In this document: positions 1 through 54,135 of the stretch, piece after piece | How positions within the stretch are numbered: the stretch's first letter is position 1 | Layout: the number at the start of each line of letters is the position of its first letter | From: an uncultured Actinomycetes bacterium | GTDB lineage: Bacteria > Actinomycetota > Acidimicrobiia > Acidimicrobiales > RAAP-2 | Direction of reading: 5' to 3' | DNA: 54,135 nt | Assembly: GCA_903870905.1 (NCBI GenBank) | Contig: CAIQEU010000008.1 | Coordinates: forward strand, 1-54,135 | The notes under the pieces: generated by a model | Databases searched by the model: none | What the model saw: the letters and a program-made list of their open reading frames with translations, nothing else | What the model was told of the DNA's origin: nothing | Position numbers and translations under genes: made by a program

Positions 1-189
1 GGGGCGGACGCTCGCATCTGTTCGTTCGAGTGCACGTGGTGCGCCGACTGTGCTGGACACCTCGATGGTGCCTGTCCAAACTGTGGTGGCGAGCTCGTCG
101 CTCGACCCGCACGAGCGCTCGAACTCCTCGAGGCGTTTCCCGCGTCACTGGAACGGACGTCGGCCAAGCACCTCTGCGCGACGACCTGA
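1..189 (+). CDS. DUF1272 domain protein, C-terminal part (5' end outside window)
   Basis: The reading frame is open from the first base and ends at TGA 187-189, giving 62 residues. The visible part starts just before an ARICSFECT segment and has the cysteine pattern C-x3-C-x2-C-x2-C followed by CPNCGGEL, which is the characteristic signature of the small DUF1272 family of putative zinc-binding proteins (usually about 60-90 residues). The N-terminus is cut by the window edge. A tail of about 25 residues without recognisable motifs follows the CPNCGGEL segment. It converges on the glycosidase gene, with only 3 bases between the stop codons. The molecular function of the family is unknown. Family assignment rests on the motif alone. 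Confidence 0.85.
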   Translation, partial: GADARICSFECTWCADCAGHLDGACPNCGGELVARPARALELLEAFPASLERTSAKHLCATT

Positions 190-192
190 GGT

Positions 193-2484
193 TCAGCTGG
201 CGTCGAGCGTCGACCGCAGTTCCTCAGCGAAGCCCTCTCCGAGGGCGTCGCCCATCATGACGGCGAGCCGATGCAGCGGGAACGATCCGAGCATCATGAC
301 GGTGTCGGGATCATCGAGGAGGAACGAGAGGTTTCCGCCTGGCGCGTTTCGCAGCCCCTCGGTGAGGAGGATCCGCCCTGCTGGGTGCGCCAGCCACTCG
401 GCCATGGTGCTGGTTGCGTCGAGCGCGAAGACCGGAGCCTCCCCCTCAACGGTGACCGTCGCCTCGGCGCGAAGATCCCGGGATGACGCCCCGACGGCCA
501 CGGTGAACGCACCAGGGGTGACGATCCACGATCCGGTCGTGGTCGACCACCGCGCCAAATCTCGGTCACGCAGGGTGAAGTGCACCGTGCTCGTCTCCCC
601 GGGGGCGAGCGTGATCTTGGCGAAATCCTTGAGGACGCGCACCGCACGCGGGTGCGGAGCGCCGAGTTCACTGAGGTAGCACTGGACGACCTCTGCGCCA
701 GCGACGTCACCGGTATTGGTCACGGAAACAGAGGCCCGAATGCGCACCGCACCGCGCCATTCCGCATGGTCTGCGGTCGGCGCCTCCACCGAAACCGTGA
801 AGTCGGCGTAGGAGAAAGTCGTGTAGGAGAGGCCATGGCCGAAGGGGTAGCCAACCTCCCGGTCGACGAGGTCGTAGTGGCGGTAGCCAATGAAGGTACG
901 TTCGCCGTAGTGCACCTCGCCATTCGCGCCAGGGAAGTTCACGAAGGCGGGCGTGTCTTCGAGGCGGAGCGGAATCGTCTCCGCCAACCGTCCCGATGGG
1001 TTGACGGCACCAACGAGCACGTCGACGACCCCAGCACCCCCCGCTTGGCCGCCGAGCCAGCCCTCGACGAGGGCTTGGGCGTAGGGCTCGAGCGCAGCGG
1101 TCGTGACGACGCCGCCATTTGCGAGCACCACCACGACCCGAGGATTGACAGCAGCGACCTTGGCGAGGAGTTCGAGCTGTTCGCCGGGGAGGTCGAGGTG
1201 CTGTCGATCGAACCCTTCTGATTCAAAACTGGGCGGCAGTCCGAGGAAGGCCACGACGACGTCAGCATCTCGAGCGACCGAGAGGGCTTCTTCCTGGAGC
1301 GCCGTCAGATCGACGGTGTCGTCGTCGATGCCGAACCCGGGGGCGTACGAGACGGTGGTCGTCGCACCGAGCGCAGCACGCAGGGCATCGAGCGCCATGT
1401 CGATGCGGGTGGGGTTGACCTTGGAACTCCCCGCCCCTTGGAACCTCGGCTGGGCGGCGAAGGCCCCAATCACGGCAATTGACTCGAGGTCGGGACGTAG
1501 AGGGAGGAGTTCGTGGTCGTTGCGGAGGAGCACGACGCTCGCTGCCGCGGCGCGGCGAGCCAGGGTGTGGTGCGCGTCCACGGGCATCTCGATGTCGGCC
1601 ACGCGACCCCCCGCAGCCTTGTCGAGGAGGGTGAGGACGCGCTCGACAGCTGCGTCGAGGATCTGCTCACTCAACGCTCCATCTGCAACCGCTGCTGCGA
1701 TCTTGCGAGGTCCAAATCCGTGCGACGACGGCATCTCGAGGTCGAGGCCGGCGGCGACTGCAGCCACCGGATCATCTACGGCGCCCCAATCCGACACGAC
1801 CAGTCCCTCAAATCCCCAGGTCTCGCGCAGGACCTCGGTCAAGAGCCAGGGATCTTGGCTGGCGTAGACCCCGTTGATCTTGTTGTAGCTGCACATGACG
1901 GTCCACGGCTGTGTTGTGCGCACCACGCGTTCGAACGCCAAGAGGTAGAGCTCTCGAAGCGTGACGTCGTCGACGACCGCAGAGATGCGCAGGCGTTCGG
2001 TCTCTTGGTTATTCGCCGCGAAGTGCTTGAGCGACGCTCCAACTCCTTGGGACTGGATTCCCTCAACGAGCGCCCCACCGAGGATGCCGGCGACGACTGG
2101 ATCCTCCGACAGGTACTCGAAGTTCCGCCCACACAGCGGCGTGCGCTTCAAGTTGATCCCTGGACCGAGGACCACGGCAACCCCTTGGGCCTGGGCTTCT
2201 CGGCCAATCGCCGCACCCACCTCACCCACGAGGTCTCGATCGAAGGATGACCCGAGCGCTGAAGCCGTTGGAAAGCAGGTAGCGGGGAGACTCCCTCCAA
2301 TGCCGACGTGGTCACCAGCGCTCGGCTGCACCCGGAGTCCATGGGGTCCATCGCTCACCATGATGGAGGCGAGACCAACACGGTCGATGGCTTTCGTGTG
2401 CCAAAACCCGGATCCCGACAGCAGTGACGTCTTCTCCTCGAGCGTCAGTTCGGACAGCCGTGACATGGCGGTGGGCTTCGTCAT
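193..2484 (-). CDS. Glycoside hydrolase family 3 beta-glucosidase-type enzyme
   Basis: This 763-residue protein has the GH3 layout: an N-terminal TIM-barrel-like domain with SDGPHGLR, KHFAANNQE (from residue 153) and the nucleophile motif VVSDWGA (nucleophile Asp about residue 232), an alpha/beta sandwich domain, and a C-terminal fibronectin III-like domain near residues 560-670. Such enzymes remove terminal beta-linked sugars from oligosaccharides or glycosides. No signal peptide is seen, so it probably acts in the cytoplasm on imported sugars. The ATG at 2484 was chosen over upstream in-frame starts because AAGGAG lies 8 bases before it and homology begins just after it. It is downstream of the fur-type gene on the same strand, 202 bp away; that gap shows no clear terminator or promoter. 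Exact substrate cannot be read from sequence. Confidence 0.93.
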   Translation of the reverse strand: MTKPTAMSRLSELTLEEKTSLLSGSGFWHTKAIDRVGLASIMVSDGPHGLRVQPSAGDHVGIGGSLPATCFPTASALGSSFDRDLVGEVGAAIGREAQAQGVAVVLGPGINLKRTPLCGRNFEYLSEDPVVAGILGGALVEGIQSQGVGASLKHFAANNQETERLRISAVVDDVTLRELYLLAFERVVRTTQPWTVMCSYNKINGVYASQDPWLLTEVLRETWGFEGLVVSDWGAVDDPVAAVAAGLDLEMPSSHGFGPRKIAAAVADGALSEQILDAAVERVLTLLDKAAGGRVADIEMPVDAHHTLARRAAAASVVLLRNDHELLPLRPDLESIAVIGAFAAQPRFQGAGSSKVNPTRIDMALDALRAALGATTTVSYAPGFGIDDDTVDLTALQEEALSVARDADVVVAFLGLPPSFESEGFDRQHLDLPGEQLELLAKVAAVNPRVVVVLANGGVVTTAALEPYAQALVEGWLGGQAGGAGVVDVLVGAVNPSGRLAETIPLRLEDTPAFVNFPGANGEVHYGERTFIGYRHYDLVDREVGYPFGHGLSYTTFSYADFTVSVEAPTADHAEWRGAVRIRASVSVTNTGDVAGAEVVQCYLSELGAPHPRAVRVLKDFAKITLAPGETSTVHFTLRDRDLARWSTTTGSWIVTPGAFTVAVGASSRDLRAEATVTVEGEAPVFALDATSTMAEWLAHPAGRILLTEGLRNAPGGNLSFLLDDPDTVMMLGSFPLHRLAVMMGDALGEGFAEELRSTLDAS

Positions 2485-2686
2485 CGTGGACGCTCCTTGG
2501 GCGAGGGTCGAGGAGGACCGCAACACGTGCCGTCCCCGCTTCGCGGTCACCCTACCCGAGCCCATTGCGAGGATCTCGTTCCCGGCACCGCAGGCTCTAG
2601 CTGTAGTGACCAAGTAGGTCATTGACACGATTCATCGGTGACCGACTGTGAACAACGTTCGTGGTCGATACACCAGACTGCTGCCC

Positions 2687-3151
2687 TCAGGGAGCGTCAG
2701 TGCTCCGACATGGGGCACAGATCCCAAGGACGGAGAAGTGGAGCGGATCAATGGTGAAGCCGTACTGCGCCAACATCGTCGTCGAGAGTTCTGAGAACAG
2801 TTCCGTCGGGACCGACAGGGCGACACCGCACCGTTCGCAGACGAGATGCGAGTGGGCGTTCGCTGCGAGGTGGTAGGTCGCAGCACCGTGGCCGAGGTGG
2901 GCGTGCACCAGCACGCCGAGGCGCTCGAGTTCCTCCAAGTTTCGGTACACGGTCGAACGATTGATGGACGGGTACGCATCGTGGATCGCCGCGGCAATCT
3001 CGTCGGCGGTCCGGTGCCCCTGTGCATTCACCATGGCCTCGACGATCGCTCGGCGAGCCGTGGTCACGCGAGCGCCACGGTGACGAAGGTGCTCGAGCAC
3101 GTGTTCTGCCGTTGCTCCGTCGACCGGGATGGCTTCAGGCATTGTGCGCAT
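2687..3151 (-). CDS. Fur-family metalloregulator, probably nickel-responsive (Nur-like)
   Basis: The 154-residue protein has a Fur-type winged helix (recognition region INRSTVYRNLEEL, residues 63-75), a metal-binding region with H100 and H102, and two CxxC pairs (C105/C108 and C145/C148) typical of structural zinc in Fur relatives. It represses metal uptake genes when metal is bound. Divergence from a nickel/cobalt permease and a Nur-like palindrome between them suggest nickel as the signal; Zur or Fur specificity cannot be excluded. The start at 3151 is supported by a leaderless arrangement: TACCCT lies 6 bases upstream, with TTGCAA 17 bases further. Metal identity is inference from context. 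Confidence 0.9.
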   Translation of the reverse strand: MRTMPEAIPVDGATAEHVLEHLRHRGARVTTARRAIVEAMVNAQGHRTADEIAAAIHDAYPSINRSTVYRNLEELERLGVLVHAHLGHGAATYHLAANAHSHLVCERCGVALSVPTELFSELSTTMLAQYGFTIDPLHFSVLGICAPCRSTDAP

Positions 3152-3157
3152 GGCAGC

Positions 3158-3186
3158 AGGGTAGATGCCGAGTCGGCTTATTGCAA
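3158..3186 (-). promoter_or_regulatory. Leaderless promoter of the fur-type gene
   Basis: On the minus strand, -35 TTGCAA (3181-3186) and -10 TACCCT (3158-3163) are separated by 17 bases, and the ATG at 3151 follows the -10 by 6 bases. Transcription would start at or next to the start codon. The -35 lies inside the putative operator, so the regulator should repress itself. Confidence 0.6.
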
Positions 3187-3197
3187 CAGTGTTGCGT
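3181..3197. promoter_or_regulatory. Nur-like operator between fur-type gene and nickel permease
   Basis: TTGCAA-CAGTG-TTGCGT matches the Streptomyces Nur box TTGCAA-N5-TTGCAA at 10 of 12 positions, and contains the inverted repeat GCAAC-AGT-GTTGC. It overlaps the -35 of the fur-type gene and ends one base before TATCCT (3199-3204), a possible -10 of the permease gene. One bound repressor could block both promoters. Confidence 0.6.
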
Positions 3198-3248
3198 CTA
3201 TCCTATCGTCGGAAGTCCCGTTCGACGATGTTGCTGAGGATCACCACC

Positions 3249-4361
3249 ATGGTCATTGCAGTACGGAGACGCCTGGCACCGACAGAGCGATCTGAACTCA
3301 TCGCCATGGCGCTCGTGATCGTCGCGCTGCACGTCATGGGGTGGCTCCTGCTCTCGACGGCACGACACCACCGCGTGACTGCCGGAGCCACATTCGGCCT
3401 CGGCACCGGGGTCTTGGCCTACACCCTCGGGATGCGCCACGCCTTCGACGCCGACCACTTGGCCGCCATTGACAACACCACCCGCAAACTCCTCGACGAC
3501 GGTGGCCGACCGCTCAGCGTTGGGTTCTGGTTCTCCCTCGGCCACTCGAGTGTGGTCTTCGGTCTCGCCGTCGCGCTCAACGCCGGGATCCGATCGCTCA
3601 ACGGGGCAATCAGCAATCCCACCTCGGCGCTGCACACCTGGACCACCGTCGTTGGGACCACGATCTCTGGCGTCTTCCTCTACGCCATTGGCATCATCAA
3701 CCTGTTCGTCCTCTTCGGCATCCTCCACCTCGTCCGCCACCTGCGCACGGGGACCTTCGACCACAGCACCTTGGAAGCCCACCTCTCTCGTCGTGGACTC
3801 TTCAACCGGTTCTTCGGCCGCATCGCTTCGAGCGTCGATCGGCCCTGGAAGATGTACCCGGTGGGGCTGCTCTTTGGCCTCGGATTCGACACCGCGACCG
3901 AAGTCGCTCTCCTCGTCTTGGCCGGAACCGCGGTCATCGGCGGCGTGCCGTTCACCGCGATCGTCGCGCTCCCCATCCTCTTCGCGGCCGGGATGTGCCT
4001 GCTCGACACCATCGACGGGTGCTTCATGAACTTCGCCTACAACTGGGCGTTCTCCAACCCAGCGCGCAAGATCTACTACAACCTCACCATGACCGGCCTC
4101 TCCGTCGTGATCGCCCTCGTCATCGGCACGGTCGAGCTCCTCTCCCTCCTCATCACCAAGGTCGGCCTCACCGGCCAACCGTGGGACACGATTTCCGCCC
4201 TTGACCTCAACCGGGTTGGCTTCGCCATCGTGGGGCTCTTCGTCGTGACGTGGATCATCGCCGTTGCCATCTGGCGCTTTCGGGGGCTCGAGGAGAAGTG
4301 GACTCCGGTTGGAGTCACCGAACCCACCGCGGCCGCCGCACCCGTGGAGTCGACGACGTGA
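3249..4361 (+). CDS. NiCoT-family nickel/cobalt permease
   Basis: The 370-residue integral membrane protein carries the NiCoT signatures: RHAFDADH (residues 63-70, the metal-binding motif of the second membrane helix), FSLGHSSVV (about 95-103), a GLGFDTATE segment and the LLDTIDGCFMNFAYNWA segment. The family takes up Ni2+ and/or Co2+ with high affinity through about eight membrane helices, usually for urease, hydrogenase or cobalamin synthesis. None of those pathways is in this window. ATG 3249 was preferred to earlier starts because GAGGA precedes it by 9 bases. It ends in a GTGA overlap with the exporter gene. Expression is probably metal-repressed through the operator at 3181-3197. Ni versus Co preference is not readable here. 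Confidence 0.95.
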   Translation: MVIAVRRRLAPTERSELIAMALVIVALHVMGWLLLSTARHHRVTAGATFGLGTGVLAYTLGMRHAFDADHLAAIDNTTRKLLDDGGRPLSVGFWFSLGHSSVVFGLAVALNAGIRSLNGAISNPTSALHTWTTVVGTTISGVFLYAIGIINLFVLFGILHLVRHLRTGTFDHSTLEAHLSRRGLFNRFFGRIASSVDRPWKMYPVGLLFGLGFDTATEVALLVLAGTAVIGGVPFTAIVALPILFAAGMCLLDTIDGCFMNFAYNWAFSNPARKIYYNLTMTGLSVVIALVIGTVELLSLLITKVGLTGQPWDTISALDLNRVGFAIVGLFVVTWIIAVAIWRFRGLEEKWTPVGVTEPTAAAAPVESTT

Positions 4362-4966
4362 ACGCCTTCCTCGCCGGTCTGTCGACAGGACTCTCCCTCA
4401 TCGTCGCTATCGGCGCCCAGAACACCTACATCTTGCGCCTCGGTCTCGCTCGCCACCGAGTTGGACTCGCCGTGGCGATCTGCATCGCTGCTGACCTCAT
4501 CCTCATCGCAGCGGGAACCGCAGGGGTCGGCGCCGTCGTGCGTGCCGCCCCTCAGGTCCTCGTCGTCCTCAAGTGGGTGGGCGTTGCCTACATCGCCCTC
4601 TTCGCGCTTCGCTCCTTCGCCGCCGCTCGCCACCCCGGGCACCTCGAGGCAGTGGCCGAGGATACGCCGAGCACCAGAGCGGTCGTGCTCGCCACGTTGG
4701 GGTTCACCTTCGTGAACCCGCACGTCTACTTAGACACCGTGCTCCTCCTCGGCTCGCTCTCGGCACAGTTCGGTCACGCCAAGTGGCTCTTCGCACTCGG
4801 CGCGGGATGTGGGTCGGTGCTCTGGTTCTGCACCCTCGGTCTCGGCGCTCGAGCAGCAGCACCGCTCATGGCGAAGGAGTCGCTCTGGCGCATGCTCGAC
4901 GTGCTGATCGGGTGCGTGATGGTCGCCGTAGCGATCTCAGTGGCCATGACCCACGTTGCCGTCTGA
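4358..4966 (+). CDS. LysE/ArgO-type amino acid exporter
   Basis: The 202-residue protein consists almost entirely of hydrophobic helices (about six) and has the LysE-family N-terminal segment LSLIVAIGAQNTYILR, plus FTFVNPHVYLDTV in the middle. Members export basic amino acids such as lysine and arginine. GTG 4358 overlaps the permease stop as GTGA and has GGAG upstream (4345-4348). Coupling with a nickel permease is unexpected, because LysE proteins have no known role in metal transport. It may simply share the transcript, or the substrate may differ from lysine. Family assignment is strong; substrate is inference. Confidence 0.92.
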   Translation: MNAFLAGLSTGLSLIVAIGAQNTYILRLGLARHRVGLAVAICIAADLILIAAGTAGVGAVVRAAPQVLVVLKWVGVAYIALFALRSFAAARHPGHLEAVAEDTPSTRAVVLATLGFTFVNPHVYLDTVLLLGSLSAQFGHAKWLFALGAGCGSVLWFCTLGLGARAAAPLMAKESLWRMLDVLIGCVMVAVAISVAMTHVAV

Positions 4967-5000
4967 CCACGAACCCGGTGGTGCGTCGGGGCACAATGAG

Positions 5001-5831
5001 ATGGTGCCGCTCCCATTCCACGTGGTCGACGTCTTCGGCCGAGTCCCCTTGGCTGGGAACCCACTCGCCGTCATCGGCGACGCTGACGACCTCTCCGATG
5101 CCGAGATGGCATCCATTGCCCGGTTCACCAATCTCTCCGAGACGACCTTCCTGTGTGCGCCCCGCGACCCAGCGGCGGACTACCGCCTTCGGATCTTCAC
5201 GCCCTCTGGGGAACTCCCCTTTGCAGGCCATCCCACCCTCGGCAGCGCGCGGGTGTGGTTGGACCTCGGAGGCGTTCCTCGACGCCCCGGAGTCCTGACA
5301 CAGGAGTGCGGCATTGGACTCGTGACGGTCACAGTAGATGCGCACACGATTGGCTTCGAAGCACCGCCGCTGCTGCACGCTGGAACTGTGGACGACGACC
5401 TCGCCGTGACCATTGCCGCGACGCTCGGGGTTGACCGGTCATCGATCATCGACCTCGCGCACCTCGACAATGGACCGGGATGGATTGGGGTGCAGCTCGA
5501 ATCAGCGGATGCGGTCATCACGCTGAGCCGACCGACGACCCCTCTGGCACTCGGCGTGGTTGGGCTCTGCGATCCCAATGCAGAGAGCCGCTACGAGGTT
5601 CGGGCGTTCTTCCCTGAGCGCGACCAGACCATTGAAGACCCCGTCACCGGGAGTCTCCACGCCGCACTGGCGACGTGGATGATCGACCGTGGCATGGTCG
5701 CCGCCCCCTTCACCGCCACCCAAGGCCGCTGCGTTGGCCGAGACGGCATCGTCTCGATTGCCGCCCCTCGAGGCACGGTGGTCGTCCGCGGTGCCGTGCA
5801 CCGCGTGGTCGTCGGGAGCATCAACCCGTGA
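5001..5831 (+). CDS. PhzF-family isomerase/epimerase-like protein
   Basis: The 276-residue protein has the PhzF fold motifs: VVDVFGRVPLAGNPLAV at the start, FTNLSETTF with the conserved catalytic-type Glu (E47), PSGELPFAGHPTLGSA (residues 68-83), and the second-half repeat with EDPVTGSLHA. PhzF proteins are diaminopimelate-epimerase-fold enzymes; the name-giver isomerises a phenazine precursor, but most members have unknown substrates. No phenazine genes are present. ATG 5001 is the best-conserved start. However CACAAT (4992-4997) lies 6 bases before the in-frame GTG at 5004, so a leaderless GTG start is a possible alternative. The gene is coupled to the next by GTGA. Confidence 0.9.
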   Translation: MVPLPFHVVDVFGRVPLAGNPLAVIGDADDLSDAEMASIARFTNLSETTFLCAPRDPAADYRLRIFTPSGELPFAGHPTLGSARVWLDLGGVPRRPGVLTQECGIGLVTVTVDAHTIGFEAPPLLHAGTVDDDLAVTIAATLGVDRSSIIDLAHLDNGPGWIGVQLESADAVITLSRPTTPLALGVVGLCDPNAESRYEVRAFFPERDQTIEDPVTGSLHAALATWMIDRGMVAAPFTATQGRCVGRDGIVSIAAPRGTVVVRGAVHRVVVGSINP

Positions 5832-6664
5832 CGTGGTCGCCAATGTCGATGCCTGGACCGTTCACGACGGCGTCGTTGGCAGACGATCTCCAGGACCTCG
5901 GTGTGGAGGAAGGCTCCGTGCTCCTCGTGCACTCGTCGCTCTCGGCCTTGGGCTACGTCGTCGGTGGAGCCCACGCCGTGGTGCTGACACTCCTCCACGT
6001 CCTCGGGCCGAAGGGCACCCTGGTCGTTCCCACCCACTCTGGCGATCTGTCCGAACCGAGCTACTGGCAGAACCCTCCGGCTCCCGAGGAGGCGTGGCCG
6101 ACCATTCGCGAGCACCTGCCAGCCTTCGACCCACACCTCACCCCGACGAGTGGCATGGGCATCATTGCCGACACCGTGCGATCGCACCCACGGGCGCTCC
6201 GGAGCACCCACCCATCGATGTCCTTCGCCGCCGTTGGTCCCGCCGCCGAGACCATCACCGCCAACCACGGTCTGCGCTTCGGCTTCGACGAGAATTCGCC
6301 GCTCGCTCGCCTTGAGGCTCTCGGCGCCGACGTGCTCCTCCTCGGGGTTGACCACGACCGCAACACGTCGCTGCACCTCGCGGAGTATCGAGTCCACGGT
6401 CCCCACCAAGAGATCGAGCAAGGCGCGCCGTTGATCGTGGATGGACGTCGCGAGTGGGTGACCTTCACCACCCTCGACTACGACACCGAGGACTTCTGCA
6501 CCATTGGCGTCGCATTCGACGCCGCAGGTCACCAGCGAACGAGCACCGTCGGGGCCGGCCCGGCCCGGTTGTTCGACCTCGCAACCGCCGTGGCCTTCGC
6601 CACCACGTGGTTCGAGCAGCAACGGCTGACGAACTCCACGGGAATGGGAGAGCATCGGACATGA
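5828..6664 (+). CDS. AAC(3)-family N-acetyltransferase-like protein
   Basis: This 278-residue protein has the aminoglycoside 3-N-acetyltransferase family motifs: VLLVHSSLSALG with GGA (residues 31-48), GTLVVPTHSGDLS (63-75), STHPSMSFAAVG (126-137) and LLLGVDHDRNTSLHLAEYR. The family transfers acetyl from acetyl-CoA to an amino group; chromosomal members often act on unknown substrates and need not confer resistance. GTG 5828 overlaps the PhzF stop as GTGA with GGGAG upstream; ATG 5843 and 5849 are alternatives. It ends in ATGA with the glyoxalase-fold gene, so three genes are translationally coupled. Antibiotic resistance should not be assumed from the fold. Confidence 0.9.
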   Translation: MTWSPMSMPGPFTTASLADDLQDLGVEEGSVLLVHSSLSALGYVVGGAHAVVLTLLHVLGPKGTLVVPTHSGDLSEPSYWQNPPAPEEAWPTIREHLPAFDPHLTPTSGMGIIADTVRSHPRALRSTHPSMSFAAVGPAAETITANHGLRFGFDENSPLARLEALGADVLLLGVDHDRNTSLHLAEYRVHGPHQEIEQGAPLIVDGRREWVTFTTLDYDTEDFCTIGVAFDAAGHQRTSTVGAGPARLFDLATAVAFATTWFEQQRLTNSTGMGEHRT

Positions 6665-7026
6665 CCATCTCGCACGTCCAACTGTTCTCCATCCCCGTCA
6701 GTGATCAGGACCGGGCCGCCGCCTTCTACTGCGACGTCCTCGGTTTCACCGTGCTCGAGGACCAGCAGATGGGACCAGAGATGCGCTGGGTCCACCTCGG
6801 CCTCGACGGTGCGGGGACGTCGATCACCCTCGTCACCTGGTTCGAGACCATGCCAGCAGGATCCCTTCGGGGACTGGCGCTCAGCACCGATGACCTCGAG
6901 GCAATGGTGCAGCGTCTCCACGCAGTAGGGGTCGCCGTGAGCGAACCACAGTCAGCGCCGTGGGGGCGATTCGTCCAGATCGCTGACCCTGATGGCAACG
7001 GCATCATCATCCAGAGCGCGCCCTAG
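6661..7026 (+). CDS. VOC (glyoxalase/bleomycin resistance fold) protein
   Basis: This 121-residue protein is a single vicinal-oxygen-chelate module pair: HVQLFSIPVSDQDRAAAFYC at the start, LGFTVLEDQQ, and the C-terminal IADPDGNGIIIQ typical of the fold. VOC proteins include glyoxalases, dioxygenases and drug-binding proteins, usually as dimers. The metal ligands cannot be assigned with certainty. The start overlaps the AAC(3)-like stop as ATGA, which makes the start secure. A short CTAGG/CCTAG repeat after the stop (7023-7042) is too weak to call a terminator. Confidence 0.9.
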   Translation: MTISHVQLFSIPVSDQDRAAAFYCDVLGFTVLEDQQMGPEMRWVHLGLDGAGTSITLVTWFETMPAGSLRGLALSTDDLEAMVQRLHAVGVAVSEPQSAPWGRFVQIADPDGNGIIIQSAP

Positions 7027-7129
7027 GTCGGCTGGGTCCTAGCATCGTCCAGACAAGAAGGCGCAGATCTGGTCCATTTTCGAGGCGACGTCGCATTGCT
7101 TGGGACACCTGTTCTGACCGAAGAGCTTG

Positions 7130-8872
7130 CTATGAGTCGGCAAGGACGTAGAAGAGGCCCGGACCTAAGCCGCTTTGACGTCCTGGCTTAACTTTCCCTT
7201 CAGCGATCAGCCTGTTGAAGTCTCCGGTAACAGTGGGTTGACTCATCCCTGTGAGGTCCTTGATCATCGGAGTAGTGACTTGCCCCCGCTGACCTGCAAT
7301 GTCGAGTATGAGCGCCGAACGCCCTGAAACGGAACGTAACGCCGACCATCGTTCGGAAAGACGCGCGCGAACTGTGTGGGAGAGGCGATACATGGTGAAG
7401 TGGTTGTTCCGTTGACCATCGACAGGGACAATTACTGGATCACCATCGATGCGACACGAACTGAGGAATTCGAGTGACTGCGTCGTCTCACCTGGCGGTC
7501 GTTGCACAAGTGGCGCCGCGCGCTCGACGTCAATCCAGCCGCGCTCGATCAATGCAGAAATGATGATCAGGGCATCGACATTTTCACGGACGGTCGCTGG
7601 AGCGATCGCGTTGAGCAGCGTTACCACCTCTTCATTCGGATTTCCTCCGAGAAGACCCACGCGAATCATCGGTCCCGGTAGCTCTGTGATTTCAGGAGCA
7701 GGGCGCCCCAATACAAGCATGTCGCGCATCATTCGATCGATCCCAATGCCTTCACGCTCGGCGAGGCGCAGCCGTGAGACTGCCTCGGCGAGACTCTTGT
7801 ATCTCGGTGATGAGGGATGGGTGATGATGTTGTTGAGGCTCACCCCGCCCACGAAGCCCCCCGGCGACGTGACCACCAGGGTGTCTCCAAAATGCTCAAT
7901 CAAGGTGGGCTGTTCAGAAAGCCAGTCTCGATGAATCGTTCCGTTGACTATCGCTTCTCGGATGGCGCGTTGGGGGATCGCATTGATCTGGCCGTGGGCG
8001 AATCCGTCGGGAAGATGGATCACTCTGTTGGCTGATTGACACGCCTTTTCAACTTCGGAGATCTGCACAAGTAGCGGCCCGTCACCACGAATGCGCAACA
8101 AGGAATCGCCTCCTGGCACTTCACGCCTTACGTAGTCAAGGCCCATCACCGGCGTCTCGACAAAGAGAAGTGATCCAGCATTTGTGAGTCTGTCTTCTTC
8201 GCCTACCAGATTGAGACGGCGAAGTAAGTCGGCGTCGCTGGCCGACTCGAGCGATCTCGACGCATCGTCACCCGCGTTGAGCAGGTACTTCCGGGCGGTG
8301 AGGAGGGCTTCTGGCTTGGCATCGCCAATGTGGTGTGAGGAGAGTTGAGCGGACCAGTCGACACCGTCCCTACCGATCCTGCCGGCGTGCCAAGTCGTCG
8401 GGTCAACTTCGACGCAGTTGTCGTCGACTCGCCACTTGATCCGACCCTCATAGCGGATTGGCTCAATTGCTTGGTGCGTCGTGAGGACGAGTACGCGCGT
8501 GCCCGATAAATCGCCTTCGTCGATCCTCGCGGTCAGCGCCCGCTCGGTCAACTCCCAGATGCGGTGCCGAAGCCACTCGCGATCCAGATTGGTGCCGATG
8601 TGAGTTCCATCGTCGGCTACCCCGAGGATGATTGCCCCTCCTCCGGGTGAATTTGCGAAGCATGCCAGTTCGCCAGCGAGATACTTCGCCGCTGCCTCAT
8701 TCTGGCTGCTACCCGGCGAAATGGAGCCCCCGGGCCCACGCCTTCCAGGCTCTTCCTTGATGTCGACCTGTCGTCGTTCGATATCTCTTGGGGCTTCGCC
8801 CCCCGCCAACTTGCCCAGCGTTTCTTGCACCTGTTGATCAACCGGGTCCGGACCGAGAGATGTATAAGTCAC
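7130..8872 (-). CDS. AlbA_2 (Schlafen-like) / RecG-related ATP-binding regulator with C-terminal helix-turn-helix
   Basis: The 580-residue protein has an N-terminal AlbA_2 domain (about residues 30-160) with RQVDIKEE and ACFANSPGGGAIILGVADDG. A GHKL-type ATPase segment follows (about 295-385), with the N-box REAIVNGTIHRD (N310), FGDTLVVTSPGGFVGG and EGIGIDR. The C-terminal winged helix is near residues 540-575 (TTPMIKDLTGMSQPTVTGD). Proteins of this plan are annotated as transcriptional regulators or putative RecG-like helicases, but their true role is mostly unknown; some lie in defence or mobile regions. The GTG start has GAGG 9 bases upstream. Its composition and codon use are less GC-rich than its neighbours, suggesting acquisition. 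An elaborate operator region precedes it. It stands alone, with no obvious partner gene. Confidence 0.85.
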   Translation of the reverse strand: MTYTSLGPDPVDQQVQETLGKLAGGEAPRDIERRQVDIKEEPGRRGPGGSISPGSSQNEAAAKYLAGELACFANSPGGGAIILGVADDGTHIGTNLDREWLRHRIWELTERALTARIDEGDLSGTRVLVLTTHQAIEPIRYEGRIKWRVDDNCVEVDPTTWHAGRIGRDGVDWSAQLSSHHIGDAKPEALLTARKYLLNAGDDASRSLESASDADLLRRLNLVGEEDRLTNAGSLLFVETPVMGLDYVRREVPGGDSLLRIRGDGPLLVQISEVEKACQSANRVIHLPDGFAHGQINAIPQRAIREAIVNGTIHRDWLSEQPTLIEHFGDTLVVTSPGGFVGGVSLNNIITHPSSPRYKSLAEAVSRLRLAEREGIGIDRMMRDMLVLGRPAPEITELPGPMIRVGLLGGNPNEEVVTLLNAIAPATVRENVDALIIISALIERGWIDVERAAPLVQRPPGETTQSLEFLSSCRIDGDPVIVPVDGQRNNHFTMYRLSHTVRARLSERWSALRSVSGRSALILDIAGQRGQVTTPMIKDLTGMSQPTVTGDFNRLIAEGKVKPGRQSGLGPGLFYVLADS

Positions 8873-8891
8873 TTTCGGAAGCCTCTTCGTT

Positions 8892-8918
8892 CTTATACTT
8901 CAGCGATCTAAGTATAAG
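8892..8918. repeat. Operator-like inverted repeat I
   Basis: CTTATACTT (8892-8900) and AAGTATAAG (8910-8918) form a perfect 9-bp inverted repeat with a 9-bp spacer. The right arm contains the -10 hexamer of the divergently read promoter of the AlbA_2 gene. A further half-site, GTATAAGT, lies at 8862-8869 inside the first codons of that gene. Confidence 0.85.
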
Positions 8919-8939
8919 TCTTGCTAGTCGATCTGGCAA
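8911..8939 (-). promoter_or_regulatory. Promoter of the AlbA_2 regulator gene
   Basis: On the minus strand TTGCCA (8934-8939) and TATACT (8911-8916) are 17 bases apart, a near-consensus housekeeping promoter and the strongest in this window. The -10 is part of inverted repeat I. Transcription would start near 8904, giving a leader of about 30 bases with GAGG before the GTG. Confidence 0.75.
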
Positions 8940-8942
8940 GTT

Positions 8943-8969
8943 CTTATACTTATCGCTCTTAAGTATAAG
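8943..8969. repeat. Operator-like inverted repeat II
   Basis: A second perfect copy, CTTATACTT (8943-8951), 9-bp spacer, AAGTATAAG (8961-8969), lies 51 bp from repeat I, close to five helical turns, so both sites face the same side of DNA. It sits just upstream of the -35. The two spacers differ in sequence, so arms and spacing are what is conserved. Confidence 0.85.
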
Positions 8970-9084
8970 TAAGTACGAGATCTCGATCGATTGCTTATGC
9001 TTTCTTCCTGGGCCGGCTGGCTCGAGCCTGAGCGCGGGCCAAGGCATCGAGCTCGGCGCCCTAGACGCACCGGGGCGGCACCGG

Positions 9085-9711
9085 TCAGCGGTCACCCCGA
9101 TGGAGGTGCACGGCTTGCCAGCAGTACCAGGCGGTGGCGGACCGGAACCCGGTGAACGGGTCTCCGAGGGGGCCGAGGTCGCCCGCACTGATCATCGACG
9201 TCTCGCCGTGGAGGAGCGACCACCCGTTGCGGACACCGAGGTCGCCCGTTGGCCAGATATCCGGCCGACCCAAGGTGAACAGCAGGTACATGTGGGCCGT
9301 CCAGGTCCCAATGCCACGAATGGCCACCAGTTCACCGAGCACCTCGTCGTCGCTCATCCGCCCGTGGCGCGCGAGGTTAAGCGTGCCACCACGGACGCGT
9401 GCCGCCACGTCGTGGATCGAGGCGACCTTGGCGTTCGACAGTCCGGTGGACCGCAACTCGTCGTGGGTGAGCGCAGCGATCGTCTCAGGAGTCACGACGC
9501 CGCCACAGGCAGCCACGACGCGTCCGTAGATGGTGTCGGCGGCTTTGATCGAGAGCAGCTGTGAAGTGATGGAGCTCACCACGGTGGCGAACCGCTTGGC
9601 CGGAGGGGTCGGACGGAACACCTTCGGCGGCCCAATGGCCTCGATCACGGGAGCGAAGGCTGGATCGCAGTCGACGATCTGCGCCGCGATGGAGTCAGGA
9701 GAAATGGCCAT
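9085..9711 (-). CDS. AlkA-type DNA-3-methyladenine glycosylase
   Basis: This 208-residue HhH-GPD protein has the helix-hairpin-helix LVAIRGIGTWTAHM (about 128-141) and the catalytic Asp in WPTGDLGVR (D157). These enzymes excise alkylated purines such as 3-methyladenine in base-excision repair. It lacks the N-terminal domain of E. coli AlkA and the C-terminal iron-sulfur cluster of Nth/MutY, so it is a compact form. The ATG at 9711 overlaps the stop of the upstream methyltransferase gene as ATGA. A leftward operon methyltransferase-alkA is thus likely. Confidence 0.9.
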   Translation of the reverse strand: MAISPDSIAAQIVDCDPAFAPVIEAIGPPKVFRPTPPAKRFATVVSSITSQLLSIKAADTIYGRVVAACGGVVTPETIAALTHDELRSTGLSNAKVASIHDVAARVRGGTLNLARHGRMSDDEVLGELVAIRGIGTWTAHMYLLFTLGRPDIWPTGDLGVRNGWSLLHGETSMISAGDLGPLGDPFTGFRSATAWYCWQAVHLHRGDR

Positions 9712-10337
9712 CAGGCATTCTCGCGAATGATGCGTCGCAGTGCGACGGTACTGAACGCCTGGACGGCACCCGACGGGGTGACGTGGTCCACCGTGGTTGC
9801 TCGAACGGTCTCCCATGCCGGTCCGAACGCAGCGATGAGGTCCTCAGTTGCCCACTGGCGGACGTCGAGGCCCGAGCACTGCGTCGGACCAGTCGGACCG
9901 AAGACCTCAATCACCGCTGCACCTCCAGGCGCGACCGTGCGGTCGAGTTGAGCGAAGTACTGGGCGATGTCCTGCGGAGCCGTCAAGAAATGCAGTACGG
10001 CACGGTCGTGCCAGACCGTGAAGGTCCGAGCGAGGTCAACGGTGCGGACATCACCGGTGCGCCACGAAACCTCGTCACCACGGACGCCGAGCCGTGCCCG
10101 AGCTTGACTGAGGGCAGTGCCCGCGAGGTCGAGCACACAGAGGTCTCGCCACTCGCGCTCGATGAGCGCGTCGACGAGGAGACCACTTCCGCCGCCAACG
10201 TCGATGAGGCTGTCATCTGGCATGCAGCCGAGAGCGTCGAGGCTGGCCAGGGTTGCCACCGGCCAGACTTCGGTCCAGGATCGATCTGCCGGTGCCGTGC
10301 GCTCATAGCGCTCGTTCCAGAAGTCTGCGTCGTCCAT
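9711..10337 (-). CDS. Class I SAM-dependent methyltransferase
   Basis: The 208-residue protein has a canonical Rossmann methyltransferase core: DDSLIDVGGGSGLLVDALIE (motif I), a following acidic residue in LCVLDLAGTAL, and FTVWHDRAVLHFLT as motif IV-like segment. It has no extra domain that would tell the substrate. ATG 10337 (MDDADFWNERYE) is preferred because this start fits the family beginning and an upstream CACAGT lies 6 bases before it, a spacing shared by leaderless genes here. It is coupled to alkA, but a functional link is not established. It diverges from a glyoxalase-fold gene 28 bp away. Confidence 0.88.
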   Translation of the reverse strand: MDDADFWNERYERTAPADRSWTEVWPVATLASLDALGCMPDDSLIDVGGGSGLLVDALIEREWRDLCVLDLAGTALSQARARLGVRGDEVSWRTGDVRTVDLARTFTVWHDRAVLHFLTAPQDIAQYFAQLDRTVAPGGAAVIEVFGPTGPTQCSGLDVRQWATEDLIAAFGPAWETVRATTVDHVTPSGAVQAFSTVALRRIIRENA

Positions 10338-10365
10338 GCGCTCACTGTGCCACCACAATGGAGCT

Positions 10366-10806
10366 ATGGCCTCGCTCTCTGTCTTCCTCTGGTACCCCGG
10401 CACGGCGGGAGCGGCCTACGACCGCTACCGCTCCGTCTTCGACCTTCCCGGCGACCCCTCCGGTGAGAACTTCATCATGGGCACGCTCGAGGTTGCCGGC
10501 ACGACGCTGCAGCTCTTCAATGGAGGGCCGCACCACGACTTCAACGACGCCATCTCCCTCTTCGTCGCCGTCGAGACCCAAGAGGAGATCGAGCGCCTGA
10601 GCGACGGCCTCATCGCTGGTGGTGGATCCCAAGGGAACTGTGGCTGGCTGAAGGATCCCTTCGGGGTGTCGTGGCAGATCGTGCCGGTGCAGCTCGGCGC
10701 ACTCCTCGGCGGCGGCGACCCGGAGGTATCGGGCCGCGTCCACCAGGCGATGATGGGCATGCATCGCCTGAACATCGCCGAGCTCGAAGCCGCAGCGTCA
10801 GCCTGA
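10366..10806 (+). CDS. PhnB-like VOC-fold protein
   Basis: This 146-residue protein belongs to the PhnB/3-demethylubiquinone-9 methyltransferase-like branch of the VOC fold: LSVFLWYPGTAGAAYDRY at the start, MGTLEVAGTTLQLFNGGP in the middle, and CGWLKDPFGVSWQIVP near the end. Function in this branch is mostly unknown. ATG 10366 has GGAG very close (10360-10363) and CACAAT 6 bases upstream (10354-10359), so it may be read from a nearly leaderless message. Its 3' end overlaps the convergent HAD gene by 9 bases. Confidence 0.9.
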   Translation: MASLSVFLWYPGTAGAAYDRYRSVFDLPGDPSGENFIMGTLEVAGTTLQLFNGGPHHDFNDAISLFVAVETQEEIERLSDGLIAGGGSQGNCGWLKDPFGVSWQIVPVQLGALLGGGDPEVSGRVHQAMMGMHRLNIAELEAAASA

Positions 10807-11445
10807 GACCAGCACGGTGATCTCTGATGGGTGCTCCACGAGGTGGAGCACCCCAGCACCGAGGAGCTCGTCTCGGTCGCCGTACCCCCAGAGCACGCCA
10901 ATGGTGGCCACACCGTGGACCGCTGCTCCATGGGCATCGTGGTGGCGATCGCCGACCATGAGCACCGAATCTGGGTCGGTCGTGCCGAGGCGCTGGAGGA
11001 CCTCAGCGACGACCTGAGCTTTCGTCGTTCTCTCCCGTTCGTGGTCCGTGCCACCAATGGTGTCGAAGAATGCTGCGAGTCCAAACTCCTCGAGGATGCG
11101 CACGGCGAAGTGCTCCTGTTTGGCCGTGGCAACGGCGACGCGAATTCCTCGGGCATGGAGTTCACTGAAGAGTTGCTCCACCCCTTCGTACACCGTGGCG
11201 TTGTAGAGATGACCACCTGCGTAGTGGCGTCGGTAGGCGAGCACGAGGGCGTCGACGTCGGCTGGATCGACCGAGAGGTGAGCGAAGGACTCCCGGAGTG
11301 GTGGACCAATGAACCCGGCGAGTTCAACCGCGGTCAGGGGTGGGTACGAGAACTCGGCCAACGCGGCATTTGCGGTCGCCCCAATGCCAGGAGCTGAATC
11401 GATGATCGTGCCGTCGAGATCGAACACCACGAGTTGGACGGCCAC
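10798..11445 (-). CDS. HAD-superfamily phosphatase (phosphoglycolate phosphatase-like)
   Basis: The protein (215 residues from GTG 11445) has HAD motif I FDLDGT (nucleophile D9, acid/base D11), motif II in VAVATAK, and the motif III/IV segment SVLMVGDRHHD. A helical cap of subclass I lies between motifs I and II. These enzymes hydrolyse phosphate monoesters such as phosphoglycolate; related proteins act on other substrates. The start is uncertain: ATG 11466 is also in frame but would overlap the divergent gene. It converges on and overlaps the PhnB-like gene by 9 bases. Confidence 0.88.
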   Translation of the reverse strand: MAVQLVVFDLDGTIIDSAPGIGATANAALAEFSYPPLTAVELAGFIGPPLRESFAHLSVDPADVDALVLAYRRHYAGGHLYNATVYEGVEQLFSELHARGIRVAVATAKQEHFAVRILEEFGLAAFFDTIGGTDHERERTTKAQVVAEVLQRLGTTDPDSVLMVGDRHHDAHGAAVHGVATIGVLWGYGDRDELLGAGVLHLVEHPSEITVLVSG

Positions 11446-11464
11446 CGATCTAGTCTGACCGACC

Positions 11465-12358
11465 ATGGCCACCGCAACGACGCATGATGGAATGTCCCTC
11501 GACGCCACGACGATGGGAAACCCTGAGCATCCCACCATCCTCCTCATCAGCGGGCTCGGAGCGCAGTGGATCAGCTGGGCGGAAGGCTTCTGTTCGCTCC
11601 TCGTTGATCACGGCTTCTTCGTGGTGCGCTTCGACAATCGGGACTGTGGTCACTCGACGCAACTCCACGACGTCACCGTCGACCTGCTCCCCCTCCTCCA
11701 TGCCGCCAACGCTGGCGACCTCGCTCGTGCCCGAGAACTCGTGCCGTACACCTTGGAGGACATGGCGAGCGATGCCATCGCCGTCCTCGATGCGCTCGCC
11801 ATCGATCGGGCGCACATCGTTGGGGCCTCGATGGGCGGCATGATCGCCCAGACTGTGGCAATCCACTATCCCGAGCGATGCCGTTCCCTCACCTCCATCA
11901 TGTCGACGACCGGAGAACCCGAGTTCGGCGCCTCGACTCCTGAGGCACAGCAGGTGCTCATGAGCCCGCGGCCGAGCACCCGGGCTGCGTTCATCGAGTC
12001 CTCGCTCGCCACCAAGGTCTGGCTCTCCAAGCGCTACGCCGACGACGAGGTCATCAGGGCCGACGCGGCAGCGAGCTTCGATCGGGCCTTCACCCCTGCG
12101 GGGACCGCCCGACAGTTCGCGGCGATTGTCGCCAGTGGCCCTCGAGATGTCGCTCTCAGGGAACTCTCAGTTCCTACGCTGGTGATCCACGGCCTCGACG
12201 ACACCCTCATCGATCCGTCCGGAGGCCGTCGGACTGCCGAAATCGTCCCAAATGCCCGACTCCTCGAGGTTCCCGACATGGGACACGACCGCCCAGAAGC
12301 TCTCTGGCCACTCCTGACCAGCGCCATTGCCGATCACGCTGGGCGAAATTCCCTGTAG
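11465..12358 (+). CDS. Alpha/beta-hydrolase fold esterase-like protein
   Basis: The 297-residue protein has the complete hydrolase triad in order: nucleophile elbow GASMGG (S122), the acid in IHGLDDTLID, and His in DMGHD (H274). The RFDNRDCGHST segment (55-65) resembles the aclacinomycin methylesterase/RdmC subgroup. It probably cleaves an ester, but substrate is unknown. No signal peptide. TAGTCT (11451-11456) lies 8 bases before the ATG, compatible with a nearly leaderless message. It diverges from the HAD gene. Confidence 0.9.
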   Translation: MATATTHDGMSLDATTMGNPEHPTILLISGLGAQWISWAEGFCSLLVDHGFFVVRFDNRDCGHSTQLHDVTVDLLPLLHAANAGDLARARELVPYTLEDMASDAIAVLDALAIDRAHIVGASMGGMIAQTVAIHYPERCRSLTSIMSTTGEPEFGASTPEAQQVLMSPRPSTRAAFIESSLATKVWLSKRYADDEVIRADAAASFDRAFTPAGTARQFAAIVASGPRDVALRELSVPTLVIHGLDDTLIDPSGGRRTAEIVPNARLLEVPDMGHDRPEALWPLLTSAIADHAGRNSL

Positions 12359-12390
12359 ACCCCATTGGCAATGGCGCCTAACGAGGTCTC

Positions 12391-14733
12391 ATGCGACTTC
12401 GTTCACAAATCATCGCTTCTGCCCTCGCTTTGGCCACCATCATGGGAGGGATCACCGCTACTGCCCTTCCTTCCGGTGCCGCAGTCGCTGGCCCCAAGGC
12501 GAACGACGAGATCCATTTCTTGACGATCCCGGCCATGAAGGCACATCGGGCCGCGCAAGCCACGATTTCCTCCAATGCAATCGGCCAGACGACTCAGACG
12601 GCTGGATCGGTGATGTCCGCCCACGGCGGCATTGACGGCATCGAGGTCACGACTGGCGCTCCCAAGGTCTACGTCGTCTTCTACGGCTCCCAGTGGGGCA
12701 CCGAGTCCACCGACGGCAACGGCTACGCCAACTTCACCGGCGATCCCTCCGGAATGGCACCTCGCCTCCAAGCCATGCTCGCCGGTCTCGGCACCAACAG
12801 CGAAGGCTGGTCGGGCGTCATGACCCAGTACTGCGACGGTGTGGCGAACGGCACGACCTCGTGCTCCTCGAGCGCAGCGCACGTTGGCTATCCAACCGGT
12901 GGTGCCCTGGCTGGTGTGTGGTACGACAACTCGGTTGCCTCGATCAGCCAGACCACCGGGCACACGTTGGCCGCTGAAGCAGTCGCTGCTGCGGGACACT
13001 TCGGCAACACCACTGCCACCCAGAACCGATCGGCCCAGTACGTCATCGTCTCGCCGACCGGCACGCACCCTGACGGCTTCAACACGAGCTCGACGAACTG
13101 GTGCGCTTGGCACGACTTCAACGGTGACACCACCCTCGTTGGCGGTGCTGCGTCGTCGTCCTACGGCGACATCGCCTTCACCAACTTGCCTTACCTCCCC
13201 GACATGGGTGCCAGCTGTGGCGCCAACTACGTGAACGCTGGTACTGCTGGTGCGCTCGATGGTGTCAGCATCGTTGAGGGTCACGAGTACGCAGAGACCA
13301 TCACCGACCAGAACCCCTCCGGTGGTTGGTACGACAACACCTCGGGTGGCGAGAACGGCGACCTGTGCGCCTGGAAGGGCACCGGCGGAACTGGCGGGGC
13401 CCAGAACGTGACCATGGCGACGGGTTCGTTCCCGATGCAGGCCACGTGGTCGAACTCCAACGCAGCCTGTGCGATCAGCGATCCGATCGTCACTGGCGGA
13501 ACCGGTGCCAACGACTTCTCCATTGGCGCTTCCCCAACCTCGGGCTCAGTGGCGCAGGGTGCCACCGCCACGGCAACCATCTCAACGTCGACGACCTCTG
13601 GCAGCAGCCAGAGCGTGGCGTTCACCGCCTCGGGTCTTCCAACTGGAGCAACGGCAACTTTCTCGCCTGCCTCGGTGACGAGCGGTTCGTCGTCAACCCT
13701 GTCCATTGCCACCACGGCCTCCACCCCGACGGGCACCTACCCGGTCACGGTGACCGGAACGGCAACCTCGGGAACCCACACGGTGACTTACACCTTGACG
13801 GTGACGGCACCGGTTGCCAATGACTTCTCCATCACGCCGTCGGCGACGTCGACGTCGATCACGACGGGCAAGTCCGGCACCATCACGATCGCCACCAAGA
13901 CCACCTCGGGCGTTGCCCAAGCAGTTGCGCTGACGGTGACAGGAGCTCCGGCGGGCACCACGGCAACCCTGTCGCCGACCTCGGTGAACTCGGGAACCAA
14001 CTCCACGCTGACGATCGCCGTCGGCGCAGCCACGGCAGCGGGGACCTCCACCCTGACGGTGACGGGCACGGCAACCTCGGGAAGCCACAGCGCCACCATC
14101 ACGCTGACGGTGACTGCTGCTCCAAAGAACGACTTCTCCATCACCTTGAGCCCGACGTCGGCGTCGGTTGGCCAGGGAAGCTCGGCGAGTTCGACCGTGT
14201 CGACGGCAACGACCTCTGGCACGTCCCAGACCGTGGCCCTCAGCGTCAGCGGCGCACCTGCTGGTGTGACCGCGACCTTCGGATCCAACTCGGTCACCTC
14301 TGGTCGCTCGACGACCCTCAGCATTAAGACCACCGCGACCACCGCTCCGGGTACCTACCCATTGACGGTGACGGGCACGACAACCTCAGGCACCCACACC
14401 GCCACCTACACCTTGACGGTGACGGCAGTTGTCCCGAGCACGTTCTCGATCAGCCTCAGCCCAACCAGCGGCACGGTTGCTCCAGGTGGTTCCACCACCT
14501 CGACACTGACCACCACGACCACGTCGGGCAACGCCCAGACGGTGAGTTTCTCGTCGAACGGTGCGCCTCCTGGCGTGACGGTGAGCTTCTCCTCATCGTC
14601 GGTCACCAGTGGTGGCTCAGTGACCGTGACCTTCTCGACCGGTCGTCGTGTCCAGGTCGGCACCTACACCATCACCATCTCGGCGAAGGCCACCTCAGGG
14701 ACGCAGACCACCACCTACACCCTGACCACCTGA
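12391..14733 (+). CDS. Large secreted protein: putative peptidase-like domain plus four Ig-like repeats
   Basis: The 780-residue protein starts with a signal peptide (about residues 1-33). Residues 80-365 form a globular domain with six cysteines (C148, C158, C238, C276, C326, C360) and an [11 protein letters not shown] segment (H298, E299, E302) followed by GGWYDN and ENGDLCAW. A similar HE..E..TD...WYD...GD.C pattern is known from plant EXORDIUM-like and several bacterial secreted proteins, and could bind metal; protease activity is unproven. Residues 374-780 are four Ser/Thr-rich beta-sandwich-like repeats. No membrane anchor or sorting signal follows, so it is released or loosely attached. 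It has its own terminator. Function unknown; the name is structural. Confidence 0.85.
13510..14730 (+). repeat. Four tandem Ig-like repeats, 103-residue period
   Basis: Repeat units begin at 13510, 13819, 14128 and 14437; the first three are each exactly 309 bp and the last is 98 codons. Each starts with (N/S)-(D/T)-FSI and contains an SGSP/SG-type turn, a G-(A/L)-P-x-G core and ends in YTLTVTA or similar. DNA is strongly conserved at motif positions but not identical, so this is old duplication rather than recent expansion. Confidence 0.9.
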
Positions 14734-14746
14734 TCACCACCTGCAG

Positions 14747-14782
14747 CAACGCCCCTCAGTCCTTCAGGGCTGGGGGGCGTTG
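14747..14782 (+). terminator. Hairpin terminator after the secreted-protein gene
   Basis: CAACGCCCC (14747-14755) pairs with GGGGCGTTG (14774-14782), 14 bases after the stop. There is no T-run, as is common in high-GC actinobacteria. Confidence 0.8.
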
Positions 14783-14795
14783 TCGCGTCCGGGCG

Positions 14796-14801
14796 TAGCA
14801 T
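14796..14801 (+). promoter_or_regulatory. TANNNT-type -10 upstream of the clc leader ORF
   Basis: TAGCAT lies 7 bases before the ATG at 14809, the spacing seen at other putative leaderless genes here. No convincing -35 is visible. Confidence 0.4.
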
Positions 14802-14808
14802 GACGACC

Positions 14809-14823
14809 ATGGTGGAGCGATGA
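14809..14823 (+). CDS. Possible four-codon leader ORF (MVER) coupled to the chloride channel gene
   Basis: ATG 14809, GTG, GAG, CGA, TGA 14823 form a tiny frame whose stop overlaps the channel gene ATG as ATGA. It would be read from a leaderless message (TAGCAT 7 bases upstream). Its own GGAG (14814-14817) is only 2 bases from the channel ATG, too close for a standard ribosome site, so re-initiation after this peptide is an attractive reading. No independent proof that it is translated. Confidence 0.4.
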   Translation: MVER

Positions 14824-16193
14824 GCAACCGAGACGGCGACAGCGAGCGCCAGCGGATCCCGCAGCCGGTCATCAAGCACCGAATTGCCTCTGGCCGCGGT
14901 GCCATGGAGCAGCCCAACGTCACCCACGATGGTGACGCGGCGCTCACCACTCGATTTTGGATCGTCCTCGTGATGGCCTCGGTCCTCACCGGCCTCATGG
15001 GTGATGCCCTCATGGCCATCTTGAAGTTCGCCGAACGACTGGCCTTCAACTACCACGGAGGCGACTACGCCGCAGCAGCGGCAGCGACGTCCCCACTCCA
15101 CCGCGTCGTGGTCTTGACGCTGGCCGGAATCATCGGTGCGGTGTGCTGGTTCGGGATCCGCAAGTGGTTGAAGCATCAGAAGTCCGAGATCGACGACGTG
15201 CTCTGGCGCGGTGACGCTCGGCTCGGCGTGATGCGCTCGTCGCTCACGTCGATCGTCTCAGAGATCGTGATTGGTATGGGTGGCTCCATTGGCCGAGAAG
15301 CCGCACCGAAGCTGATGGGTGGGGTCGCTGCGAGTTGGCTGTCCGATCACCTCGCGATGACCGACGCCCAGCGACGGCTGCTCGTCGCCTGTGCTGGCGG
15401 GGCGGGCCTGGCCTGCGTGTACAACGTCCCGATCGGCGGTGCGATCTTCACCGCCGAAGTCCTCTACGGTTCCTTCGCGCTTCCTACGGCGCTCGCAGCG
15501 CTCGCCAGTTCGGCAATCGCCACCTTGACCGCCTGGCTGCTCTTGCCGAGTACCCCGGTCTACGGCGACCTCCCGACCGTCCACACCACCCCCACGACGG
15601 TGGGGTTCGCTCTCGTGGCTGGCGTGCTCATTGGAGGGCTCGCCGCACTGTTCATCCGGATAGTCGGCTGGGTCTCCGCCCACCGCATTGGTGGCCCCAA
15701 GATGCTGCTCCTCATGCCGGCGACGTTCGCGATCGTCGGTGTCATTGGAATTTGGTTCCCCCAGATCTTCGGGAATGGAAAGGACATGGCGCACGACGCC
15801 TTCCTCGGCACGAGCAGTATTGGCCTACTCCTCGCCCTCTCGATCCTGAAGCCCCTCGTGACAGCCGGCACCCTCGGAAGCGGTGCCGCAGGCGGCGTCT
15901 TCACGCCGTTCTTGGCGACTGGCGCTGTCACTGGAGCGCTCTTCGGCACCGTGTGGCTGCATCTCTGGGGAGGTGCACCGGTCACGGCCTTCGCCCTGAT
16001 TGGGGCCTCTGCGATGATTGGGGCCGCCATGCAGGCACCCATGGCCGGCATGGTGCTCGTCATGGAGCTCACCCACAGCGGCCTCAACGTGGCGATCCCT
16101 ATGGTGCTCGCTACCGTGATCGCCACTGCGCTCGTCCGCTGGGTCGACGGCTACTCCATCTACTCGGCCCGGCTGCCCCAGCTCAATGAGTAG
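14820..16193 (+). CDS. ClC-family chloride channel or H+/Cl- exchanger
   Basis: The 457-residue membrane protein has the ClC selectivity motifs: GMGGSIGREAAP (residues 152-163, with the gating Glu E160), an FTAEV segment in the position of the proton glutamate region, and GSGAAGGVFTPFLATGA. About ten membrane helices follow a hydrophilic N-terminus of some 40 residues. ClC proteins move chloride or exchange it for protons, helping acid tolerance and ion balance; both glutamates being present favours an exchanger, but this is not decisive. No C-terminal CBS domains. The start is coupled to a four-codon leader. The 3' end overlaps the methyltransferase gene by 8 bases. Confidence 0.93.
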   Translation: MSNRDGDSERQRIPQPVIKHRIASGRGAMEQPNVTHDGDAALTTRFWIVLVMASVLTGLMGDALMAILKFAERLAFNYHGGDYAAAAAATSPLHRVVVLTLAGIIGAVCWFGIRKWLKHQKSEIDDVLWRGDARLGVMRSSLTSIVSEIVIGMGGSIGREAAPKLMGGVAASWLSDHLAMTDAQRRLLVACAGGAGLACVYNVPIGGAIFTAEVLYGSFALPTALAALASSAIATLTAWLLLPSTPVYGDLPTVHTTPTTVGFALVAGVLIGGLAALFIRIVGWVSAHRIGGPKMLLLMPATFAIVGVIGIWFPQIFGNGKDMAHDAFLGTSSIGLLLALSILKPLVTAGTLGSGAAGGVFTPFLATGAVTGALFGTVWLHLWGGAPVTAFALIGASAMIGAAMQAPMAGMVLVMELTHSGLNVAIPMVLATVIATALVRWVDGYSIYSARLPQLNE

Positions 16194-17076
16194 TGGCACT
16201 CCCGAGATTCCGGACAACCACCACCACTGGGAGCAGCTCGCTGCGTTCCACGGCACCGGTGACGATGACTTCTACGACTTGAGCGAGATCATCTCGGGAG
16301 GCACTCGCATGGGTGCGGCCGAGCGTGCAGCGGTCGACCGAGCGATGGGTGGCGAGAACCTCTCTGGTCTCTCTGGACAACGCGTCGCCCACCTCCAGTG
16401 TCACCTGGCCCTCGATGCCATCACCATGGCTCGAGCCGGCGCCGAGGTCACCGGCATTGACTTCTCGAGCACGGCGCTCCGACGAGCTGAGGAGCTCGCT
16501 CGGGCCTGCGGGGTGCACCTCCACACCGTTGAGGCTGACAGCCGAAACCTTCCAGAATCGCTGAACAACCGCTTCAACCTCGTCTACGCCAGCATCGGCG
16601 TCATCTACTGGATTGACGATCTGGCTGCCTTCATGGCCGGTGTGGAACGAATCTTGGCTCCCGGCGGGCGGTTCGTCCTCGTGGACCTGCACCCGATGCT
16701 GACCATGATTGGCTCCCTCGATCCTCTGGTTCTCGACTTCCCCTACGGCGGCAACAAGCAGTTCGTGTACTCGGGCACCGGCACCTACGCCAACCGTGAC
16801 GCGGACGTGACCTGGACCGTCGCCTCCTACCCCCACAGCGTGGCCGAGATCGTCATGGCGGTCCTCGGTGCTTCGATGCAGCTCTCGTTCCTCGATGAGA
16901 CCTGCGCCACCACCACCTCCACCGGCAGCGTGGCCACGAAGGAGTCCGATGGCGTCTACCGCATCCGGCTCGGTCGAGGGTCGGCGCAGGACCCGGATGT
17001 CCTCGCCGAACCCATTCCACTGCTCCTCACGGTGATTGCGACCGCCAACGGCGAGGCGTCACCGACTCCTGCCTAG
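16186..17076 (+). CDS. Class I SAM-dependent methyltransferase
   Basis: The 296-residue protein shows HLQCHLALDAITMARAG (motif I variant) and EVTGIDFSSTALRRA (motif II), a pattern found in small-molecule methyltransferases of the UbiE/ubiquinone-type group, then LAPGGRFVLVDLHP as the post-motif strand. It has an extra C-terminal region of about 100 residues. ATG 16186 overlaps the channel stop by 8 bases (ATGAGTAG), so it is probably co-translated with it. Substrate unknown; nothing links it to chloride transport except position. Confidence 0.88.
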   Translation: MSSGTPEIPDNHHHWEQLAAFHGTGDDDFYDLSEIISGGTRMGAAERAAVDRAMGGENLSGLSGQRVAHLQCHLALDAITMARAGAEVTGIDFSSTALRRAEELARACGVHLHTVEADSRNLPESLNNRFNLVYASIGVIYWIDDLAAFMAGVERILAPGGRFVLVDLHPMLTMIGSLDPLVLDFPYGGNKQFVYSGTGTYANRDADVTWTVASYPHSVAEIVMAVLGASMQLSFLDETCATTTSTGSVATKESDGVYRIRLGRGSAQDPDVLAEPIPLLLTVIATANGEASPTPA

Positions 17077-17085
17077 GCTGGAACC

Positions 17086-17535
17086 ATGGATGAGGTGGTG
17101 GCGTTCTCGGTTGACGACACCGTGGACCTGCGTCGTTCGATCCTGCGAGGAGGTGACCCGGCGGCGCAGATCATCGTCGATGGTGACCACGTCGCAGGGT
17201 GTTTTCACCGTGGCGTCCGCAGGAACGGCGTTCCTGTGGCCACCGCAACCGCGTTCCCGTGCCCATCACCTGACCACGACGCCAGCGCTCCGTGGCAACT
17301 GCGCTTCATGGCGGTGGAGTTCGACCTCCAAGGTGAAGGGCTCGGCCGAATGGTGCTCACCGACGTGATCGACGAGGTCCGTCGCCTCGGCGGTGATCTG
17401 CTGTGGGCCAATGGGCGAGACACCGCCCTCGACTTCTACCGGGCAATGGGGTTCACCGTCGTGCCGGGTTCAGCGCACCTCTCTCCGGCGACCAATCTCC
17501 CCCACCACCGCATCTCGATGGACCTGTTGCCATGA
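17086..17535 (+). CDS. GNAT-family N-acetyltransferase
   Basis: The 149-residue protein has the acetyl-CoA-binding motif A in VEFDLQGEGLGRMVLTDV (pyrophosphate loop QGEGLG) and a motif B-like LDFYRAMGFTVV. Members acetylate amines on small molecules or proteins; the substrate is not readable. TAGGCT (17074-17079) lies 6 bases before the ATG, and overlaps the stop codon of the preceding gene, so a leaderless internal transcript start is likely. Its end overlaps ctaG as ATGA. Confidence 0.9.
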   Translation: MDEVVAFSVDDTVDLRRSILRGGDPAAQIIVDGDHVAGCFHRGVRRNGVPVATATAFPCPSPDHDASAPWQLRFMAVEFDLQGEGLGRMVLTDVIDEVRRLGGDLLWANGRDTALDFYRAMGFTVVPGSAHLSPATNLPHHRISMDLLP

Positions 17536-18476
17536 TGCAGATGCGAGAGCTCCCCCGACTCACGTGGTCGAATGCGCTCATCCCCCACTTCACGTGGGCG
17601 AGCATCGTGCTCCTCCTCGGCCTCAACGCCTACATCCTCGCTACGAGGCGCGTCGCCCGCCTCGGGCGCGGCCCGTGGCCTCGCACCCGTACGTACTCAG
17701 CTCTTGCGGCCACCGTGGCGCTGTGGCTGGCCACCAACTCCATCGTCGGCGCCTACGACATGACCCTGTTCTCCATGCACATGGTCCAACACCTGCTCAT
17801 CGTGATGGTGGGAGCTGGGTTCGTGGCCGGTGCCGCACCGGTCGACCTCGTTCGTGACGCCACGAGCGGTCACCTCCACACCGTCGTCGAACGAGTGGTG
17901 CACAGCCCCCTCGGCACCTTCCTCGACCACCCCGTCGTTGGCTTCGTCGCCTACGCCGTCATGATCCCGGCCTTCCACCTCTCCTCCCTGTTCGATGTGG
18001 CGATGCGCTCCGGGGCCACGCACGCCGCTGAGGAGGTGATGTTCCTCGTCGTGGGGTACTTCTTCTGGCGACCGGTCGTCGGCGTTGAGCGAACCCGCCA
18101 CCGCCTCGCGCCAGGTCTTCGCATCATCTACCTCCTGCTCTCGGTCCCGGTCGACACCTTCACCGGACTGGCCCTCATGTCGACGACGCAGGTCGACCAA
18201 TTCAGGAGCTTCGCCACCGGGAATCGACCCTGGGGGCCAACCGTCTTGGAGGACGTCCACCAAGGGGCGGCCATCATGTGGATCTTCGGTGACCTCATCA
18301 TGATGGGCGCCATGATTCCAGCTGCGCTGGCCTGGGTCCGGGAGGATCGCCAGCACGCCGCTGCGGTCGATGCGGCGCTCGACGCAGGAGCAACCCTCGA
18401 GGAACCACCTTCGGCGTGGCTCCCGCGCCAACGCGCCGTCTTCCCCACCGCACCGCCGCCGCCAAAGAACCCGTGA
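17532..18476 (+). CDS. CtaG-type cytochrome c oxidase assembly protein (Caa3_CtaG family)
   Basis: This 314-residue polytopic membrane protein begins with LTWSNALIPHFTWASIVLLL and has conserved histidines in MTLFSMHMVQHLLIVM and VLEDVHQGAAIMWIFGDL, typical of the Caa3_CtaG family, which helps assemble copper-containing caa3-type oxidases. About seven to nine hydrophobic segments are visible. A soluble C-terminal tail is rich in Ala, Pro and Arg. ATG 17532 overlaps the GNAT stop, and the end overlaps the small membrane protein gene as GTGA. Oxidase structural genes are not in the window. Confidence 0.88.
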   Translation: MMQMRELPRLTWSNALIPHFTWASIVLLLGLNAYILATRRVARLGRGPWPRTRTYSALAATVALWLATNSIVGAYDMTLFSMHMVQHLLIVMVGAGFVAGAAPVDLVRDATSGHLHTVVERVVHSPLGTFLDHPVVGFVAYAVMIPAFHLSSLFDVAMRSGATHAAEEVMFLVVGYFFWRPVVGVERTRHRLAPGLRIIYLLLSVPVDTFTGLALMSTTQVDQFRSFATGNRPWGPTVLEDVHQGAAIMWIFGDLIMMGAMIPAALAWVREDRQHAAAVDAALDAGATLEEPPSAWLPRQRAVFPTAPPPPKNP

Positions 18477-18619
18477 ATCCAGTCCTGCGTCCGATCCTCG
18501 TGACGGTCGCTGCGATCACGGTGGTCCTCGGACTCACCACAGCGAACGGGTGGTTCTTCGTCGTCACCATGGTGGCGCTGTGGAGTGCATCATGGATCCG
18601 ACCGAGGAGACCGCAGTGA
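18473..18619 (+). CDS. Small membrane protein (48 residues), unknown function
   Basis: GTG 18473 overlaps the ctaG stop as GTGA, and its TGA overlaps the next GTG as GTGA, so it is locked between two genes of a coupled run. The peptide is hydrophobic from about residue 4 to 42 (two possible short helices broken by TTANGW) and ends in a basic tail RPRRPQ, which suggests an N-out or hairpin topology with a cytoplasmic C-terminus. It may be an accessory of the CtaG protein. No family recognised; the double overlap is the main argument that it is real. Confidence 0.65.
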   Translation: MNPVLRPILVTVAAITVVLGLTTANGWFFVVTMVALWSASWIRPRRPQ

Positions 18620-19086
18620 CCATTGTCCACGACACCATCGCCACACCGTTCGGGATGATCACCGTGGTCCGCTCTGGAGCGGCGATCTCCCGAATCGCCA
18701 TCGCCGGCCAGGCGCACCTCCCCGCTTCGGCAACCTTTGGGGCCCGTCAACGAGGTGCGGCAGCAGACGTCGCTGAGCAGCTCACTGCCTACGCCGCCAA
18801 CGATCGCCGAACCTTCGACCTCCCCCTCGCTCCCGAAGGCACACCGTTCCAGCACGAGGTCTGGAGGGCGCTCGCCGAGGTTCCCTTCGGCACCACCACC
18901 TCCTACGCCGCGCTCGCTGACGCTGTTGGCCGGCCCGGGGCGTCACGCGCCATTGGGGGAGCAGTTGGCCGAAATCCCCTGCTCATCGTCGTGCCCTGCC
19001 ACCGAGTACTGCGCAGCGGCGGTCACCTCGGCGGCTACGCCGCCGGAACCGACCTGAAGGCCCGACTGCTCAGCCTCGAAGCCTGA
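18616..19086 (+). CDS. ogt: O6-methylguanine-DNA methyltransferase
   Basis: The 156-residue protein has the suicide-enzyme active site VVPCHRV, preceded by the DNA-binding region FQHEVWRALAEVPFGTTTSYAALA and RPGASRAIGGAVGRNPL. It transfers the alkyl group of O6-alkylguanine to its own cysteine, directly repairing DNA. Length equals the Ogt-type protein without an Ada regulatory domain. GTG 18616 is chosen because GAGGAG lies just upstream (18604-18609) and it overlaps the preceding stop; an in-frame ATG at 18592 is a less likely start. Its stop lies in a bidirectional terminator hairpin. Confidence 0.92.
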   Translation: MTIVHDTIATPFGMITVVRSGAAISRIAIAGQAHLPASATFGARQRGAAADVAEQLTAYAANDRRTFDLPLAPEGTPFQHEVWRALAEVPFGTTTSYAALADAVGRPGASRAIGGAVGRNPLLIVVPCHRVLRSGGHLGGYAAGTDLKARLLSLEA

Positions 19087-19111
19087 GCGCGCTCCGCGCT
19101 GGCGCTCAGGC
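19081..19111. terminator. Bidirectional terminator overlapping both stop codons
   Basis: CCTGAGCGC (19082-19090) pairs with GCGCTCAGG (19102-19110), extended by one G-C pair on the outside. The stop of the MGMT gene (19084-19086) and that of the convergent dehalogenase gene (19106-19108) are in the two arms. Confidence 0.75.
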
Positions 19112-20023
19112 CGGGTTGGCGGCGATGCAGTCGCTGATGACGGCGACGAGCCGCTCAGATGCGTCCTCTTGGAGGAAGTGACCACCGCCCTCAATCGTCG
19201 TGTGGGCTTGGTCGGCGGTGCCGGGAACGTCGCGGAGGAAGACGTGCTCAGTGCCCTTGGTGACGGGGTCTTTGTCCGAGAAGGCCACCAACCAGGGCTT
19301 GGTGAACGCCTTCAGCACCGTCCACGCCTCGAGCTGCGCTTGGCGCTCAGGATCGTCCACGGTTGAGGGGACGAGGAGGGGGAACTGGCGCGCGCCTTCT
19401 TTGTAGGACTCATCGGGGAAGGGGGCGTCGTAGGCCGCGATCTCCTCGGGTGCGAGCTCTCGGACGGTCCCTAAGTTGATGATTATGCCCACGGGGAACT
19501 CTGGGACTTCTTGGCTCAACTTCTGCCAGTTGAGGAAGCCTTCAGTTGGGGTGCCATCGCCGGTTGGCAGACCCGTATTGGCGGTGATCACCCGAGCGAA
19601 GCGCTCTGGATGGGCAGCCACCAAGCGGAGCCCCAAGAGCCCACCCCAGTCCTGACAGAACAGGGTCACCCTTGAGAGGTTGAGCGTCGTCACCACGAGG
19701 TGGTCGAGCCAAGCAACGTGGGCGGCGTAGGTGTAGTCCGATCGGGATGCTGGCTTGTCGGACTTGCCGAACCCCACGAGGTCGGGGGCGATGACTCGGT
19801 AACCCTTGGCCACGAGGCCGGGAATCATGTGGCGGTAGAGGTAGGACCACGACGGCTCGCCGTGGAGGAGGAGCACGGTCTCGTGGGCGCCTCGTGGCCC
19901 TTCATCGACGTAGTGGACCCGGAGGGTGCCGCCATCTCCTGAGGGAACCTCGGCGTAGTGCGGTGCGAAGGGGTAGTCGAGGAGGCCCTCGAAGGACGCA
20001 TCGGGAGTGCGGAGGATGTCCAT
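19106..20023 (-). CDS. Haloalkane dehalogenase, subfamily I (DhlA-like)
   Basis: The 305-residue alpha/beta hydrolase has the dehalogenase pattern: oxyanion HGEPSWSYLYR (E56), nucleophile and halide-binding Trp in FCQDWGG (D125, W126), the acid in FSDKDPVT and the base His in GGGHFLQED (about H282). HGEP rather than HGNP, and Asp-Trp at 125-126, match the DhlA-type subfamily. Such enzymes hydrolyse carbon-halogen bonds of short haloalkanes to alcohols; natural substrates are often unknown. ATG 20023 has AGAGAGGA upstream. No dehalogenation pathway genes are near. The 92-bp gap to the ABC-F gene holds nothing recognisable. Confidence 0.88.
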   Translation of the reverse strand: MDILRTPDASFEGLLDYPFAPHYAEVPSGDGGTLRVHYVDEGPRGAHETVLLLHGEPSWSYLYRHMIPGLVAKGYRVIAPDLVGFGKSDKPASRSDYTYAAHVAWLDHLVVTTLNLSRVTLFCQDWGGLLGLRLVAAHPERFARVITANTGLPTGDGTPTEGFLNWQKLSQEVPEFPVGIIINLGTVRELAPEEIAAYDAPFPDESYKEGARQFPLLVPSTVDDPERQAQLEAWTVLKAFTKPWLVAFSDKDPVTKGTEHVFLRDVPGTADQAHTTIEGGGHFLQEDASERLVAVISDCIAANPA

Positions 20024-20114
20024 GGTGCAGCGTTCCTCTCTCGCCTGAACGACTGTGCAGGCGCCGGTCAGCCGGACACGGTGTGCGGCTACCGGCTCAT
20101 TGTGCCACGACGCC

Positions 20115-21713
20115 TCAGCGCTGCTCGACGTCGTCCATGTACTCGTCACGCCACAGGTCGTAGAACTCGTCGGGGAGGAGGACGGCGTGGGTGGGCTGGA
20201 GCGCCTCCACGAAGGCGCGTTCGTGGGACACCACGATCAAGGTCCCCTCCCAACGAGCCAACATCTCCCCAATAGCAACGACCGAGGCCGGGTCCAAGTT
20301 GTTGGTGGGTTCGTCCAAGATCAACAAGTTGTTGCGACCAGCAGCCAGCATGGCCAGACCCAGCTTGGCCCGCTCTCCACCGGACAAGGTGCCGGGGAGC
20401 TGGTCGGCACGCTCACCCGAGAGCCCGAACGACCCGAGGAGCGCTCGGCGCTCGCCATCGGTCTTCAGCACCACATCGTCCAGGTTGTCGATGGCGCGAA
20501 TGGTTCGGTCGATCTGCTCGTGCTCCTGGGCGAAGTAGCCAACCGAGGTATTGGCCCCGAGGTCAATGGACCCGGAATTGGGTGCTTGAACCCCTGCGAG
20601 GCAGCGGAGCATCGAGGACTTGCCGACACCGTTGCGACCGAGGACGACGACACGATCGCCGCGACCGACGAGGAGGTTCATCTTCCTGAGCACGACCTTG
20701 TCGCCGTAGGCAATGGCCAGATTCGTGATCTGCATGGGCACCGCTCCAGCACGGGCGGGAACGGGAAGGCGGAAGGTGACTGAGGTATCGCGCTTTCGCA
20801 CCTCGGTGCGGTTGGCCTCAATCCGCTCCACCCGACGGTCGAGAGCCTTGGCCACCTTGGCTCGCTTCTCGGTTTGGCCACGCATGGAGTCGGCCAATCG
20901 ACTGAGCCGCTCGATCTCACGCTCTTCCATCTCCGCGGCGCGCTCGCGTTGGGAGAGATCCGTCTCTCGGGCTTCTAAGAACGCCGTGTAGTTGCCCTTG
21001 TAGGCATCCAGGCGGCCGTCGCTCAGGGCCAGGACCTTGTCGATGGACTTGTCGAGGAGGGCCAGGTCGTGGCTGATGACGAGGACCGAGCCGGAGAACC
21101 GCCCGATCTCATCGAAGAGCCATCGCTTGGCCGAGACGTCTAAGTGGTTGGTGGGCTCGTCGAGCACCATGGCCTGGGGATCTTGGAACAGCACCCTGAT
21201 GAGGTCGACGCGACGTCGCTGTCCTCCAGAGAGGCTGTCCAAGTCCTCGAAGAGGAGATCTTGACGGAGACCCAAGCCGTCGGCGAGGCGGGCCATCTGC
21301 GACTCGGCTTCGTAGCCACCGGCGGCGCGGTACTGTTCTTCGAGATCGGAGAATCGGTCGATGTTGTCGGCGGAGGGGTCCTTGGCCATCTCCGTCCGAG
21401 CCGCGTTCAGGTGCTCATCGAGTACGTCGAGTCCCCGAGCGGAGAGGACGTGACTGAACCCAATGGGCTCGAGACCGAGACCCCCTTCGATGGGAACCTG
21501 GGGCAGGAACCCGAACGTCGAGGAGAAGGCCGCACGCCCCGTCGAGCGCACGTGCGCCCCGGCTTGGCCGAGGATGACCGAGAGCAGGGTGGACTTGCCC
21601 GCGCCGTTGCGACCGACGAGCCCCACCTTCTCTCCATCGGCGATCAAGGCGTTGGCGTTCTCAACGATCTTGCGGCCACCAATCTCGACGGTCAACTGCT
21701 CGATGGAGATCAC
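20115..21713 (-). CDS. ABC-F family ATPase
   Basis: The 532-residue protein has two ABC domains without membrane segments: Walker A GRNGAGKST (34-42) and signature LSGGQ (161-165) in the first, GRNGVGKSS and LSGGE in the second, each with LDEPTN(H/N)LD. The linker between (about 235-320) is charged and helical, as in translation-acting ABC-F proteins that bind the ribosomal E site. Housekeeping (EttA/Uup-like) or antibiotic-protection roles are possible; nothing here distinguishes them. GTG 21713 overlaps the CoA-transferase stop as GTGA. Confidence 0.93.
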   Translation of the reverse strand: MISIEQLTVEIGGRKIVENANALIADGEKVGLVGRNGAGKSTLLSVILGQAGAHVRSTGRAAFSSTFGFLPQVPIEGGLGLEPIGFSHVLSARGLDVLDEHLNAARTEMAKDPSADNIDRFSDLEEQYRAAGGYEAESQMARLADGLGLRQDLLFEDLDSLSGGQRRRVDLIRVLFQDPQAMVLDEPTNHLDVSAKRWLFDEIGRFSGSVLVISHDLALLDKSIDKVLALSDGRLDAYKGNYTAFLEARETDLSQRERAAEMEEREIERLSRLADSMRGQTEKRAKVAKALDRRVERIEANRTEVRKRDTSVTFRLPVPARAGAVPMQITNLAIAYGDKVVLRKMNLLVGRGDRVVVLGRNGVGKSSMLRCLAGVQAPNSGSIDLGANTSVGYFAQEHEQIDRTIRAIDNLDDVVLKTDGERRALLGSFGLSGERADQLPGTLSGGERAKLGLAMLAAGRNNLLILDEPTNNLDPASVVAIGEMLARWEGTLIVVSHERAFVEALQPTHAVLLPDEFYDLWRDEYMDDVEQR

Positions 21714-23026
21714 CAGCCCACCGCCGTTGGGGGTCGACCGAAGGTTCGAGCTGCTCGCTCGAGCTCAGTGCGGAACTCCGGGTGAGCAATTGCGGCCAGC
21801 GCTCGAGCACGCTCGGCAATGGTGCGGCCCCGGAGGTCTGCGGCACCGAACTCGGTGACGACCACCCCGGTGTGGTGTCGAGGGGTGGAGACAATGGCTC
21901 CGACCGGGTGGTGGAGAACCAAGCGACTCCGGAGCTCCCCCTTCACCGTGGCGGTCGAGGGCAGGCAGACGAGGCTGATGTCGTCGAGACCAATCTCGGC
22001 ACCAGCGACGAAGTCCTCATGACCACCCACCCCTGAGACCTGGTGGCCGTCGACCGCTTCACAGACGATCTGGCCGTAGAGGTCGACCGAGATGGCCCCG
22101 TTGATCGAGGTGAAGGCCCGGTTGCGGGCGATCACGGTGGGGTCGTTCACCAGTTCCACGGGGCAGAAGGCGACCTGTGGGTTCTGGTCCAAGAACCTGT
22201 AGAGCTCGGCGGTGCCGAGCGCGAAGGTGGTCACCGAGACCCCGTCGAGCTGCCCCTTGTTGGCGTTGGTCACCTTGCCGGCTTGGTGGAGTCGGCGGAG
22301 ACCGTCGGTGAACATCTCCGAGTGCACCCCGAAGTTCCCCTTGGGTCCACTGGCGAGATGCGCGGCCACCATGGTTGGGATCGAACCAATACCGGTCTGC
22401 AAGGTGGCCCCGTCGACCACCAACGAGGCGGCGATTTCAGCAATTTGACGGGCGACGTCGTCGGGGGCGTCTTCGGGGAGTTCGAAGAGCGAGTCCCCAC
22501 CAGCCACGACGACGTCGACGAGTTCGAGCGGAATCGTGTTCTCGTAGGGCGCGATCGAGGACGTCATGGGCAAGAGCGGGTTGTCCTCCACGATGAGGAG
22601 TCGGTTGGGATCGGTACCCGCGGCCATGAGGGCATCTCGACTCCCACCGACGTGCAGCGAGAGGTTGACCACCCCGCGTGCCGCATCGATGCGCCCGTGC
22701 ACGGCCATGACGCGCGGCGCCATACGGGCCAAGATCGGGCCCATTTGGCGGAGTCCTGCTGGCACGAGGGAGATGTGGTGGCCGAGGTCGAAGTAGGCGC
22801 GCTCGACGGGTCCGAAGAACCCGGTGCGCCACTCCACCTTCGGATGGGTCAACACGTCGTAGAGCCCGAGGAGGAGATTGCCCCCGAGCACTAAGTGCTC
22901 CCAGTCGGTTCGGCGACCGAGCGCGGTCAGGAATCTCGGTGGAAGTGCGGGCCCGAGACCGAATCCCACGAGGTCTGTCGTCCAGAGAAGCGCGGCGGCT
23001 TCATCGGGAGAACACGTGGTCGGCAT
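21710..23026 (-). CDS. Acetyl-CoA hydrolase / 4-hydroxybutyrate CoA-transferase family protein
   Basis: The 438-residue protein belongs to the class I CoA-transferase group of Cat1/AbfT type: QTGIGSIPTMVA (from about 210), the catalytic Glu in FGVHSEMFTDG (E237), and the C-terminal SGVGGHEDFVAGA oxyanion region. It moves CoA between short acids or hydrolyses acyl-CoA. Expected substrates include acetate, butyrate, succinate or 4-hydroxybutyrate. ATG 23026 is chosen since upstream in-frame sequence reads into the divergent promoter. It is coupled to the ABC-F gene and diverges from the DsbA-family gene 63 bp away. Confidence 0.88.
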   Translation of the reverse strand: MPTTCSPDEAAALLWTTDLVGFGLGPALPPRFLTALGRRTDWEHLVLGGNLLLGLYDVLTHPKVEWRTGFFGPVERAYFDLGHHISLVPAGLRQMGPILARMAPRVMAVHGRIDAARGVVNLSLHVGGSRDALMAAGTDPNRLLIVEDNPLLPMTSSIAPYENTIPLELVDVVVAGGDSLFELPEDAPDDVARQIAEIAASLVVDGATLQTGIGSIPTMVAAHLASGPKGNFGVHSEMFTDGLRRLHQAGKVTNANKGQLDGVSVTTFALGTAELYRFLDQNPQVAFCPVELVNDPTVIARNRAFTSINGAISVDLYGQIVCEAVDGHQVSGVGGHEDFVAGAEIGLDDISLVCLPSTATVKGELRSRLVLHHPVGAIVSTPRHHTGVVVTEFGAADLRGRTIAERARALAAIAHPEFRTELERAARTFGRPPTAVGW

Positions 23027-23089
23027 GGCTCTAGTCTCGCAGGCTCGCGTCGCGGGAATGGACACGGCAGTTCCGGGGTTCTGTGCTCC

Positions 23090-23737
23090 ATGGAAATTCA
23101 CGTGTGGTCCGACGTCGCCTGCCCCTGGTGCTACATCGGCAAGCGCAACTTAGAGCTCGCCCTCGAGCAGTTCTCCGGCGCAGACGACGTCACCATCTGC
23201 TGGCGGAGCTTTGAGCTTGACCCCGACGCGCCTTCGGAGCGGACGATGCCCATGCGCGACCTCCTGGCCCGGAAGTACCAGATGAGCCCGGCGCAGGTGG
23301 ATGCCACCCAGGCGCGGATCACGAGTGTCGCTTCCGAGGTTGGCCTCGAGTACCACTTGGACGACCTGCGCTCAGGCAACACCCTCGATGCCCACCGCCT
23401 CATCCACTTGGCTGCCAGCCTCGATCTCGCAGGCGCCATGAAGGAACGCTTGCTCAGGGCCTACTTCACTGAGGGACGCCTCCTCTCAGATCACCCAACG
23501 TTGATCGAACTCGCCGGCGAAGTGGGCCTCAACCCCGAACTCGTGCAGGCGATGCTTGCAAGCGATGCCTTCGTCGCCGAAGTGCGCTTCGATGAGGCCC
23601 AAGCGCAGTCGAACGGCTTCTCCGCCGTGCCAACCTTCGTCGTCGACGGTCGCTACGCGCTCTCAGGAGCACAACCTCCCGAGATGCTGCTCAAGATGCT
23701 GGAACGCGCCGCGTCTGAGCGGGAGGCTTCGGCTTAA
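23090..23737 (+). CDS. DsbA-family oxidoreductase (FrnE-like)
   Basis: The 215-residue protein has a thioredoxin fold with an inserted helical domain: active site CPWC (C11, C14) right after the first strand, then a helical part (about 60-150), and the cis-Pro region FSAVPTFVVDG. FrnE-like proteins are cytoplasmic disulfide isomerase or transferase-type enzymes related to 2-hydroxychromene-2-carboxylate isomerase. There is no signal peptide, consistent with that branch. ATG 23090 is the family start; no strong ribosome site precedes it. The 3' end overlaps gyrA by 4 bases tail to tail. Confidence 0.92.
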   Translation: MEIHVWSDVACPWCYIGKRNLELALEQFSGADDVTICWRSFELDPDAPSERTMPMRDLLARKYQMSPAQVDATQARITSVASEVGLEYHLDDLRSGNTLDAHRLIHLAASLDLAGAMKERLLRAYFTEGRLLSDHPTLIELAGEVGLNPELVQAMLASDAFVAEVRFDEAQAQSNGFSAVPTFVVDGRYALSGAQPPEMLLKMLERAASEREASA

Positions 23738-26196
23738 TCCTCAGCGGTTTCTGCTGCCACCCGAGCAACCGCGGCGACGGTCTGGCCGTCGTCAAGGCTC
23801 ATGACCCGAACGCCAGTGGCGTCTCTGCCTTGGCTGGCGATCTCGCGCACTGCGGTGCGGATGACCACACCACCAGAGGAGACGAACAAGATCTCCTCGT
23901 CGAGGTTGGCCATGAAGGCCGCGACCACCCGACCGCGAGCAGCGGTTAAGCGAATCCCGCGCACACCTTGACCACCACGAGCTTGGCGGTTGAAGCGCTC
24001 GAGCTTGGTCCGCTTGCCGTACCCGGCATCGGTCACGATCAAGATGTCGAGGTCATCACCGGCGACGTCCAAGGACACCACGGCATCACCCTGCTTCAAC
24101 TTGATGCCGCGCACCCCAGCTGCTGAGCGTCCCATGGGTCGAACGTCGTCTTCGGAGAAGCGAATGGTCATGCCTTGAGCGGTCACGCAGAACAGGTCGT
24201 CGTGTCCCGTCGTCCGCACGACACGCACCAACCGGTCGCCGTCTCGCAGGTTGAGGGCGATGAAGCCGTCGCGACGCGACTTGTCGTACTCGGAGAACGC
24301 AGTCTTCTTGACCTGACCGTCGCTCGTCACGAACATGAGGAACTGGTCCTCGGGGAAGTCGCGGGTGTCGATGATGGCTTCCACCGTCTCGCCCGGAGCG
24401 AGGGGGACGAGGTTCACCACCGCGGTGCCCTTGGCCGTGCGTTCCTTCATGGGGATCTCGTGCCCCCGGAGGCGGTAGACCTTGCCGAAGTTCGAGAACA
24501 GCAAGATGTAGGCGTGGGTGGTGGTGTGCACCACCTGGGTGACGAGGTCCTCTTCTTTGAGCTTGGCACCGGCGATGCCGCGCCCACCGCGCCCTTGGAT
24601 CTTGAAGTTCCCTGCCGCGACCGACTTGATGTAGCCCGCAGCGGTCATCGTCACGACGATCTCCTCGTCGTCGATGAGGTCCTCAGTGCCGAGTTCTCCA
24701 GGGTCGTTGACAATTTGGCTGCGTCGAGGGGTGGCGAACTTGTCGCGAATTGCCGTCATCTCCTCGGCGATCACCGCCTTCAGCATCTCCTCATCGCCGA
24801 GGATGGCTTCGAGGCCGGCGATGGTCTCCCGCAGTTGGTTCATCTCCTCATCGAGCTCAGCTCGACCGAGTCGCGTCAGGCGACCGAGGGTCATGTCCAA
24901 GATGTGGTTCGCCTGCTCCTCAGAGAAGTCATACGGCGACGTCATGAGCGCTTGCCGGGCAGCGCTGCGGTCATCAGATGCCCGAATGGTGGCGATGATC
25001 GCGTCGAGCATATCGAGGGCCTTGATGAGGCCTTCGACGATGTGGGCGCGGGCCTTGGCCTTGCGGAGACGGAACTCACTGCGACGGGTGACCACTTCGA
25101 CCTGGTGGTCGAGGTAGTGCCCGAGCACTTGGGCCAAGTTGAGCGTCCGTGGGACGTCGTCGACGAGCGCCAAGGTGTTCACACCGAAACTGGTCTGCAG
25201 CGGGGTCAACTTGTAGAGCTTGTTCAGCACCACGTTGGCGTTGGCATCGCGCTTCAGGCGAATGATGAGCTTCGGCTTCTTGCCAGCACTCGCGTTCTGG
25301 AGACCGGAGATGCCGTCGATCTCCTTGGCGTCGGAGAGCTCGGCGATCCTCGTCTCGATGGCTTCGACCGAGGTTTGGAACGGCAGTTCCGTCACCACGA
25401 TGCGGGTGCCGGACTTGTCCTCTTCAATCTCGGCGACCGCGCGCATCTTGATGGACCCGCGACCAGTGCGGAACGCGTCCATGATGCCGGCCCGGCCGAG
25501 AATCTGGGCGCCGGTTGGGAAGTCGGGGCCCTTCACGAAGGCCATCAGGTCATCAGGGGTGGCGCCGGGATTCGCGAGCAAGTGGAGCGCGGCGTCGATG
25601 ACTTCGCCCAGGTTGTGGGGAGGAATGTTGGTCGCCATACCAACGGCGATTCCCTGTGAACCGTTGACCAACAGGTTCGGGAAGCGAGCCGGGAGCACCA
25701 CGGGCTCGAGATCGGTGTTGTCGTAGTTGGCCTTGAAGTCGATGGTCTCTTCATCGATCCCCGCCATGAGCTCGAGCGCCAAGGGTGCGAGGCGACACTC
25801 GGTGTAGCGCATTGCCGCTGCGCCTTCGTCTGGACCGGTGCCACCGAAGTTGCCGTGACCGTCGATGAGCGGGTGACGCATCGAGAACTCTTGGACCATG
25901 CGCACGAGGGCGTCGTAGATGGCGGTGTCACCGTGCGGGTGGAATGTACCCATGACTTCGCCGACGACCTTGGCGCACTTTGTGTGCGGTCGGTCAGGGC
26001 GGAGTCCCTGGTCGAACATCGAGTACAGAATGCGGCGGTGGACGGGCTTCAGGCCGTCTCGCACATCGGGGAGCGCACGGGAGACGATGACCGACATCGA
26101 GTACTCGAGGAAGGATCGCTCCATCTCCTCTTGGATCTCGATGGGCTCGATGCCCGATGGCGACTCTTCTGGGGTCTCGTTGTCTGGTGGGGTCAT
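23734..26196 (-). CDS. gyrA: DNA gyrase subunit A
   Basis: This 820-residue protein is the full-length GyrA: breakage-reunion domain with the quinolone-determining region HPHGDTAIYDAL (residues 86-97), the catalytic Tyr in AAMRYTE (Y131), and six C-terminal beta-pinwheel repeats including the GyrA box QGRGGRG. It forms A2B2 with GyrB and introduces negative supercoils. Thr occupies the position of E. coli Ser83 (residue 91) and Asp that of Asp87 (residue 95). GGAGG is just upstream of the ATG, 16 bases from the gyrB stop, so the two are co-transcribed. Confidence 0.98.
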   Translation of the reverse strand: MTPPDNETPEESPSGIEPIEIQEEMERSFLEYSMSVIVSRALPDVRDGLKPVHRRILYSMFDQGLRPDRPHTKCAKVVGEVMGTFHPHGDTAIYDALVRMVQEFSMRHPLIDGHGNFGGTGPDEGAAAMRYTECRLAPLALELMAGIDEETIDFKANYDNTDLEPVVLPARFPNLLVNGSQGIAVGMATNIPPHNLGEVIDAALHLLANPGATPDDLMAFVKGPDFPTGAQILGRAGIMDAFRTGRGSIKMRAVAEIEEDKSGTRIVVTELPFQTSVEAIETRIAELSDAKEIDGISGLQNASAGKKPKLIIRLKRDANANVVLNKLYKLTPLQTSFGVNTLALVDDVPRTLNLAQVLGHYLDHQVEVVTRRSEFRLRKAKARAHIVEGLIKALDMLDAIIATIRASDDRSAARQALMTSPYDFSEEQANHILDMTLGRLTRLGRAELDEEMNQLRETIAGLEAILGDEEMLKAVIAEEMTAIRDKFATPRRSQIVNDPGELGTEDLIDDEEIVVTMTAAGYIKSVAAGNFKIQGRGGRGIAGAKLKEEDLVTQVVHTTTHAYILLFSNFGKVYRLRGHEIPMKERTAKGTAVVNLVPLAPGETVEAIIDTRDFPEDQFLMFVTSDGQVKKTAFSEYDKSRRDGFIALNLRDGDRLVRVVRTTGHDDLFCVTAQGMTIRFSEDDVRPMGRSAAGVRGIKLKQGDAVVSLDVAGDDLDILIVTDAGYGKRTKLERFNRQARGGQGVRGIRLTAARGRVVAAFMANLDEEILFVSSGGVVIRTAVREIASQGRDATGVRVMSLDDGQTVAAVARVAAETAED

Positions 26197-26212
26197 GTTC
26201 GCTCCGGCCTCC

Positions 26213-28135
<1,923 letters not shown>

Positions 28136-28282
28136 CTATCCAGTCCCATCGTCATCACCAGCGCCTCGCGGCCCGGTTCCCCGTCACGTCGCTGCAGTGT
28201 CGCACGAGGGTGCAGCACGCACCATTCGTCCATCCACCGCAGTAGGCAAGTCTACCCGATGCGTTGCTCGCCACCTCGCTCT

Positions 28283-28594
28283 TCACCGCTCCACGGTGAC
28301 GGAGATTCTGGTGGGGACCGGTATCCCAAGACTGTCAATTCCAGCCTGAATCGCCGCCCAGGACATCTTGAGGGCTGTCGCGTAGGCACCACCTTCAGTG
28401 GTGATCGTGAGGGTGCCCTCTTCGAGGCGAATGGGCCGTGAATGCGCGGCGAGCTCGTCACCAACGAGCTCCTCCCAGTGATCACACACCACGCTGAACG
28501 CGTTGGCGACCTGTGGGGTCATCCTGCCGATGAGTCGCCCGAGAGATCTCGACAGTGGGCTCGGGCCTTCTTCAGATCGACCGGAGCGAGCCAT
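28283..28594 (-). CDS. DciA-like protein (DUF721)
   Basis: The 103-residue protein has the DUF721 core around VVCDHWEELVGDELAAHSRPIRLEEGTLTI, the K-homology-like fold of DciA, the ancestral loader of the replicative helicase DnaB. Its place between recF and gyrB is the usual one in Actinobacteria. ATG 28594 is fixed by a perfect GGAGGT ribosome site 7-8 bases upstream. It overlaps the end of recF by 23 bases. The N-terminal 20 residues are charged and probably disordered. Confidence 0.9.
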   Translation of the reverse strand: MARSGRSEEGPSPLSRSLGRLIGRMTPQVANAFSVVCDHWEELVGDELAAHSRPIRLEEGTLTITTEGGAYATALKMSWAAIQAGIDSLGIPVPTRISVTVER

Positions 28595-29678
28595 GGCGTC
28601 CACCTCCAATGTCCTCAATGGCCACGACGGTGGCACTCGTCACATTCGATGGGAGCGGCACTGCCGAGGTGATCACGGTTTGCCCCTCGGGGAGTTCATT
28701 GACCAGCCTGCGGGAGCGATCTGGGTCGAGCTCGCTGAAGACGTCGTCGAGGAGGAGCACGGGCGGGGTACCGAGGCGGGCGGTCACCCGTTGGTGGATT
28801 GCGAGCCGGAGGGCGAGCGCCAGGCACCGTTGCTCGCCTTGGGAAGCTTCGGTTCGCGCGTCGCGATGGTTGATCTCCAGACGGAGGTCATCGCGATGGG
28901 GGCCAACCCCAGTCCGAATGCGCCGAGCGTCATCGTCGCGATTCGCCAGGAGCGCAGTGCCGAGATCCCCAGAGAAGGACCGCTCGTAGTCCATTGTTGC
29001 GCGTTCATCACGAACTGGTGCGCCTGCCAGTGCCGCGTAGGCCCGCTGCACTTCATCTTGGAGGTCATCAACGAGCGTTTCCCGGAGCGTGATGAGCGAG
29101 GTTCCCGCCGCCTGCAGCCGCTCATCCCAGACGTCGAGCGTGCTGGTGATCTCAGGAGTGAGGCGACCTTTGGCCTGCTTGAGCAACGCGTTGCGCTGCC
29201 GGAGCACTCGATCGACCGTCTCGAGCAGTCCTCCTGCAGTTGGTTCCAACAGGACGAGCGCGTCATCGAGGACGTCGCGTCGACCAGCTGGCCCACCACG
29301 GACCACGTTGATGTCCTCTGGGGCGAAGGTCGTCACCGCGAGGACATCGGCGAGATCGCGACGGGTCCGAACGGGTTGGTGGTTCACCGTCATGCGCGCC
29401 GGTGCCATGCGAGAGATCTGGGCGTTCACGGTCGAGGGTCGATCGTGGCGCTCCACGGTGGCGTGGAGGTAGGCGTCCTCAATGCCTTGCCGAATGAGGT
29501 GCTCGCGCGTCGCGCCGCGGAAGCTCCGCGCCGTCGCCAAGTAGCCAATGGCTTCGAGGACTGAGGTCTTGCCCGTACCGTTCAAGCCGACGAGCACGGT
29601 GGTGCCGTGCGGATCAGGTTCGAGCAGCCCGCGTTCGAAGATTCGGTAGTTGACGAGTTCGAGTCGGGTGATCCCCAC
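28572..29678 (-). CDS. recF: DNA replication and repair protein RecF
   Basis: The 368-residue SMC-like ATPase has Walker A GLNGTGKTS (32-40), the signature SQGEQRCLALAL and Walker B LLLDDVFSELD. RecF, with RecO and RecR, loads RecA at single-strand gaps. The start codon is GTG, 6 bases after the dnaN stop. No Shine-Dalgarno sequence is visible before it, so translation likely depends on coupling with dnaN. Confidence 0.97.
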   Translation of the reverse strand: MGITRLELVNYRIFERGLLEPDPHGTTVLVGLNGTGKTSVLEAIGYLATARSFRGATREHLIRQGIEDAYLHATVERHDRPSTVNAQISRMAPARMTVNHQPVRTRRDLADVLAVTTFAPEDINVVRGGPAGRRDVLDDALVLLEPTAGGLLETVDRVLRQRNALLKQAKGRLTPEITSTLDVWDERLQAAGTSLITLRETLVDDLQDEVQRAYAALAGAPVRDERATMDYERSFSGDLGTALLANRDDDARRIRTGVGPHRDDLRLEINHRDARTEASQGEQRCLALALRLAIHQRVTARLGTPPVLLLDDVFSELDPDRSRRLVNELPEGQTVITSAVPLPSNVTSATVVAIEDIGGGRHGSLRSI

Positions 29679-29684
29679 AGGGAA

Positions 29685-30785
29685 CTAGGACACGCGAACC
29701 GGCATGAGCAGGTAGCGGAAATCAGTGTGCTCTGCGCTCCGCACGGTTGCTGGTCGACTGGCGTCGGTGCTCTCGATGACCACTTCGTCGGAGAGCACGG
29801 CGTCGATTCCGTCGATGAGGTACGTGGGGTTGAACGCGATGGTGAACTCATCGCCGGTGTAGTCCCCGTCAACGGTCTCACTGGCGTCACCGTCGGTCGA
29901 CTTGACCGTGAGGTCCACGCCACCTGACCGCATGGAGAGTCGAACGGGTGTGGTGTTGTCGCGCACCAAGAGGCGCACGCGCCGAACGGCGTTCATGAGC
30001 GTTTCCTTCCCGACCACGAGTTGATTGGGGTAGCTCTCGGGGATGAGTTGGCGATAGTCCGGGTAAGTCCCATCGAGCAAGCGTGTTGAGATGGTGACGT
30101 TGCCAACGGTGAAGGCGATCTCGTTGGCGCTGTGGGCGATGCCAACCACGTCCTCATCTCCCGAACCATTCGTGAGGCGGGCGAGCTCATTGAGCGACCG
30201 GGCGGGCACGAGGATGTCGGAATCTGCGAGACCACCACTCGCGACACCGAGATCACGAAGCGCGAGTCGGTAGGAGTCGGTGGCGACCATTCGAAGACCA
30301 CCATCGTGGTTGGTGAGGAGGACACCGGTCAACAGTGGGCGAGCATCATCGCTCGAACTGGCACGCACCACTTGCTTGAGCCCTTCAGTGAGGGCTTTGG
30401 CCCCAATGTGGAACGTTGGGGTGGCAGCAGTTGCTACGTTCGGAAACTCCGCCGCTGGATAGGCGTGAATTCCGAAGTGTGAGCGAGCAGCAGCAATGTC
30501 AACTCGTTCCTCAACGGCGTCGATGGTCAGTGCTCCAGGTTCGAGCGACCGAACGATGTCAGCGGCGAGCTTGGCCGGAATGACTGCAGTTCCATCGGTG
30601 ATGCCGATCACTTCAAACTGGACACGAATCGCCAAATCGAGGTCGGTTCCCGTCACCGTCAGGGTGTTGCCTTCGCAGTGCAGGAGGAGTCCGGACAGGA
30701 CAGCAGATGATCCCCGACTCGCGACCGCACGGCCGGCAGTAGCGAGCGCTTCGGCGAGGGCATCTCGTTCGGATCTGAACTTCAT
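29685..30785 (-). CDS. dnaN: DNA polymerase III beta subunit (sliding clamp)
   Basis: This 366-residue protein has the three clamp domains and the usual family segments, such as MKFRSERDALAEALA at the start, the AAEFPN segment, RPLLTGVLL and the C-terminal YLLMPVR tail that forms the peptide-binding pocket region. It encircles DNA as a dimer. AAAGGAG lies 8-10 bases before the ATG, the best ribosome site in the operon. The 258-bp region to dnaA carries DnaA boxes, so it lies next to the likely origin. Confidence 0.98.
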   Translation of the reverse strand: MKFRSERDALAEALATAGRAVASRGSSAVLSGLLLHCEGNTLTVTGTDLDLAIRVQFEVIGITDGTAVIPAKLAADIVRSLEPGALTIDAVEERVDIAAARSHFGIHAYPAAEFPNVATAATPTFHIGAKALTEGLKQVVRASSSDDARPLLTGVLLTNHDGGLRMVATDSYRLALRDLGVASGGLADSDILVPARSLNELARLTNGSGDEDVVGIAHSANEIAFTVGNVTISTRLLDGTYPDYRQLIPESYPNQLVVGKETLMNAVRRVRLLVRDNTTPVRLSMRSGGVDLTVKSTDGDASETVDGDYTGDEFTIAFNPTYLIDGIDAVLSDEVVIESTDASRPATVRSAEHTDFRYLLMPVRVS

Positions 30786-31043
30786 GGGAGGGGACTCCTT
30801 TAGTCAGTGTTCGGGTTCAACAGGGTGGATAGAGAAATGGTTAATCGTAGTAAGGGCTGTGGATTGTGGATGAACGAGTGAAATCCCTGATCAGAGTGTC
30901 TTTTTTCTCAACACCATGCTGTGGACAGCTGTGGACAGTTTTGATGATTCCTCGACAATTGGCGAAGAACTGGGGACAACAGTCGCTCCACCCACATCTT
31001 GTGCGACCGCAATCCGGAAGTTCTTCCCCGGCTTCTCCACAGG
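30786..31043. other. Likely oriC, dnaA-dnaN intergenic region
   Basis: This 258-bp gap has a cluster of DnaA-box-like 9-mers: TGTGGATTG (30858-30866), TGTGGATGA (30865-30873, overlapping), TGTGGACAG (30920-30928 and 30930-30938, exactly 10 bp apart) and TTCTCCACA (31033-31041). An AT-rich stretch with a T6 run (30901-30906) lies between box pairs and could be the unwinding element. Position matches oriC of other Actinobacteria. None of the boxes is a perfect TTATCCACA, so function needs proof. Confidence 0.75.
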
Positions 31044-32420
31044 TTATGCACTCCTTCGGAGTTCTTGCTCGAGTTTGGTGACCTGGTCGTAGATCTGTCG
31101 ACGCTCGCTCATCTGCCCTGCAATCTTGTCGTATGCGTTGATGCATGTGGTGTGATCCCTACCCCCAAAGACTCGTCCGATCGCAGGGTAGGAGTACTCG
31201 GTGAGGGTTCGCGTCAGGTACATCGCCACGTGTCGAGCAGTGACGAGGGGACGAACCCGGCGTTGTCCCACGAGGTCTTCGGTGGCGAAACCATACGCTT
31301 CGGCGACGACTTCAATGATTCGCTCGGGAGTGACGACACGAGGCTGGTTCCCTGCAGTCACATCAGCGAGGATGTGTTGGGCGAGCTCCATTGAAATTGG
31401 TGATTGATCGAGTTGTGAGAAGGCTGTGACCCTCGTGAGGGCACCTTCGAGTTCTCGGACGTTGCTCTGGACGTTCGTGGCGATGAAGTAGAGGACGTCG
31501 TCGGGAACAACCTTGCGCTCGTACTCGCACTTGGTCTTCAAGATCGCGAGGCGAGTTTCAAGGTCAGGGGGGTCGATCTGCACGACCATGCCCGACAACA
31601 GGCGTGAGACCAGCCGCTCTTCCAAGTCTTCAAGGGATTTTGGGTGTTGGTCTGAGGTGAAGACGATCTGCTTCCCCTTGCTCTGGAGGTCGTTGTAGGT
31701 GTGGAAGAGCTCTTCTTGGAGTCCTTCCTTGTTCTCCATGAACTGAATGTCGTCGATGAGGAGCACATCGCACTCTCGGTAGTGCCGCTTGAAGGTCATG
31801 GTTTTGCTCTGCCGGATGGAATCGACGTAGTCGTTGAGGAAGGTCTCCGTCGTGACGTAGAGCACCTTGTGCATGCGGTAGTGCTCCACCACGTAGTTGC
31901 CAATGGCGTGGAGGAGGTGGGTCTTGCCGAGACCTGAAGCGCCGTAGAGATAGAAGGGGTTGAGCTCGCGCCCAGGAGTTTCAGCGACGCTCTGGGCAAC
32001 AGCCACTGCGATGTTGTTCGATCCCGCTCGCACGAAGGTATCGAAGGTGAATCGGGGATCGAGTTTGACCGCTGAGCCTTGGGTTGCATTCGATGCGCGT
32101 GGGGTGGGTTTCGGCGCGGAGGTCGGAGCGGGTTGTGGGGCAACGACTTCTTCGTCGACCAGTTGAGCTACCGAATCGTCGACAATGACGTGGATCTGGT
32201 ACTCCTCGTCAGTTTCTGCCGCAACTGACTCAGTGAGGAGGGGAATGAACCGCTCCACAATACGTTCGCGAATCACCCCATTTGGAACAGCCAAAGTGAG
32301 CGAGTCTCCCTGGATGTCCACAGGGACGATGTGTGAGATGTAGACATTCCACACAGCCTCAGAAATCTGTTCGCGTACGATTTCTACGCTTCGGGCCCAC
32401 ATTGCTTCGACGTTCTCCAC
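31044..32420 (-). CDS. dnaA: Chromosomal replication initiator DnaA
   Basis: This 458-residue protein has domain I (residues about 1-80), a short Pro/Ala-rich linker (95-115), the AAA+ domain with Walker A GASGLGKTH (160-168) and Walker B VLLIDDIQF, and domain IV with the DNA-box signature GRVFGGRDHTTCINAY. It melts oriC in its ATP form. GTG 32420 is chosen because AGGAGG sits 5 bases upstream; TTG 32438 and GTG 32435 are in frame but have the ribosome site inside them. The linker is much shorter than in Streptomyces. Confidence 0.97.
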   Translation of the reverse strand: MENVEAMWARSVEIVREQISEAVWNVYISHIVPVDIQGDSLTLAVPNGVIRERIVERFIPLLTESVAAETDEEYQIHVIVDDSVAQLVDEEVVAPQPAPTSAPKPTPRASNATQGSAVKLDPRFTFDTFVRAGSNNIAVAVAQSVAETPGRELNPFYLYGASGLGKTHLLHAIGNYVVEHYRMHKVLYVTTETFLNDYVDSIRQSKTMTFKRHYRECDVLLIDDIQFMENKEGLQEELFHTYNDLQSKGKQIVFTSDQHPKSLEDLEERLVSRLLSGMVVQIDPPDLETRLAILKTKCEYERKVVPDDVLYFIATNVQSNVRELEGALTRVTAFSQLDQSPISMELAQHILADVTAGNQPRVVTPERIIEVVAEAYGFATEDLVGQRRVRPLVTARHVAMYLTRTLTEYSYPAIGRVFGGRDHTTCINAYDKIAGQMSERRQIYDQVTKLEQELRRSA

Positions 32421-32658
32421 ACGGTCCTCCTCCACCAACCACCGAAGTCATCCACAGGACAATCCACAGGTGTGGACTGTGCACCGTGATGGGGTGGGGA
32501 GGGCAACCTACACGCGATTTCGAGGGTCTGCTAGAGGGGTCGGAAAATTTGGCCTAAGATACGTGAGCCGTGTCGGCGGACTCCGCACGACACCGCATTC
32601 CCCATGGGTGGACGGCCCCATTCTCCGGCCCCACCGCCCGCAGTGAAAGGCCGAACAC
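32421..32658. other. dnaA-rpmH intergenic region with DnaA boxes
   Basis: The divergent 238-bp region holds three DnaA-box-like sites near dnaA: TCATCCACA (32448-32456), CAATCCACA (32460-32468) and TGTGGACTG (32471-32479, opposite strand). They lie upstream of the dnaA start, so they may serve autoregulation or be part of the origin. TAAGAT (32555-32560) is a possible -10 for rpmH; no good -35 is seen. Confidence 0.6.
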
Positions 32659-32793
32659 GTGAAGCGCACCTTCCAACCCAACACCCGTCGCCGAGCCAAG
32701 AAGCACGGTTTCCGTGCCCGGATGTCGACCAAGGCCGGCCGTGCCGTGCTTAAGTCCCGTCGCCTCAAGGGCCGCCACCGGATCAGCGCGTAG
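32659..32793 (+). CDS. rpmH: 50S ribosomal protein L34
   Basis: The 44-residue basic protein begins [18 protein letters not shown] and ends [11 protein letters not shown], which is the L34 sequence throughout. The start is GTG with GAAAGG 8 bases upstream. It is the first gene of the rightward rpmH-rnpA-yidD-yidC-jag-rsmG operon, divergent from dnaA, the usual arrangement. Confidence 0.97.
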
Positions 32794-32798
32794 GGCAG

Positions 32799-33152
32799 TT
32801 GTCTGGCCAGCCGGTCGCAAGTGTGCGCAGTCGCAAGCACTTCGACCACCTGCGACGACCTCAAGGCCGAGCAGCTCGAGGGCCGATCAGGGTGAGTTTT
32901 CACCCCGGTGACCCACGAGAACCACTCTCGCGTCCCCTCATCGCCTATGCAATTGATAAGCGTTGTGGTAATGCGGTCACGAGAAATCGTCTCCGCAGGC
33001 GCCTTCGAGCAGTGATTCAGAGCGAGCGGATGCTGGAACCTGGCGCTTACCTCGTTCGGACCGATCCTGCTGCGGCAACGTTGGAATTCGCAGAGTTGCG
33101 AACGCTGGCCCTCTCCTGTCTCCGCGATGCACCTCGAGGTGTACGTCGATGA
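32799..33152 (+). CDS. rnpA: Ribonuclease P protein component
   Basis: The 117-residue protein has the RnpA core KRCGNAVTRNRLRRRLRAV, the basic helix that binds RNase P RNA, after a beta strand VSFHPG. It assists the RNA subunit in removing tRNA 5' leaders. The start is uncertain: TTG 32799 is 5 bases after rpmH; GTG 32823 would give 109 residues and begin close to the conserved part. Its stop overlaps yidD as ATGA. Confidence 0.95.
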   Translation: MSGQPVASVRSRKHFDHLRRPQGRAARGPIRVSFHPGDPREPLSRPLIAYAIDKRCGNAVTRNRLRRRLRAVIQSERMLEPGAYLVRTDPAAATLEFAELRTLALSCLRDAPRGVRR

Positions 33153-33400
33153 AGAAGCCTTCAATTGCAGGGAAAATCGTCCTTGGTGGCATCCATCTCT
33201 ACCAAGGTGCTCGTGCTGGCTACCCCTCGCCATGCCGCTTCACCCCCTCGTGTAGCACCTACGCCGCTGAAGCGGTAGCCACCTTCGGAGCCATCCGTGG
33301 TTCCTGGTTGGCGGTCAAGCGCCTCCTGCGGTGCCGACCATTCGCTGCCTACGGCTACGACCCCATCCCGTCTCCCAACTCGAGGAGTTCCCTGTCATGA
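33149..33400 (+). CDS. yidD: Membrane protein insertion efficiency factor YidD
   Basis: The 83-residue protein has the YidD signature GYPSPCRFTPSCSTYAAEA and LAVKRLLRCRPF, with three conserved cysteines. It assists YidC-dependent insertion of membrane proteins. It is coupled on both sides by ATGA overlaps, with rnpA upstream and yidC downstream. Confidence 0.95.
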   Translation: MKKPSIAGKIVLGGIHLYQGARAGYPSPCRFTPSCSTYAAEAVATFGAIRGSWLAVKRLLRCRPFAAYGYDPIPSPNSRSSLS

Positions 33401-34347
33401 CCACCGCAGCAATCGTGGGTTCAATTTTCAGTTCGATTGGTCACTCCATCTCGGTGATCTTCCACCCGTTCTTGGTGCTCTTCGCCACGATCTTGGCGGC
33501 AATTTACGGCGTCGTTCCCAACTACGCCATCGCTATTACCTTGCTCACCTTGCTGATCATGGCGATTCTCACGCCGCTGACCATCAAATCGACTCGCTCC
33601 CAGCTTGCGATGCAACGCATCCAGCCCGAGATGAAGAAGATTCAGCTCAAGTACAAGGGTTCCACCGACCGGGTGGCTATGAACGAAGAGATGATGGCGC
33701 TCTACAAGGAGCACGGGGTCAACCCCATGTCCGGCTGCCTCCCAATGCTGGCCCAAGCACCCTTCATGAGCGTGCTCTACTTCGTGATTCGTGGACTCAC
33801 CTATGAAACGCACGCCGGTTCATCGTCAACTATTGTTGCCGAGCCGAAATATATCCCTAAATCTTCACAGATGTACCATGATCTCGTTCAGAGTCATGGA
33901 CATATGGTTTCGTTCGGAGTTGACCTCTCGAATCACCCATTTACCGCTGGATTAACGTTGGTACAGCGCCTCCCTCTCTTTGGATTGATTGGGGCGGCCA
34001 TTGGTCTCCAGTACGTTCTGCAATGGCAAATTAAGCGAAATACTGGACAGGGAAATCAACCCCCTGCTCAGATGCAGACCATCCAGCGAATCATGCCACT
34101 TTTGTTCGCATACATTTACTTTATTGTCCCCGCAGCCCTGACGGTGTATTTCGTCGTTTCGAACGTGGTGCGCGTGGTGACGCAAGATCTGATGTTCCGC
34201 ACCGGCGTGGTCAAGCGACCCCACGCCAAGGCCAGCGAGCGAGTGATCGCCGCGACGGCAACTGATGCCAAGGAACAACAGGGTGGTGCTGGCGCAAAGC
34301 CGGTGAAGCCACAGAACCGGTCGAAGGACAAGCGAAAGAGGAAGTAG
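33397..34347 (+). CDS. yidC: Membrane protein insertase YidC (Oxa1 family)
   Basis: The 316-residue protein has a short N-terminus, then the Oxa1 core of about five membrane helices: YAIAITLLTLLIMAILTP, the cytoplasmic hairpin RIQPEMKKIQLKYKG, the GCLPMLAQAPFMSVLYFV helix and the C-terminal IMPLLFAYIYFIVPAALT. It inserts membrane proteins with or without Sec. The tail is basic (KDKRKRK) and may contact ribosomes. ATG 33397 overlaps yidD and has GAGGAG upstream. Bases about 33,810-34,140 are clearly more AT-rich than the rest. Confidence 0.97.
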   Translation: MTTAAIVGSIFSSIGHSISVIFHPFLVLFATILAAIYGVVPNYAIAITLLTLLIMAILTPLTIKSTRSQLAMQRIQPEMKKIQLKYKGSTDRVAMNEEMMALYKEHGVNPMSGCLPMLAQAPFMSVLYFVIRGLTYETHAGSSSTIVAEPKYIPKSSQMYHDLVQSHGHMVSFGVDLSNHPFTAGLTLVQRLPLFGLIGAAIGLQYVLQWQIKRNTGQGNQPPAQMQTIQRIMPLLFAYIYFIVPAALTVYFVVSNVVRVVTQDLMFRTGVVKRPHAKASERVIAATATDAKEQQGGAGAKPVKPQNRSKDKRKRK

Positions 34348-35193
34348 ATGGAGTGGGTTGAAGTAACCGGCACGAGTGTCGATGCCGCAAAGGAAGCAGC
34401 ACTCGCCCAACTCGGCGTTGAAGCTGATGATGCAGAGATCTTGATCGTCTCAGAGCCCACGAAAGGCCTCTTCGGTCGAGTTCGTGGCGAAGCTCGGGTC
34501 AAGGCCCGCGTGAAGCCAGCAGGACCTCGTCCCAAGCGGAACCGCAACCGTCGCGAGCGCTCCGGTGCTGGTGAAGGCGGTGGGAACCGTGAAGGACAGC
34601 AACGACCGCAGAAGGCATCTGGGGATGGCGAGCGCCAGAAGGGCACCGCACCCCAAGGAAATCGGAACAAGCCGCAACGAGAAGGGCAGCAACGCCCGAA
34701 GCAGGAGGAGCGAGAGATGGCAGATGGCATGACGCTAGAGGAGCAAGCCAAGGTTGGCCAGGAGTTCTTGAAGGGCCTCCTCGACGCCTACGGCTACCAA
34801 GCAGATGTTGCGATTCGCAACCTCGATGATGAGACGGTCGAGTTGTCGGTCACCGGTGATGAGCTCGGTCTCCTCGTCGGCCCTCGTGGCAGCACGCTCG
34901 CCGCCCTCCAAGACATCACACGCACTGTGGTGCAAGCGAAGTTCACGGCCCGCACCGACCGCATTCTCGTCGACGTGGCGCAGTATCGAGAGCGTCGTGT
35001 TGCAGCACTCACCCGCTGGGTGCAAGGAATTGCTGAAGAAGTCAAGGCTTCGGGTGAAGAGCGTCCGCTTGAGCCAATGTCCGCTGCAGACCGGAAGGTG
35101 ATTCACGACACCGTAGCCACGATCGACGGTGTGGAGACTCGCTCCGAGGGTGAAGACGCACGTCGACACGTGGTCCTCGCTCCATCTGCGTAG
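34348..35193 (+). CDS. RNA-binding protein Jag/KhpB (EloR)
   Basis: This 281-residue protein has an N-terminal Jag_N domain (1-50), a charged Arg/Gln/Gly-rich linker (55-125), a KH domain with LVGPRGSTL (GxxG at 178-181) and an R3H domain (about 214-280; R249, H253). KhpB partners with KhpA in RNA binding and controls cell elongation in Gram-positive bacteria. The ATG follows the yidC stop directly, with no gap. The unusually basic linker could bind RNA. Confidence 0.93.
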   Translation: MEWVEVTGTSVDAAKEAALAQLGVEADDAEILIVSEPTKGLFGRVRGEARVKARVKPAGPRPKRNRNRRERSGAGEGGGNREGQQRPQKASGDGERQKGTAPQGNRNKPQREGQQRPKQEEREMADGMTLEEQAKVGQEFLKGLLDAYGYQADVAIRNLDDETVELSVTGDELGLLVGPRGSTLAALQDITRTVVQAKFTARTDRILVDVAQYRERRVAALTRWVQGIAEEVKASGEERPLEPMSAADRKVIHDTVATIDGVETRSEGEDARRHVVLAPSA

Positions 35194-35208
35194 ACCACCA
35201 ATCCTGCA

Positions 35209-35865
35209 ATGTCTGAGGTCGAAGGACTCTCGCCAGCTGGCCGATCGGCCCTGACGAGGGCCTTCGACCTCGGTCTTTTGGGGCCGGGGTCAGTTGTAGC
35301 CCACATTCGCCACGCTCTCGACTACGACGCAGTGTGGCGGCAGATCGGTGCACCTCCTCGATCGAGAGTTGCCGATCTTGGGTCTGGCGGTGGCCTCCCA
35401 GGACTCGTCCTCGCCGAACAGTGGGTCGACGCATCGTTCTCGCTGATTGACGCCGCAGAGCGCCGATGTCTCTTCCTGAGCGAATCGGTTGCGGCCTGTG
35501 GTCTTGGCGACCGGGTGTCCGTCATTCGGGGTCGTGCCGAAGAACTCGGGCATGACGAATCACTTCGAGGCACTTACGACCTCGTGGTTGCCCGATCCTT
35601 CGGTGCCCCTCCAGTTTTGGCGGAGTGCGCCGCCCCCCTCCTTGCTGTCGGTGGTTGGCTGATCGTCTCTGAGCCCCCATCACTCGAGGCGACGTTGCGC
35701 CGTTGGCCGACAGAAGGTTTGGCGCTGCTTGGATTGGGGCCAGTGCAACCGATTGAACTTGAGCACCACTTCGTTGCGGTACAGAAGATTTCCCCAACAG
35801 ACGACCGCTACCCAAGGCGAGTCGGAATTCCAGCAAAGCGGCCACTCTTCCCTACCGTTGACTGA
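35209..35865 (+). CDS. rsmG: 16S rRNA 7-methyltransferase RsmG
   Basis: The 218-residue protein has the GidB/RsmG core VADLGSGGGLPGLVLA (SAM-binding motif I), FSLIDAAERRCLFL and YDLVVARSFGAPP. It methylates N7 of G527 in 16S rRNA; loss gives low-level streptomycin resistance in other bacteria. It is the last gene of the rpmH operon. Its TGA is directly followed by a parS site. Confidence 0.96.
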   Translation: MSEVEGLSPAGRSALTRAFDLGLLGPGSVVAHIRHALDYDAVWRQIGAPPRSRVADLGSGGGLPGLVLAEQWVDASFSLIDAAERRCLFLSESVAACGLGDRVSVIRGRAEELGHDESLRGTYDLVVARSFGAPPVLAECAAPLLAVGGWLIVSEPPSLEATLRRWPTEGLALLGLGPVQPIELEHHFVAVQKISPTDDRYPRRVGIPAKRPLFPTVD

Positions 35866-35881
35866 TGTTCCACGTGAAACA
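35866..35881. promoter_or_regulatory. parS: parS site 1
   Basis: TGTTCCACGTGAAACA is a perfect match to the parS consensus TGTTNCACGTGAAACA. It fills exactly the 16 bp between the rsmG stop and the stop of the convergent ParB-N-like gene. The palindrome extends by five bases on each side into both stop codons. Confidence 0.95.
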
Positions 35882-36265
35882 TCAGTCGAGAGGGAGCTGG
35901 CTCGTATCGAGCAATCCTTCAAAGTCTGGGAGTGGTTGCTCAGTGAACCGCACGGCCTGAATCGTTGCGCTTCCGTTGAGGAGTGCCCGAACGATTCGGT
36001 GCATGCCATCCATGACGCGTCCGTTTGGGGTGAGAATGATGGGGAAGTCGAGATTGACCTCGTCGATCAAGCGAATGTGGTCGGCAATCTCTCTGATCGT
36101 CAACGGTGTGGGGTCACCAACATTCCAATAGGCCTCGTCGAGCTCGCTGATTTCGGCGAGGGGAACCTCTTCGACGGGAAGATCCCTCGAGAGTTCAATG
36201 AGCCGGTGGATATCCCAAGCGGAGAAGCCTCCTGGTGTGGGCCAAATGGAGAACTGCTTCCGCAT
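35882..36265 (-). CDS. Stand-alone ParB-N-like (ParB/sulfiredoxin fold) protein
   Basis: The 127-residue protein contains the ParB/Srx-type core PIILTPNGRVMDGMHRIVRA (about 80-99), comparable to the ParB box where an arginine-rich loop binds nucleotide, preceded by IREIADHI and LPVEEVPLAEI. It has no helix-turn-helix, so it cannot bind parS as ParB does. Small proteins with the start WPTPGGFSAWDI occur widely with unknown function. ATG 36265 is fixed by AGGAGG 8 bases before. It lies inside the parS cluster, antiparallel to parAB and ending at parS site 1. A role in segregation is only a positional inference; an unrelated nucleotide-binding role is possible. Confidence 0.85.
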   Translation of the reverse strand: MRKQFSIWPTPGGFSAWDIHRLIELSRDLPVEEVPLAEISELDEAYWNVGDPTPLTIREIADHIRLIDEVNLDFPIILTPNGRVMDGMHRIVRALLNGSATIQAVRFTEQPLPDFEGLLDTSQLPLD

Positions 36266-36424
36266 TGGTACCCCTCCTGTCGTTGAGAATGCTCGTTCAG
36301 TTGATAGCGAGGACTGGAAACCATCTGAGGGCACCGAGTCCTCATCGCCTCGTGCATGGGAGCGAGCGGACTCCAACCTCATTCTGGCACTGCCACATCC
36401 TCAGTCGTGGCCATGCCATCACGA

Positions 36425-36440
36425 TGTTTCACGTGAAACA
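36425..36440. promoter_or_regulatory. parS: parS site 2
   Basis: TGTTTCACGTGAAACA, a perfect palindromic parS, upstream of parA. Confidence 0.95.
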
Positions 36441-36540
36441 TGCAGCGGACGATCAGATCGGTTTGGTTGGTTGGTCTTCATGCAGCGTGGGCGGACGACA
36501 GGATCCAACTTCAGTGGTCATGCTCGCCCGAGGCCCACGA

Positions 36541-36556
36541 TGTTTCACGTGAAACA
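36541..36556. promoter_or_regulatory. parS: parS site 3
   Basis: TGTTTCACGTGAAACA, identical to site 2 and 116 bp from it. Confidence 0.95.
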
Positions 36557-36800
36557 TTGTGGCTGTTTCCATGGGTTGCCCCGTGCCTCCGGTGGTCTGG
36601 GTGGAGTTGATGGACATCGCTCCCCTACGCCTGCTCGTCGTTGATCTGAGGCTGCAGCGCTGAACTGGCGCAGCGCCAAAGCGTTCTCTTCGTTCAGCCA
36701 GGATTGCTCCTCTCGAGAGGGGAGTTACGAGAAGGTACCGCTACGACGTCCGATTCGGTGTTCCAGCCACTTCCAAAGGTGTGGTGGGGAAGAGCATCCT

Positions 36801-36816
36801 CGATGTTTCACGTGAA
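36801..36816. promoter_or_regulatory. parS: parS site 4
   Basis: TGTTTCACGTGAAACA, 123 bp upstream of the parA start and just before its likely promoter, so ParB bound here could also influence parAB transcription. Confidence 0.95.
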
Positions 36817-36923
36817 ACACTGGTGGTTGGGCCAGTCGTGAACTAAGGTTTGGTACTGAGTTGCTTGGTGGGGTGAGAGAGCGCTCAGTTCCTGAAGTAA
36901 CCAGAGTGGAGTACGGAGCCAGC

Positions 36924-38099
36924 ATGATCTTCAAGCGACGAGATCGAGACGGAGCTGACCAGGGGTCGAATGCCGCATCGGTAATTCCTGAAGGCAGTGC
37001 CGTCAATGCTGATGACCGTGGCACTCCCCCATCGATTGAGGAGCCTTCCGACTCGGTTGATGACCACGACTCCCCCACGATGACTCCAACCGATCGGGAT
37101 CGCTCTGACCGGTTTAGCTGGGGCGACGGAGACATCATCATCAATCCCCGCCCCGCACCCGAGGGTACGCCGTCTGGTGACGACGAGAGCGAGGATGAGG
37201 ACGAGGAACTTCCGCTCCTTGAGTCAGACGCCGAGGAGGACGAGGACGAAGAGGACCTCGACGAGAGCGAGGAAGAGGCCCAGGTGGCCGCTTCCGGCGA
37301 ACCGTTGCGCAAGCAGTACCCCCTGCCCCGAGTCATGGCAGTCGCGAATCAAAAGGGTGGAGTGGGCAAGACCACGACCACGGTGAACCTCAGCGCCGCG
37401 CTGGCTGATCTTGGGTACCGGGTGCTCGTGCTCGACCTTGATCCCCAAGGAAACGCAACGACTGGCCTCGGGATTGATGCCAGGAACTTCGAGTTGTCGA
37501 TGTACGACGTGCTGATGCGTGACGCAGACCTCGCCGACGTCATTGAACCAACCTCGGTGGGGAACCTCTTTGTCGGACCGGCCACCATTGACCTTGCCGG
37601 CGTTGAAATCGAGCTGGTCTCTGCCTTCAGTCGTGAATTGAAGCTGAAGCGTGCGATCTCCTCGGTGATCGATGACTTCGACTACATCCTGATCGACTGC
37701 CCACCGAGCTTGGGCCTCATCACCATCAACGGCCTCGCAGCCGCCACTGAGGTCCTCGTGCCAATCCAGTGCGAGTACTACGCCCTCGAGGGCCTCGGAC
37801 AACTCCTGCGCAACGTGAAGCTGGTCTCAGGGAGCCTCAATCCAGTCCTCGAGGTCTCCACCATCGTCCTCACGATGTACGACTCCCGGACCCGGCTCGC
37901 CGCCGATGTTGCCATGGAGGTGCGGAACCACTTCCCGAATGAAGTGTGTGACAGCGTGATCCCTCGAACGGTCCGATTGTCGGAGGCGCCGTCGTTTGGC
38001 CAGCCCATCACCGTGTTTGACCCAACATCTCGAGGCGCGAAGGCGTATCGGGCACTTGCGAGAGAGGTAAGCAATGGCGCGTCCAAGCGGACTGGGTAA
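36924..38099 (+). CDS. parA: Chromosome-partitioning ATPase ParA with long acidic N-terminal extension
   Basis: The ATPase core starts near residue 136: deviant Walker A NQKGGVGKTTTT (KGGVGKT at 144-150), LDLDPQGNATTGLG, and IDCPPSLGLITING. It forms an ATP-dependent gradient on the nucleoid that moves ParB-parS complexes. Before the core lie about 135 residues rich in Asp, Glu, Ser and Pro, with a nearly uninterrupted acidic stretch near residues 85-120. ATG 36924 has GGAG upstream; an earlier start would lengthen the protein further. Even a late start would keep most of the extension, because no good start lies closer. It overlaps parB by 26 bases. Confidence 0.95.
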   Translation: MIFKRRDRDGADQGSNAASVIPEGSAVNADDRGTPPSIEEPSDSVDDHDSPTMTPTDRDRSDRFSWGDGDIIINPRPAPEGTPSGDDESEDEDEELPLLESDAEEDEDEEDLDESEEEAQVAASGEPLRKQYPLPRVMAVANQKGGVGKTTTTVNLSAALADLGYRVLVLDLDPQGNATTGLGIDARNFELSMYDVLMRDADLADVIEPTSVGNLFVGPATIDLAGVEIELVSAFSRELKLKRAISSVIDDFDYILIDCPPSLGLITINGLAAATEVLVPIQCEYYALEGLGQLLRNVKLVSGSLNPVLEVSTIVLTMYDSRTRLAADVAMEVRNHFPNEVCDSVIPRTVRLSEAPSFGQPITVFDPTSRGAKAYRALAREVSNGASKRTG

Positions 38100-38991
38100 A
38101 GGGCTCGGGGCCCTGATCCCCACAGAAGTCACCAATGACCGCACCTCGGTCCTCCGAGAGGTTCCCATTGGGGCGATTCGCCCCAATGCCTACCAACCTC
38201 GCTCCGTCTTCGACGAGGAAGCTATGGCCAACCTCGCAGCGTCGATTAAGGAACTCGGTGTGCTCCAGCCAATTTTGGTGCGCGAACTCCAAGGGGAAGC
38301 CGAAGCCTATGAGCTGGTCGCTGGCGAACGCCGGTGGCGTGCTTCACGCCGTGCCGGTCTCCAGACGATCCCTGTGCTCGTCCGGAGCGAGACCGATGGC
38401 CGCTCAAGCCTCGAACAAGCGCTGGTGGAGAACGTGCAGCGGGCCGACCTCAACGTGTTGGAAGAAGCCGCTGCCTATCAACAGTTGATCGATGAATTCT
38501 CGTTGACTCACGACCAGGTTGCCCAGCGGGTGGGTAAGAGCCGGACGGCGATTACCAACACGCTCCGCCTCCTCCAACTACCAACCGCAGTGCAGGCGCT
38601 GTTGTCCCAGGGACGCCTGAGTGCGGGCCACGGCCGCGCGCTTCTCGCCTCGAGCGATGCTGGGCTCCAAGAACTCCTCGCCGAGCGGTGCGTCGACGAG
38701 GGACTCTCGGTTCGAGCGCTCGAAGCAATTCTCCGTGGTGATGAGCCGGACATCGACGCAGGGCCGCTGCCAGGAGGGACGACGACGCCACCATCTGGCA
38801 CGTCGGTGCTCCGCAAGCTCCCTGACCCCATGGTGCTCGAGCTCGAGGAGTTGCTGTCGGATCACCTCGCTACTCGGGTGAAGGTTGATCTCCGAAAGAC
38901 GCGGGGCAAGTTGATGGTTGAGTTCGCGACCCTCGAGGACCTCGAGCGCATCTACCGCGCCATGTTGGGGTCGACGCCACCCTCAACCTGA
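38074..38991 (+). CDS. parB: Chromosome-partitioning protein ParB
   Basis: The 305-residue protein has the ParB N-domain with NAYQPR and the CTP-binding box GERRWRASRRAG (about residues 84-95), the helix-turn-helix LTHDQVAQRVGKSRTAITNTLRLLQLP, and a C-terminal dimerisation domain. It loads at parS and slides as a CTP clamp. GAGAGG precedes the ATG; the start lies inside parA. Four matching parS sites are upstream, so the system is complete. Confidence 0.97.
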   Translation: MARPSGLGKGLGALIPTEVTNDRTSVLREVPIGAIRPNAYQPRSVFDEEAMANLAASIKELGVLQPILVRELQGEAEAYELVAGERRWRASRRAGLQTIPVLVRSETDGRSSLEQALVENVQRADLNVLEEAAAYQQLIDEFSLTHDQVAQRVGKSRTAITNTLRLLQLPTAVQALLSQGRLSAGHGRALLASSDAGLQELLAERCVDEGLSVRALEAILRGDEPDIDAGPLPGGTTTPPSGTSVLRKLPDPMVLELEELLSDHLATRVKVDLRKTRGKLMVEFATLEDLERIYRAMLGSTPPST

Positions 38992-39032
38992 GGCTTGGTC
39001 ACGCCACCGTGGGAGTGATGTAGAGGTTCATA

Positions 39033-39055
39033 CACAACCTTACCCACAGGTTGTG
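39033..39055. terminator. Hairpin between parB and the cwlM-like gene, containing DnaA-box-like sequences
   Basis: CACAACCT (39033-39040) pairs with AGGTTGTG (39048-39055) over a 7-base loop. It includes TTACCCACA (39040-39048) and, reverse, TGTGGATTG (39052-39060). It may be a terminator, DnaA boxes or both. Confidence 0.55.
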
Positions 39056-39072
39056 GATTGTCAGATACCTGT

Positions 39073-39089
39073 CACTCAACCGTTGAGTG
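39073..39089. terminator. Second convergent hairpin downstream of parB
   Basis: CACTCAAC and GTTGAGTG are perfect 8-base arms around one C. With the hairpin at 39033-39055 it probably ends both convergent transcripts. No gene lies in 38992-39126. Confidence 0.6.
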
Positions 39090-39126
39090 ATGGTCGCGAC
39101 TCACCAGTTTGCGACCATCTCGATGT

Positions 39127-40113
39127 TCACCCGAGGGGTGCACTGGTCGCCGCCGAAGCACGAAAGTCCAGGAATCCCTTGGAGAGATTGGCGGAGAGGG
39201 CGAGGACGTCGAGCTCGTTCAGCCCCTGGACGCCGACGTCGACGACCACCGCAGTCATTTGGGTTTCTCGCAAGATCGGTGTCGCCATTCCCTGGACGAT
39301 GACACTCCCCCCACTCCCCACCGCTGGAATGGCATCAGCGAGTGCGAGTGCGAGTCGCTCTCCACTCGACGAGGCCGAAGAGTACCCCTTATAGAACGCT
39401 GTTCTATATCCATGGAGCTGTGCTGCTGCTCGCAGGCCGATGTAGCAGTGTGCTCCGAGGGCGTTGGCTTCAGTGGCTTGTGGCGATTCACCAGTGCTGC
39501 GGAGTCGGTGGACTGCCACCCCTCGGTTGGCCAACGACGCAGAGAAGGCGACGACTGCAGGCTCCATACTCCCGAGGTCACCGAGAGCCACGATGACCTC
39601 GTCGCCACGGAGCACCTCAGCCTCTCGCACCGCAGTCACCAAGGTGATGGTGTCCCGACGAGGGGTCACCCTGCTCAGTGCAGCAACGGTTGCACTGTCG
39701 GCGACTGCTGTCGGTGCGAGACCTGAATTTCGTTGGAATTCCGCCACGGCATTGGCCGTCAGCGGGCCGTAGATCCCATCGACTCGACCGGCATCGAAAC
39801 CGAGTGCGGCGAGTTGCTGTTGGAGATCGGCGACGTCGTCGCCTCGGAGCATGGGGGAGTGGATGGTCAGATCACGCGAGCCGAGTTGGTAGCCGGCTTC
39901 AACGAGCACGTGCCAGGTCGCGCCATCGACGATCCCGCTGATGGGGAGGCCTCTGCGGCGCTGGAACGACTGCACTGCTGCTGTGGTGGACGCGCCGAAG
40001 ACCGCGCTGAGATCTCCACTCGAGATCCCGAGCGCGGCCAGTCGGTCCTGAACCTCTGCGACGAGTGCGGACGTGGCCCCTTCGGCGAGCGGAAGCTCGC
40101 CCGGGTCACTCAC
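39127..40113 (-). CDS. CwlM-like protein: two peptidoglycan-binding domains plus degenerate amidase_3 domain
   Basis: The 328-residue protein has two PG_binding_1 modules (about residues 10-75 and 88-150) and an amidase_3-like domain (about 172-315). In the latter, the expected zinc His in a DPGHGG motif is replaced (VALGDLGSM), the second zinc His in an SIHAN-type motif is missing (CYIGLRA), and the catalytic Glu position reads VDVG. No signal peptide is present. Position beside trxA-trxB and parB equals that of mycobacterial CwlM, a cytoplasmic regulator of peptidoglycan precursor synthesis rather than a hydrolase. The GTG start overlaps the trxA stop as GTGA. Confidence 0.85.
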   Translation of the reverse strand: MSDPGELPLAEGATSALVAEVQDRLAALGISSGDLSAVFGASTTAAVQSFQRRRGLPISGIVDGATWHVLVEAGYQLGSRDLTIHSPMLRGDDVADLQQQLAALGFDAGRVDGIYGPLTANAVAEFQRNSGLAPTAVADSATVAALSRVTPRRDTITLVTAVREAEVLRGDEVIVALGDLGSMEPAVVAFSASLANRGVAVHRLRSTGESPQATEANALGAHCYIGLRAAAQLHGYRTAFYKGYSSASSSGERLALALADAIPAVGSGGSVIVQGMATPILRETQMTAVVVDVGVQGLNELDVLALSANLSKGFLDFRASAATSAPLG

Positions 40114-40433
40114 AGGTACTTCGACAGGCTTTCGACCAGTGCGCCCTTGGGCTTGGCTCCAACGATGCGGTCCACTTCGACGCCATCTTTGAAGACGATG
40201 AGGGAGGGGATCGACATGACGCCGTAGCGGCGGGTGACCTCAAAGTTGTCGTCGATGTTCAACTTGGCAACGGTGAGGCCAGGGTTCTCGAGGGCAATCT
40301 CATCGAGAATCGGGGCGATCTGCTTGCAGGGACCGCACCACTCAGCCCAGAAGTCGACAACGACGGCGCCGCTGGCCGAACCGATCTGCTCGTCGAAGGT
40401 GCTGTCGGAGAGTTGCATCACGTGCTCGCTCAT
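40110..40433 (-). CDS. trxA: Thioredoxin
   Basis: The 107-residue protein has the classic active site WAEWCGPCK (C33, C36), preceding helix and the cis-Pro SIPSLIVFKDG. It reduces protein disulfides and is recycled by the adjacent reductase. ATG 40433 has GAAAGG 8 bases upstream; the 62-bp gap to trxB is read through. The 3' end is coupled to the cwlM-like gene. Confidence 0.97.
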   Translation of the reverse strand: MSEHVMQLSDSTFDEQIGSASGAVVVDFWAEWCGPCKQIAPILDEIALENPGLTVAKLNIDDNFEVTRRYGVMSIPSLIVFKDGVEVDRIVGAKPKGALVESLSKYL

Positions 40434-40495
40434 GGTGTGCCTTTCACTACTCGGGTGCATGGAGAACGCCGAAGAGGGCTCCATTGTTCCACGGG

Positions 40496-41446
40496 TTAGT
40501 GACCTGTCGACTCCAAGAACCGTTCAGCGTCAATTGCAGCCATGCATCCTGACCCTGCCGAGGTGATCGCTTGGCGATAGACGTGGTCTTGGACGTCGCC
40601 GCAGGCGAAGACTCCCTCGACCGAGGTGCGTGATCCTTCGCCCATGGCGATGTAGCCGTTCTCGTGCAGGGAAAGTTGCCCTTCGAAAATCGACGTGTTC
40701 GGAACGTGCCCAATGGCCACAAAGAGACCAGTTGCCGAGAGGCCGCGCTCCTCTCCGGTCACCGTGTCCAAAAGGGTCAACGAGGCCAGCTTCTCGTCAC
40801 CGTGAATTGCGGCGACTTGGGTGTTCCAGTGCACGGTGATCTTCTCGTTGGAAAGTGCCCGGTCCTGCATGATCTTCGACGCCCGGAGCTGGTCTCGGCG
40901 GACGATCAGGTGCACCGTCGAGGCGAACCTGGTCAAGAACATGGCTTCTTCGAGCGCCGAGTCGCCACCACCAACGACGGCGATTTCTTGACCACGGAAG
41001 AAGAATCCATCACACGTTGCACAGGTGGAGACGCCGTAGCCGAGCAGGCGATCCTCACCGTCGAGGCCGAGCATGAGCGAACGAGCGCCGGTGGCCACGA
41101 TCACCGCATCGGCGGTGTAGGCCGGCTCGCCGTCGCCGACGAAGATCTTGAACGGCCGGGCCGAGAAGTCCACTGCTGAGGCCTTGGCGGTGACGAGCTC
41201 TGCGCCGAACCGGAGTGCCTGCTCCCTCATCGACGCCATGAGCTCGGGGCCGGTGACGCCAGTTGGGAACCCGGGGAAGTTCTCGACTTCAGTGGTCAGC
41301 ATCAACTGGCCACCGGGCTGGTCGGAGGTTGAGGAGGGTTCACCCTCGAGCACCAGTGGCTCGAGTTGGGCTCGAGCGGTGTAGACCGCGGCGGTCAATC
41401 CAGCAGGTCCTGATCCGAGGATCAGAACGTTTCGGTGTTCAGTCAC
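40496..41446 (-). CDS. trxB: Thioredoxin reductase
   Basis: The 316-residue flavoprotein has an FAD-binding [10 protein letters not shown], the redox site CATC (C142, C145), an NADPH-binding [11 protein letters not shown] and the C-terminal FACGDVQD. It passes electrons from NADPH to thioredoxin. GTG 41446 has AGAGGG 7 bases upstream and overlaps the upstream membrane-protein gene by 8 bases. Confidence 0.97.
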
Positions 41447-41765
41447 GGATTCCCTCTCGCGCGTTGGCGTGATGTTGCCGGAAGATCCACCATCCACCAC
41501 CGAGGAGAAGCACGGCGAGGAGTGCGTAGCTCAGCCAGACGTGGTGGGCGAACAGGTAGACGTCGAGGAATCGAATGGCGCCAACGGAGAGTGCCACGAT
41601 GACGACCATGGCCACGGTGACCATGAGGAGGCCGAAGACGAACCCCCGCACCACCAGAATGATGGGGCGAACGATCTGGTCACGAACTCGGTCGACGAAT
41701 TGGTCGACGAGTTCGGCGGCTTTCGCCGGCCACTCGTCAACTGGGGGAATTCCACGATCTGCCAC
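41439..41765 (-). CDS. Small membrane protein of the trxB operon
   Basis: The 108-residue protein has a soluble N-terminus (1-32, charged) and two membrane segments (about 36-62 and 76-95), ending in a basic, His-containing tail. No family was recognised. It lies in the operon between degV and trxB and overlaps trxB. The start is GTG; there is no strong ribosome site. Small two-helix proteins are common in this position, but no function can be assigned. Confidence 0.75.
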
Positions 41766-41791
41766 AGACTCAACCTAGCCGCGCGTGATCC

Positions 41792-42631
41792 TCAGTTGGC
41801 CACCGTCTGGTAGCAGAGCCCGATGATGCCAGGGCCACCGTGCGTCCCAACGACGGGGCCGAGGTCGCAGATGATGAGGTCGGTCCCGAGGTCCACATCG
41901 CTCAATTGAGCGAGCAACTGGTCGACGTCATCGGCGTCTCCGTGGGCAATGGCCACCCGAGTGAAGGGCGCGTCTTGCTTCACCTTGTCGGCGAGGTACT
42001 TGATCGCCCGGGATCGGGTCCGTTGCCTGGACTCCTCTTCGACGACACCGTCACGCAGTTCCAAGATGGGCTTGATGGAGAGCAGGGATCCAATCATGCC
42101 CTTGGCCCCACCGACGCGTCCGCCCTTGACCAGGTGCTCCAAGGTGTCGAGCACGCCCATGACGTGGGTGCGGGGAATGGAGGCAACGGCGTGCCCGGCA
42201 ATCGTGGCGGCATCGGCGCCTGCCTTGGCCTCGTCGGCTGCGGCGAGGGCGATGAGCCCTTGCGCCATGGTGACCGCCTTCGAGTCGACGACGGTGACGA
42301 ATCCATCCATGGTGTCGGCGGCGGCCTTGGCCGATTGGTAGGTGCCAGAGAGTGCGGCCGACAAGGTGATGCAGACCACACCGTCGTAGCCATCGGCCTT
42401 CGCCGCGTCGAACACCATCTGGAATGCCCCAGGTGACGGCGCGGCAGTTTCGGGGAGCTCCTTCTCGGTTCGGCAGAGTTCCCAGAACTTCGTTGGGCTC
42501 AGCTCGACGCGATCGGTGTACTCCTGTGCACCGAAGCGAATGGAGAGCGGAACAATGGCGATGTCGTGCGCATCAGCGAGTTCCGGTGGCAAGTCACACG
42601 CAGAGTCGGTGACGATCTTGATCTTGGCCAT
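41792..42631 (-). CDS. DegV-family fatty-acid-binding protein
   Basis: This 279-residue protein has the DegV start IKIVTDSACDLPPEL, the lipid-binding loop CITLSAALSGTYQSA and SLLSIKPILELRDG. Family members hold a fatty acid; some (FakB) present it to the FakA kinase for phospholipid synthesis. No fakA gene is visible here. ATG 42631 has GGGGGGAA before it. Confidence 0.92.
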   Translation of the reverse strand: MAKIKIVTDSACDLPPELADAHDIAIVPLSIRFGAQEYTDRVELSPTKFWELCRTEKELPETAAPSPGAFQMVFDAAKADGYDGVVCITLSAALSGTYQSAKAAADTMDGFVTVVDSKAVTMAQGLIALAAADEAKAGADAATIAGHAVASIPRTHVMGVLDTLEHLVKGGRVGGAKGMIGSLLSIKPILELRDGVVEEESRQRTRSRAIKYLADKVKQDAPFTRVAIAHGDADDVDQLLAQLSDVDLGTDLIICDLGPVVGTHGGPGIIGLCYQTVAN

Positions 42632-42693
42632 AGTTCCCCCCGGAGGCTTGGTTCCCTGTCAGTCTGTCACGGCTCGCTCCTCGGCGAGGGTGC

Positions 42694-44421
42694 TCACAGG
42701 GGTCGTTCGTAGTGTCGGATGAGCGCGAGGAAGAGCCCGTAGGTAACCCCCGCGCCAATCCCAGCACTACCGAGGCGGAAGAGGAGACCTCCGGTTGTCG
42801 TCGACGTGGAGAGGTTGACCGCCACAATGGCGACCAGCCCCATCGCCAGTGATGCACCGAGGACGCGCGTCACTGCACGGGCGGTTCCCGGTCCCATGAG
42901 GGCCCCCAAGTCCTTGCGCAGCCAGACGAAGCCCACCACTGCGGTGGCCGAGTAGGCAATGGAGTTGGCCAGGGCGAGTCCCGTCACGTGGAGTGGTTCA
43001 ACGAGGGCGATCGCCAAGGCGATGGTGAGGGCGTTCTCCACCACGTAGAGGGCGAACGCAGCGTGGCCGTGGTGTCGGGTTTGGAAGGCGCGAATCACGA
43101 ACTGGAAGATGCAGAATCCGGGAAGGCCGAGCGCGAAGGCGGCGAGGGCCTGGCCAGCCAGCGTGGCCTCCCCGCCACCCACGCTGTGCAGTCCGAGCAG
43201 GAGTTCCATGGCGGGCTTGGCGAGCACGAAGACGAGGACCGCAATGGGCACCATCAACACGACAATGGAGCGGAATCCCTTGGAGAAGTGGGCGGCGAAC
43301 GCGGTGTGGTCCTTTGCAGCGTGCGCCGATGCCAGCGCTGGGGTGAGCCCCGAGGTCACCGAGATGGACACGATGGCATACGGCGTCTGGAAGAAGATCC
43401 AGGCGTAGCTGTAGGCGCTGACTTGCCCGTTGCCGCCAAGGCCGAAGGCCAACCCCAAGATGACGAACAGCGCGATCTGGTTACAGATGACGAGGCCGAG
43501 GGTCCACGCACCGAGGCGTGCCACCTTCGCCACCGCTCGATCCTTCAGGTCAAAGCGCCATGACGCTCGCAAGATGTCGGTCTTGGCGAGGAACGGGAGG
43601 AGGAGGAGGGCTTGGGCGAGCACCCCTGCAGTGGTGCCCGCACCGAGGAGGAGCAGGCGGTTCGGCGAGGCGGCGAGGTCGGTCAACGACGGGGCTCGGC
43701 CCGCCTTGGCGAAGAGCACGAGGATGAGGATGCAGATGACGTTGTTCACCACCGGCACCCACATCGGTGGAGCAAAGATCCGGTGAACGTTGAGCAGCGA
43801 GGTGGTGAGAGCGAGCAGTCCGTAGAAGAAGATCTGGGGAACGAACCACCGCAGTAGCACCGTGGCCGCGTGGCGCTGCATCCCGAGGGTGACGGGATCG
43901 ATGGCAGCGGTGTGGTGGAGCCCCGTGAAGGCGTCGACGATCAGCGGCGCTCCAGCCACACAGACCACCGTCGCCACGGCGAGGCCGACGATCGACACCG
44001 TGAGGACCGCGGAGATGGACTTCCACGCGTCCTTGGCCCGGTGGTGTTCGAGTTCGGCGATGAAGACCGGCACGAAGGTGGCCGAGACGACCCCGCCGAG
44101 CACGAGGTCGAAGATCATGTTGGGAATCTGGTTGGCGAGGTTGAAGGCGTCGGCGATCGGTGTCAGGCCGAGCGCCCAGGCGAGGACCAGCACTCGGAGC
44201 AGCCCACTCCCTCTCGACACCATGGTGCCGAGCGCCATTGAGGAGACGGCGCTCCTCAGTCCAGCGGACTGCGTGCTGGATGGGGGAGTCGAGGCTGCTC
44301 CAGGGGATGGATCAGGAGTCTCGACGTCCCACTCCACGACGCCGGTTGGCTCGACCAGGAAGAGTGCCGGGTCATTGCCGCTCAGGTGGTCGTGGAGTTC
44401 TGGCTCCTCGTCATCAGCCAC
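42694..44421 (-). CDS. murJ: Lipid II flippase MurJ (MviN family)
   Basis: This 575-residue protein has about fourteen membrane helices starting with SSMALGTMVSRGSGLLRVLVL and DAFNLANQIPNMIFDLVLGG, the conserved MurJ N-terminal region. A soluble N-terminal tail of about 55 residues, rich in Pro, Glu and Ser, precedes them. It lacks the large cytoplasmic kinase-like and MviN C-terminal domains of mycobacterial MviN. It flips lipid II for peptidoglycan synthesis. The GTG start overlaps the upstream gene by 8 bases, in the order also found in mycobacteria. Confidence 0.93.
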   Translation of the reverse strand: MADDEEPELHDHLSGNDPALFLVEPTGVVEWDVETPDPSPGAASTPPSSTQSAGLRSAVSSMALGTMVSRGSGLLRVLVLAWALGLTPIADAFNLANQIPNMIFDLVLGGVVSATFVPVFIAELEHHRAKDAWKSISAVLTVSIVGLAVATVVCVAGAPLIVDAFTGLHHTAAIDPVTLGMQRHAATVLLRWFVPQIFFYGLLALTTSLLNVHRIFAPPMWVPVVNNVICILILVLFAKAGRAPSLTDLAASPNRLLLLGAGTTAGVLAQALLLLPFLAKTDILRASWRFDLKDRAVAKVARLGAWTLGLVICNQIALFVILGLAFGLGGNGQVSAYSYAWIFFQTPYAIVSISVTSGLTPALASAHAAKDHTAFAAHFSKGFRSIVVLMVPIAVLVFVLAKPAMELLLGLHSVGGGEATLAGQALAAFALGLPGFCIFQFVIRAFQTRHHGHAAFALYVVENALTIALAIALVEPLHVTGLALANSIAYSATAVVGFVWLRKDLGALMGPGTARAVTRVLGASLAMGLVAIVAVNLSTSTTTGGLLFRLGSAGIGAGVTYGLFLALIRHYERPL

Positions 44422-46423
44422 GGTGAGCCTTGTCCTTCGCTCGGCGACGCCAGGTCGTGAACCACCACCACGCGAGCACCGCTCCGGCCAGTCCAGTCAA
44501 GACGATGCCGACGAGGGAGAAGGCCGTGATCTGCGCGGTGACGAAGTTGTGCCCGAGTTGCAGGCGACCATCGGGGCTCGTCAAGGTGACGGAGATGGGT
44601 AAGTCACCAGTGGTGTCGGCCACGACGCTCACCCGCAAGGTTGTGGTGGGTTGCCGGACGATCACCGTCAGGAGATCACCACTCGGGAATCGGAGTCGTT
44701 GACTCGAGAGATGGACCAGCACCGTCAGCGGGAGCGGCGACGTCGACTGGAGGGTGATGGGAACTGAACCACTCCGCGAGGTGAGGGTCACCCCCTCGGC
44801 CGGCACGGTGACCGCTGACGTGATCGTCGAGAGGCGGTGGTTGAGGACACCGAGCTGCGCCTCAGGGATTCCTGGTCCGCTGGAGGCGTCCTCAACAGCG
44901 AGCAGCTGACGGTTGAGGGAAATGGCGATGCTCGGATCGGCACGCAGCATGGTGCTCACCGACGTCACCGTGGACCGTGCGTGCCGGAGCGTCGCTGCCA
45001 ACGTCGGCGTCAGCGGTACTCCGCTGGTGGAGGAGAGCGTTCGGGTCGGTGGTGCACCGTTGCCACCCACCGGGACCGTGGCGAAGAAAGAGGTCAACGT
45101 CACGGCGTGGAGGATGGGGGATGAGCGCAACCCCTCGAGCACGGTGGCCGCGAAGCTGGCTGGGGTGGTCTGTGGCCGAAGGACGAGGACGAATCCTCTG
45201 CGATCGGGGAGCCCAGGGAACTCGAAGTAGCCGAAGGCGAGCGCACCGAGGAGTTGGTTGGCGCTGAGCTGTGGGTTGGGCGATTGGGCGAGGAAGGTCG
45301 ACACCTCAGGATCGGCCATCGCAGCGGTAACCGAGGTTCCATTGTGCGCGGTCAGGGTGAAGGGCTGCCCTGGAGCAGATCCAAAGGATGGATCCGTGCT
45401 GACTGCACTCGACCCGACGATCAGATGACGGAGGTTCGAACCGGTGTAGCCAGCGATCGAAGGGACCACCGGGAGGTCATCGGTCACGGGGATTGAGCGC
45501 TTGGTGGCGAGGAGGCCCGCAGCCTCGAGCACGCTTCGGCCGGCGGCGAATTGGGCGGTCACCTCGCCACCGAGACCCTCGCGCCGCAGCGATTCGGCGT
45601 CGATCGGCACGTAGGTGGATCGCAGGACCTCGTCGCCGGCCAAGTGGCTGATCCGTCGGAGCGCCGAGGGGAGCCCAGCAGCACCTGCAGATGCCGCAAC
45701 GTTCACGAGGACCGGCGAAGGAATGGCGGTCGTTGCGACCGAAGGTGCATCGGCCGCGACCTCGGTCAGCGCTGCAGCAGGCCCGAGTGCCGCAGTCGTC
45801 GGGTTGGCCCCAGCATCGAGCACGACGACGGGAGCCACCGAGATGGTCGTCGTCGGTGCACCCTGCATCACCGTGATGAAGGTGGTGAACCTGGAGACGA
45901 CGGTCTCGTTCGTGATGGTGGTCACCACCATGGGGTAGACCCCGTTGCACGATGCCCCTGCACAGCGCATCGACAGCGTGGGGGCGCGGCGGCTGCAGGA
46001 TGCGCTCACCGGTCCAGAGATTCTCGTCCCACCCGCAGTACCGAGACCGAACCGAGCGTCGATCCTCTGGCCGGCACTGGCGAGACACGAACTCGGGAGC
46101 AGGATGGCCAGACTGGTGGCCGCGCCCGTCGGTGGCGACGCTGCGTCGCTCAGCAAGATCGATCGAGCGAACACCCTTGGGTAGAGGGCGAGACGGACCC
46201 GGGTCGCTGCTCGATCGGTAATCGCCCCGAGGTCGAGCGTGAGGTGGTTCACCACCGGGGTTGTCGGGTGGGGTGCAGCAGTCGTCGCGTCCATTGCCAC
46301 GAACGCAGCACCTGCCGGCGAAACGGTGCTCGCCCCAGCTGGGAGCCCCCACACTGCACACAGCGCCACGACGAGGCACGCCGAGGCCACGGTGCAACGG
46401 ACGGAGTTCTGCAGCGACACCAC
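44414..46423 (-). CDS. DUF6049-like membrane-anchored exported protein
   Basis: This 669-residue protein has a signal peptide (about 1-31), a long extracellular part with Ser/Thr/Val-rich beta domains, and one C-terminal membrane helix (about 635-658) with a basic cytoplasmic tail RRRAKDKAHRG. It occupies the same position as the conserved membrane protein next to mviN in mycobacteria, usually annotated DUF6049. Function is unknown but genetic context with murJ suggests envelope work. TAGCGT lies 6 bases before the GTG, indicating a leaderless message. Two tandem GTG codons make the exact start ambiguous by one residue. Confidence 0.8.
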   Translation of the reverse strand: MVSLQNSVRCTVASACLVVALCAVWGLPAGASTVSPAGAAFVAMDATTAAPHPTTPVVNHLTLDLGAITDRAATRVRLALYPRVFARSILLSDAASPPTGAATSLAILLPSSCLASAGQRIDARFGLGTAGGTRISGPVSASCSRRAPTLSMRCAGASCNGVYPMVVTTITNETVVSRFTTFITVMQGAPTTTISVAPVVVLDAGANPTTAALGPAAALTEVAADAPSVATTAIPSPVLVNVAASAGAAGLPSALRRISHLAGDEVLRSTYVPIDAESLRREGLGGEVTAQFAAGRSVLEAAGLLATKRSIPVTDDLPVVPSIAGYTGSNLRHLIVGSSAVSTDPSFGSAPGQPFTLTAHNGTSVTAAMADPEVSTFLAQSPNPQLSANQLLGALAFGYFEFPGLPDRRGFVLVLRPQTTPASFAATVLEGLRSSPILHAVTLTSFFATVPVGGNGAPPTRTLSSTSGVPLTPTLAATLRHARSTVTSVSTMLRADPSIAISLNRQLLAVEDASSGPGIPEAQLGVLNHRLSTITSAVTVPAEGVTLTSRSGSVPITLQSTSPLPLTVLVHLSSQRLRFPSGDLLTVIVRQPTTTLRVSVVADTTGDLPISVTLTSPDGRLQLGHNFVTAQITAFSLVGIVLTGLAGAVLAWWWFTTWRRRAKDKAHRG

Positions 46424-46429
46424 TGCCCA

Positions 46430-46468
46430 ACGCTACCCGGCGTCTCCAACGTGGCGGGGGCGTAAGGT
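46430..46468. promoter_or_regulatory. Divergent leaderless promoters of the murJ operon and pcnA
   Basis: On the minus strand TAGCGT (46430-46435) is 6 bases from GTG 46423; on the plus strand TAAGGT (46463-46468) is 7 bases from GTG 46476. The whole divergent region is only 52 bp. -35 elements are not obvious. Confidence 0.5.
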
Positions 46469-46475
46469 TGGCGCC

Positions 46476-47873
46476 GTGTCGGCGACCCCACTCGAGCAAC
46501 GATTCGACGCGCTCTTCACCGTGGCGCGTCCCCTCGCTGAGCGGTTCGAGGCTGCAGGGTTTGAGCTCTACCTCGTCGGAGGGTGCGTGCGTGATGCGGT
46601 GATTGGTGCGCCGCCGAAAGCAGAGCGAGACGTCGATCTGACGACCAACGCTCGGCCCGAAGCAATCGAAGCGCTGGTTGCGCCGATTGCGTCCTCAGTC
46701 TGGGATCAGGGGCGAAAGTTTGGGACCATTGGCTGCCGGATCGATGGGGTCACCTTCGAGATCACGACGTTCCGGGCCGATGCCTACGAACCGAATTCTC
46801 GAAAGCCCATCGTGGCCTTCGGCGACAACATTGAGAGCGATCTCGCCCGACGTGACTTCACCATCAACGCCATGGCCGTTCGCTTGGCCGACCACGAACT
46901 CATCGACCCCTACGACGGCCGCCTCGACCTCCTCACCAAGCGCCTGCGGACGCCACTCGACCCGGCGATCAGCTTCGAAGACGACCCGTTGCGCATGCTG
47001 CGCGCCGCACGCTTCCTCGCCCGGTTCGACCTCACCCCAGATCCCGAGCTCATCGCCGCGGTGGAGCGTGACCACGAGCGGCTGGCCATCGTGTCGGCCG
47101 AGCGCATTCGAGATGAGCTGTGTGAACTGCTCGCCGTGCCGACCTCGGCACCCGGGCTCACCTTCCTCGTCGACACCGGCCTCGCCCAGCACTTCCTCCC
47201 AGAGCTGCCGGGTCTGCAGTTGGAGCAAGATCCGATCCATCGCCACAAGGACGTCTTCACCCACACCTTGGCGGTCGTCGACAAGACCGACCACACTGAC
47301 CACATCCTCCGTCTCGCTGCGCTCTTCCACGACGTGGGCAAGCCGAAGACCCGTGCCTACGTCAACGGTGCGGTGAGCTTCCGCAACCACGACCTCGTCG
47401 GGGCAAAGATGACCAAGACCCGGATGCGGGCGCTCAAGTTCTCCAACGACGAGATCGCCGATGTCGTTCGCCTCGTTGAGCTCCACCTCCGGGTCCACAC
47501 CTACGACCTCGGGTGGACCGACAGTGCAGTTCGCCGCTACGCACGAGACGCTGGCCCCCTCCTCAACCGGTTGAACGCGCTCATCCGGTGCGACTGCACG
47601 ACGAGGAATCCGAAGAAAGCGGCCGAGTTGGCTGCTCGGATGGACGACCTCGAAGATCGAATCGACGACCTGCGGAAACGAGAAGACCTGCTGTCGAAGC
47701 GTCCCGACTTAGACGGAGAAGCGGTGATGGCGCACCTCGGCCTCCAACCAGGTCCCATCGTCGGCAAGGCCATGAAGTTCTTGACGGAACTGCTCCACAG
47801 CGAAGGTCCCCTCGGCACCGAGGAGGCCACCAAGCGCTTAGACGCCTGGTGGGCAGAGCAGAACCGGTCTTAG
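46476..47873 (+). CDS. CCA tRNA nucleotidyltransferase / poly(A) polymerase family
   Basis: This 465-residue protein has LYLVGGCVRDAVIG, the catalytic carboxylates in ERDVDLTT (D52, D54), RRDFTINAMAVRL, the tRNA-binding region and an HD phosphohydrolase-like domain with RLAALFHDVGKP. Actinobacterial PcnA-type enzymes add CCA to tRNA 3' ends. The end has a coiled-coil-like charged helix (about 400-425). The start GTG is leaderless-type. It converges on the SGNH gene and overlaps it by 4 bases. Confidence 0.93.
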   Translation: MSATPLEQRFDALFTVARPLAERFEAAGFELYLVGGCVRDAVIGAPPKAERDVDLTTNARPEAIEALVAPIASSVWDQGRKFGTIGCRIDGVTFEITTFRADAYEPNSRKPIVAFGDNIESDLARRDFTINAMAVRLADHELIDPYDGRLDLLTKRLRTPLDPAISFEDDPLRMLRAARFLARFDLTPDPELIAAVERDHERLAIVSAERIRDELCELLAVPTSAPGLTFLVDTGLAQHFLPELPGLQLEQDPIHRHKDVFTHTLAVVDKTDHTDHILRLAALFHDVGKPKTRAYVNGAVSFRNHDLVGAKMTKTRMRALKFSNDEIADVVRLVELHLRVHTYDLGWTDSAVRRYARDAGPLLNRLNALIRCDCTTRNPKKAAELAARMDDLEDRIDDLRKREDLLSKRPDLDGEAVMAHLGLQPGPIVGKAMKFLTELLHSEGPLGTEEATKRLDAWWAEQNRS

Positions 47874-48907
47874 ACCTTCGGGACTGCGGCGTTCAGCAGC
47901 GTGGCGAGGCGTCCAACGAAGGTGGTGGAGAGGTGCCACGGGTCGTGGTACACGAGGGTGCCTAAGATCACCGGCGGGCAGATCTGGTACGCGCCGGTTG
48001 TGTCGCAGAGCCACGGGTTGGGATCCACCCGGATGATGCCAGCCGTTGTGTCCACGGCAGCAACGGCAGTTCGAATCTTGATCGCCGCTGCGTGGTAGGG
48101 CGCAGAGAAAATTCGGTAGCAGACGTTCGGATTCTTGAGCCCTGTCGGGGTATTCGTTGCGTCGTAGGTGACCCTGAGGCCGGCACGGGCGAGGCAGGTG
48201 GCCTCATCAGAGACGCCGTCGGGGTAGTCATCTTCGGTCTGGTCGACCATGGTCACGATGTGAGACGCCTTGTTGTGCACGATGGGCAACAAGGTCGACA
48301 GCGTCGCTTGCTCGTCAGCTGCGGCAGCCTTCGGCTTCCCTGGCAGGGCATCGTCGCTCTGGCCGATCACGATCATGGCCGGCTTGGCCTTGGCAATGGT
48401 CGCGAACGCCTTCACCCGCCACTGCTGGCAGAGCGGCTCGGAGGACTGGTGGCTGGGACTGGCGGTGGCTTGCGCTGCACCGCAGTTGCCGCGGAAGTAG
48501 GTGATGAGGTGCCAGTGGCGCGCCCTCGCCATCGGGGCGAAGACGTCCAAGTACTGCTCGAGGTGGGAGTCACCGAAGAGGACGACAGTGGTCCTTGAAT
48601 GGGGGTCGCCATAGGTGCAGGCGTTGACCGTTGGGGCCGTCGTCTGCTTGGGCATGCAGTTGGACCCGGTGATCGGCGTCGCCGTTGGCCAGTCCGTTGA
48701 ACTGGCCTGGATCTGGCTGATGAGACCGGGGACGTGACTGAGGTCGACGTGGCCCGTCGTCACCAACTGGTGCTCGAACGCCAAAATGTCGCTTCGGAGT
48801 TGAGCGGCGGTCACCTGTGACGACGCAGCACTCGTCGGTGCGACCGCGAGGGCACTCGCGACCACGCCGCACAGCGCGGCGGTGAGGAGGTGTCGGAGAG
48901 AACGCAT
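47870..48907 (-). CDS. Secreted SGNH-type hydrolase
   Basis: The 345-residue protein has a signal peptide (about 1-28) and the SGNH catalytic elements FGDSHLEQY (Ser114) and YHDPWHLS (D322, H325), as in the extracellular SGNH domain of OatA-like acyltransferases. Here the domain stands alone without the membrane acyltransferase part. It may deacetylate or acetylate wall sugars, but the substrate is inference. Cysteines at 84 and 97 and several others suggest disulfides. TAACCT (48915-48920) lies 7 bases before the ATG, so the message is probably leaderless. Confidence 0.8.
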   Translation of the reverse strand: MRSLRHLLTAALCGVVASALAVAPTSAASSQVTAAQLRSDILAFEHQLVTTGHVDLSHVPGLISQIQASSTDWPTATPITGSNCMPKQTTAPTVNACTYGDPHSRTTVVLFGDSHLEQYLDVFAPMARARHWHLITYFRGNCGAAQATASPSHQSSEPLCQQWRVKAFATIAKAKPAMIVIGQSDDALPGKPKAAAADEQATLSTLLPIVHNKASHIVTMVDQTEDDYPDGVSDEATCLARAGLRVTYDATNTPTGLKNPNVCYRIFSAPYHAAAIKIRTAVAAVDTTAGIIRVDPNPWLCDTTGAYQICPPVILGTLVYHDPWHLSTTFVGRLATLLNAAVPKV

Positions 48908-48957
48908 GGCGTTGAGGTTAGGCAACCGGCACGACGGTTGAGCACCGGGCAGCGAGG

Positions 48958-48985
48958 TTCCCTCCCAGCCGGGGCTGGGAGGGAA
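48958..48985. terminator. Strong terminator downstream of ino1
   Basis: TTCCCTCCCAGCC (48958-48970) and GGCTGGGAGGGAA (48973-48985) form a perfect 13-bp stem, 8 bases after the ino1 stop. A very short loop is stretched in practice by opening the top pairs. Confidence 0.85.
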
Positions 48986-48993
48986 CGGACGCT

Positions 48994-50082
48994 CTAGGGC
49001 CAGACAGGGTTCTCGCCACCGGCTGCGAACTCCTCGACCATGGCCATGGCCACGTCGTCGTGGAACTGCACTGGCGGGGACTTCATGAGGTAGGCAGATG
49101 GGCCGAGGACGGGGCCACCGATGCCGCGGTCCTTGGCGATCTTGGCCAACCGAACGGCATCGATGATCACGCCTGCGGAGTTGGGGGAGTCCCACACCTC
49201 GAGCTTGAGCTCGATGTTGAGCGGAACGTCACCGAAGTTGCGGCCTTCCATGCGGATGTAGGCCCACTTGCGGTCCTGGAGCCACGGCACGTGGTCCGAT
49301 GGGCCAATGTGGACGTCGTCGGCGTCGAGCTTGGTATCCATCTGGGAGGTGACGGCCTGGGTCTTGCTGATCTTCTTCGACTCCAACCGGTCACGGTCGA
49401 GCATGTTCTTGAAGTCCATGTTGCCGCCGACGTTCAACTGGTAGGTGTGGTCGAGTGCGGTGCCACGGTCCTCGAAGAGGCGGGTCAAGACCCGGTGGAC
49501 GATTGTTGCGCCAACTTGGGACTTGATGTCGTCACCGATGATCGGCACGCCAGCGGCACGGAACTTCTCGGCCCACTCAGGGTCCGACGCGATGAACACC
49601 GGGATGGCGTTGACGAAGGCCACACCAGCGTCGATGCACGCTTGGGCGTAGAAGCGCTGGGCGTCTTCGGAGCCCACGGGGAGGTAGGACACGAGCACGT
49701 CGGCGCCGCTGTCGCGCAGCACCTGGGCCACGTCGCAGGGCTCGGCCGGGGATTCTTCAATGGAGGCCCGGTAGTACTTGTTGAGGCCGTCGAGGGTCGG
49801 GCCGCGGTGCACAGTCACCCCAACTTCAGGGACGTCGGCGAAGCGGATCGTGTTGTTCTGCCCTCCCCAGATGGCCTTGGAGAGGTCGGCGCCAACCTTG
49901 GAGGCGTCGACGTCGAACGCGGCAACCGGCACGACGTCACGGACGTGGTAGCCAGCGAGCTCCACGTTCATGAGACCAGGAACGCTGGCGTCGCCAGCGG
50001 CGTCCTTGTAGTAGTTGATGCCCTGGAGGAGGGAGTTCGCACAGTTGCCGACACCGGCGATTGCGAGGCGGATAGTTGCCAT
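48994..50082 (-). CDS. ino1: Inositol-3-phosphate synthase
   Basis: The 362-residue protein has the NAD-binding start [18 protein letters not shown], the [15 protein letters not shown] and [15 protein letters not shown] segments, and the metal-site region [12 protein letters not shown], and matches the short actinobacterial form. It makes inositol 1-phosphate from glucose 6-phosphate, for phosphatidylinositol and mycothiol-type thiols. A strong AAGGAGCT ribosome site lies before the ATG. It follows padR by 22 bases, so the two form one operon, as in mycobacteria. Confidence 0.97.
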
Positions 50083-50104
50083 GGTTGGTAGCTCCTTGAT
50101 GGTT

Positions 50105-50758
50105 CTAGCCCTGGGGGCTGGTCGAGGCCGACGACATCGTGTCGCCTGCGGTGGGGGACTGCGGAGAGGTGTGCTGCGGTGCTCCTTCGTGGGCGATCAG
50201 CCCATCGAGCCAAGCGATGTCGAGTGCGACACCGGCAGCAGTGTGTTCCACGACGGCCCTGGCGTAGACGTCGAGGTCGTTGCGAGCGGTTGCGCTCCGA
50301 ACTTCGGAGAGCCGCTCAACGAGTTGGGCCCGTCGACGCTCCAAGAGCGCACGGCGGACATCGGGCGCCAAGTGGCGAGCGAAGGACAGCCGGAGCGTGA
50401 AGGTTCGGGGATCATCGCCGGCACTCGGGTCCTCTAAGAGGCGCGTGAAGAGTTCCCGGCCGAGTGGGGTGATCCGGTAGACCTTGCGAGCCTTCTTGGC
50501 CACGACCACCTTGCTCCGGCGGGCCCGAAGGGCGGCGAGTTCACCCGAGAGGGAACCCATGGCCACGCCGGTGACTGGAGCCATGCCGGGTTCGATCGCG
50601 GAGACGGCACCTTGGGCCTCGAGCCGAGCGAGGGCTGGGTAGAGGGACCCGAAGGAGATGTTGGCCATGAGGCCGAGGGAGTCGCGGAGACGGCGTCGAA
50701 TCTCGTAGCCATGGAGGTCGCTCTCTTGGAGCAGTCCGAGTATAGCGAGGTCGAGCAC
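50105..50758 (-). CDS. PadR-family transcriptional regulator
   Basis: The 217-residue protein has the PadR winged helix (residues 1-110) with [13 protein letters not shown] and [18 protein letters not shown], then a Vir-C-like helical part (about 120-195) and a Ser/Thr/Pro-rich tail. It likely represses its own operon with ino1, as the operator sits in its promoter. An insert of about 30 residues between HTH and wing ([15 protein letters not shown]) is unusual. The GTG start is leaderless-type with TATAGT 6 bases upstream. Confidence 0.9.
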
Positions 50759-50764
50759 GCCATC

Positions 50765-50792
50765 ACTATATCGCTTCGATACTGCGGTGCAA
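50765..50792 (-). promoter_or_regulatory. Promoter and operator-like palindrome of the padR-ino1 operon
   Basis: Minus-strand -35 TTGCAC (50787-50792) and -10 TATAGT (50765-50770) are 16 bases apart; GTG 50758 follows by 6 bases. TATCG-CTT-CGATA (50769-50781) lies between the elements and overlaps the -10, a good place for repressor binding. Confidence 0.65.
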
Positions 50793-50886
50793 GCGTTTTC
50801 GCGACAATTGGGTGACGAGCGACCGAGGAACCGCCAAATCGTCGACCGAATTCCTTGGCGGCACCCCAGTTCTCCAGTCCCACCAC

Positions 50887-50892
50887 TAGCCT
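50887..50892 (+). promoter_or_regulatory. -10 element of the DUF5318 gene
   Basis: TAGCCT is 6 bases before the ATG at 50899; no ribosome site is present, so the message is probably leaderless. Confidence 0.5.
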
Positions 50893-50898
50893 TCGGCC

Positions 50899-51324
50899 AT
50901 GGCCACCGACGGTCCGAGATTCAGACGGCAGCGAGACAGCGATCTCGGCGCGAGCCTTGAGTACGGGCTACGCCGGAAGATCCTCCTGTCGCAGTACGCG
51001 GCTGGCCGCAAGTTGAAGAGCGACATCTGCGACGCCCACCCTGATCTCCTCCGGGCTGCCAAGAACAAGGTGGGGCGCGAGACCGACGAGCCCTGTCCGA
51101 TCTGCGACGCACCGAAGCTGTGGCAGGTCAGCTACGTCTTCGGCAAGGGCCTGCCTGCTTCGGGTTCGTGTCCAGCGACCAAGGCCGAACTCCAACGGTT
51201 GCTCCGACGGCCTGAACCGGTCACGTGCTTCGACGTGGAGGTGTGCACACGCTGCGCGTGGCATCATCTGCTTCGCCGCTATCCAGCAGGGGGGATCGCC
51301 CCCCGGAAACGGACCGCTCCATGA
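50899..51324 (+). CDS. DUF5318 protein
   Basis: The 141-residue protein has two CxxC pairs, CPICD (C66, C69) and CTRCAWHH (C116, C119), typical for a zinc-binding DUF5318 protein, a small actinobacterial family found near padR-ino1 in mycobacteria as well. Its basic N-terminus (RRQRDSD, RRKILL) and Cys pattern suggest nucleic acid or protein binding, but function is unknown. It ends in an ATGA overlap with panB; such coupling to pantothenate synthesis is notable and perhaps accidental. Confidence 0.85.
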   Translation: MATDGPRFRRQRDSDLGASLEYGLRRKILLSQYAAGRKLKSDICDAHPDLLRAAKNKVGRETDEPCPICDAPKLWQVSYVFGKGLPASGSCPATKAELQRLLRRPEPVTCFDVEVCTRCAWHHLLRRYPAGGIAPRKRTAP

Positions 51325-52154
51325 CCAGTCGCACCCCCATCACCGTTCCAGACGTCGCGCGCCGCAAGCGCTCCGGCGGATCCACGCCGTTCACCATGGT
51401 GACGGCCTACGACGAGCCCTCAGCCCGTCTCGCCGATGCTGCCGGTGTGGATCTGTTGCTCGTCGGGGATTCCGTCGGCAACACCGTCCTCGGCCGACCA
51501 GACACCTTGAGCGTCACGGTGGATGAGATGGCGCACCACACGAGAGCAGTGGCCGCTGCGTCGCCGAGTGCCCTCATCGTGGCCGATATGCCGTGGATGA
51601 GCTACCACCTCGACCCCATGGATGCGGTGCGCAACGCGGCAACGCTCATTCGGGCAGGCGCTGGGTGCGTCAAGCTTGAAGGCGGCGCCAATCGGGCAGC
51701 AGCCATTGCGGCCATTACCGCTGCCGAGATCCCGGTTATGGGACACCTCGGCCTGACCCCGCAGTCGTTGCTCGCCATGGGTGGCTTCAAGGTCCAGGGT
51801 AAGACCAAGGACGCCGCTGCCAAGTTGCTCGCCGATGCCGAGGCAATTCAGGACGCGGGCTGCTTCGCCGTGGTGCTCGAGGGCATCCCCGACGTCGTGG
51901 CCAACACGATCACCGAGGCCCTGGCCATCCCGACCATTGGCATTGGCGCCGGCGCCGGCACCGATGGTCAGGTGCTCGTCTTCCACGACCTCTTGGGTCT
52001 CGGGAACCGCACGCCGGCCAAGTTCGTTCGCACCTACGCCGACATTGGAACGCAGATCACCGGTGCCATCTCCGCATTCGTGGCGGACGTTGCCAGCGGC
52101 GCGTTCCCGAGCGACGCCGAGACCTACCACGCCCCGAAATCCTTCAACGACTGA
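51321..52154 (+). CDS. panB: 3-methyl-2-oxobutanoate hydroxymethyltransferase
   Basis: The 277-residue protein shows PanB motifs: MVTAYDEPSARLADAAG, LLVGDSVGNTVLG, VADMPWMSYH, KLEGGA, MGHLGLTPQS and GIGAGAGTDGQVLV. It transfers a hydroxymethyl group from methylene-tetrahydrofolate to ketoisovalerate, the first step of pantothenate synthesis. ATG 51321 overlaps the DUF5318 stop. panC and panD are not in this window. Confidence 0.96.
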   Translation: MTSRTPITVPDVARRKRSGGSTPFTMVTAYDEPSARLADAAGVDLLLVGDSVGNTVLGRPDTLSVTVDEMAHHTRAVAAASPSALIVADMPWMSYHLDPMDAVRNAATLIRAGAGCVKLEGGANRAAAIAAITAAEIPVMGHLGLTPQSLLAMGGFKVQGKTKDAAAKLLADAEAIQDAGCFAVVLEGIPDVVANTITEALAIPTIGIGAGAGTDGQVLVFHDLLGLGNRTPAKFVRTYADIGTQITGAISAFVADVASGAFPSDAETYHAPKSFND

Positions 52155-52170
52155 CGCCGTCTCTCACTGT

Positions 52171-52200
52171 TTGGAGGAGCAGCCCATCACCGGGTAGGAT
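52171..52200 (+). promoter_or_regulatory. Promoter of the rpsF operon
   Basis: TTGGAG (52171-52176) and TAGGAT (52195-52200) are 18 bases apart. A leader of about 85 bases follows before the rpsF start. Confidence 0.6.
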
Positions 52201-52234
52201 GTTCGTCCCACCAGCAGCACCGGTGGCACACCCT

Positions 52235-52253
52235 GCCCCACACCGTGTGGGGC
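52235..52253 (+). ncRNA. Leader hairpin of the rpsF operon (candidate S6:S18 regulatory element)
   Basis: GCCCCACAC and GTGTGGGGC are perfect 9-base arms around one C, so the loop region reads ACCGT. In many bacteria S6:S18 binds a leader element with a CCG motif upstream of rpsF. The CCG in the loop and a second one at 52219-52224 (CACCGG) fit loosely; this is a candidate, not a match to a covariance model. Confidence 0.4.
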
Positions 52254-52292
52254 CCGGCCGAATGGCCAGTCCAGAGGGAGAAAGTAGACACC

Positions 52293-52610
52293 ATGCGTCC
52301 ATATGAAGTCGTGGTGATCTTCGAGAGTTCCACCGACGCTCAGTTGATTCAGACTGAGCTCGACCGGTTCTTAGAGGTCATCCGATCCAACGACGGCACC
52401 GTCGGTGCCATCGACCGTTGGGGCCGTCGCCCCTTCGCCTACGAGGTGAACCACAAGCGTGAGGGCTACTACGTCCTCGTCGGCTTCGCTGGCACCCCGG
52501 CGACGGTCGCAGAGCTCGACCGCCAACTCGGCCTCGCCGATGTGGTGCTCCGGCACAAGATCATCCGTCTGCCCGAGAAGCACGCTGCGGCCACCGCAGC
52601 TGCGAAGTAG
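52293..52610 (+). CDS. rpsF: 30S ribosomal protein S6
   Basis: The 105-residue protein starts MRPYEVVVIFE and has DRWGRRPFAYEVNHKREGYYVL, the S6 core that pairs with S18 on the 30S platform. The end is Ala-rich. ATG 52293 has GAGGGAG about 12-16 bases upstream (with GAAAG nearer). First gene of rpsF-ssb-rpsR-rplI, the standard order. Confidence 0.97.
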   Translation: MRPYEVVVIFESSTDAQLIQTELDRFLEVIRSNDGTVGAIDRWGRRPFAYEVNHKREGYYVLVGFAGTPATVAELDRQLGLADVVLRHKIIRLPEKHAAATAAAK

Positions 52611-52616
52611 GCAGTC

Positions 52617-53084
52617 ATGGCTGGAGATCGTGACAACTCGGTGGTCATCACCGGGAACCTCTCGCGTGACCCCGAACTCCGGTTCGGCAACAGTGGGAAC
52701 CCCATCTTGAACCTCTCGGTTGCGGTCAACAAGTCCAAGAAGAACCCTGACGGCACCTGGGAGAACGAAGGCATGTTCTTCGACGTCAAGGCTTTTGGGG
52801 ACTTGGCAGAGAACGCCGCTTCCTCCCTGCAGAAGGGCAACCGGATCACCGTGACCGGTCGCTTGGACGTGGAGAAGTGGACGGACAAGGAGTCGGGCCA
52901 GAACCGCTCCAAGACCGTCATCTTGGCTGATGACATCTCGGCCAGCTTCAAGTGGGCAACCGGCACGATCCAGCGCACCGAACGTCGTGAAGGCGGCAAC
53001 TTCGGTGGAGGGAACAACCGTGGAGGCGGCGGCTCCAGCGCCCCCGCCCCGAGCAATGACAACTTCGATGAGGAGCCTTTCTAA
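52617..53084 (+). CDS. ssb: Single-stranded DNA-binding protein
   Basis: The 155-residue protein has an OB-fold (about 5-110) with [29 protein letters not shown] and [13 protein letters not shown], a Gly/Asn-rich linker, and the acidic tip NDNFDEEPF, which binds partner proteins. Its stop overlaps the rpsR start by one base (TAATG). Located in the classic S6-SSB-S18 operon. Confidence 0.97.
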
Positions 53085-53524
53085 TGGGACGCAATAATTT
53101 CAAGGCGGCGCCGCCGAAGCGCGCGCCGAAGGACAATGGCCGCAGGGTCAAGAAGAAGCCCTGCGCCATGTGCCGGGACTCAGTGACCTGGGTTGACTAC
53201 AAGGACCTGCACTTGCTGCGCAAGTACCTGTCCGACCGCGGAAAGATCCGCAGCCGTCGGGTGTCGGGCAACTGCCAGCAGCACCAGCGCGACATCGCCG
53301 AGGCGATCAAGACCGCACGTGAGCTCATCTTGCTGCCCTACACGCAGCGCACGGTGACCGAGCGCTCTGGTGGCCGTGGCCGTGACCGTGGCGATCGTGG
53401 TGACCGCGGAGACCGTGGTCCTCGCGGCGAGCGTGGCGAGGCTGCCGAGGCAACCCTCGACGCGTCGGCTGCTCCCGACATCGTGGTCGTTGAGTCAACG
53501 GGTGCCGAGGAGGTGGCAGAGTGA
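53084..53524 (+). CDS. rpsR: 30S ribosomal protein S18 with long C-terminal extension
   Basis: The S18 core is residues 1-92 ([41 protein letters not shown]), with Cys/His positions C27, C30, C64 and H67 suggesting the zinc-binding form. After the core comes an Arg-Gly-Asp repeat (about 97-118: [16 protein letters not shown]) and an acidic tail, for 146 residues in total against 75-95 usually. The extension is in frame with the stop overlapping rplI as GTGA, so it is real. Its function is unknown. Confidence 0.95.
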
Positions 53525-53970
53525 GAGTCCTCCTTCGCTCCGACGTTGCTGGTGTTGGTCGTCGTGGAGACCTCTTGGAGGTCGCCGACGGCTACGCCCG
53601 GAACTACCTGCTCCCCGGCGGACTCGCCGTGGTTGCTGCCGGTGGTATTGAAGCCCAAGCCGCTCGCATGCGTCGCTCCCGTGACCTGCGTGACGCGCAG
53701 AACCGCGAGGCTGCCCAGGCTCAAGCCAGCGTGCTCGCTGGTGCCGTCATTGGCCTGACGGCCCGCGCTGGTGGCAATGGCCGCCTGTTCGGTTCGATCA
53801 ACGCCCATGACATCGTTGAGGCCATCACGGCGCAGAAAGGTGTCGGAATCGACCGTCACGCTCTGCAGCTCGCCGAGCCCATCAAAGAGACCGGCAGCCA
53901 CGAGATCCAAGTGGTGCTGTTCCACGATGTGGAGACGACGATCACCGTTGAGGTCATCGGCGTCGCCTGA
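53521..53970 (+). CDS. rplI: 50S ribosomal protein L9
   Basis: The 149-residue protein has the L9 N-terminal domain ([20 protein letters not shown], then [15 protein letters not shown]), a connecting helix and the C-terminal domain with [12 protein letters not shown]. It binds 23S rRNA near L1. GTG 53521 overlaps the rpsR stop. Full length. Confidence 0.97.
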
Positions 53971-53994
53971 TTCAACCGAATCGAATGCTGTTGT

Positions 53995-54023
53995 GAACGG
54001 GGGCGCCAGTGGCGCCCCCGTTC
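53995..54023 (+). terminator. Terminator of the rpsF operon
   Basis: GAACGGGGGCGCC (53995-54007) pairs perfectly with GGCGCCCCCGTTC (54011-54023) over AGT, 24 bases after the rplI stop. Confidence 0.9.
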
Positions 54024-54050
54024 TGCATCTCGTCCCTCGTTCTTCCTGGG

Positions 54051-54105
54051 TTATCCACAGGACTCAAGAAGAACTGCTCTCTCCACAGGTTGGGGATGAC
54101 CTGTG
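54051..54105. promoter_or_regulatory. DnaA-box cluster at the right edge
   Basis: TTATCCACA (54051-54059) is a perfect DnaA box, the only one in the window. A weaker CTCTCCACA lies at 54079-54087, within an inverted repeat CACAGGT-N8-ACCTGTG (54084-54105). It lies between rplI and the next gene. Confidence 0.6.
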
Positions 54106-54125
54106 ACAACCAGAGGGCAGTATTC

Positions 54126-54135
54126 ATGGGAATAC
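54126..54135 (+). CDS. Possible start of the next gene (dnaB expected from synteny)
   Basis: ATG 54126 with GAGGGCAG upstream (54113-54120); only MGI is visible. In related genomes rplI is followed by dnaB or a nearby gene. Nothing more can be read. Confidence 0.3.

What the first reader, a model, noticed from the sequence alone, without database searches (positions are those of the whole stretch)
8861..8969. AlbA_2/GHKL-ATPase regulator with two phased palindromes and a near-consensus promoter
Two perfect 9-bp inverted repeats (CTTATACTT-N9-AAGTATAAG) are spaced 51 bp apart, about five helical turns. One contains the -10 of the gene and one lies behind its -35. A fifth half-site is inside its first codons. 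The gene encodes an AlbA_2 domain, a GHKL ATPase and a winged helix, and is less GC-rich than its neighbours. This looks like a self-contained, tightly autoregulated switch, perhaps an acquired defence or stress element, whose output is unknown.
Basis: partly seen in the sequence, partly recalled or inferred. Interest (0 to 1): 0.6.

Follow-up and report, generated by a model that had tools for sequence, protein, structure and literature searches.

The report
Schlafen gene with private operator ladder
A bacterial relative of the antiviral Schlafen enzymes probably switches off its own gene by binding a regularly spaced row of DNA sites that occurs nowhere else in its genome; relatives keep the spacing while the letters change, which points to a one-protein, self-silenced defence or growth-arrest gene.

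Summary
Two perfect CTTATACTT-N9-AAGTATAAG palindromes (8892-8918, 8943-8969) lie 51 bp apart over a good promoter; shuffles give none, and no other copy lies in the 2.1-Mb genome at up to 3 mismatches. With the half-site in the first codons and a weaker one at 8993-9002 they form six alternating half-sites in steps of 50-51 bp. The gene (7130-8872, minus) encodes a Schlafen/SAMD9-type RNase fold, a histidine-kinase-like ATPase domain and two winged helices.

Relatives keep the layout, not the letters: in 14 of 21 sequences a palindrome lies 42-51 bp before the start, and in 14 of 21 the upstream repeats step by 51-52 bp, with four half-site types. The exact TTATACTT palindrome occurs in 3 of 298 genomes of the order, always directly before this gene. 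Across phyla, relatives with intergenic upstream DNA are enriched in half-site arrays; those with coding DNA upstream, often in restriction or BREX operons, are not.

Best reading: a self-repressed Schlafen-type growth-arrest or anti-phage effector with a private operator. Self-binding, RNase activity and defence are inferred, not shown. Three genomes carry such an array before other genes, an unexplained exception.

The parts
7130..8872 (-). Stand-alone gene, 580 aa, GTG start: Schlafen (AlbA_2) domain, GHKL ATPase domain, two winged helices
   Evidence: the next gene downstream (6454-7026, +, glyoxalase family) is convergent, so no operon partner downstream is seen
8360..8845 (-). Schlafen/SAMD9-like RNase fold, residues 10-171; acidic positions E32, D37, D87 align with conserved acidic positions of Schlafens
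7640..8161 (-). GHKL (histidine-kinase CA/PDK-like) ATPase domain, residues 238-411; E306 and N310 invariant in 24 aligned sequences
7418..7627 (-). first winged helix (DUF5635 region), residues 416-485
7142..7330 (-). second, C-terminal winged helix, about residues 515-577
   Evidence: secondary structure of the AlphaFold2 model
8892..8918 (.). proximal operator palindrome CTTATACTT-N9-AAGTATAAG; carries the -10
8943..8969 (.). distal operator palindrome, same arms, 51 bp upstream
8860..8869 (-). half-site ACTTATACAT inside the first codons, 50 bp from the proximal left arm
8993..9002 (+). weak half-site GCTTATGCTT, 51 bp from the distal right arm
8934..8939 (-). -35 element TTGCCA
8911..8916 (-). 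-10 element TATACT, inside the proximal palindrome

Best explanation
The locus is a one-gene unit. Its product is a Schlafen-type RNase joined to a GHKL ATPase domain and winged helices. In the resting cell, dimers of the protein sit on the palindromes of the gene's own promoter. Because the palindromes are one 51-bp step (about five turns) apart, neighbouring dimers lie on the same face of the DNA and can bind cooperatively, covering the -10, the -35 and the start of the gene and keeping the toxic protein scarce. An infection or stress signal, probably read through the ATPase domain, frees the protein from the operator; the gene is then expressed strongly and the Schlafen domain cleaves RNA (tRNA by analogy), stopping growth. 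Shown here: the sites, their uniqueness, their conserved layout in relatives, the domain folds, the patchy distribution and the presence of distant relatives next to restriction and BREX genes. Inferred: that the protein itself binds the sites, dimerisation, that binding represses, the trigger, and the RNase activity.
For: Unique site in own genome. In 298 genomes of the order the exact TTATACTT-N9..12-AAGTATAA palindrome occurs in 3 genomes, 4 sites, every one directly upstream of this gene or its orthologue (coordinates). In the window gene and 20 nearer homologues: 29 nine-bp palindromes (at least 8 of 9 paired, gap 7-12) in 3,885 bp upstream against 18 in 30,240 bp inside the genes; in 14 of 21 one starts between -42 and -51. 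Best direct-repeat distance 51 or 52 bp in 14 of these 21, across four half-site types. TTANNNTT (holding a TANNNT -10) between -62 and -34 in 17 of 21, against 0 of 1,050 windows inside the genes and 0 of 101 windows at -300 to -170. Two genomes with two copies carry two different half-site types: L141+L148 and L143+L147. Hotspot in one genus: of 21 yajQ loci, 9 are empty next to htpX (24-65 bp) and lack the array, 7 hold the Schlafen gene beside yajQ, each with its array upstream and the end of htpX before it. Across phyla, intergenic relatives are enriched in half-site arrays: 18 of 43 against 28 of 183 intergenic controls at p<=0.05, Mann-Whitney p=2.3e-5; paired by locus 29 of 40 above own controls, p=4e-4. 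Fold: 3lmm Z 37, SAMD9 tRNase domain 9o0d Z 9.4, SLFN11 Z 9.3, histidine kinases Z about 9; profile match to vertebrate Schlafens, best E 3.4e-9. TrlG, with the same two Pfam domains, is reported to cause growth arrest at 36 C (PMC7554251, passages). Schlafen RNase + minimal histidine kinase + wHTH is named as a backup suicidal effector near BREX (PMC12839542, passages).
Against: No binding, expression or phage data. In three genomes (G558, G605, G700) an array of the TTAGG type, with the 51-bp step, precedes two other ORFs and no Schlafen gene, so something other than the adjacent protein may read it there. The count test is positive in only 6 of 25 intergenic members of the nearer family, many of which have one palindrome. 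Of the 21 nearer sequences, L115 has no palindrome at the set threshold, L114 has one only at -87, and in the five of the TTACATTT type the palindrome found (-59) is not the repeated element. Helical phasing is also seen, more weakly, in control regions that pass the same filter. The link between half-site and winged-helix sequence is weak: partial rho 0.19, p=0.037 for the second winged helix, but 0.20, p=0.04 for the middle region and 0.17, p=0.063 for the GHKL domain too, and -0.10 for the first winged helix. The fold Z-scores of about 9 for Schlafens and kinases are only modestly above the 7-8 that models without clear relatives reach (note), and the Foldseek E-values for Schlafens are 2e-3 or worse. 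In the window's subfamily the second conserved Schlafen glutamate is an aspartate. A good -35 exists only in the window's gene; the other 16 with TTANNNTT have 1-3 of 6 matches.
Confidence: 0.6

Rival explanations
1. The array is read by a separate trans-acting regulator (host-encoded, or from another element), not by the Schlafen protein; the winged helices serve another purpose.
For: In G558, G605 and G700 an array with the same layout stands before two unrelated ORFs with no Schlafen gene there. TrlG of Photorhabdus is reported to lie in an operon with a separate small putative regulator, trlR.
Against: The site has no other copy in the window's genome, the TTAGG array is absent in 9 of 9 empty hotspots, and the half-site changes along with the gene, also between two copies in one genome. 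Upstream of the gene on its strand the ORFs of 25 aa or more short of the glycosylase gene are a 48-aa one and a 116-aa one that overlaps both genes; neither was compared with a family library, so a small regulator is unlikely but not excluded.
Confidence: 0.2
2. It is an ordinary transcription factor or nucleoid-type DNA-binding protein; the Schlafen domain is a dead DNA-binding (AlbA) module and there is no toxic output.
For: The family is commonly labelled AlbA_2 or regulator (label recalled); the second conserved acidic residue is Asp, not Glu, in this subfamily.
Against: E32 and K39 are invariant, D87 at least 90% conserved and position 37 always acidic in the 24 aligned sequences; the best non-bacterial matches to this part are the SAMD9 and Schlafen RNase domains; only one operator region was found, so a regulator would regulate nothing but itself.
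Confidence: 0.15
3. The arrays are not operators but a handle for the protein: an iteron- or centromere-like site whose occupancy is sensed (for example emptied by phage nucleases or DNA-binding proteins) to trigger the effector, promoter repression being secondary.
For: Array layout in 51-bp steps and dense 10-11 bp half-sites in some relatives; winged helices resemble, among others, the centromere binders AspA and TubR by Foldseek (E about 0.05, weak).
Against: The arrays sit on the promoter with a -10-like element inside an arm; of 21 relatives with coding DNA upstream only 1 has a significant array.
Confidence: 0.1

Closest known systems
DIP2311 of Corynebacterium diphtheriae, PDB 3lmm (uncharacterised crystal structure)
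   Same: Same full-length architecture, 29-33% identity, Z 37
   Different: No function or operator for it seen in the searches made; its upstream DNA was not examined
Bacterial Schlafen effectors (Schlafen RNase + minimal histidine kinase + wHTH) linked to BREX, PMC12839542 (passages read); [quoted passage not shown]
   Same: Same three-part build; distant relatives found here directly after brxC, hsdS, hsdM, type IIG and type III genes
   Different: The window gene stands alone and carries its own operator ladder
TrlG of the Temperature Restricting Locus, Photorhabdus laumondii (PMC7554251, passages read)
   Same: PF04326 + PF13749; patchy; reported growth arrest lost by recessive mutations
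   Different: In a three-gene operon with a separate putative regulator trlR; no array described in the passages read
Autoregulated defence or toxin loci with separate repressors, e.g. the AbiEi antitoxin (PMC7319586, abstract start in listing); BrxR and CapW (recalled)
   Same: Repressor bound to inverted repeats at its own promoter keeps a toxic system low
   Different: Here effector and presumed repressor are one protein, and operator units sit in 51-bp steps with lineage-specific letters
SLFN11/13/14 and SAMD9 RNase domains of animals
   Same: Fold of residues 10-171 and the acidic positions
   Different: The matched proteins are not known for a GHKL domain or an operator (recalled); sequence identity 10-17%

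Membership tests
Schlafen (SLFN_AlbA_2) superfamily | Match to PF04326 above the curated cut-off | tested here: met
   42.2 bits against 25.3
Schlafen (SLFN_AlbA_2) superfamily | RNase fold | tested here: met
   9o0d Z 9.4 over 146 aligned, 7fex Z 9.3 over 129; AlphaFold2 model pLDDT 86.8; Z modest, but the sequence profile agrees
Schlafen (SLFN_AlbA_2) superfamily | Three acidic residues of the active site | tested here: inconclusive
   E32, D37, D87 align with the conserved acidic positions, but the second is Asp where vertebrate Schlafens have Glu (that these are the catalytic residues is recalled)
Schlafen (SLFN_AlbA_2) superfamily | tRNA/rRNA cleavage | not testable with these tools
   needs an assay
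Bacterial Schlafen-GHKL-wHTH effectors | Schlafen + histidine-kinase-like ATPase + wHTH in this order | tested here: met
Bacterial Schlafen-GHKL-wHTH effectors | Located in or beside a defence system (common, not universal) | tested here: not met
   Genes examined beside it are glyoxalase-family, HhH-GPD glycosylase, methyltransferase, 3-dmu-9_3-mt and Antibiotic_NAT genes (the rest of the window was not scanned for defence genes); 9 of 11 distant relatives with a gene directly upstream that was examined do have a defence-type gene there
Self-repressing operator unit | Palindromes over own promoter, conserved in place among homologues | tested here: met
   14 of 21
Self-repressing operator unit | Site restricted to own promoter | tested here: met
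   For the window's site; but in three other genomes a TTAGG-type array stands before other ORFs
Self-repressing operator unit | Protein binds the site and represses | not testable with these tools
   needs binding and reporter assays

The most novel reading that the evidence does not exclude
Stand-alone bacterial Schlafens are a class of one-protein toxin-repressors. Each copy silences itself through a private half-site code laid out on a fixed ladder (51-bp steps in the window's family, 10-11 bp phasing in distant ones). The letters drift fast with the gene, so two copies in one cell do not cross-talk, and the operator can outlive the gene and be taken over by another payload, as in the three htpX-yajQ loci. 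Members that move into restriction or BREX operons give up the array just upstream and take the operon's promoter.
Probability: 0.45. Interest if true: 0.75.

Novelty: new variant of a known kind. Interest (0 to 1): 0.6.

Why it matters
Schlafen-like proteins with a GHKL domain and a winged helix are widespread, and the passages read here do not say what the winged helix does. The operator ladders give each protein a predicted binding site that can be tested at once, would explain how a toxic RNase is kept silent without a partner, and offer candidate orthogonal repressor-operator pairs read straight from genomes. The split between stand-alone copies with arrays and operon-embedded copies without them makes a clear prediction about how defence effectors are regulated when they move.

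Tried and rejected
Chance: rejected. A genome-wide regulon of this site: no second site found in the window genome. Empty-site comparison for the window itself: failed, because the neighbouring genes were not together in the loci of the 12 relatives looked at; it worked only in another genus, at the htpX-yajQ locus. Plasmid or phage carriage: 1 of 72,556 plasmid records at E<=1e-20 and 3 of 50,697 phage records at E<=1e-10, the phage ones partial, so no support for a mobile carrier. Viral contigs: 2 loci from 13 matched stretches, not analysed further. First genome-contig scan with the single protein: 50 stretches, none a relative. Half-site against winged-helix covariation: too weak to name the reading head (24 loci, of which at least L030 and L031 have their repeated word in coding sequence). 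Helical phasing as a family-specific mark: not claimed, because filtered controls are phased too. Reading the divergent plus-strand promoter as a second gene's promoter: dropped, since it follows from the palindrome's symmetry; the ORFs it could serve were not examined further. No match to NCBIfam; the PADLOC matches are to the Argonaute-associated models pAgo and Aga, over residues 209-394 and not taken as membership.

Rows dropped before counts: of 80 loci, 7 had no usable start or upstream DNA; of the 73 left, 43 were classed intergenic, 21 coding upstream and 9 in between and left out. In the nearer set L005, L006 and L018 were dropped by the script, L125 was excluded as a fragment, L016 as the same gene as L091, and L007, L009, L010 were never entered. 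The window's own upstream region was classed as coding by the crude gene caller. The TTANNNTT count missed L108 and L109, whose site starts just outside the preset range. Two pairs of intergenic targets are similar to each other upstream, and the families as a whole are related, so counts across loci are not fully independent.

Literature: searches showed, in the rows listed, no paper whose title or abstract start describes an operator of this family. Only passages of PMC7554251, PMC12839542 and PMC12851939 (reference-list passages only) were read; the rest are search listings. The bacterial Schlafen preprint is not held and was not read.
Full report
What was claimed and what is there. The two palindromes exist as described: CTTATACTT-N9-AAGTATAAG at 8892-8918 and 8943-8969, 51 bp apart. 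The pattern with up to three mismatches gives only these two places in the window against none in 100 shuffles, and none elsewhere in the 2.1-Mb genome. The minus-strand promoter TTGCCA-17-TATACT places its -10 in the proximal palindrome. The half-site in the first codons is real, and a sixth, weaker one lies at 8993-9002. All six alternate in direction and keep one step: 51 and 50 bp in one orientation, 51 and 51 bp in the other. The ladder covers about 140 bp, from behind the -35 to inside the gene.

The protein. Pfam finds SLFN_AlbA_2, HATPase_c_4 and DUF5635. The closest solved structure is 3lmm, an uncharacterised full-length homologue (phmmer 1.6e-75). A profile of ten homologues also reaches vertebrate Schlafens (best E 3.4e-9). 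An AlphaFold2 model from 24 aligned sequences (pLDDT 86.8, pTM 0.67) matches 3lmm at Z 37; residues 10-171 match the SAMD9 tRNase domain (Z 9.4) and SLFN11 (Z 9.3), and residues 238-411 match histidine-kinase CA domains and PDK (Z about 9). These Z values of about 9 are only modestly above the background of 7-8 stated with the tool; the sequence profile carries the Schlafen assignment. E32 and K39 are invariant, D87 nearly so, and position 37 is always acidic in the 24 sequences. The whole-chain rmsd to 3lmm is large (about 18 A), so domain placement in the model is not reliable.

Distribution. The gene is absent from 4 of 4 same-genus genomes and from 32 of 32 other genomes of its family in the first sample; in larger samples two other genomes of the family have a 31-34% relative. 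At E<=1e-30 24 of 298 genomes of the order have it, the window's own included. It is less GC-rich than the DNA before it (58% against 64%). Neighbouring genes were not together in the relatives looked at, so the insertion point in the window's lineage could not be defined.

The operator in nearer relatives. Of the eight relatives at 50-56% identity from the order search (L107-L114), five carry one palindrome of the type (G/C)TTATACTT...AAGTATAA directly before the start (L107-L110, L113). The outer base pair is C-G in some and G-C in others, but L107, L110 and L113 each have at least one imperfect pair. In an order-wide scan of 298 genomes the exact palindrome with 9-12 bp spacer was found in three genomes, four sites, each directly upstream of the gene. 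Seven relatives at 35-36% identity use TTAGG(A/G)TTT arms, a five-member group at 51-52% uses direct repeats with TTACATTT, and one relative at 34-35% uses CTTAACTTT. In 14 of the 21 sequences compared (window plus 20) the best direct-repeat distance is 51 or 52 bp. Many of the 21 share recent ancestry: they fall into about four half-site groups, so the 14 are not independent, but four groups with different letters share one step. Palindromes are about 12 times denser upstream than in the genes (29 in 3,885 bp against 18 in 30,240 bp); in 14 of 21 sequences one starts between -42 and -51. In the five of the TTACATTT group the palindrome found (-59) is a different element, L114 has one only at -87, and L115 none at the threshold. 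TTANNNTT, which holds a TANNNT -10 element, lies between -62 and -34 in 17 of 21 (0 of 1,050 windows inside the genes). Two genomes have two copies of the gene, each with a different half-site (L141/L148 and L143/L147).

The wider family. From 80 named loci, 73 could be used. A count of the most repeated 8-mer (both strands, one mismatch) from -160 to +40, judged against 199 dinucleotide shuffles, was significant at 0.05 in 18 of 43 members with intergenic upstream DNA, 1 of 21 with coding upstream DNA, 28 of 183 intergenic controls from the same loci, and 7 of 137 coding controls (Mann-Whitney p=2.3e-5 for intergenic targets against intergenic controls). Intergenic controls are above the nominal 5%, so the shuffles are not perfectly calibrated; the comparison with controls is what counts. 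Paired within loci, 29 of 40 targets exceed the mean of their own controls (p=4e-4); coding-upstream members do not (8 of 17). In the nearer family, where single palindromes are common, this count test is positive in only 6 of 25 intergenic members. The arrays can be seen by eye: ATCTCAGA-type half-sites every 10-11 bp in an Olsenella (L093), AACGCACG/CGTGCGTT between -35-like and -10-like hexamers in Clostridia (for example L060, L097), TTTAACTCG elsewhere. The half-site is 9 or more times denser there than in the rest of the locus in each of 28 loci with p<=0.05, though each word was chosen in that region, so this ratio is inflated. Same-direction half-sites are helically phased (mean cosine 0.66 over 23 loci against a null of -0.02, sd 0.08), but 35 filtered control regions show 0.33.

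Members with a gene directly upstream. Of 30 such loci the upstream protein was examined in 11. Nine are defence-type: type III restriction, BrxC twice, HsdS three times, HsdM, MmeI-like type IIG, and a NOV_C protein matching HmaA and TmtA models; L036 follows a CoA transferase (not run against PADLOC) and L047's neighbour had no PADLOC match (not run against Pfam). This agrees with the published note that Schlafen RNases with a minimal histidine kinase and wHTH accompany BREX (PMC12839542, passages).

An informative hotspot and an exception. In one genus (22 genomes; 21 with a yajQ hit) the htpX-yajQ gap is 24-65 bp and has no array in 9 genomes. In 7 a Schlafen gene lies beside yajQ, each with its array upstream and the end of htpX before the array. 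In 3 (G558, G605, G700) the gap holds an array of the same layout, two palindromes 51 bp apart plus a half-site, followed by two ORFs without a Pfam family above cut-off and no Schlafen gene; one contig ends in an array (G697) and for one (G708) htpX was not seen. So gene and array come and go together in most cases, but an array can also stand before another payload. These three genomes are near-identical at this locus and probably one event. They do carry another Schlafen copy of the TTACATTT type elsewhere. What reads the array there is open, and this is the strongest result against a purely self-acting operator.

Interpretation. The simplest account is a Schlafen-type effector that represses itself through its own winged helices on a ladder of same-face sites. 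Growth arrest as output is supported by TrlG (PMC7554251, passages) and by the fold. The trigger is unknown; the ATPase domain is a natural candidate for the switch (inference). Not shown here: binding, repression, RNase activity, defence.

Novelty. The protein kind is known. In the paper listings seen no paper is shown to describe an operator for this family; the preprint on bacterial Schlafens was not available to me. I therefore rate it a new variant of a known kind.

Noticed in passing
L149:3740-4676, L150, L151 (htpX-yajQ interval): Operator array with 51-bp step in front of an 81-aa ORF and a 186-aa ORF without a Pfam family above cut-off, in the place that holds a Schlafen gene in other genomes of the genus: possible payload swap at a shared operator.
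   Followed up: partly
L153-L173: The htpX-yajQ gap is an insertion hotspot in this genus: empty in 9 of 21 loci, Schlafen gene in 7, other payload in 3, two undetermined.
   Followed up: partly
L093, upstream of the start: Seven ATCTCAGA half-sites spaced 10-11 bp in mixed orientation before an Olsenella Schlafen-like gene; similar dense arrays in L073, L080, L103.
   Followed up: partly
window 2687-4361: A FUR-family regulator gene (2687-3151, -) lies divergent to a NicO-family nickel transporter gene (3165-4361, +), 13 bp apart by the ORF ends listed.
   Followed up: no
window 12391-14733: A 780-aa ORF with a string of similar threonine/serine-rich repeats in its C-terminal part and no Pfam family at E<=1e-5.
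   Followed up: no
window 91-186: tRNA-Gly (TCC) at the window's edge.
   Followed up: no
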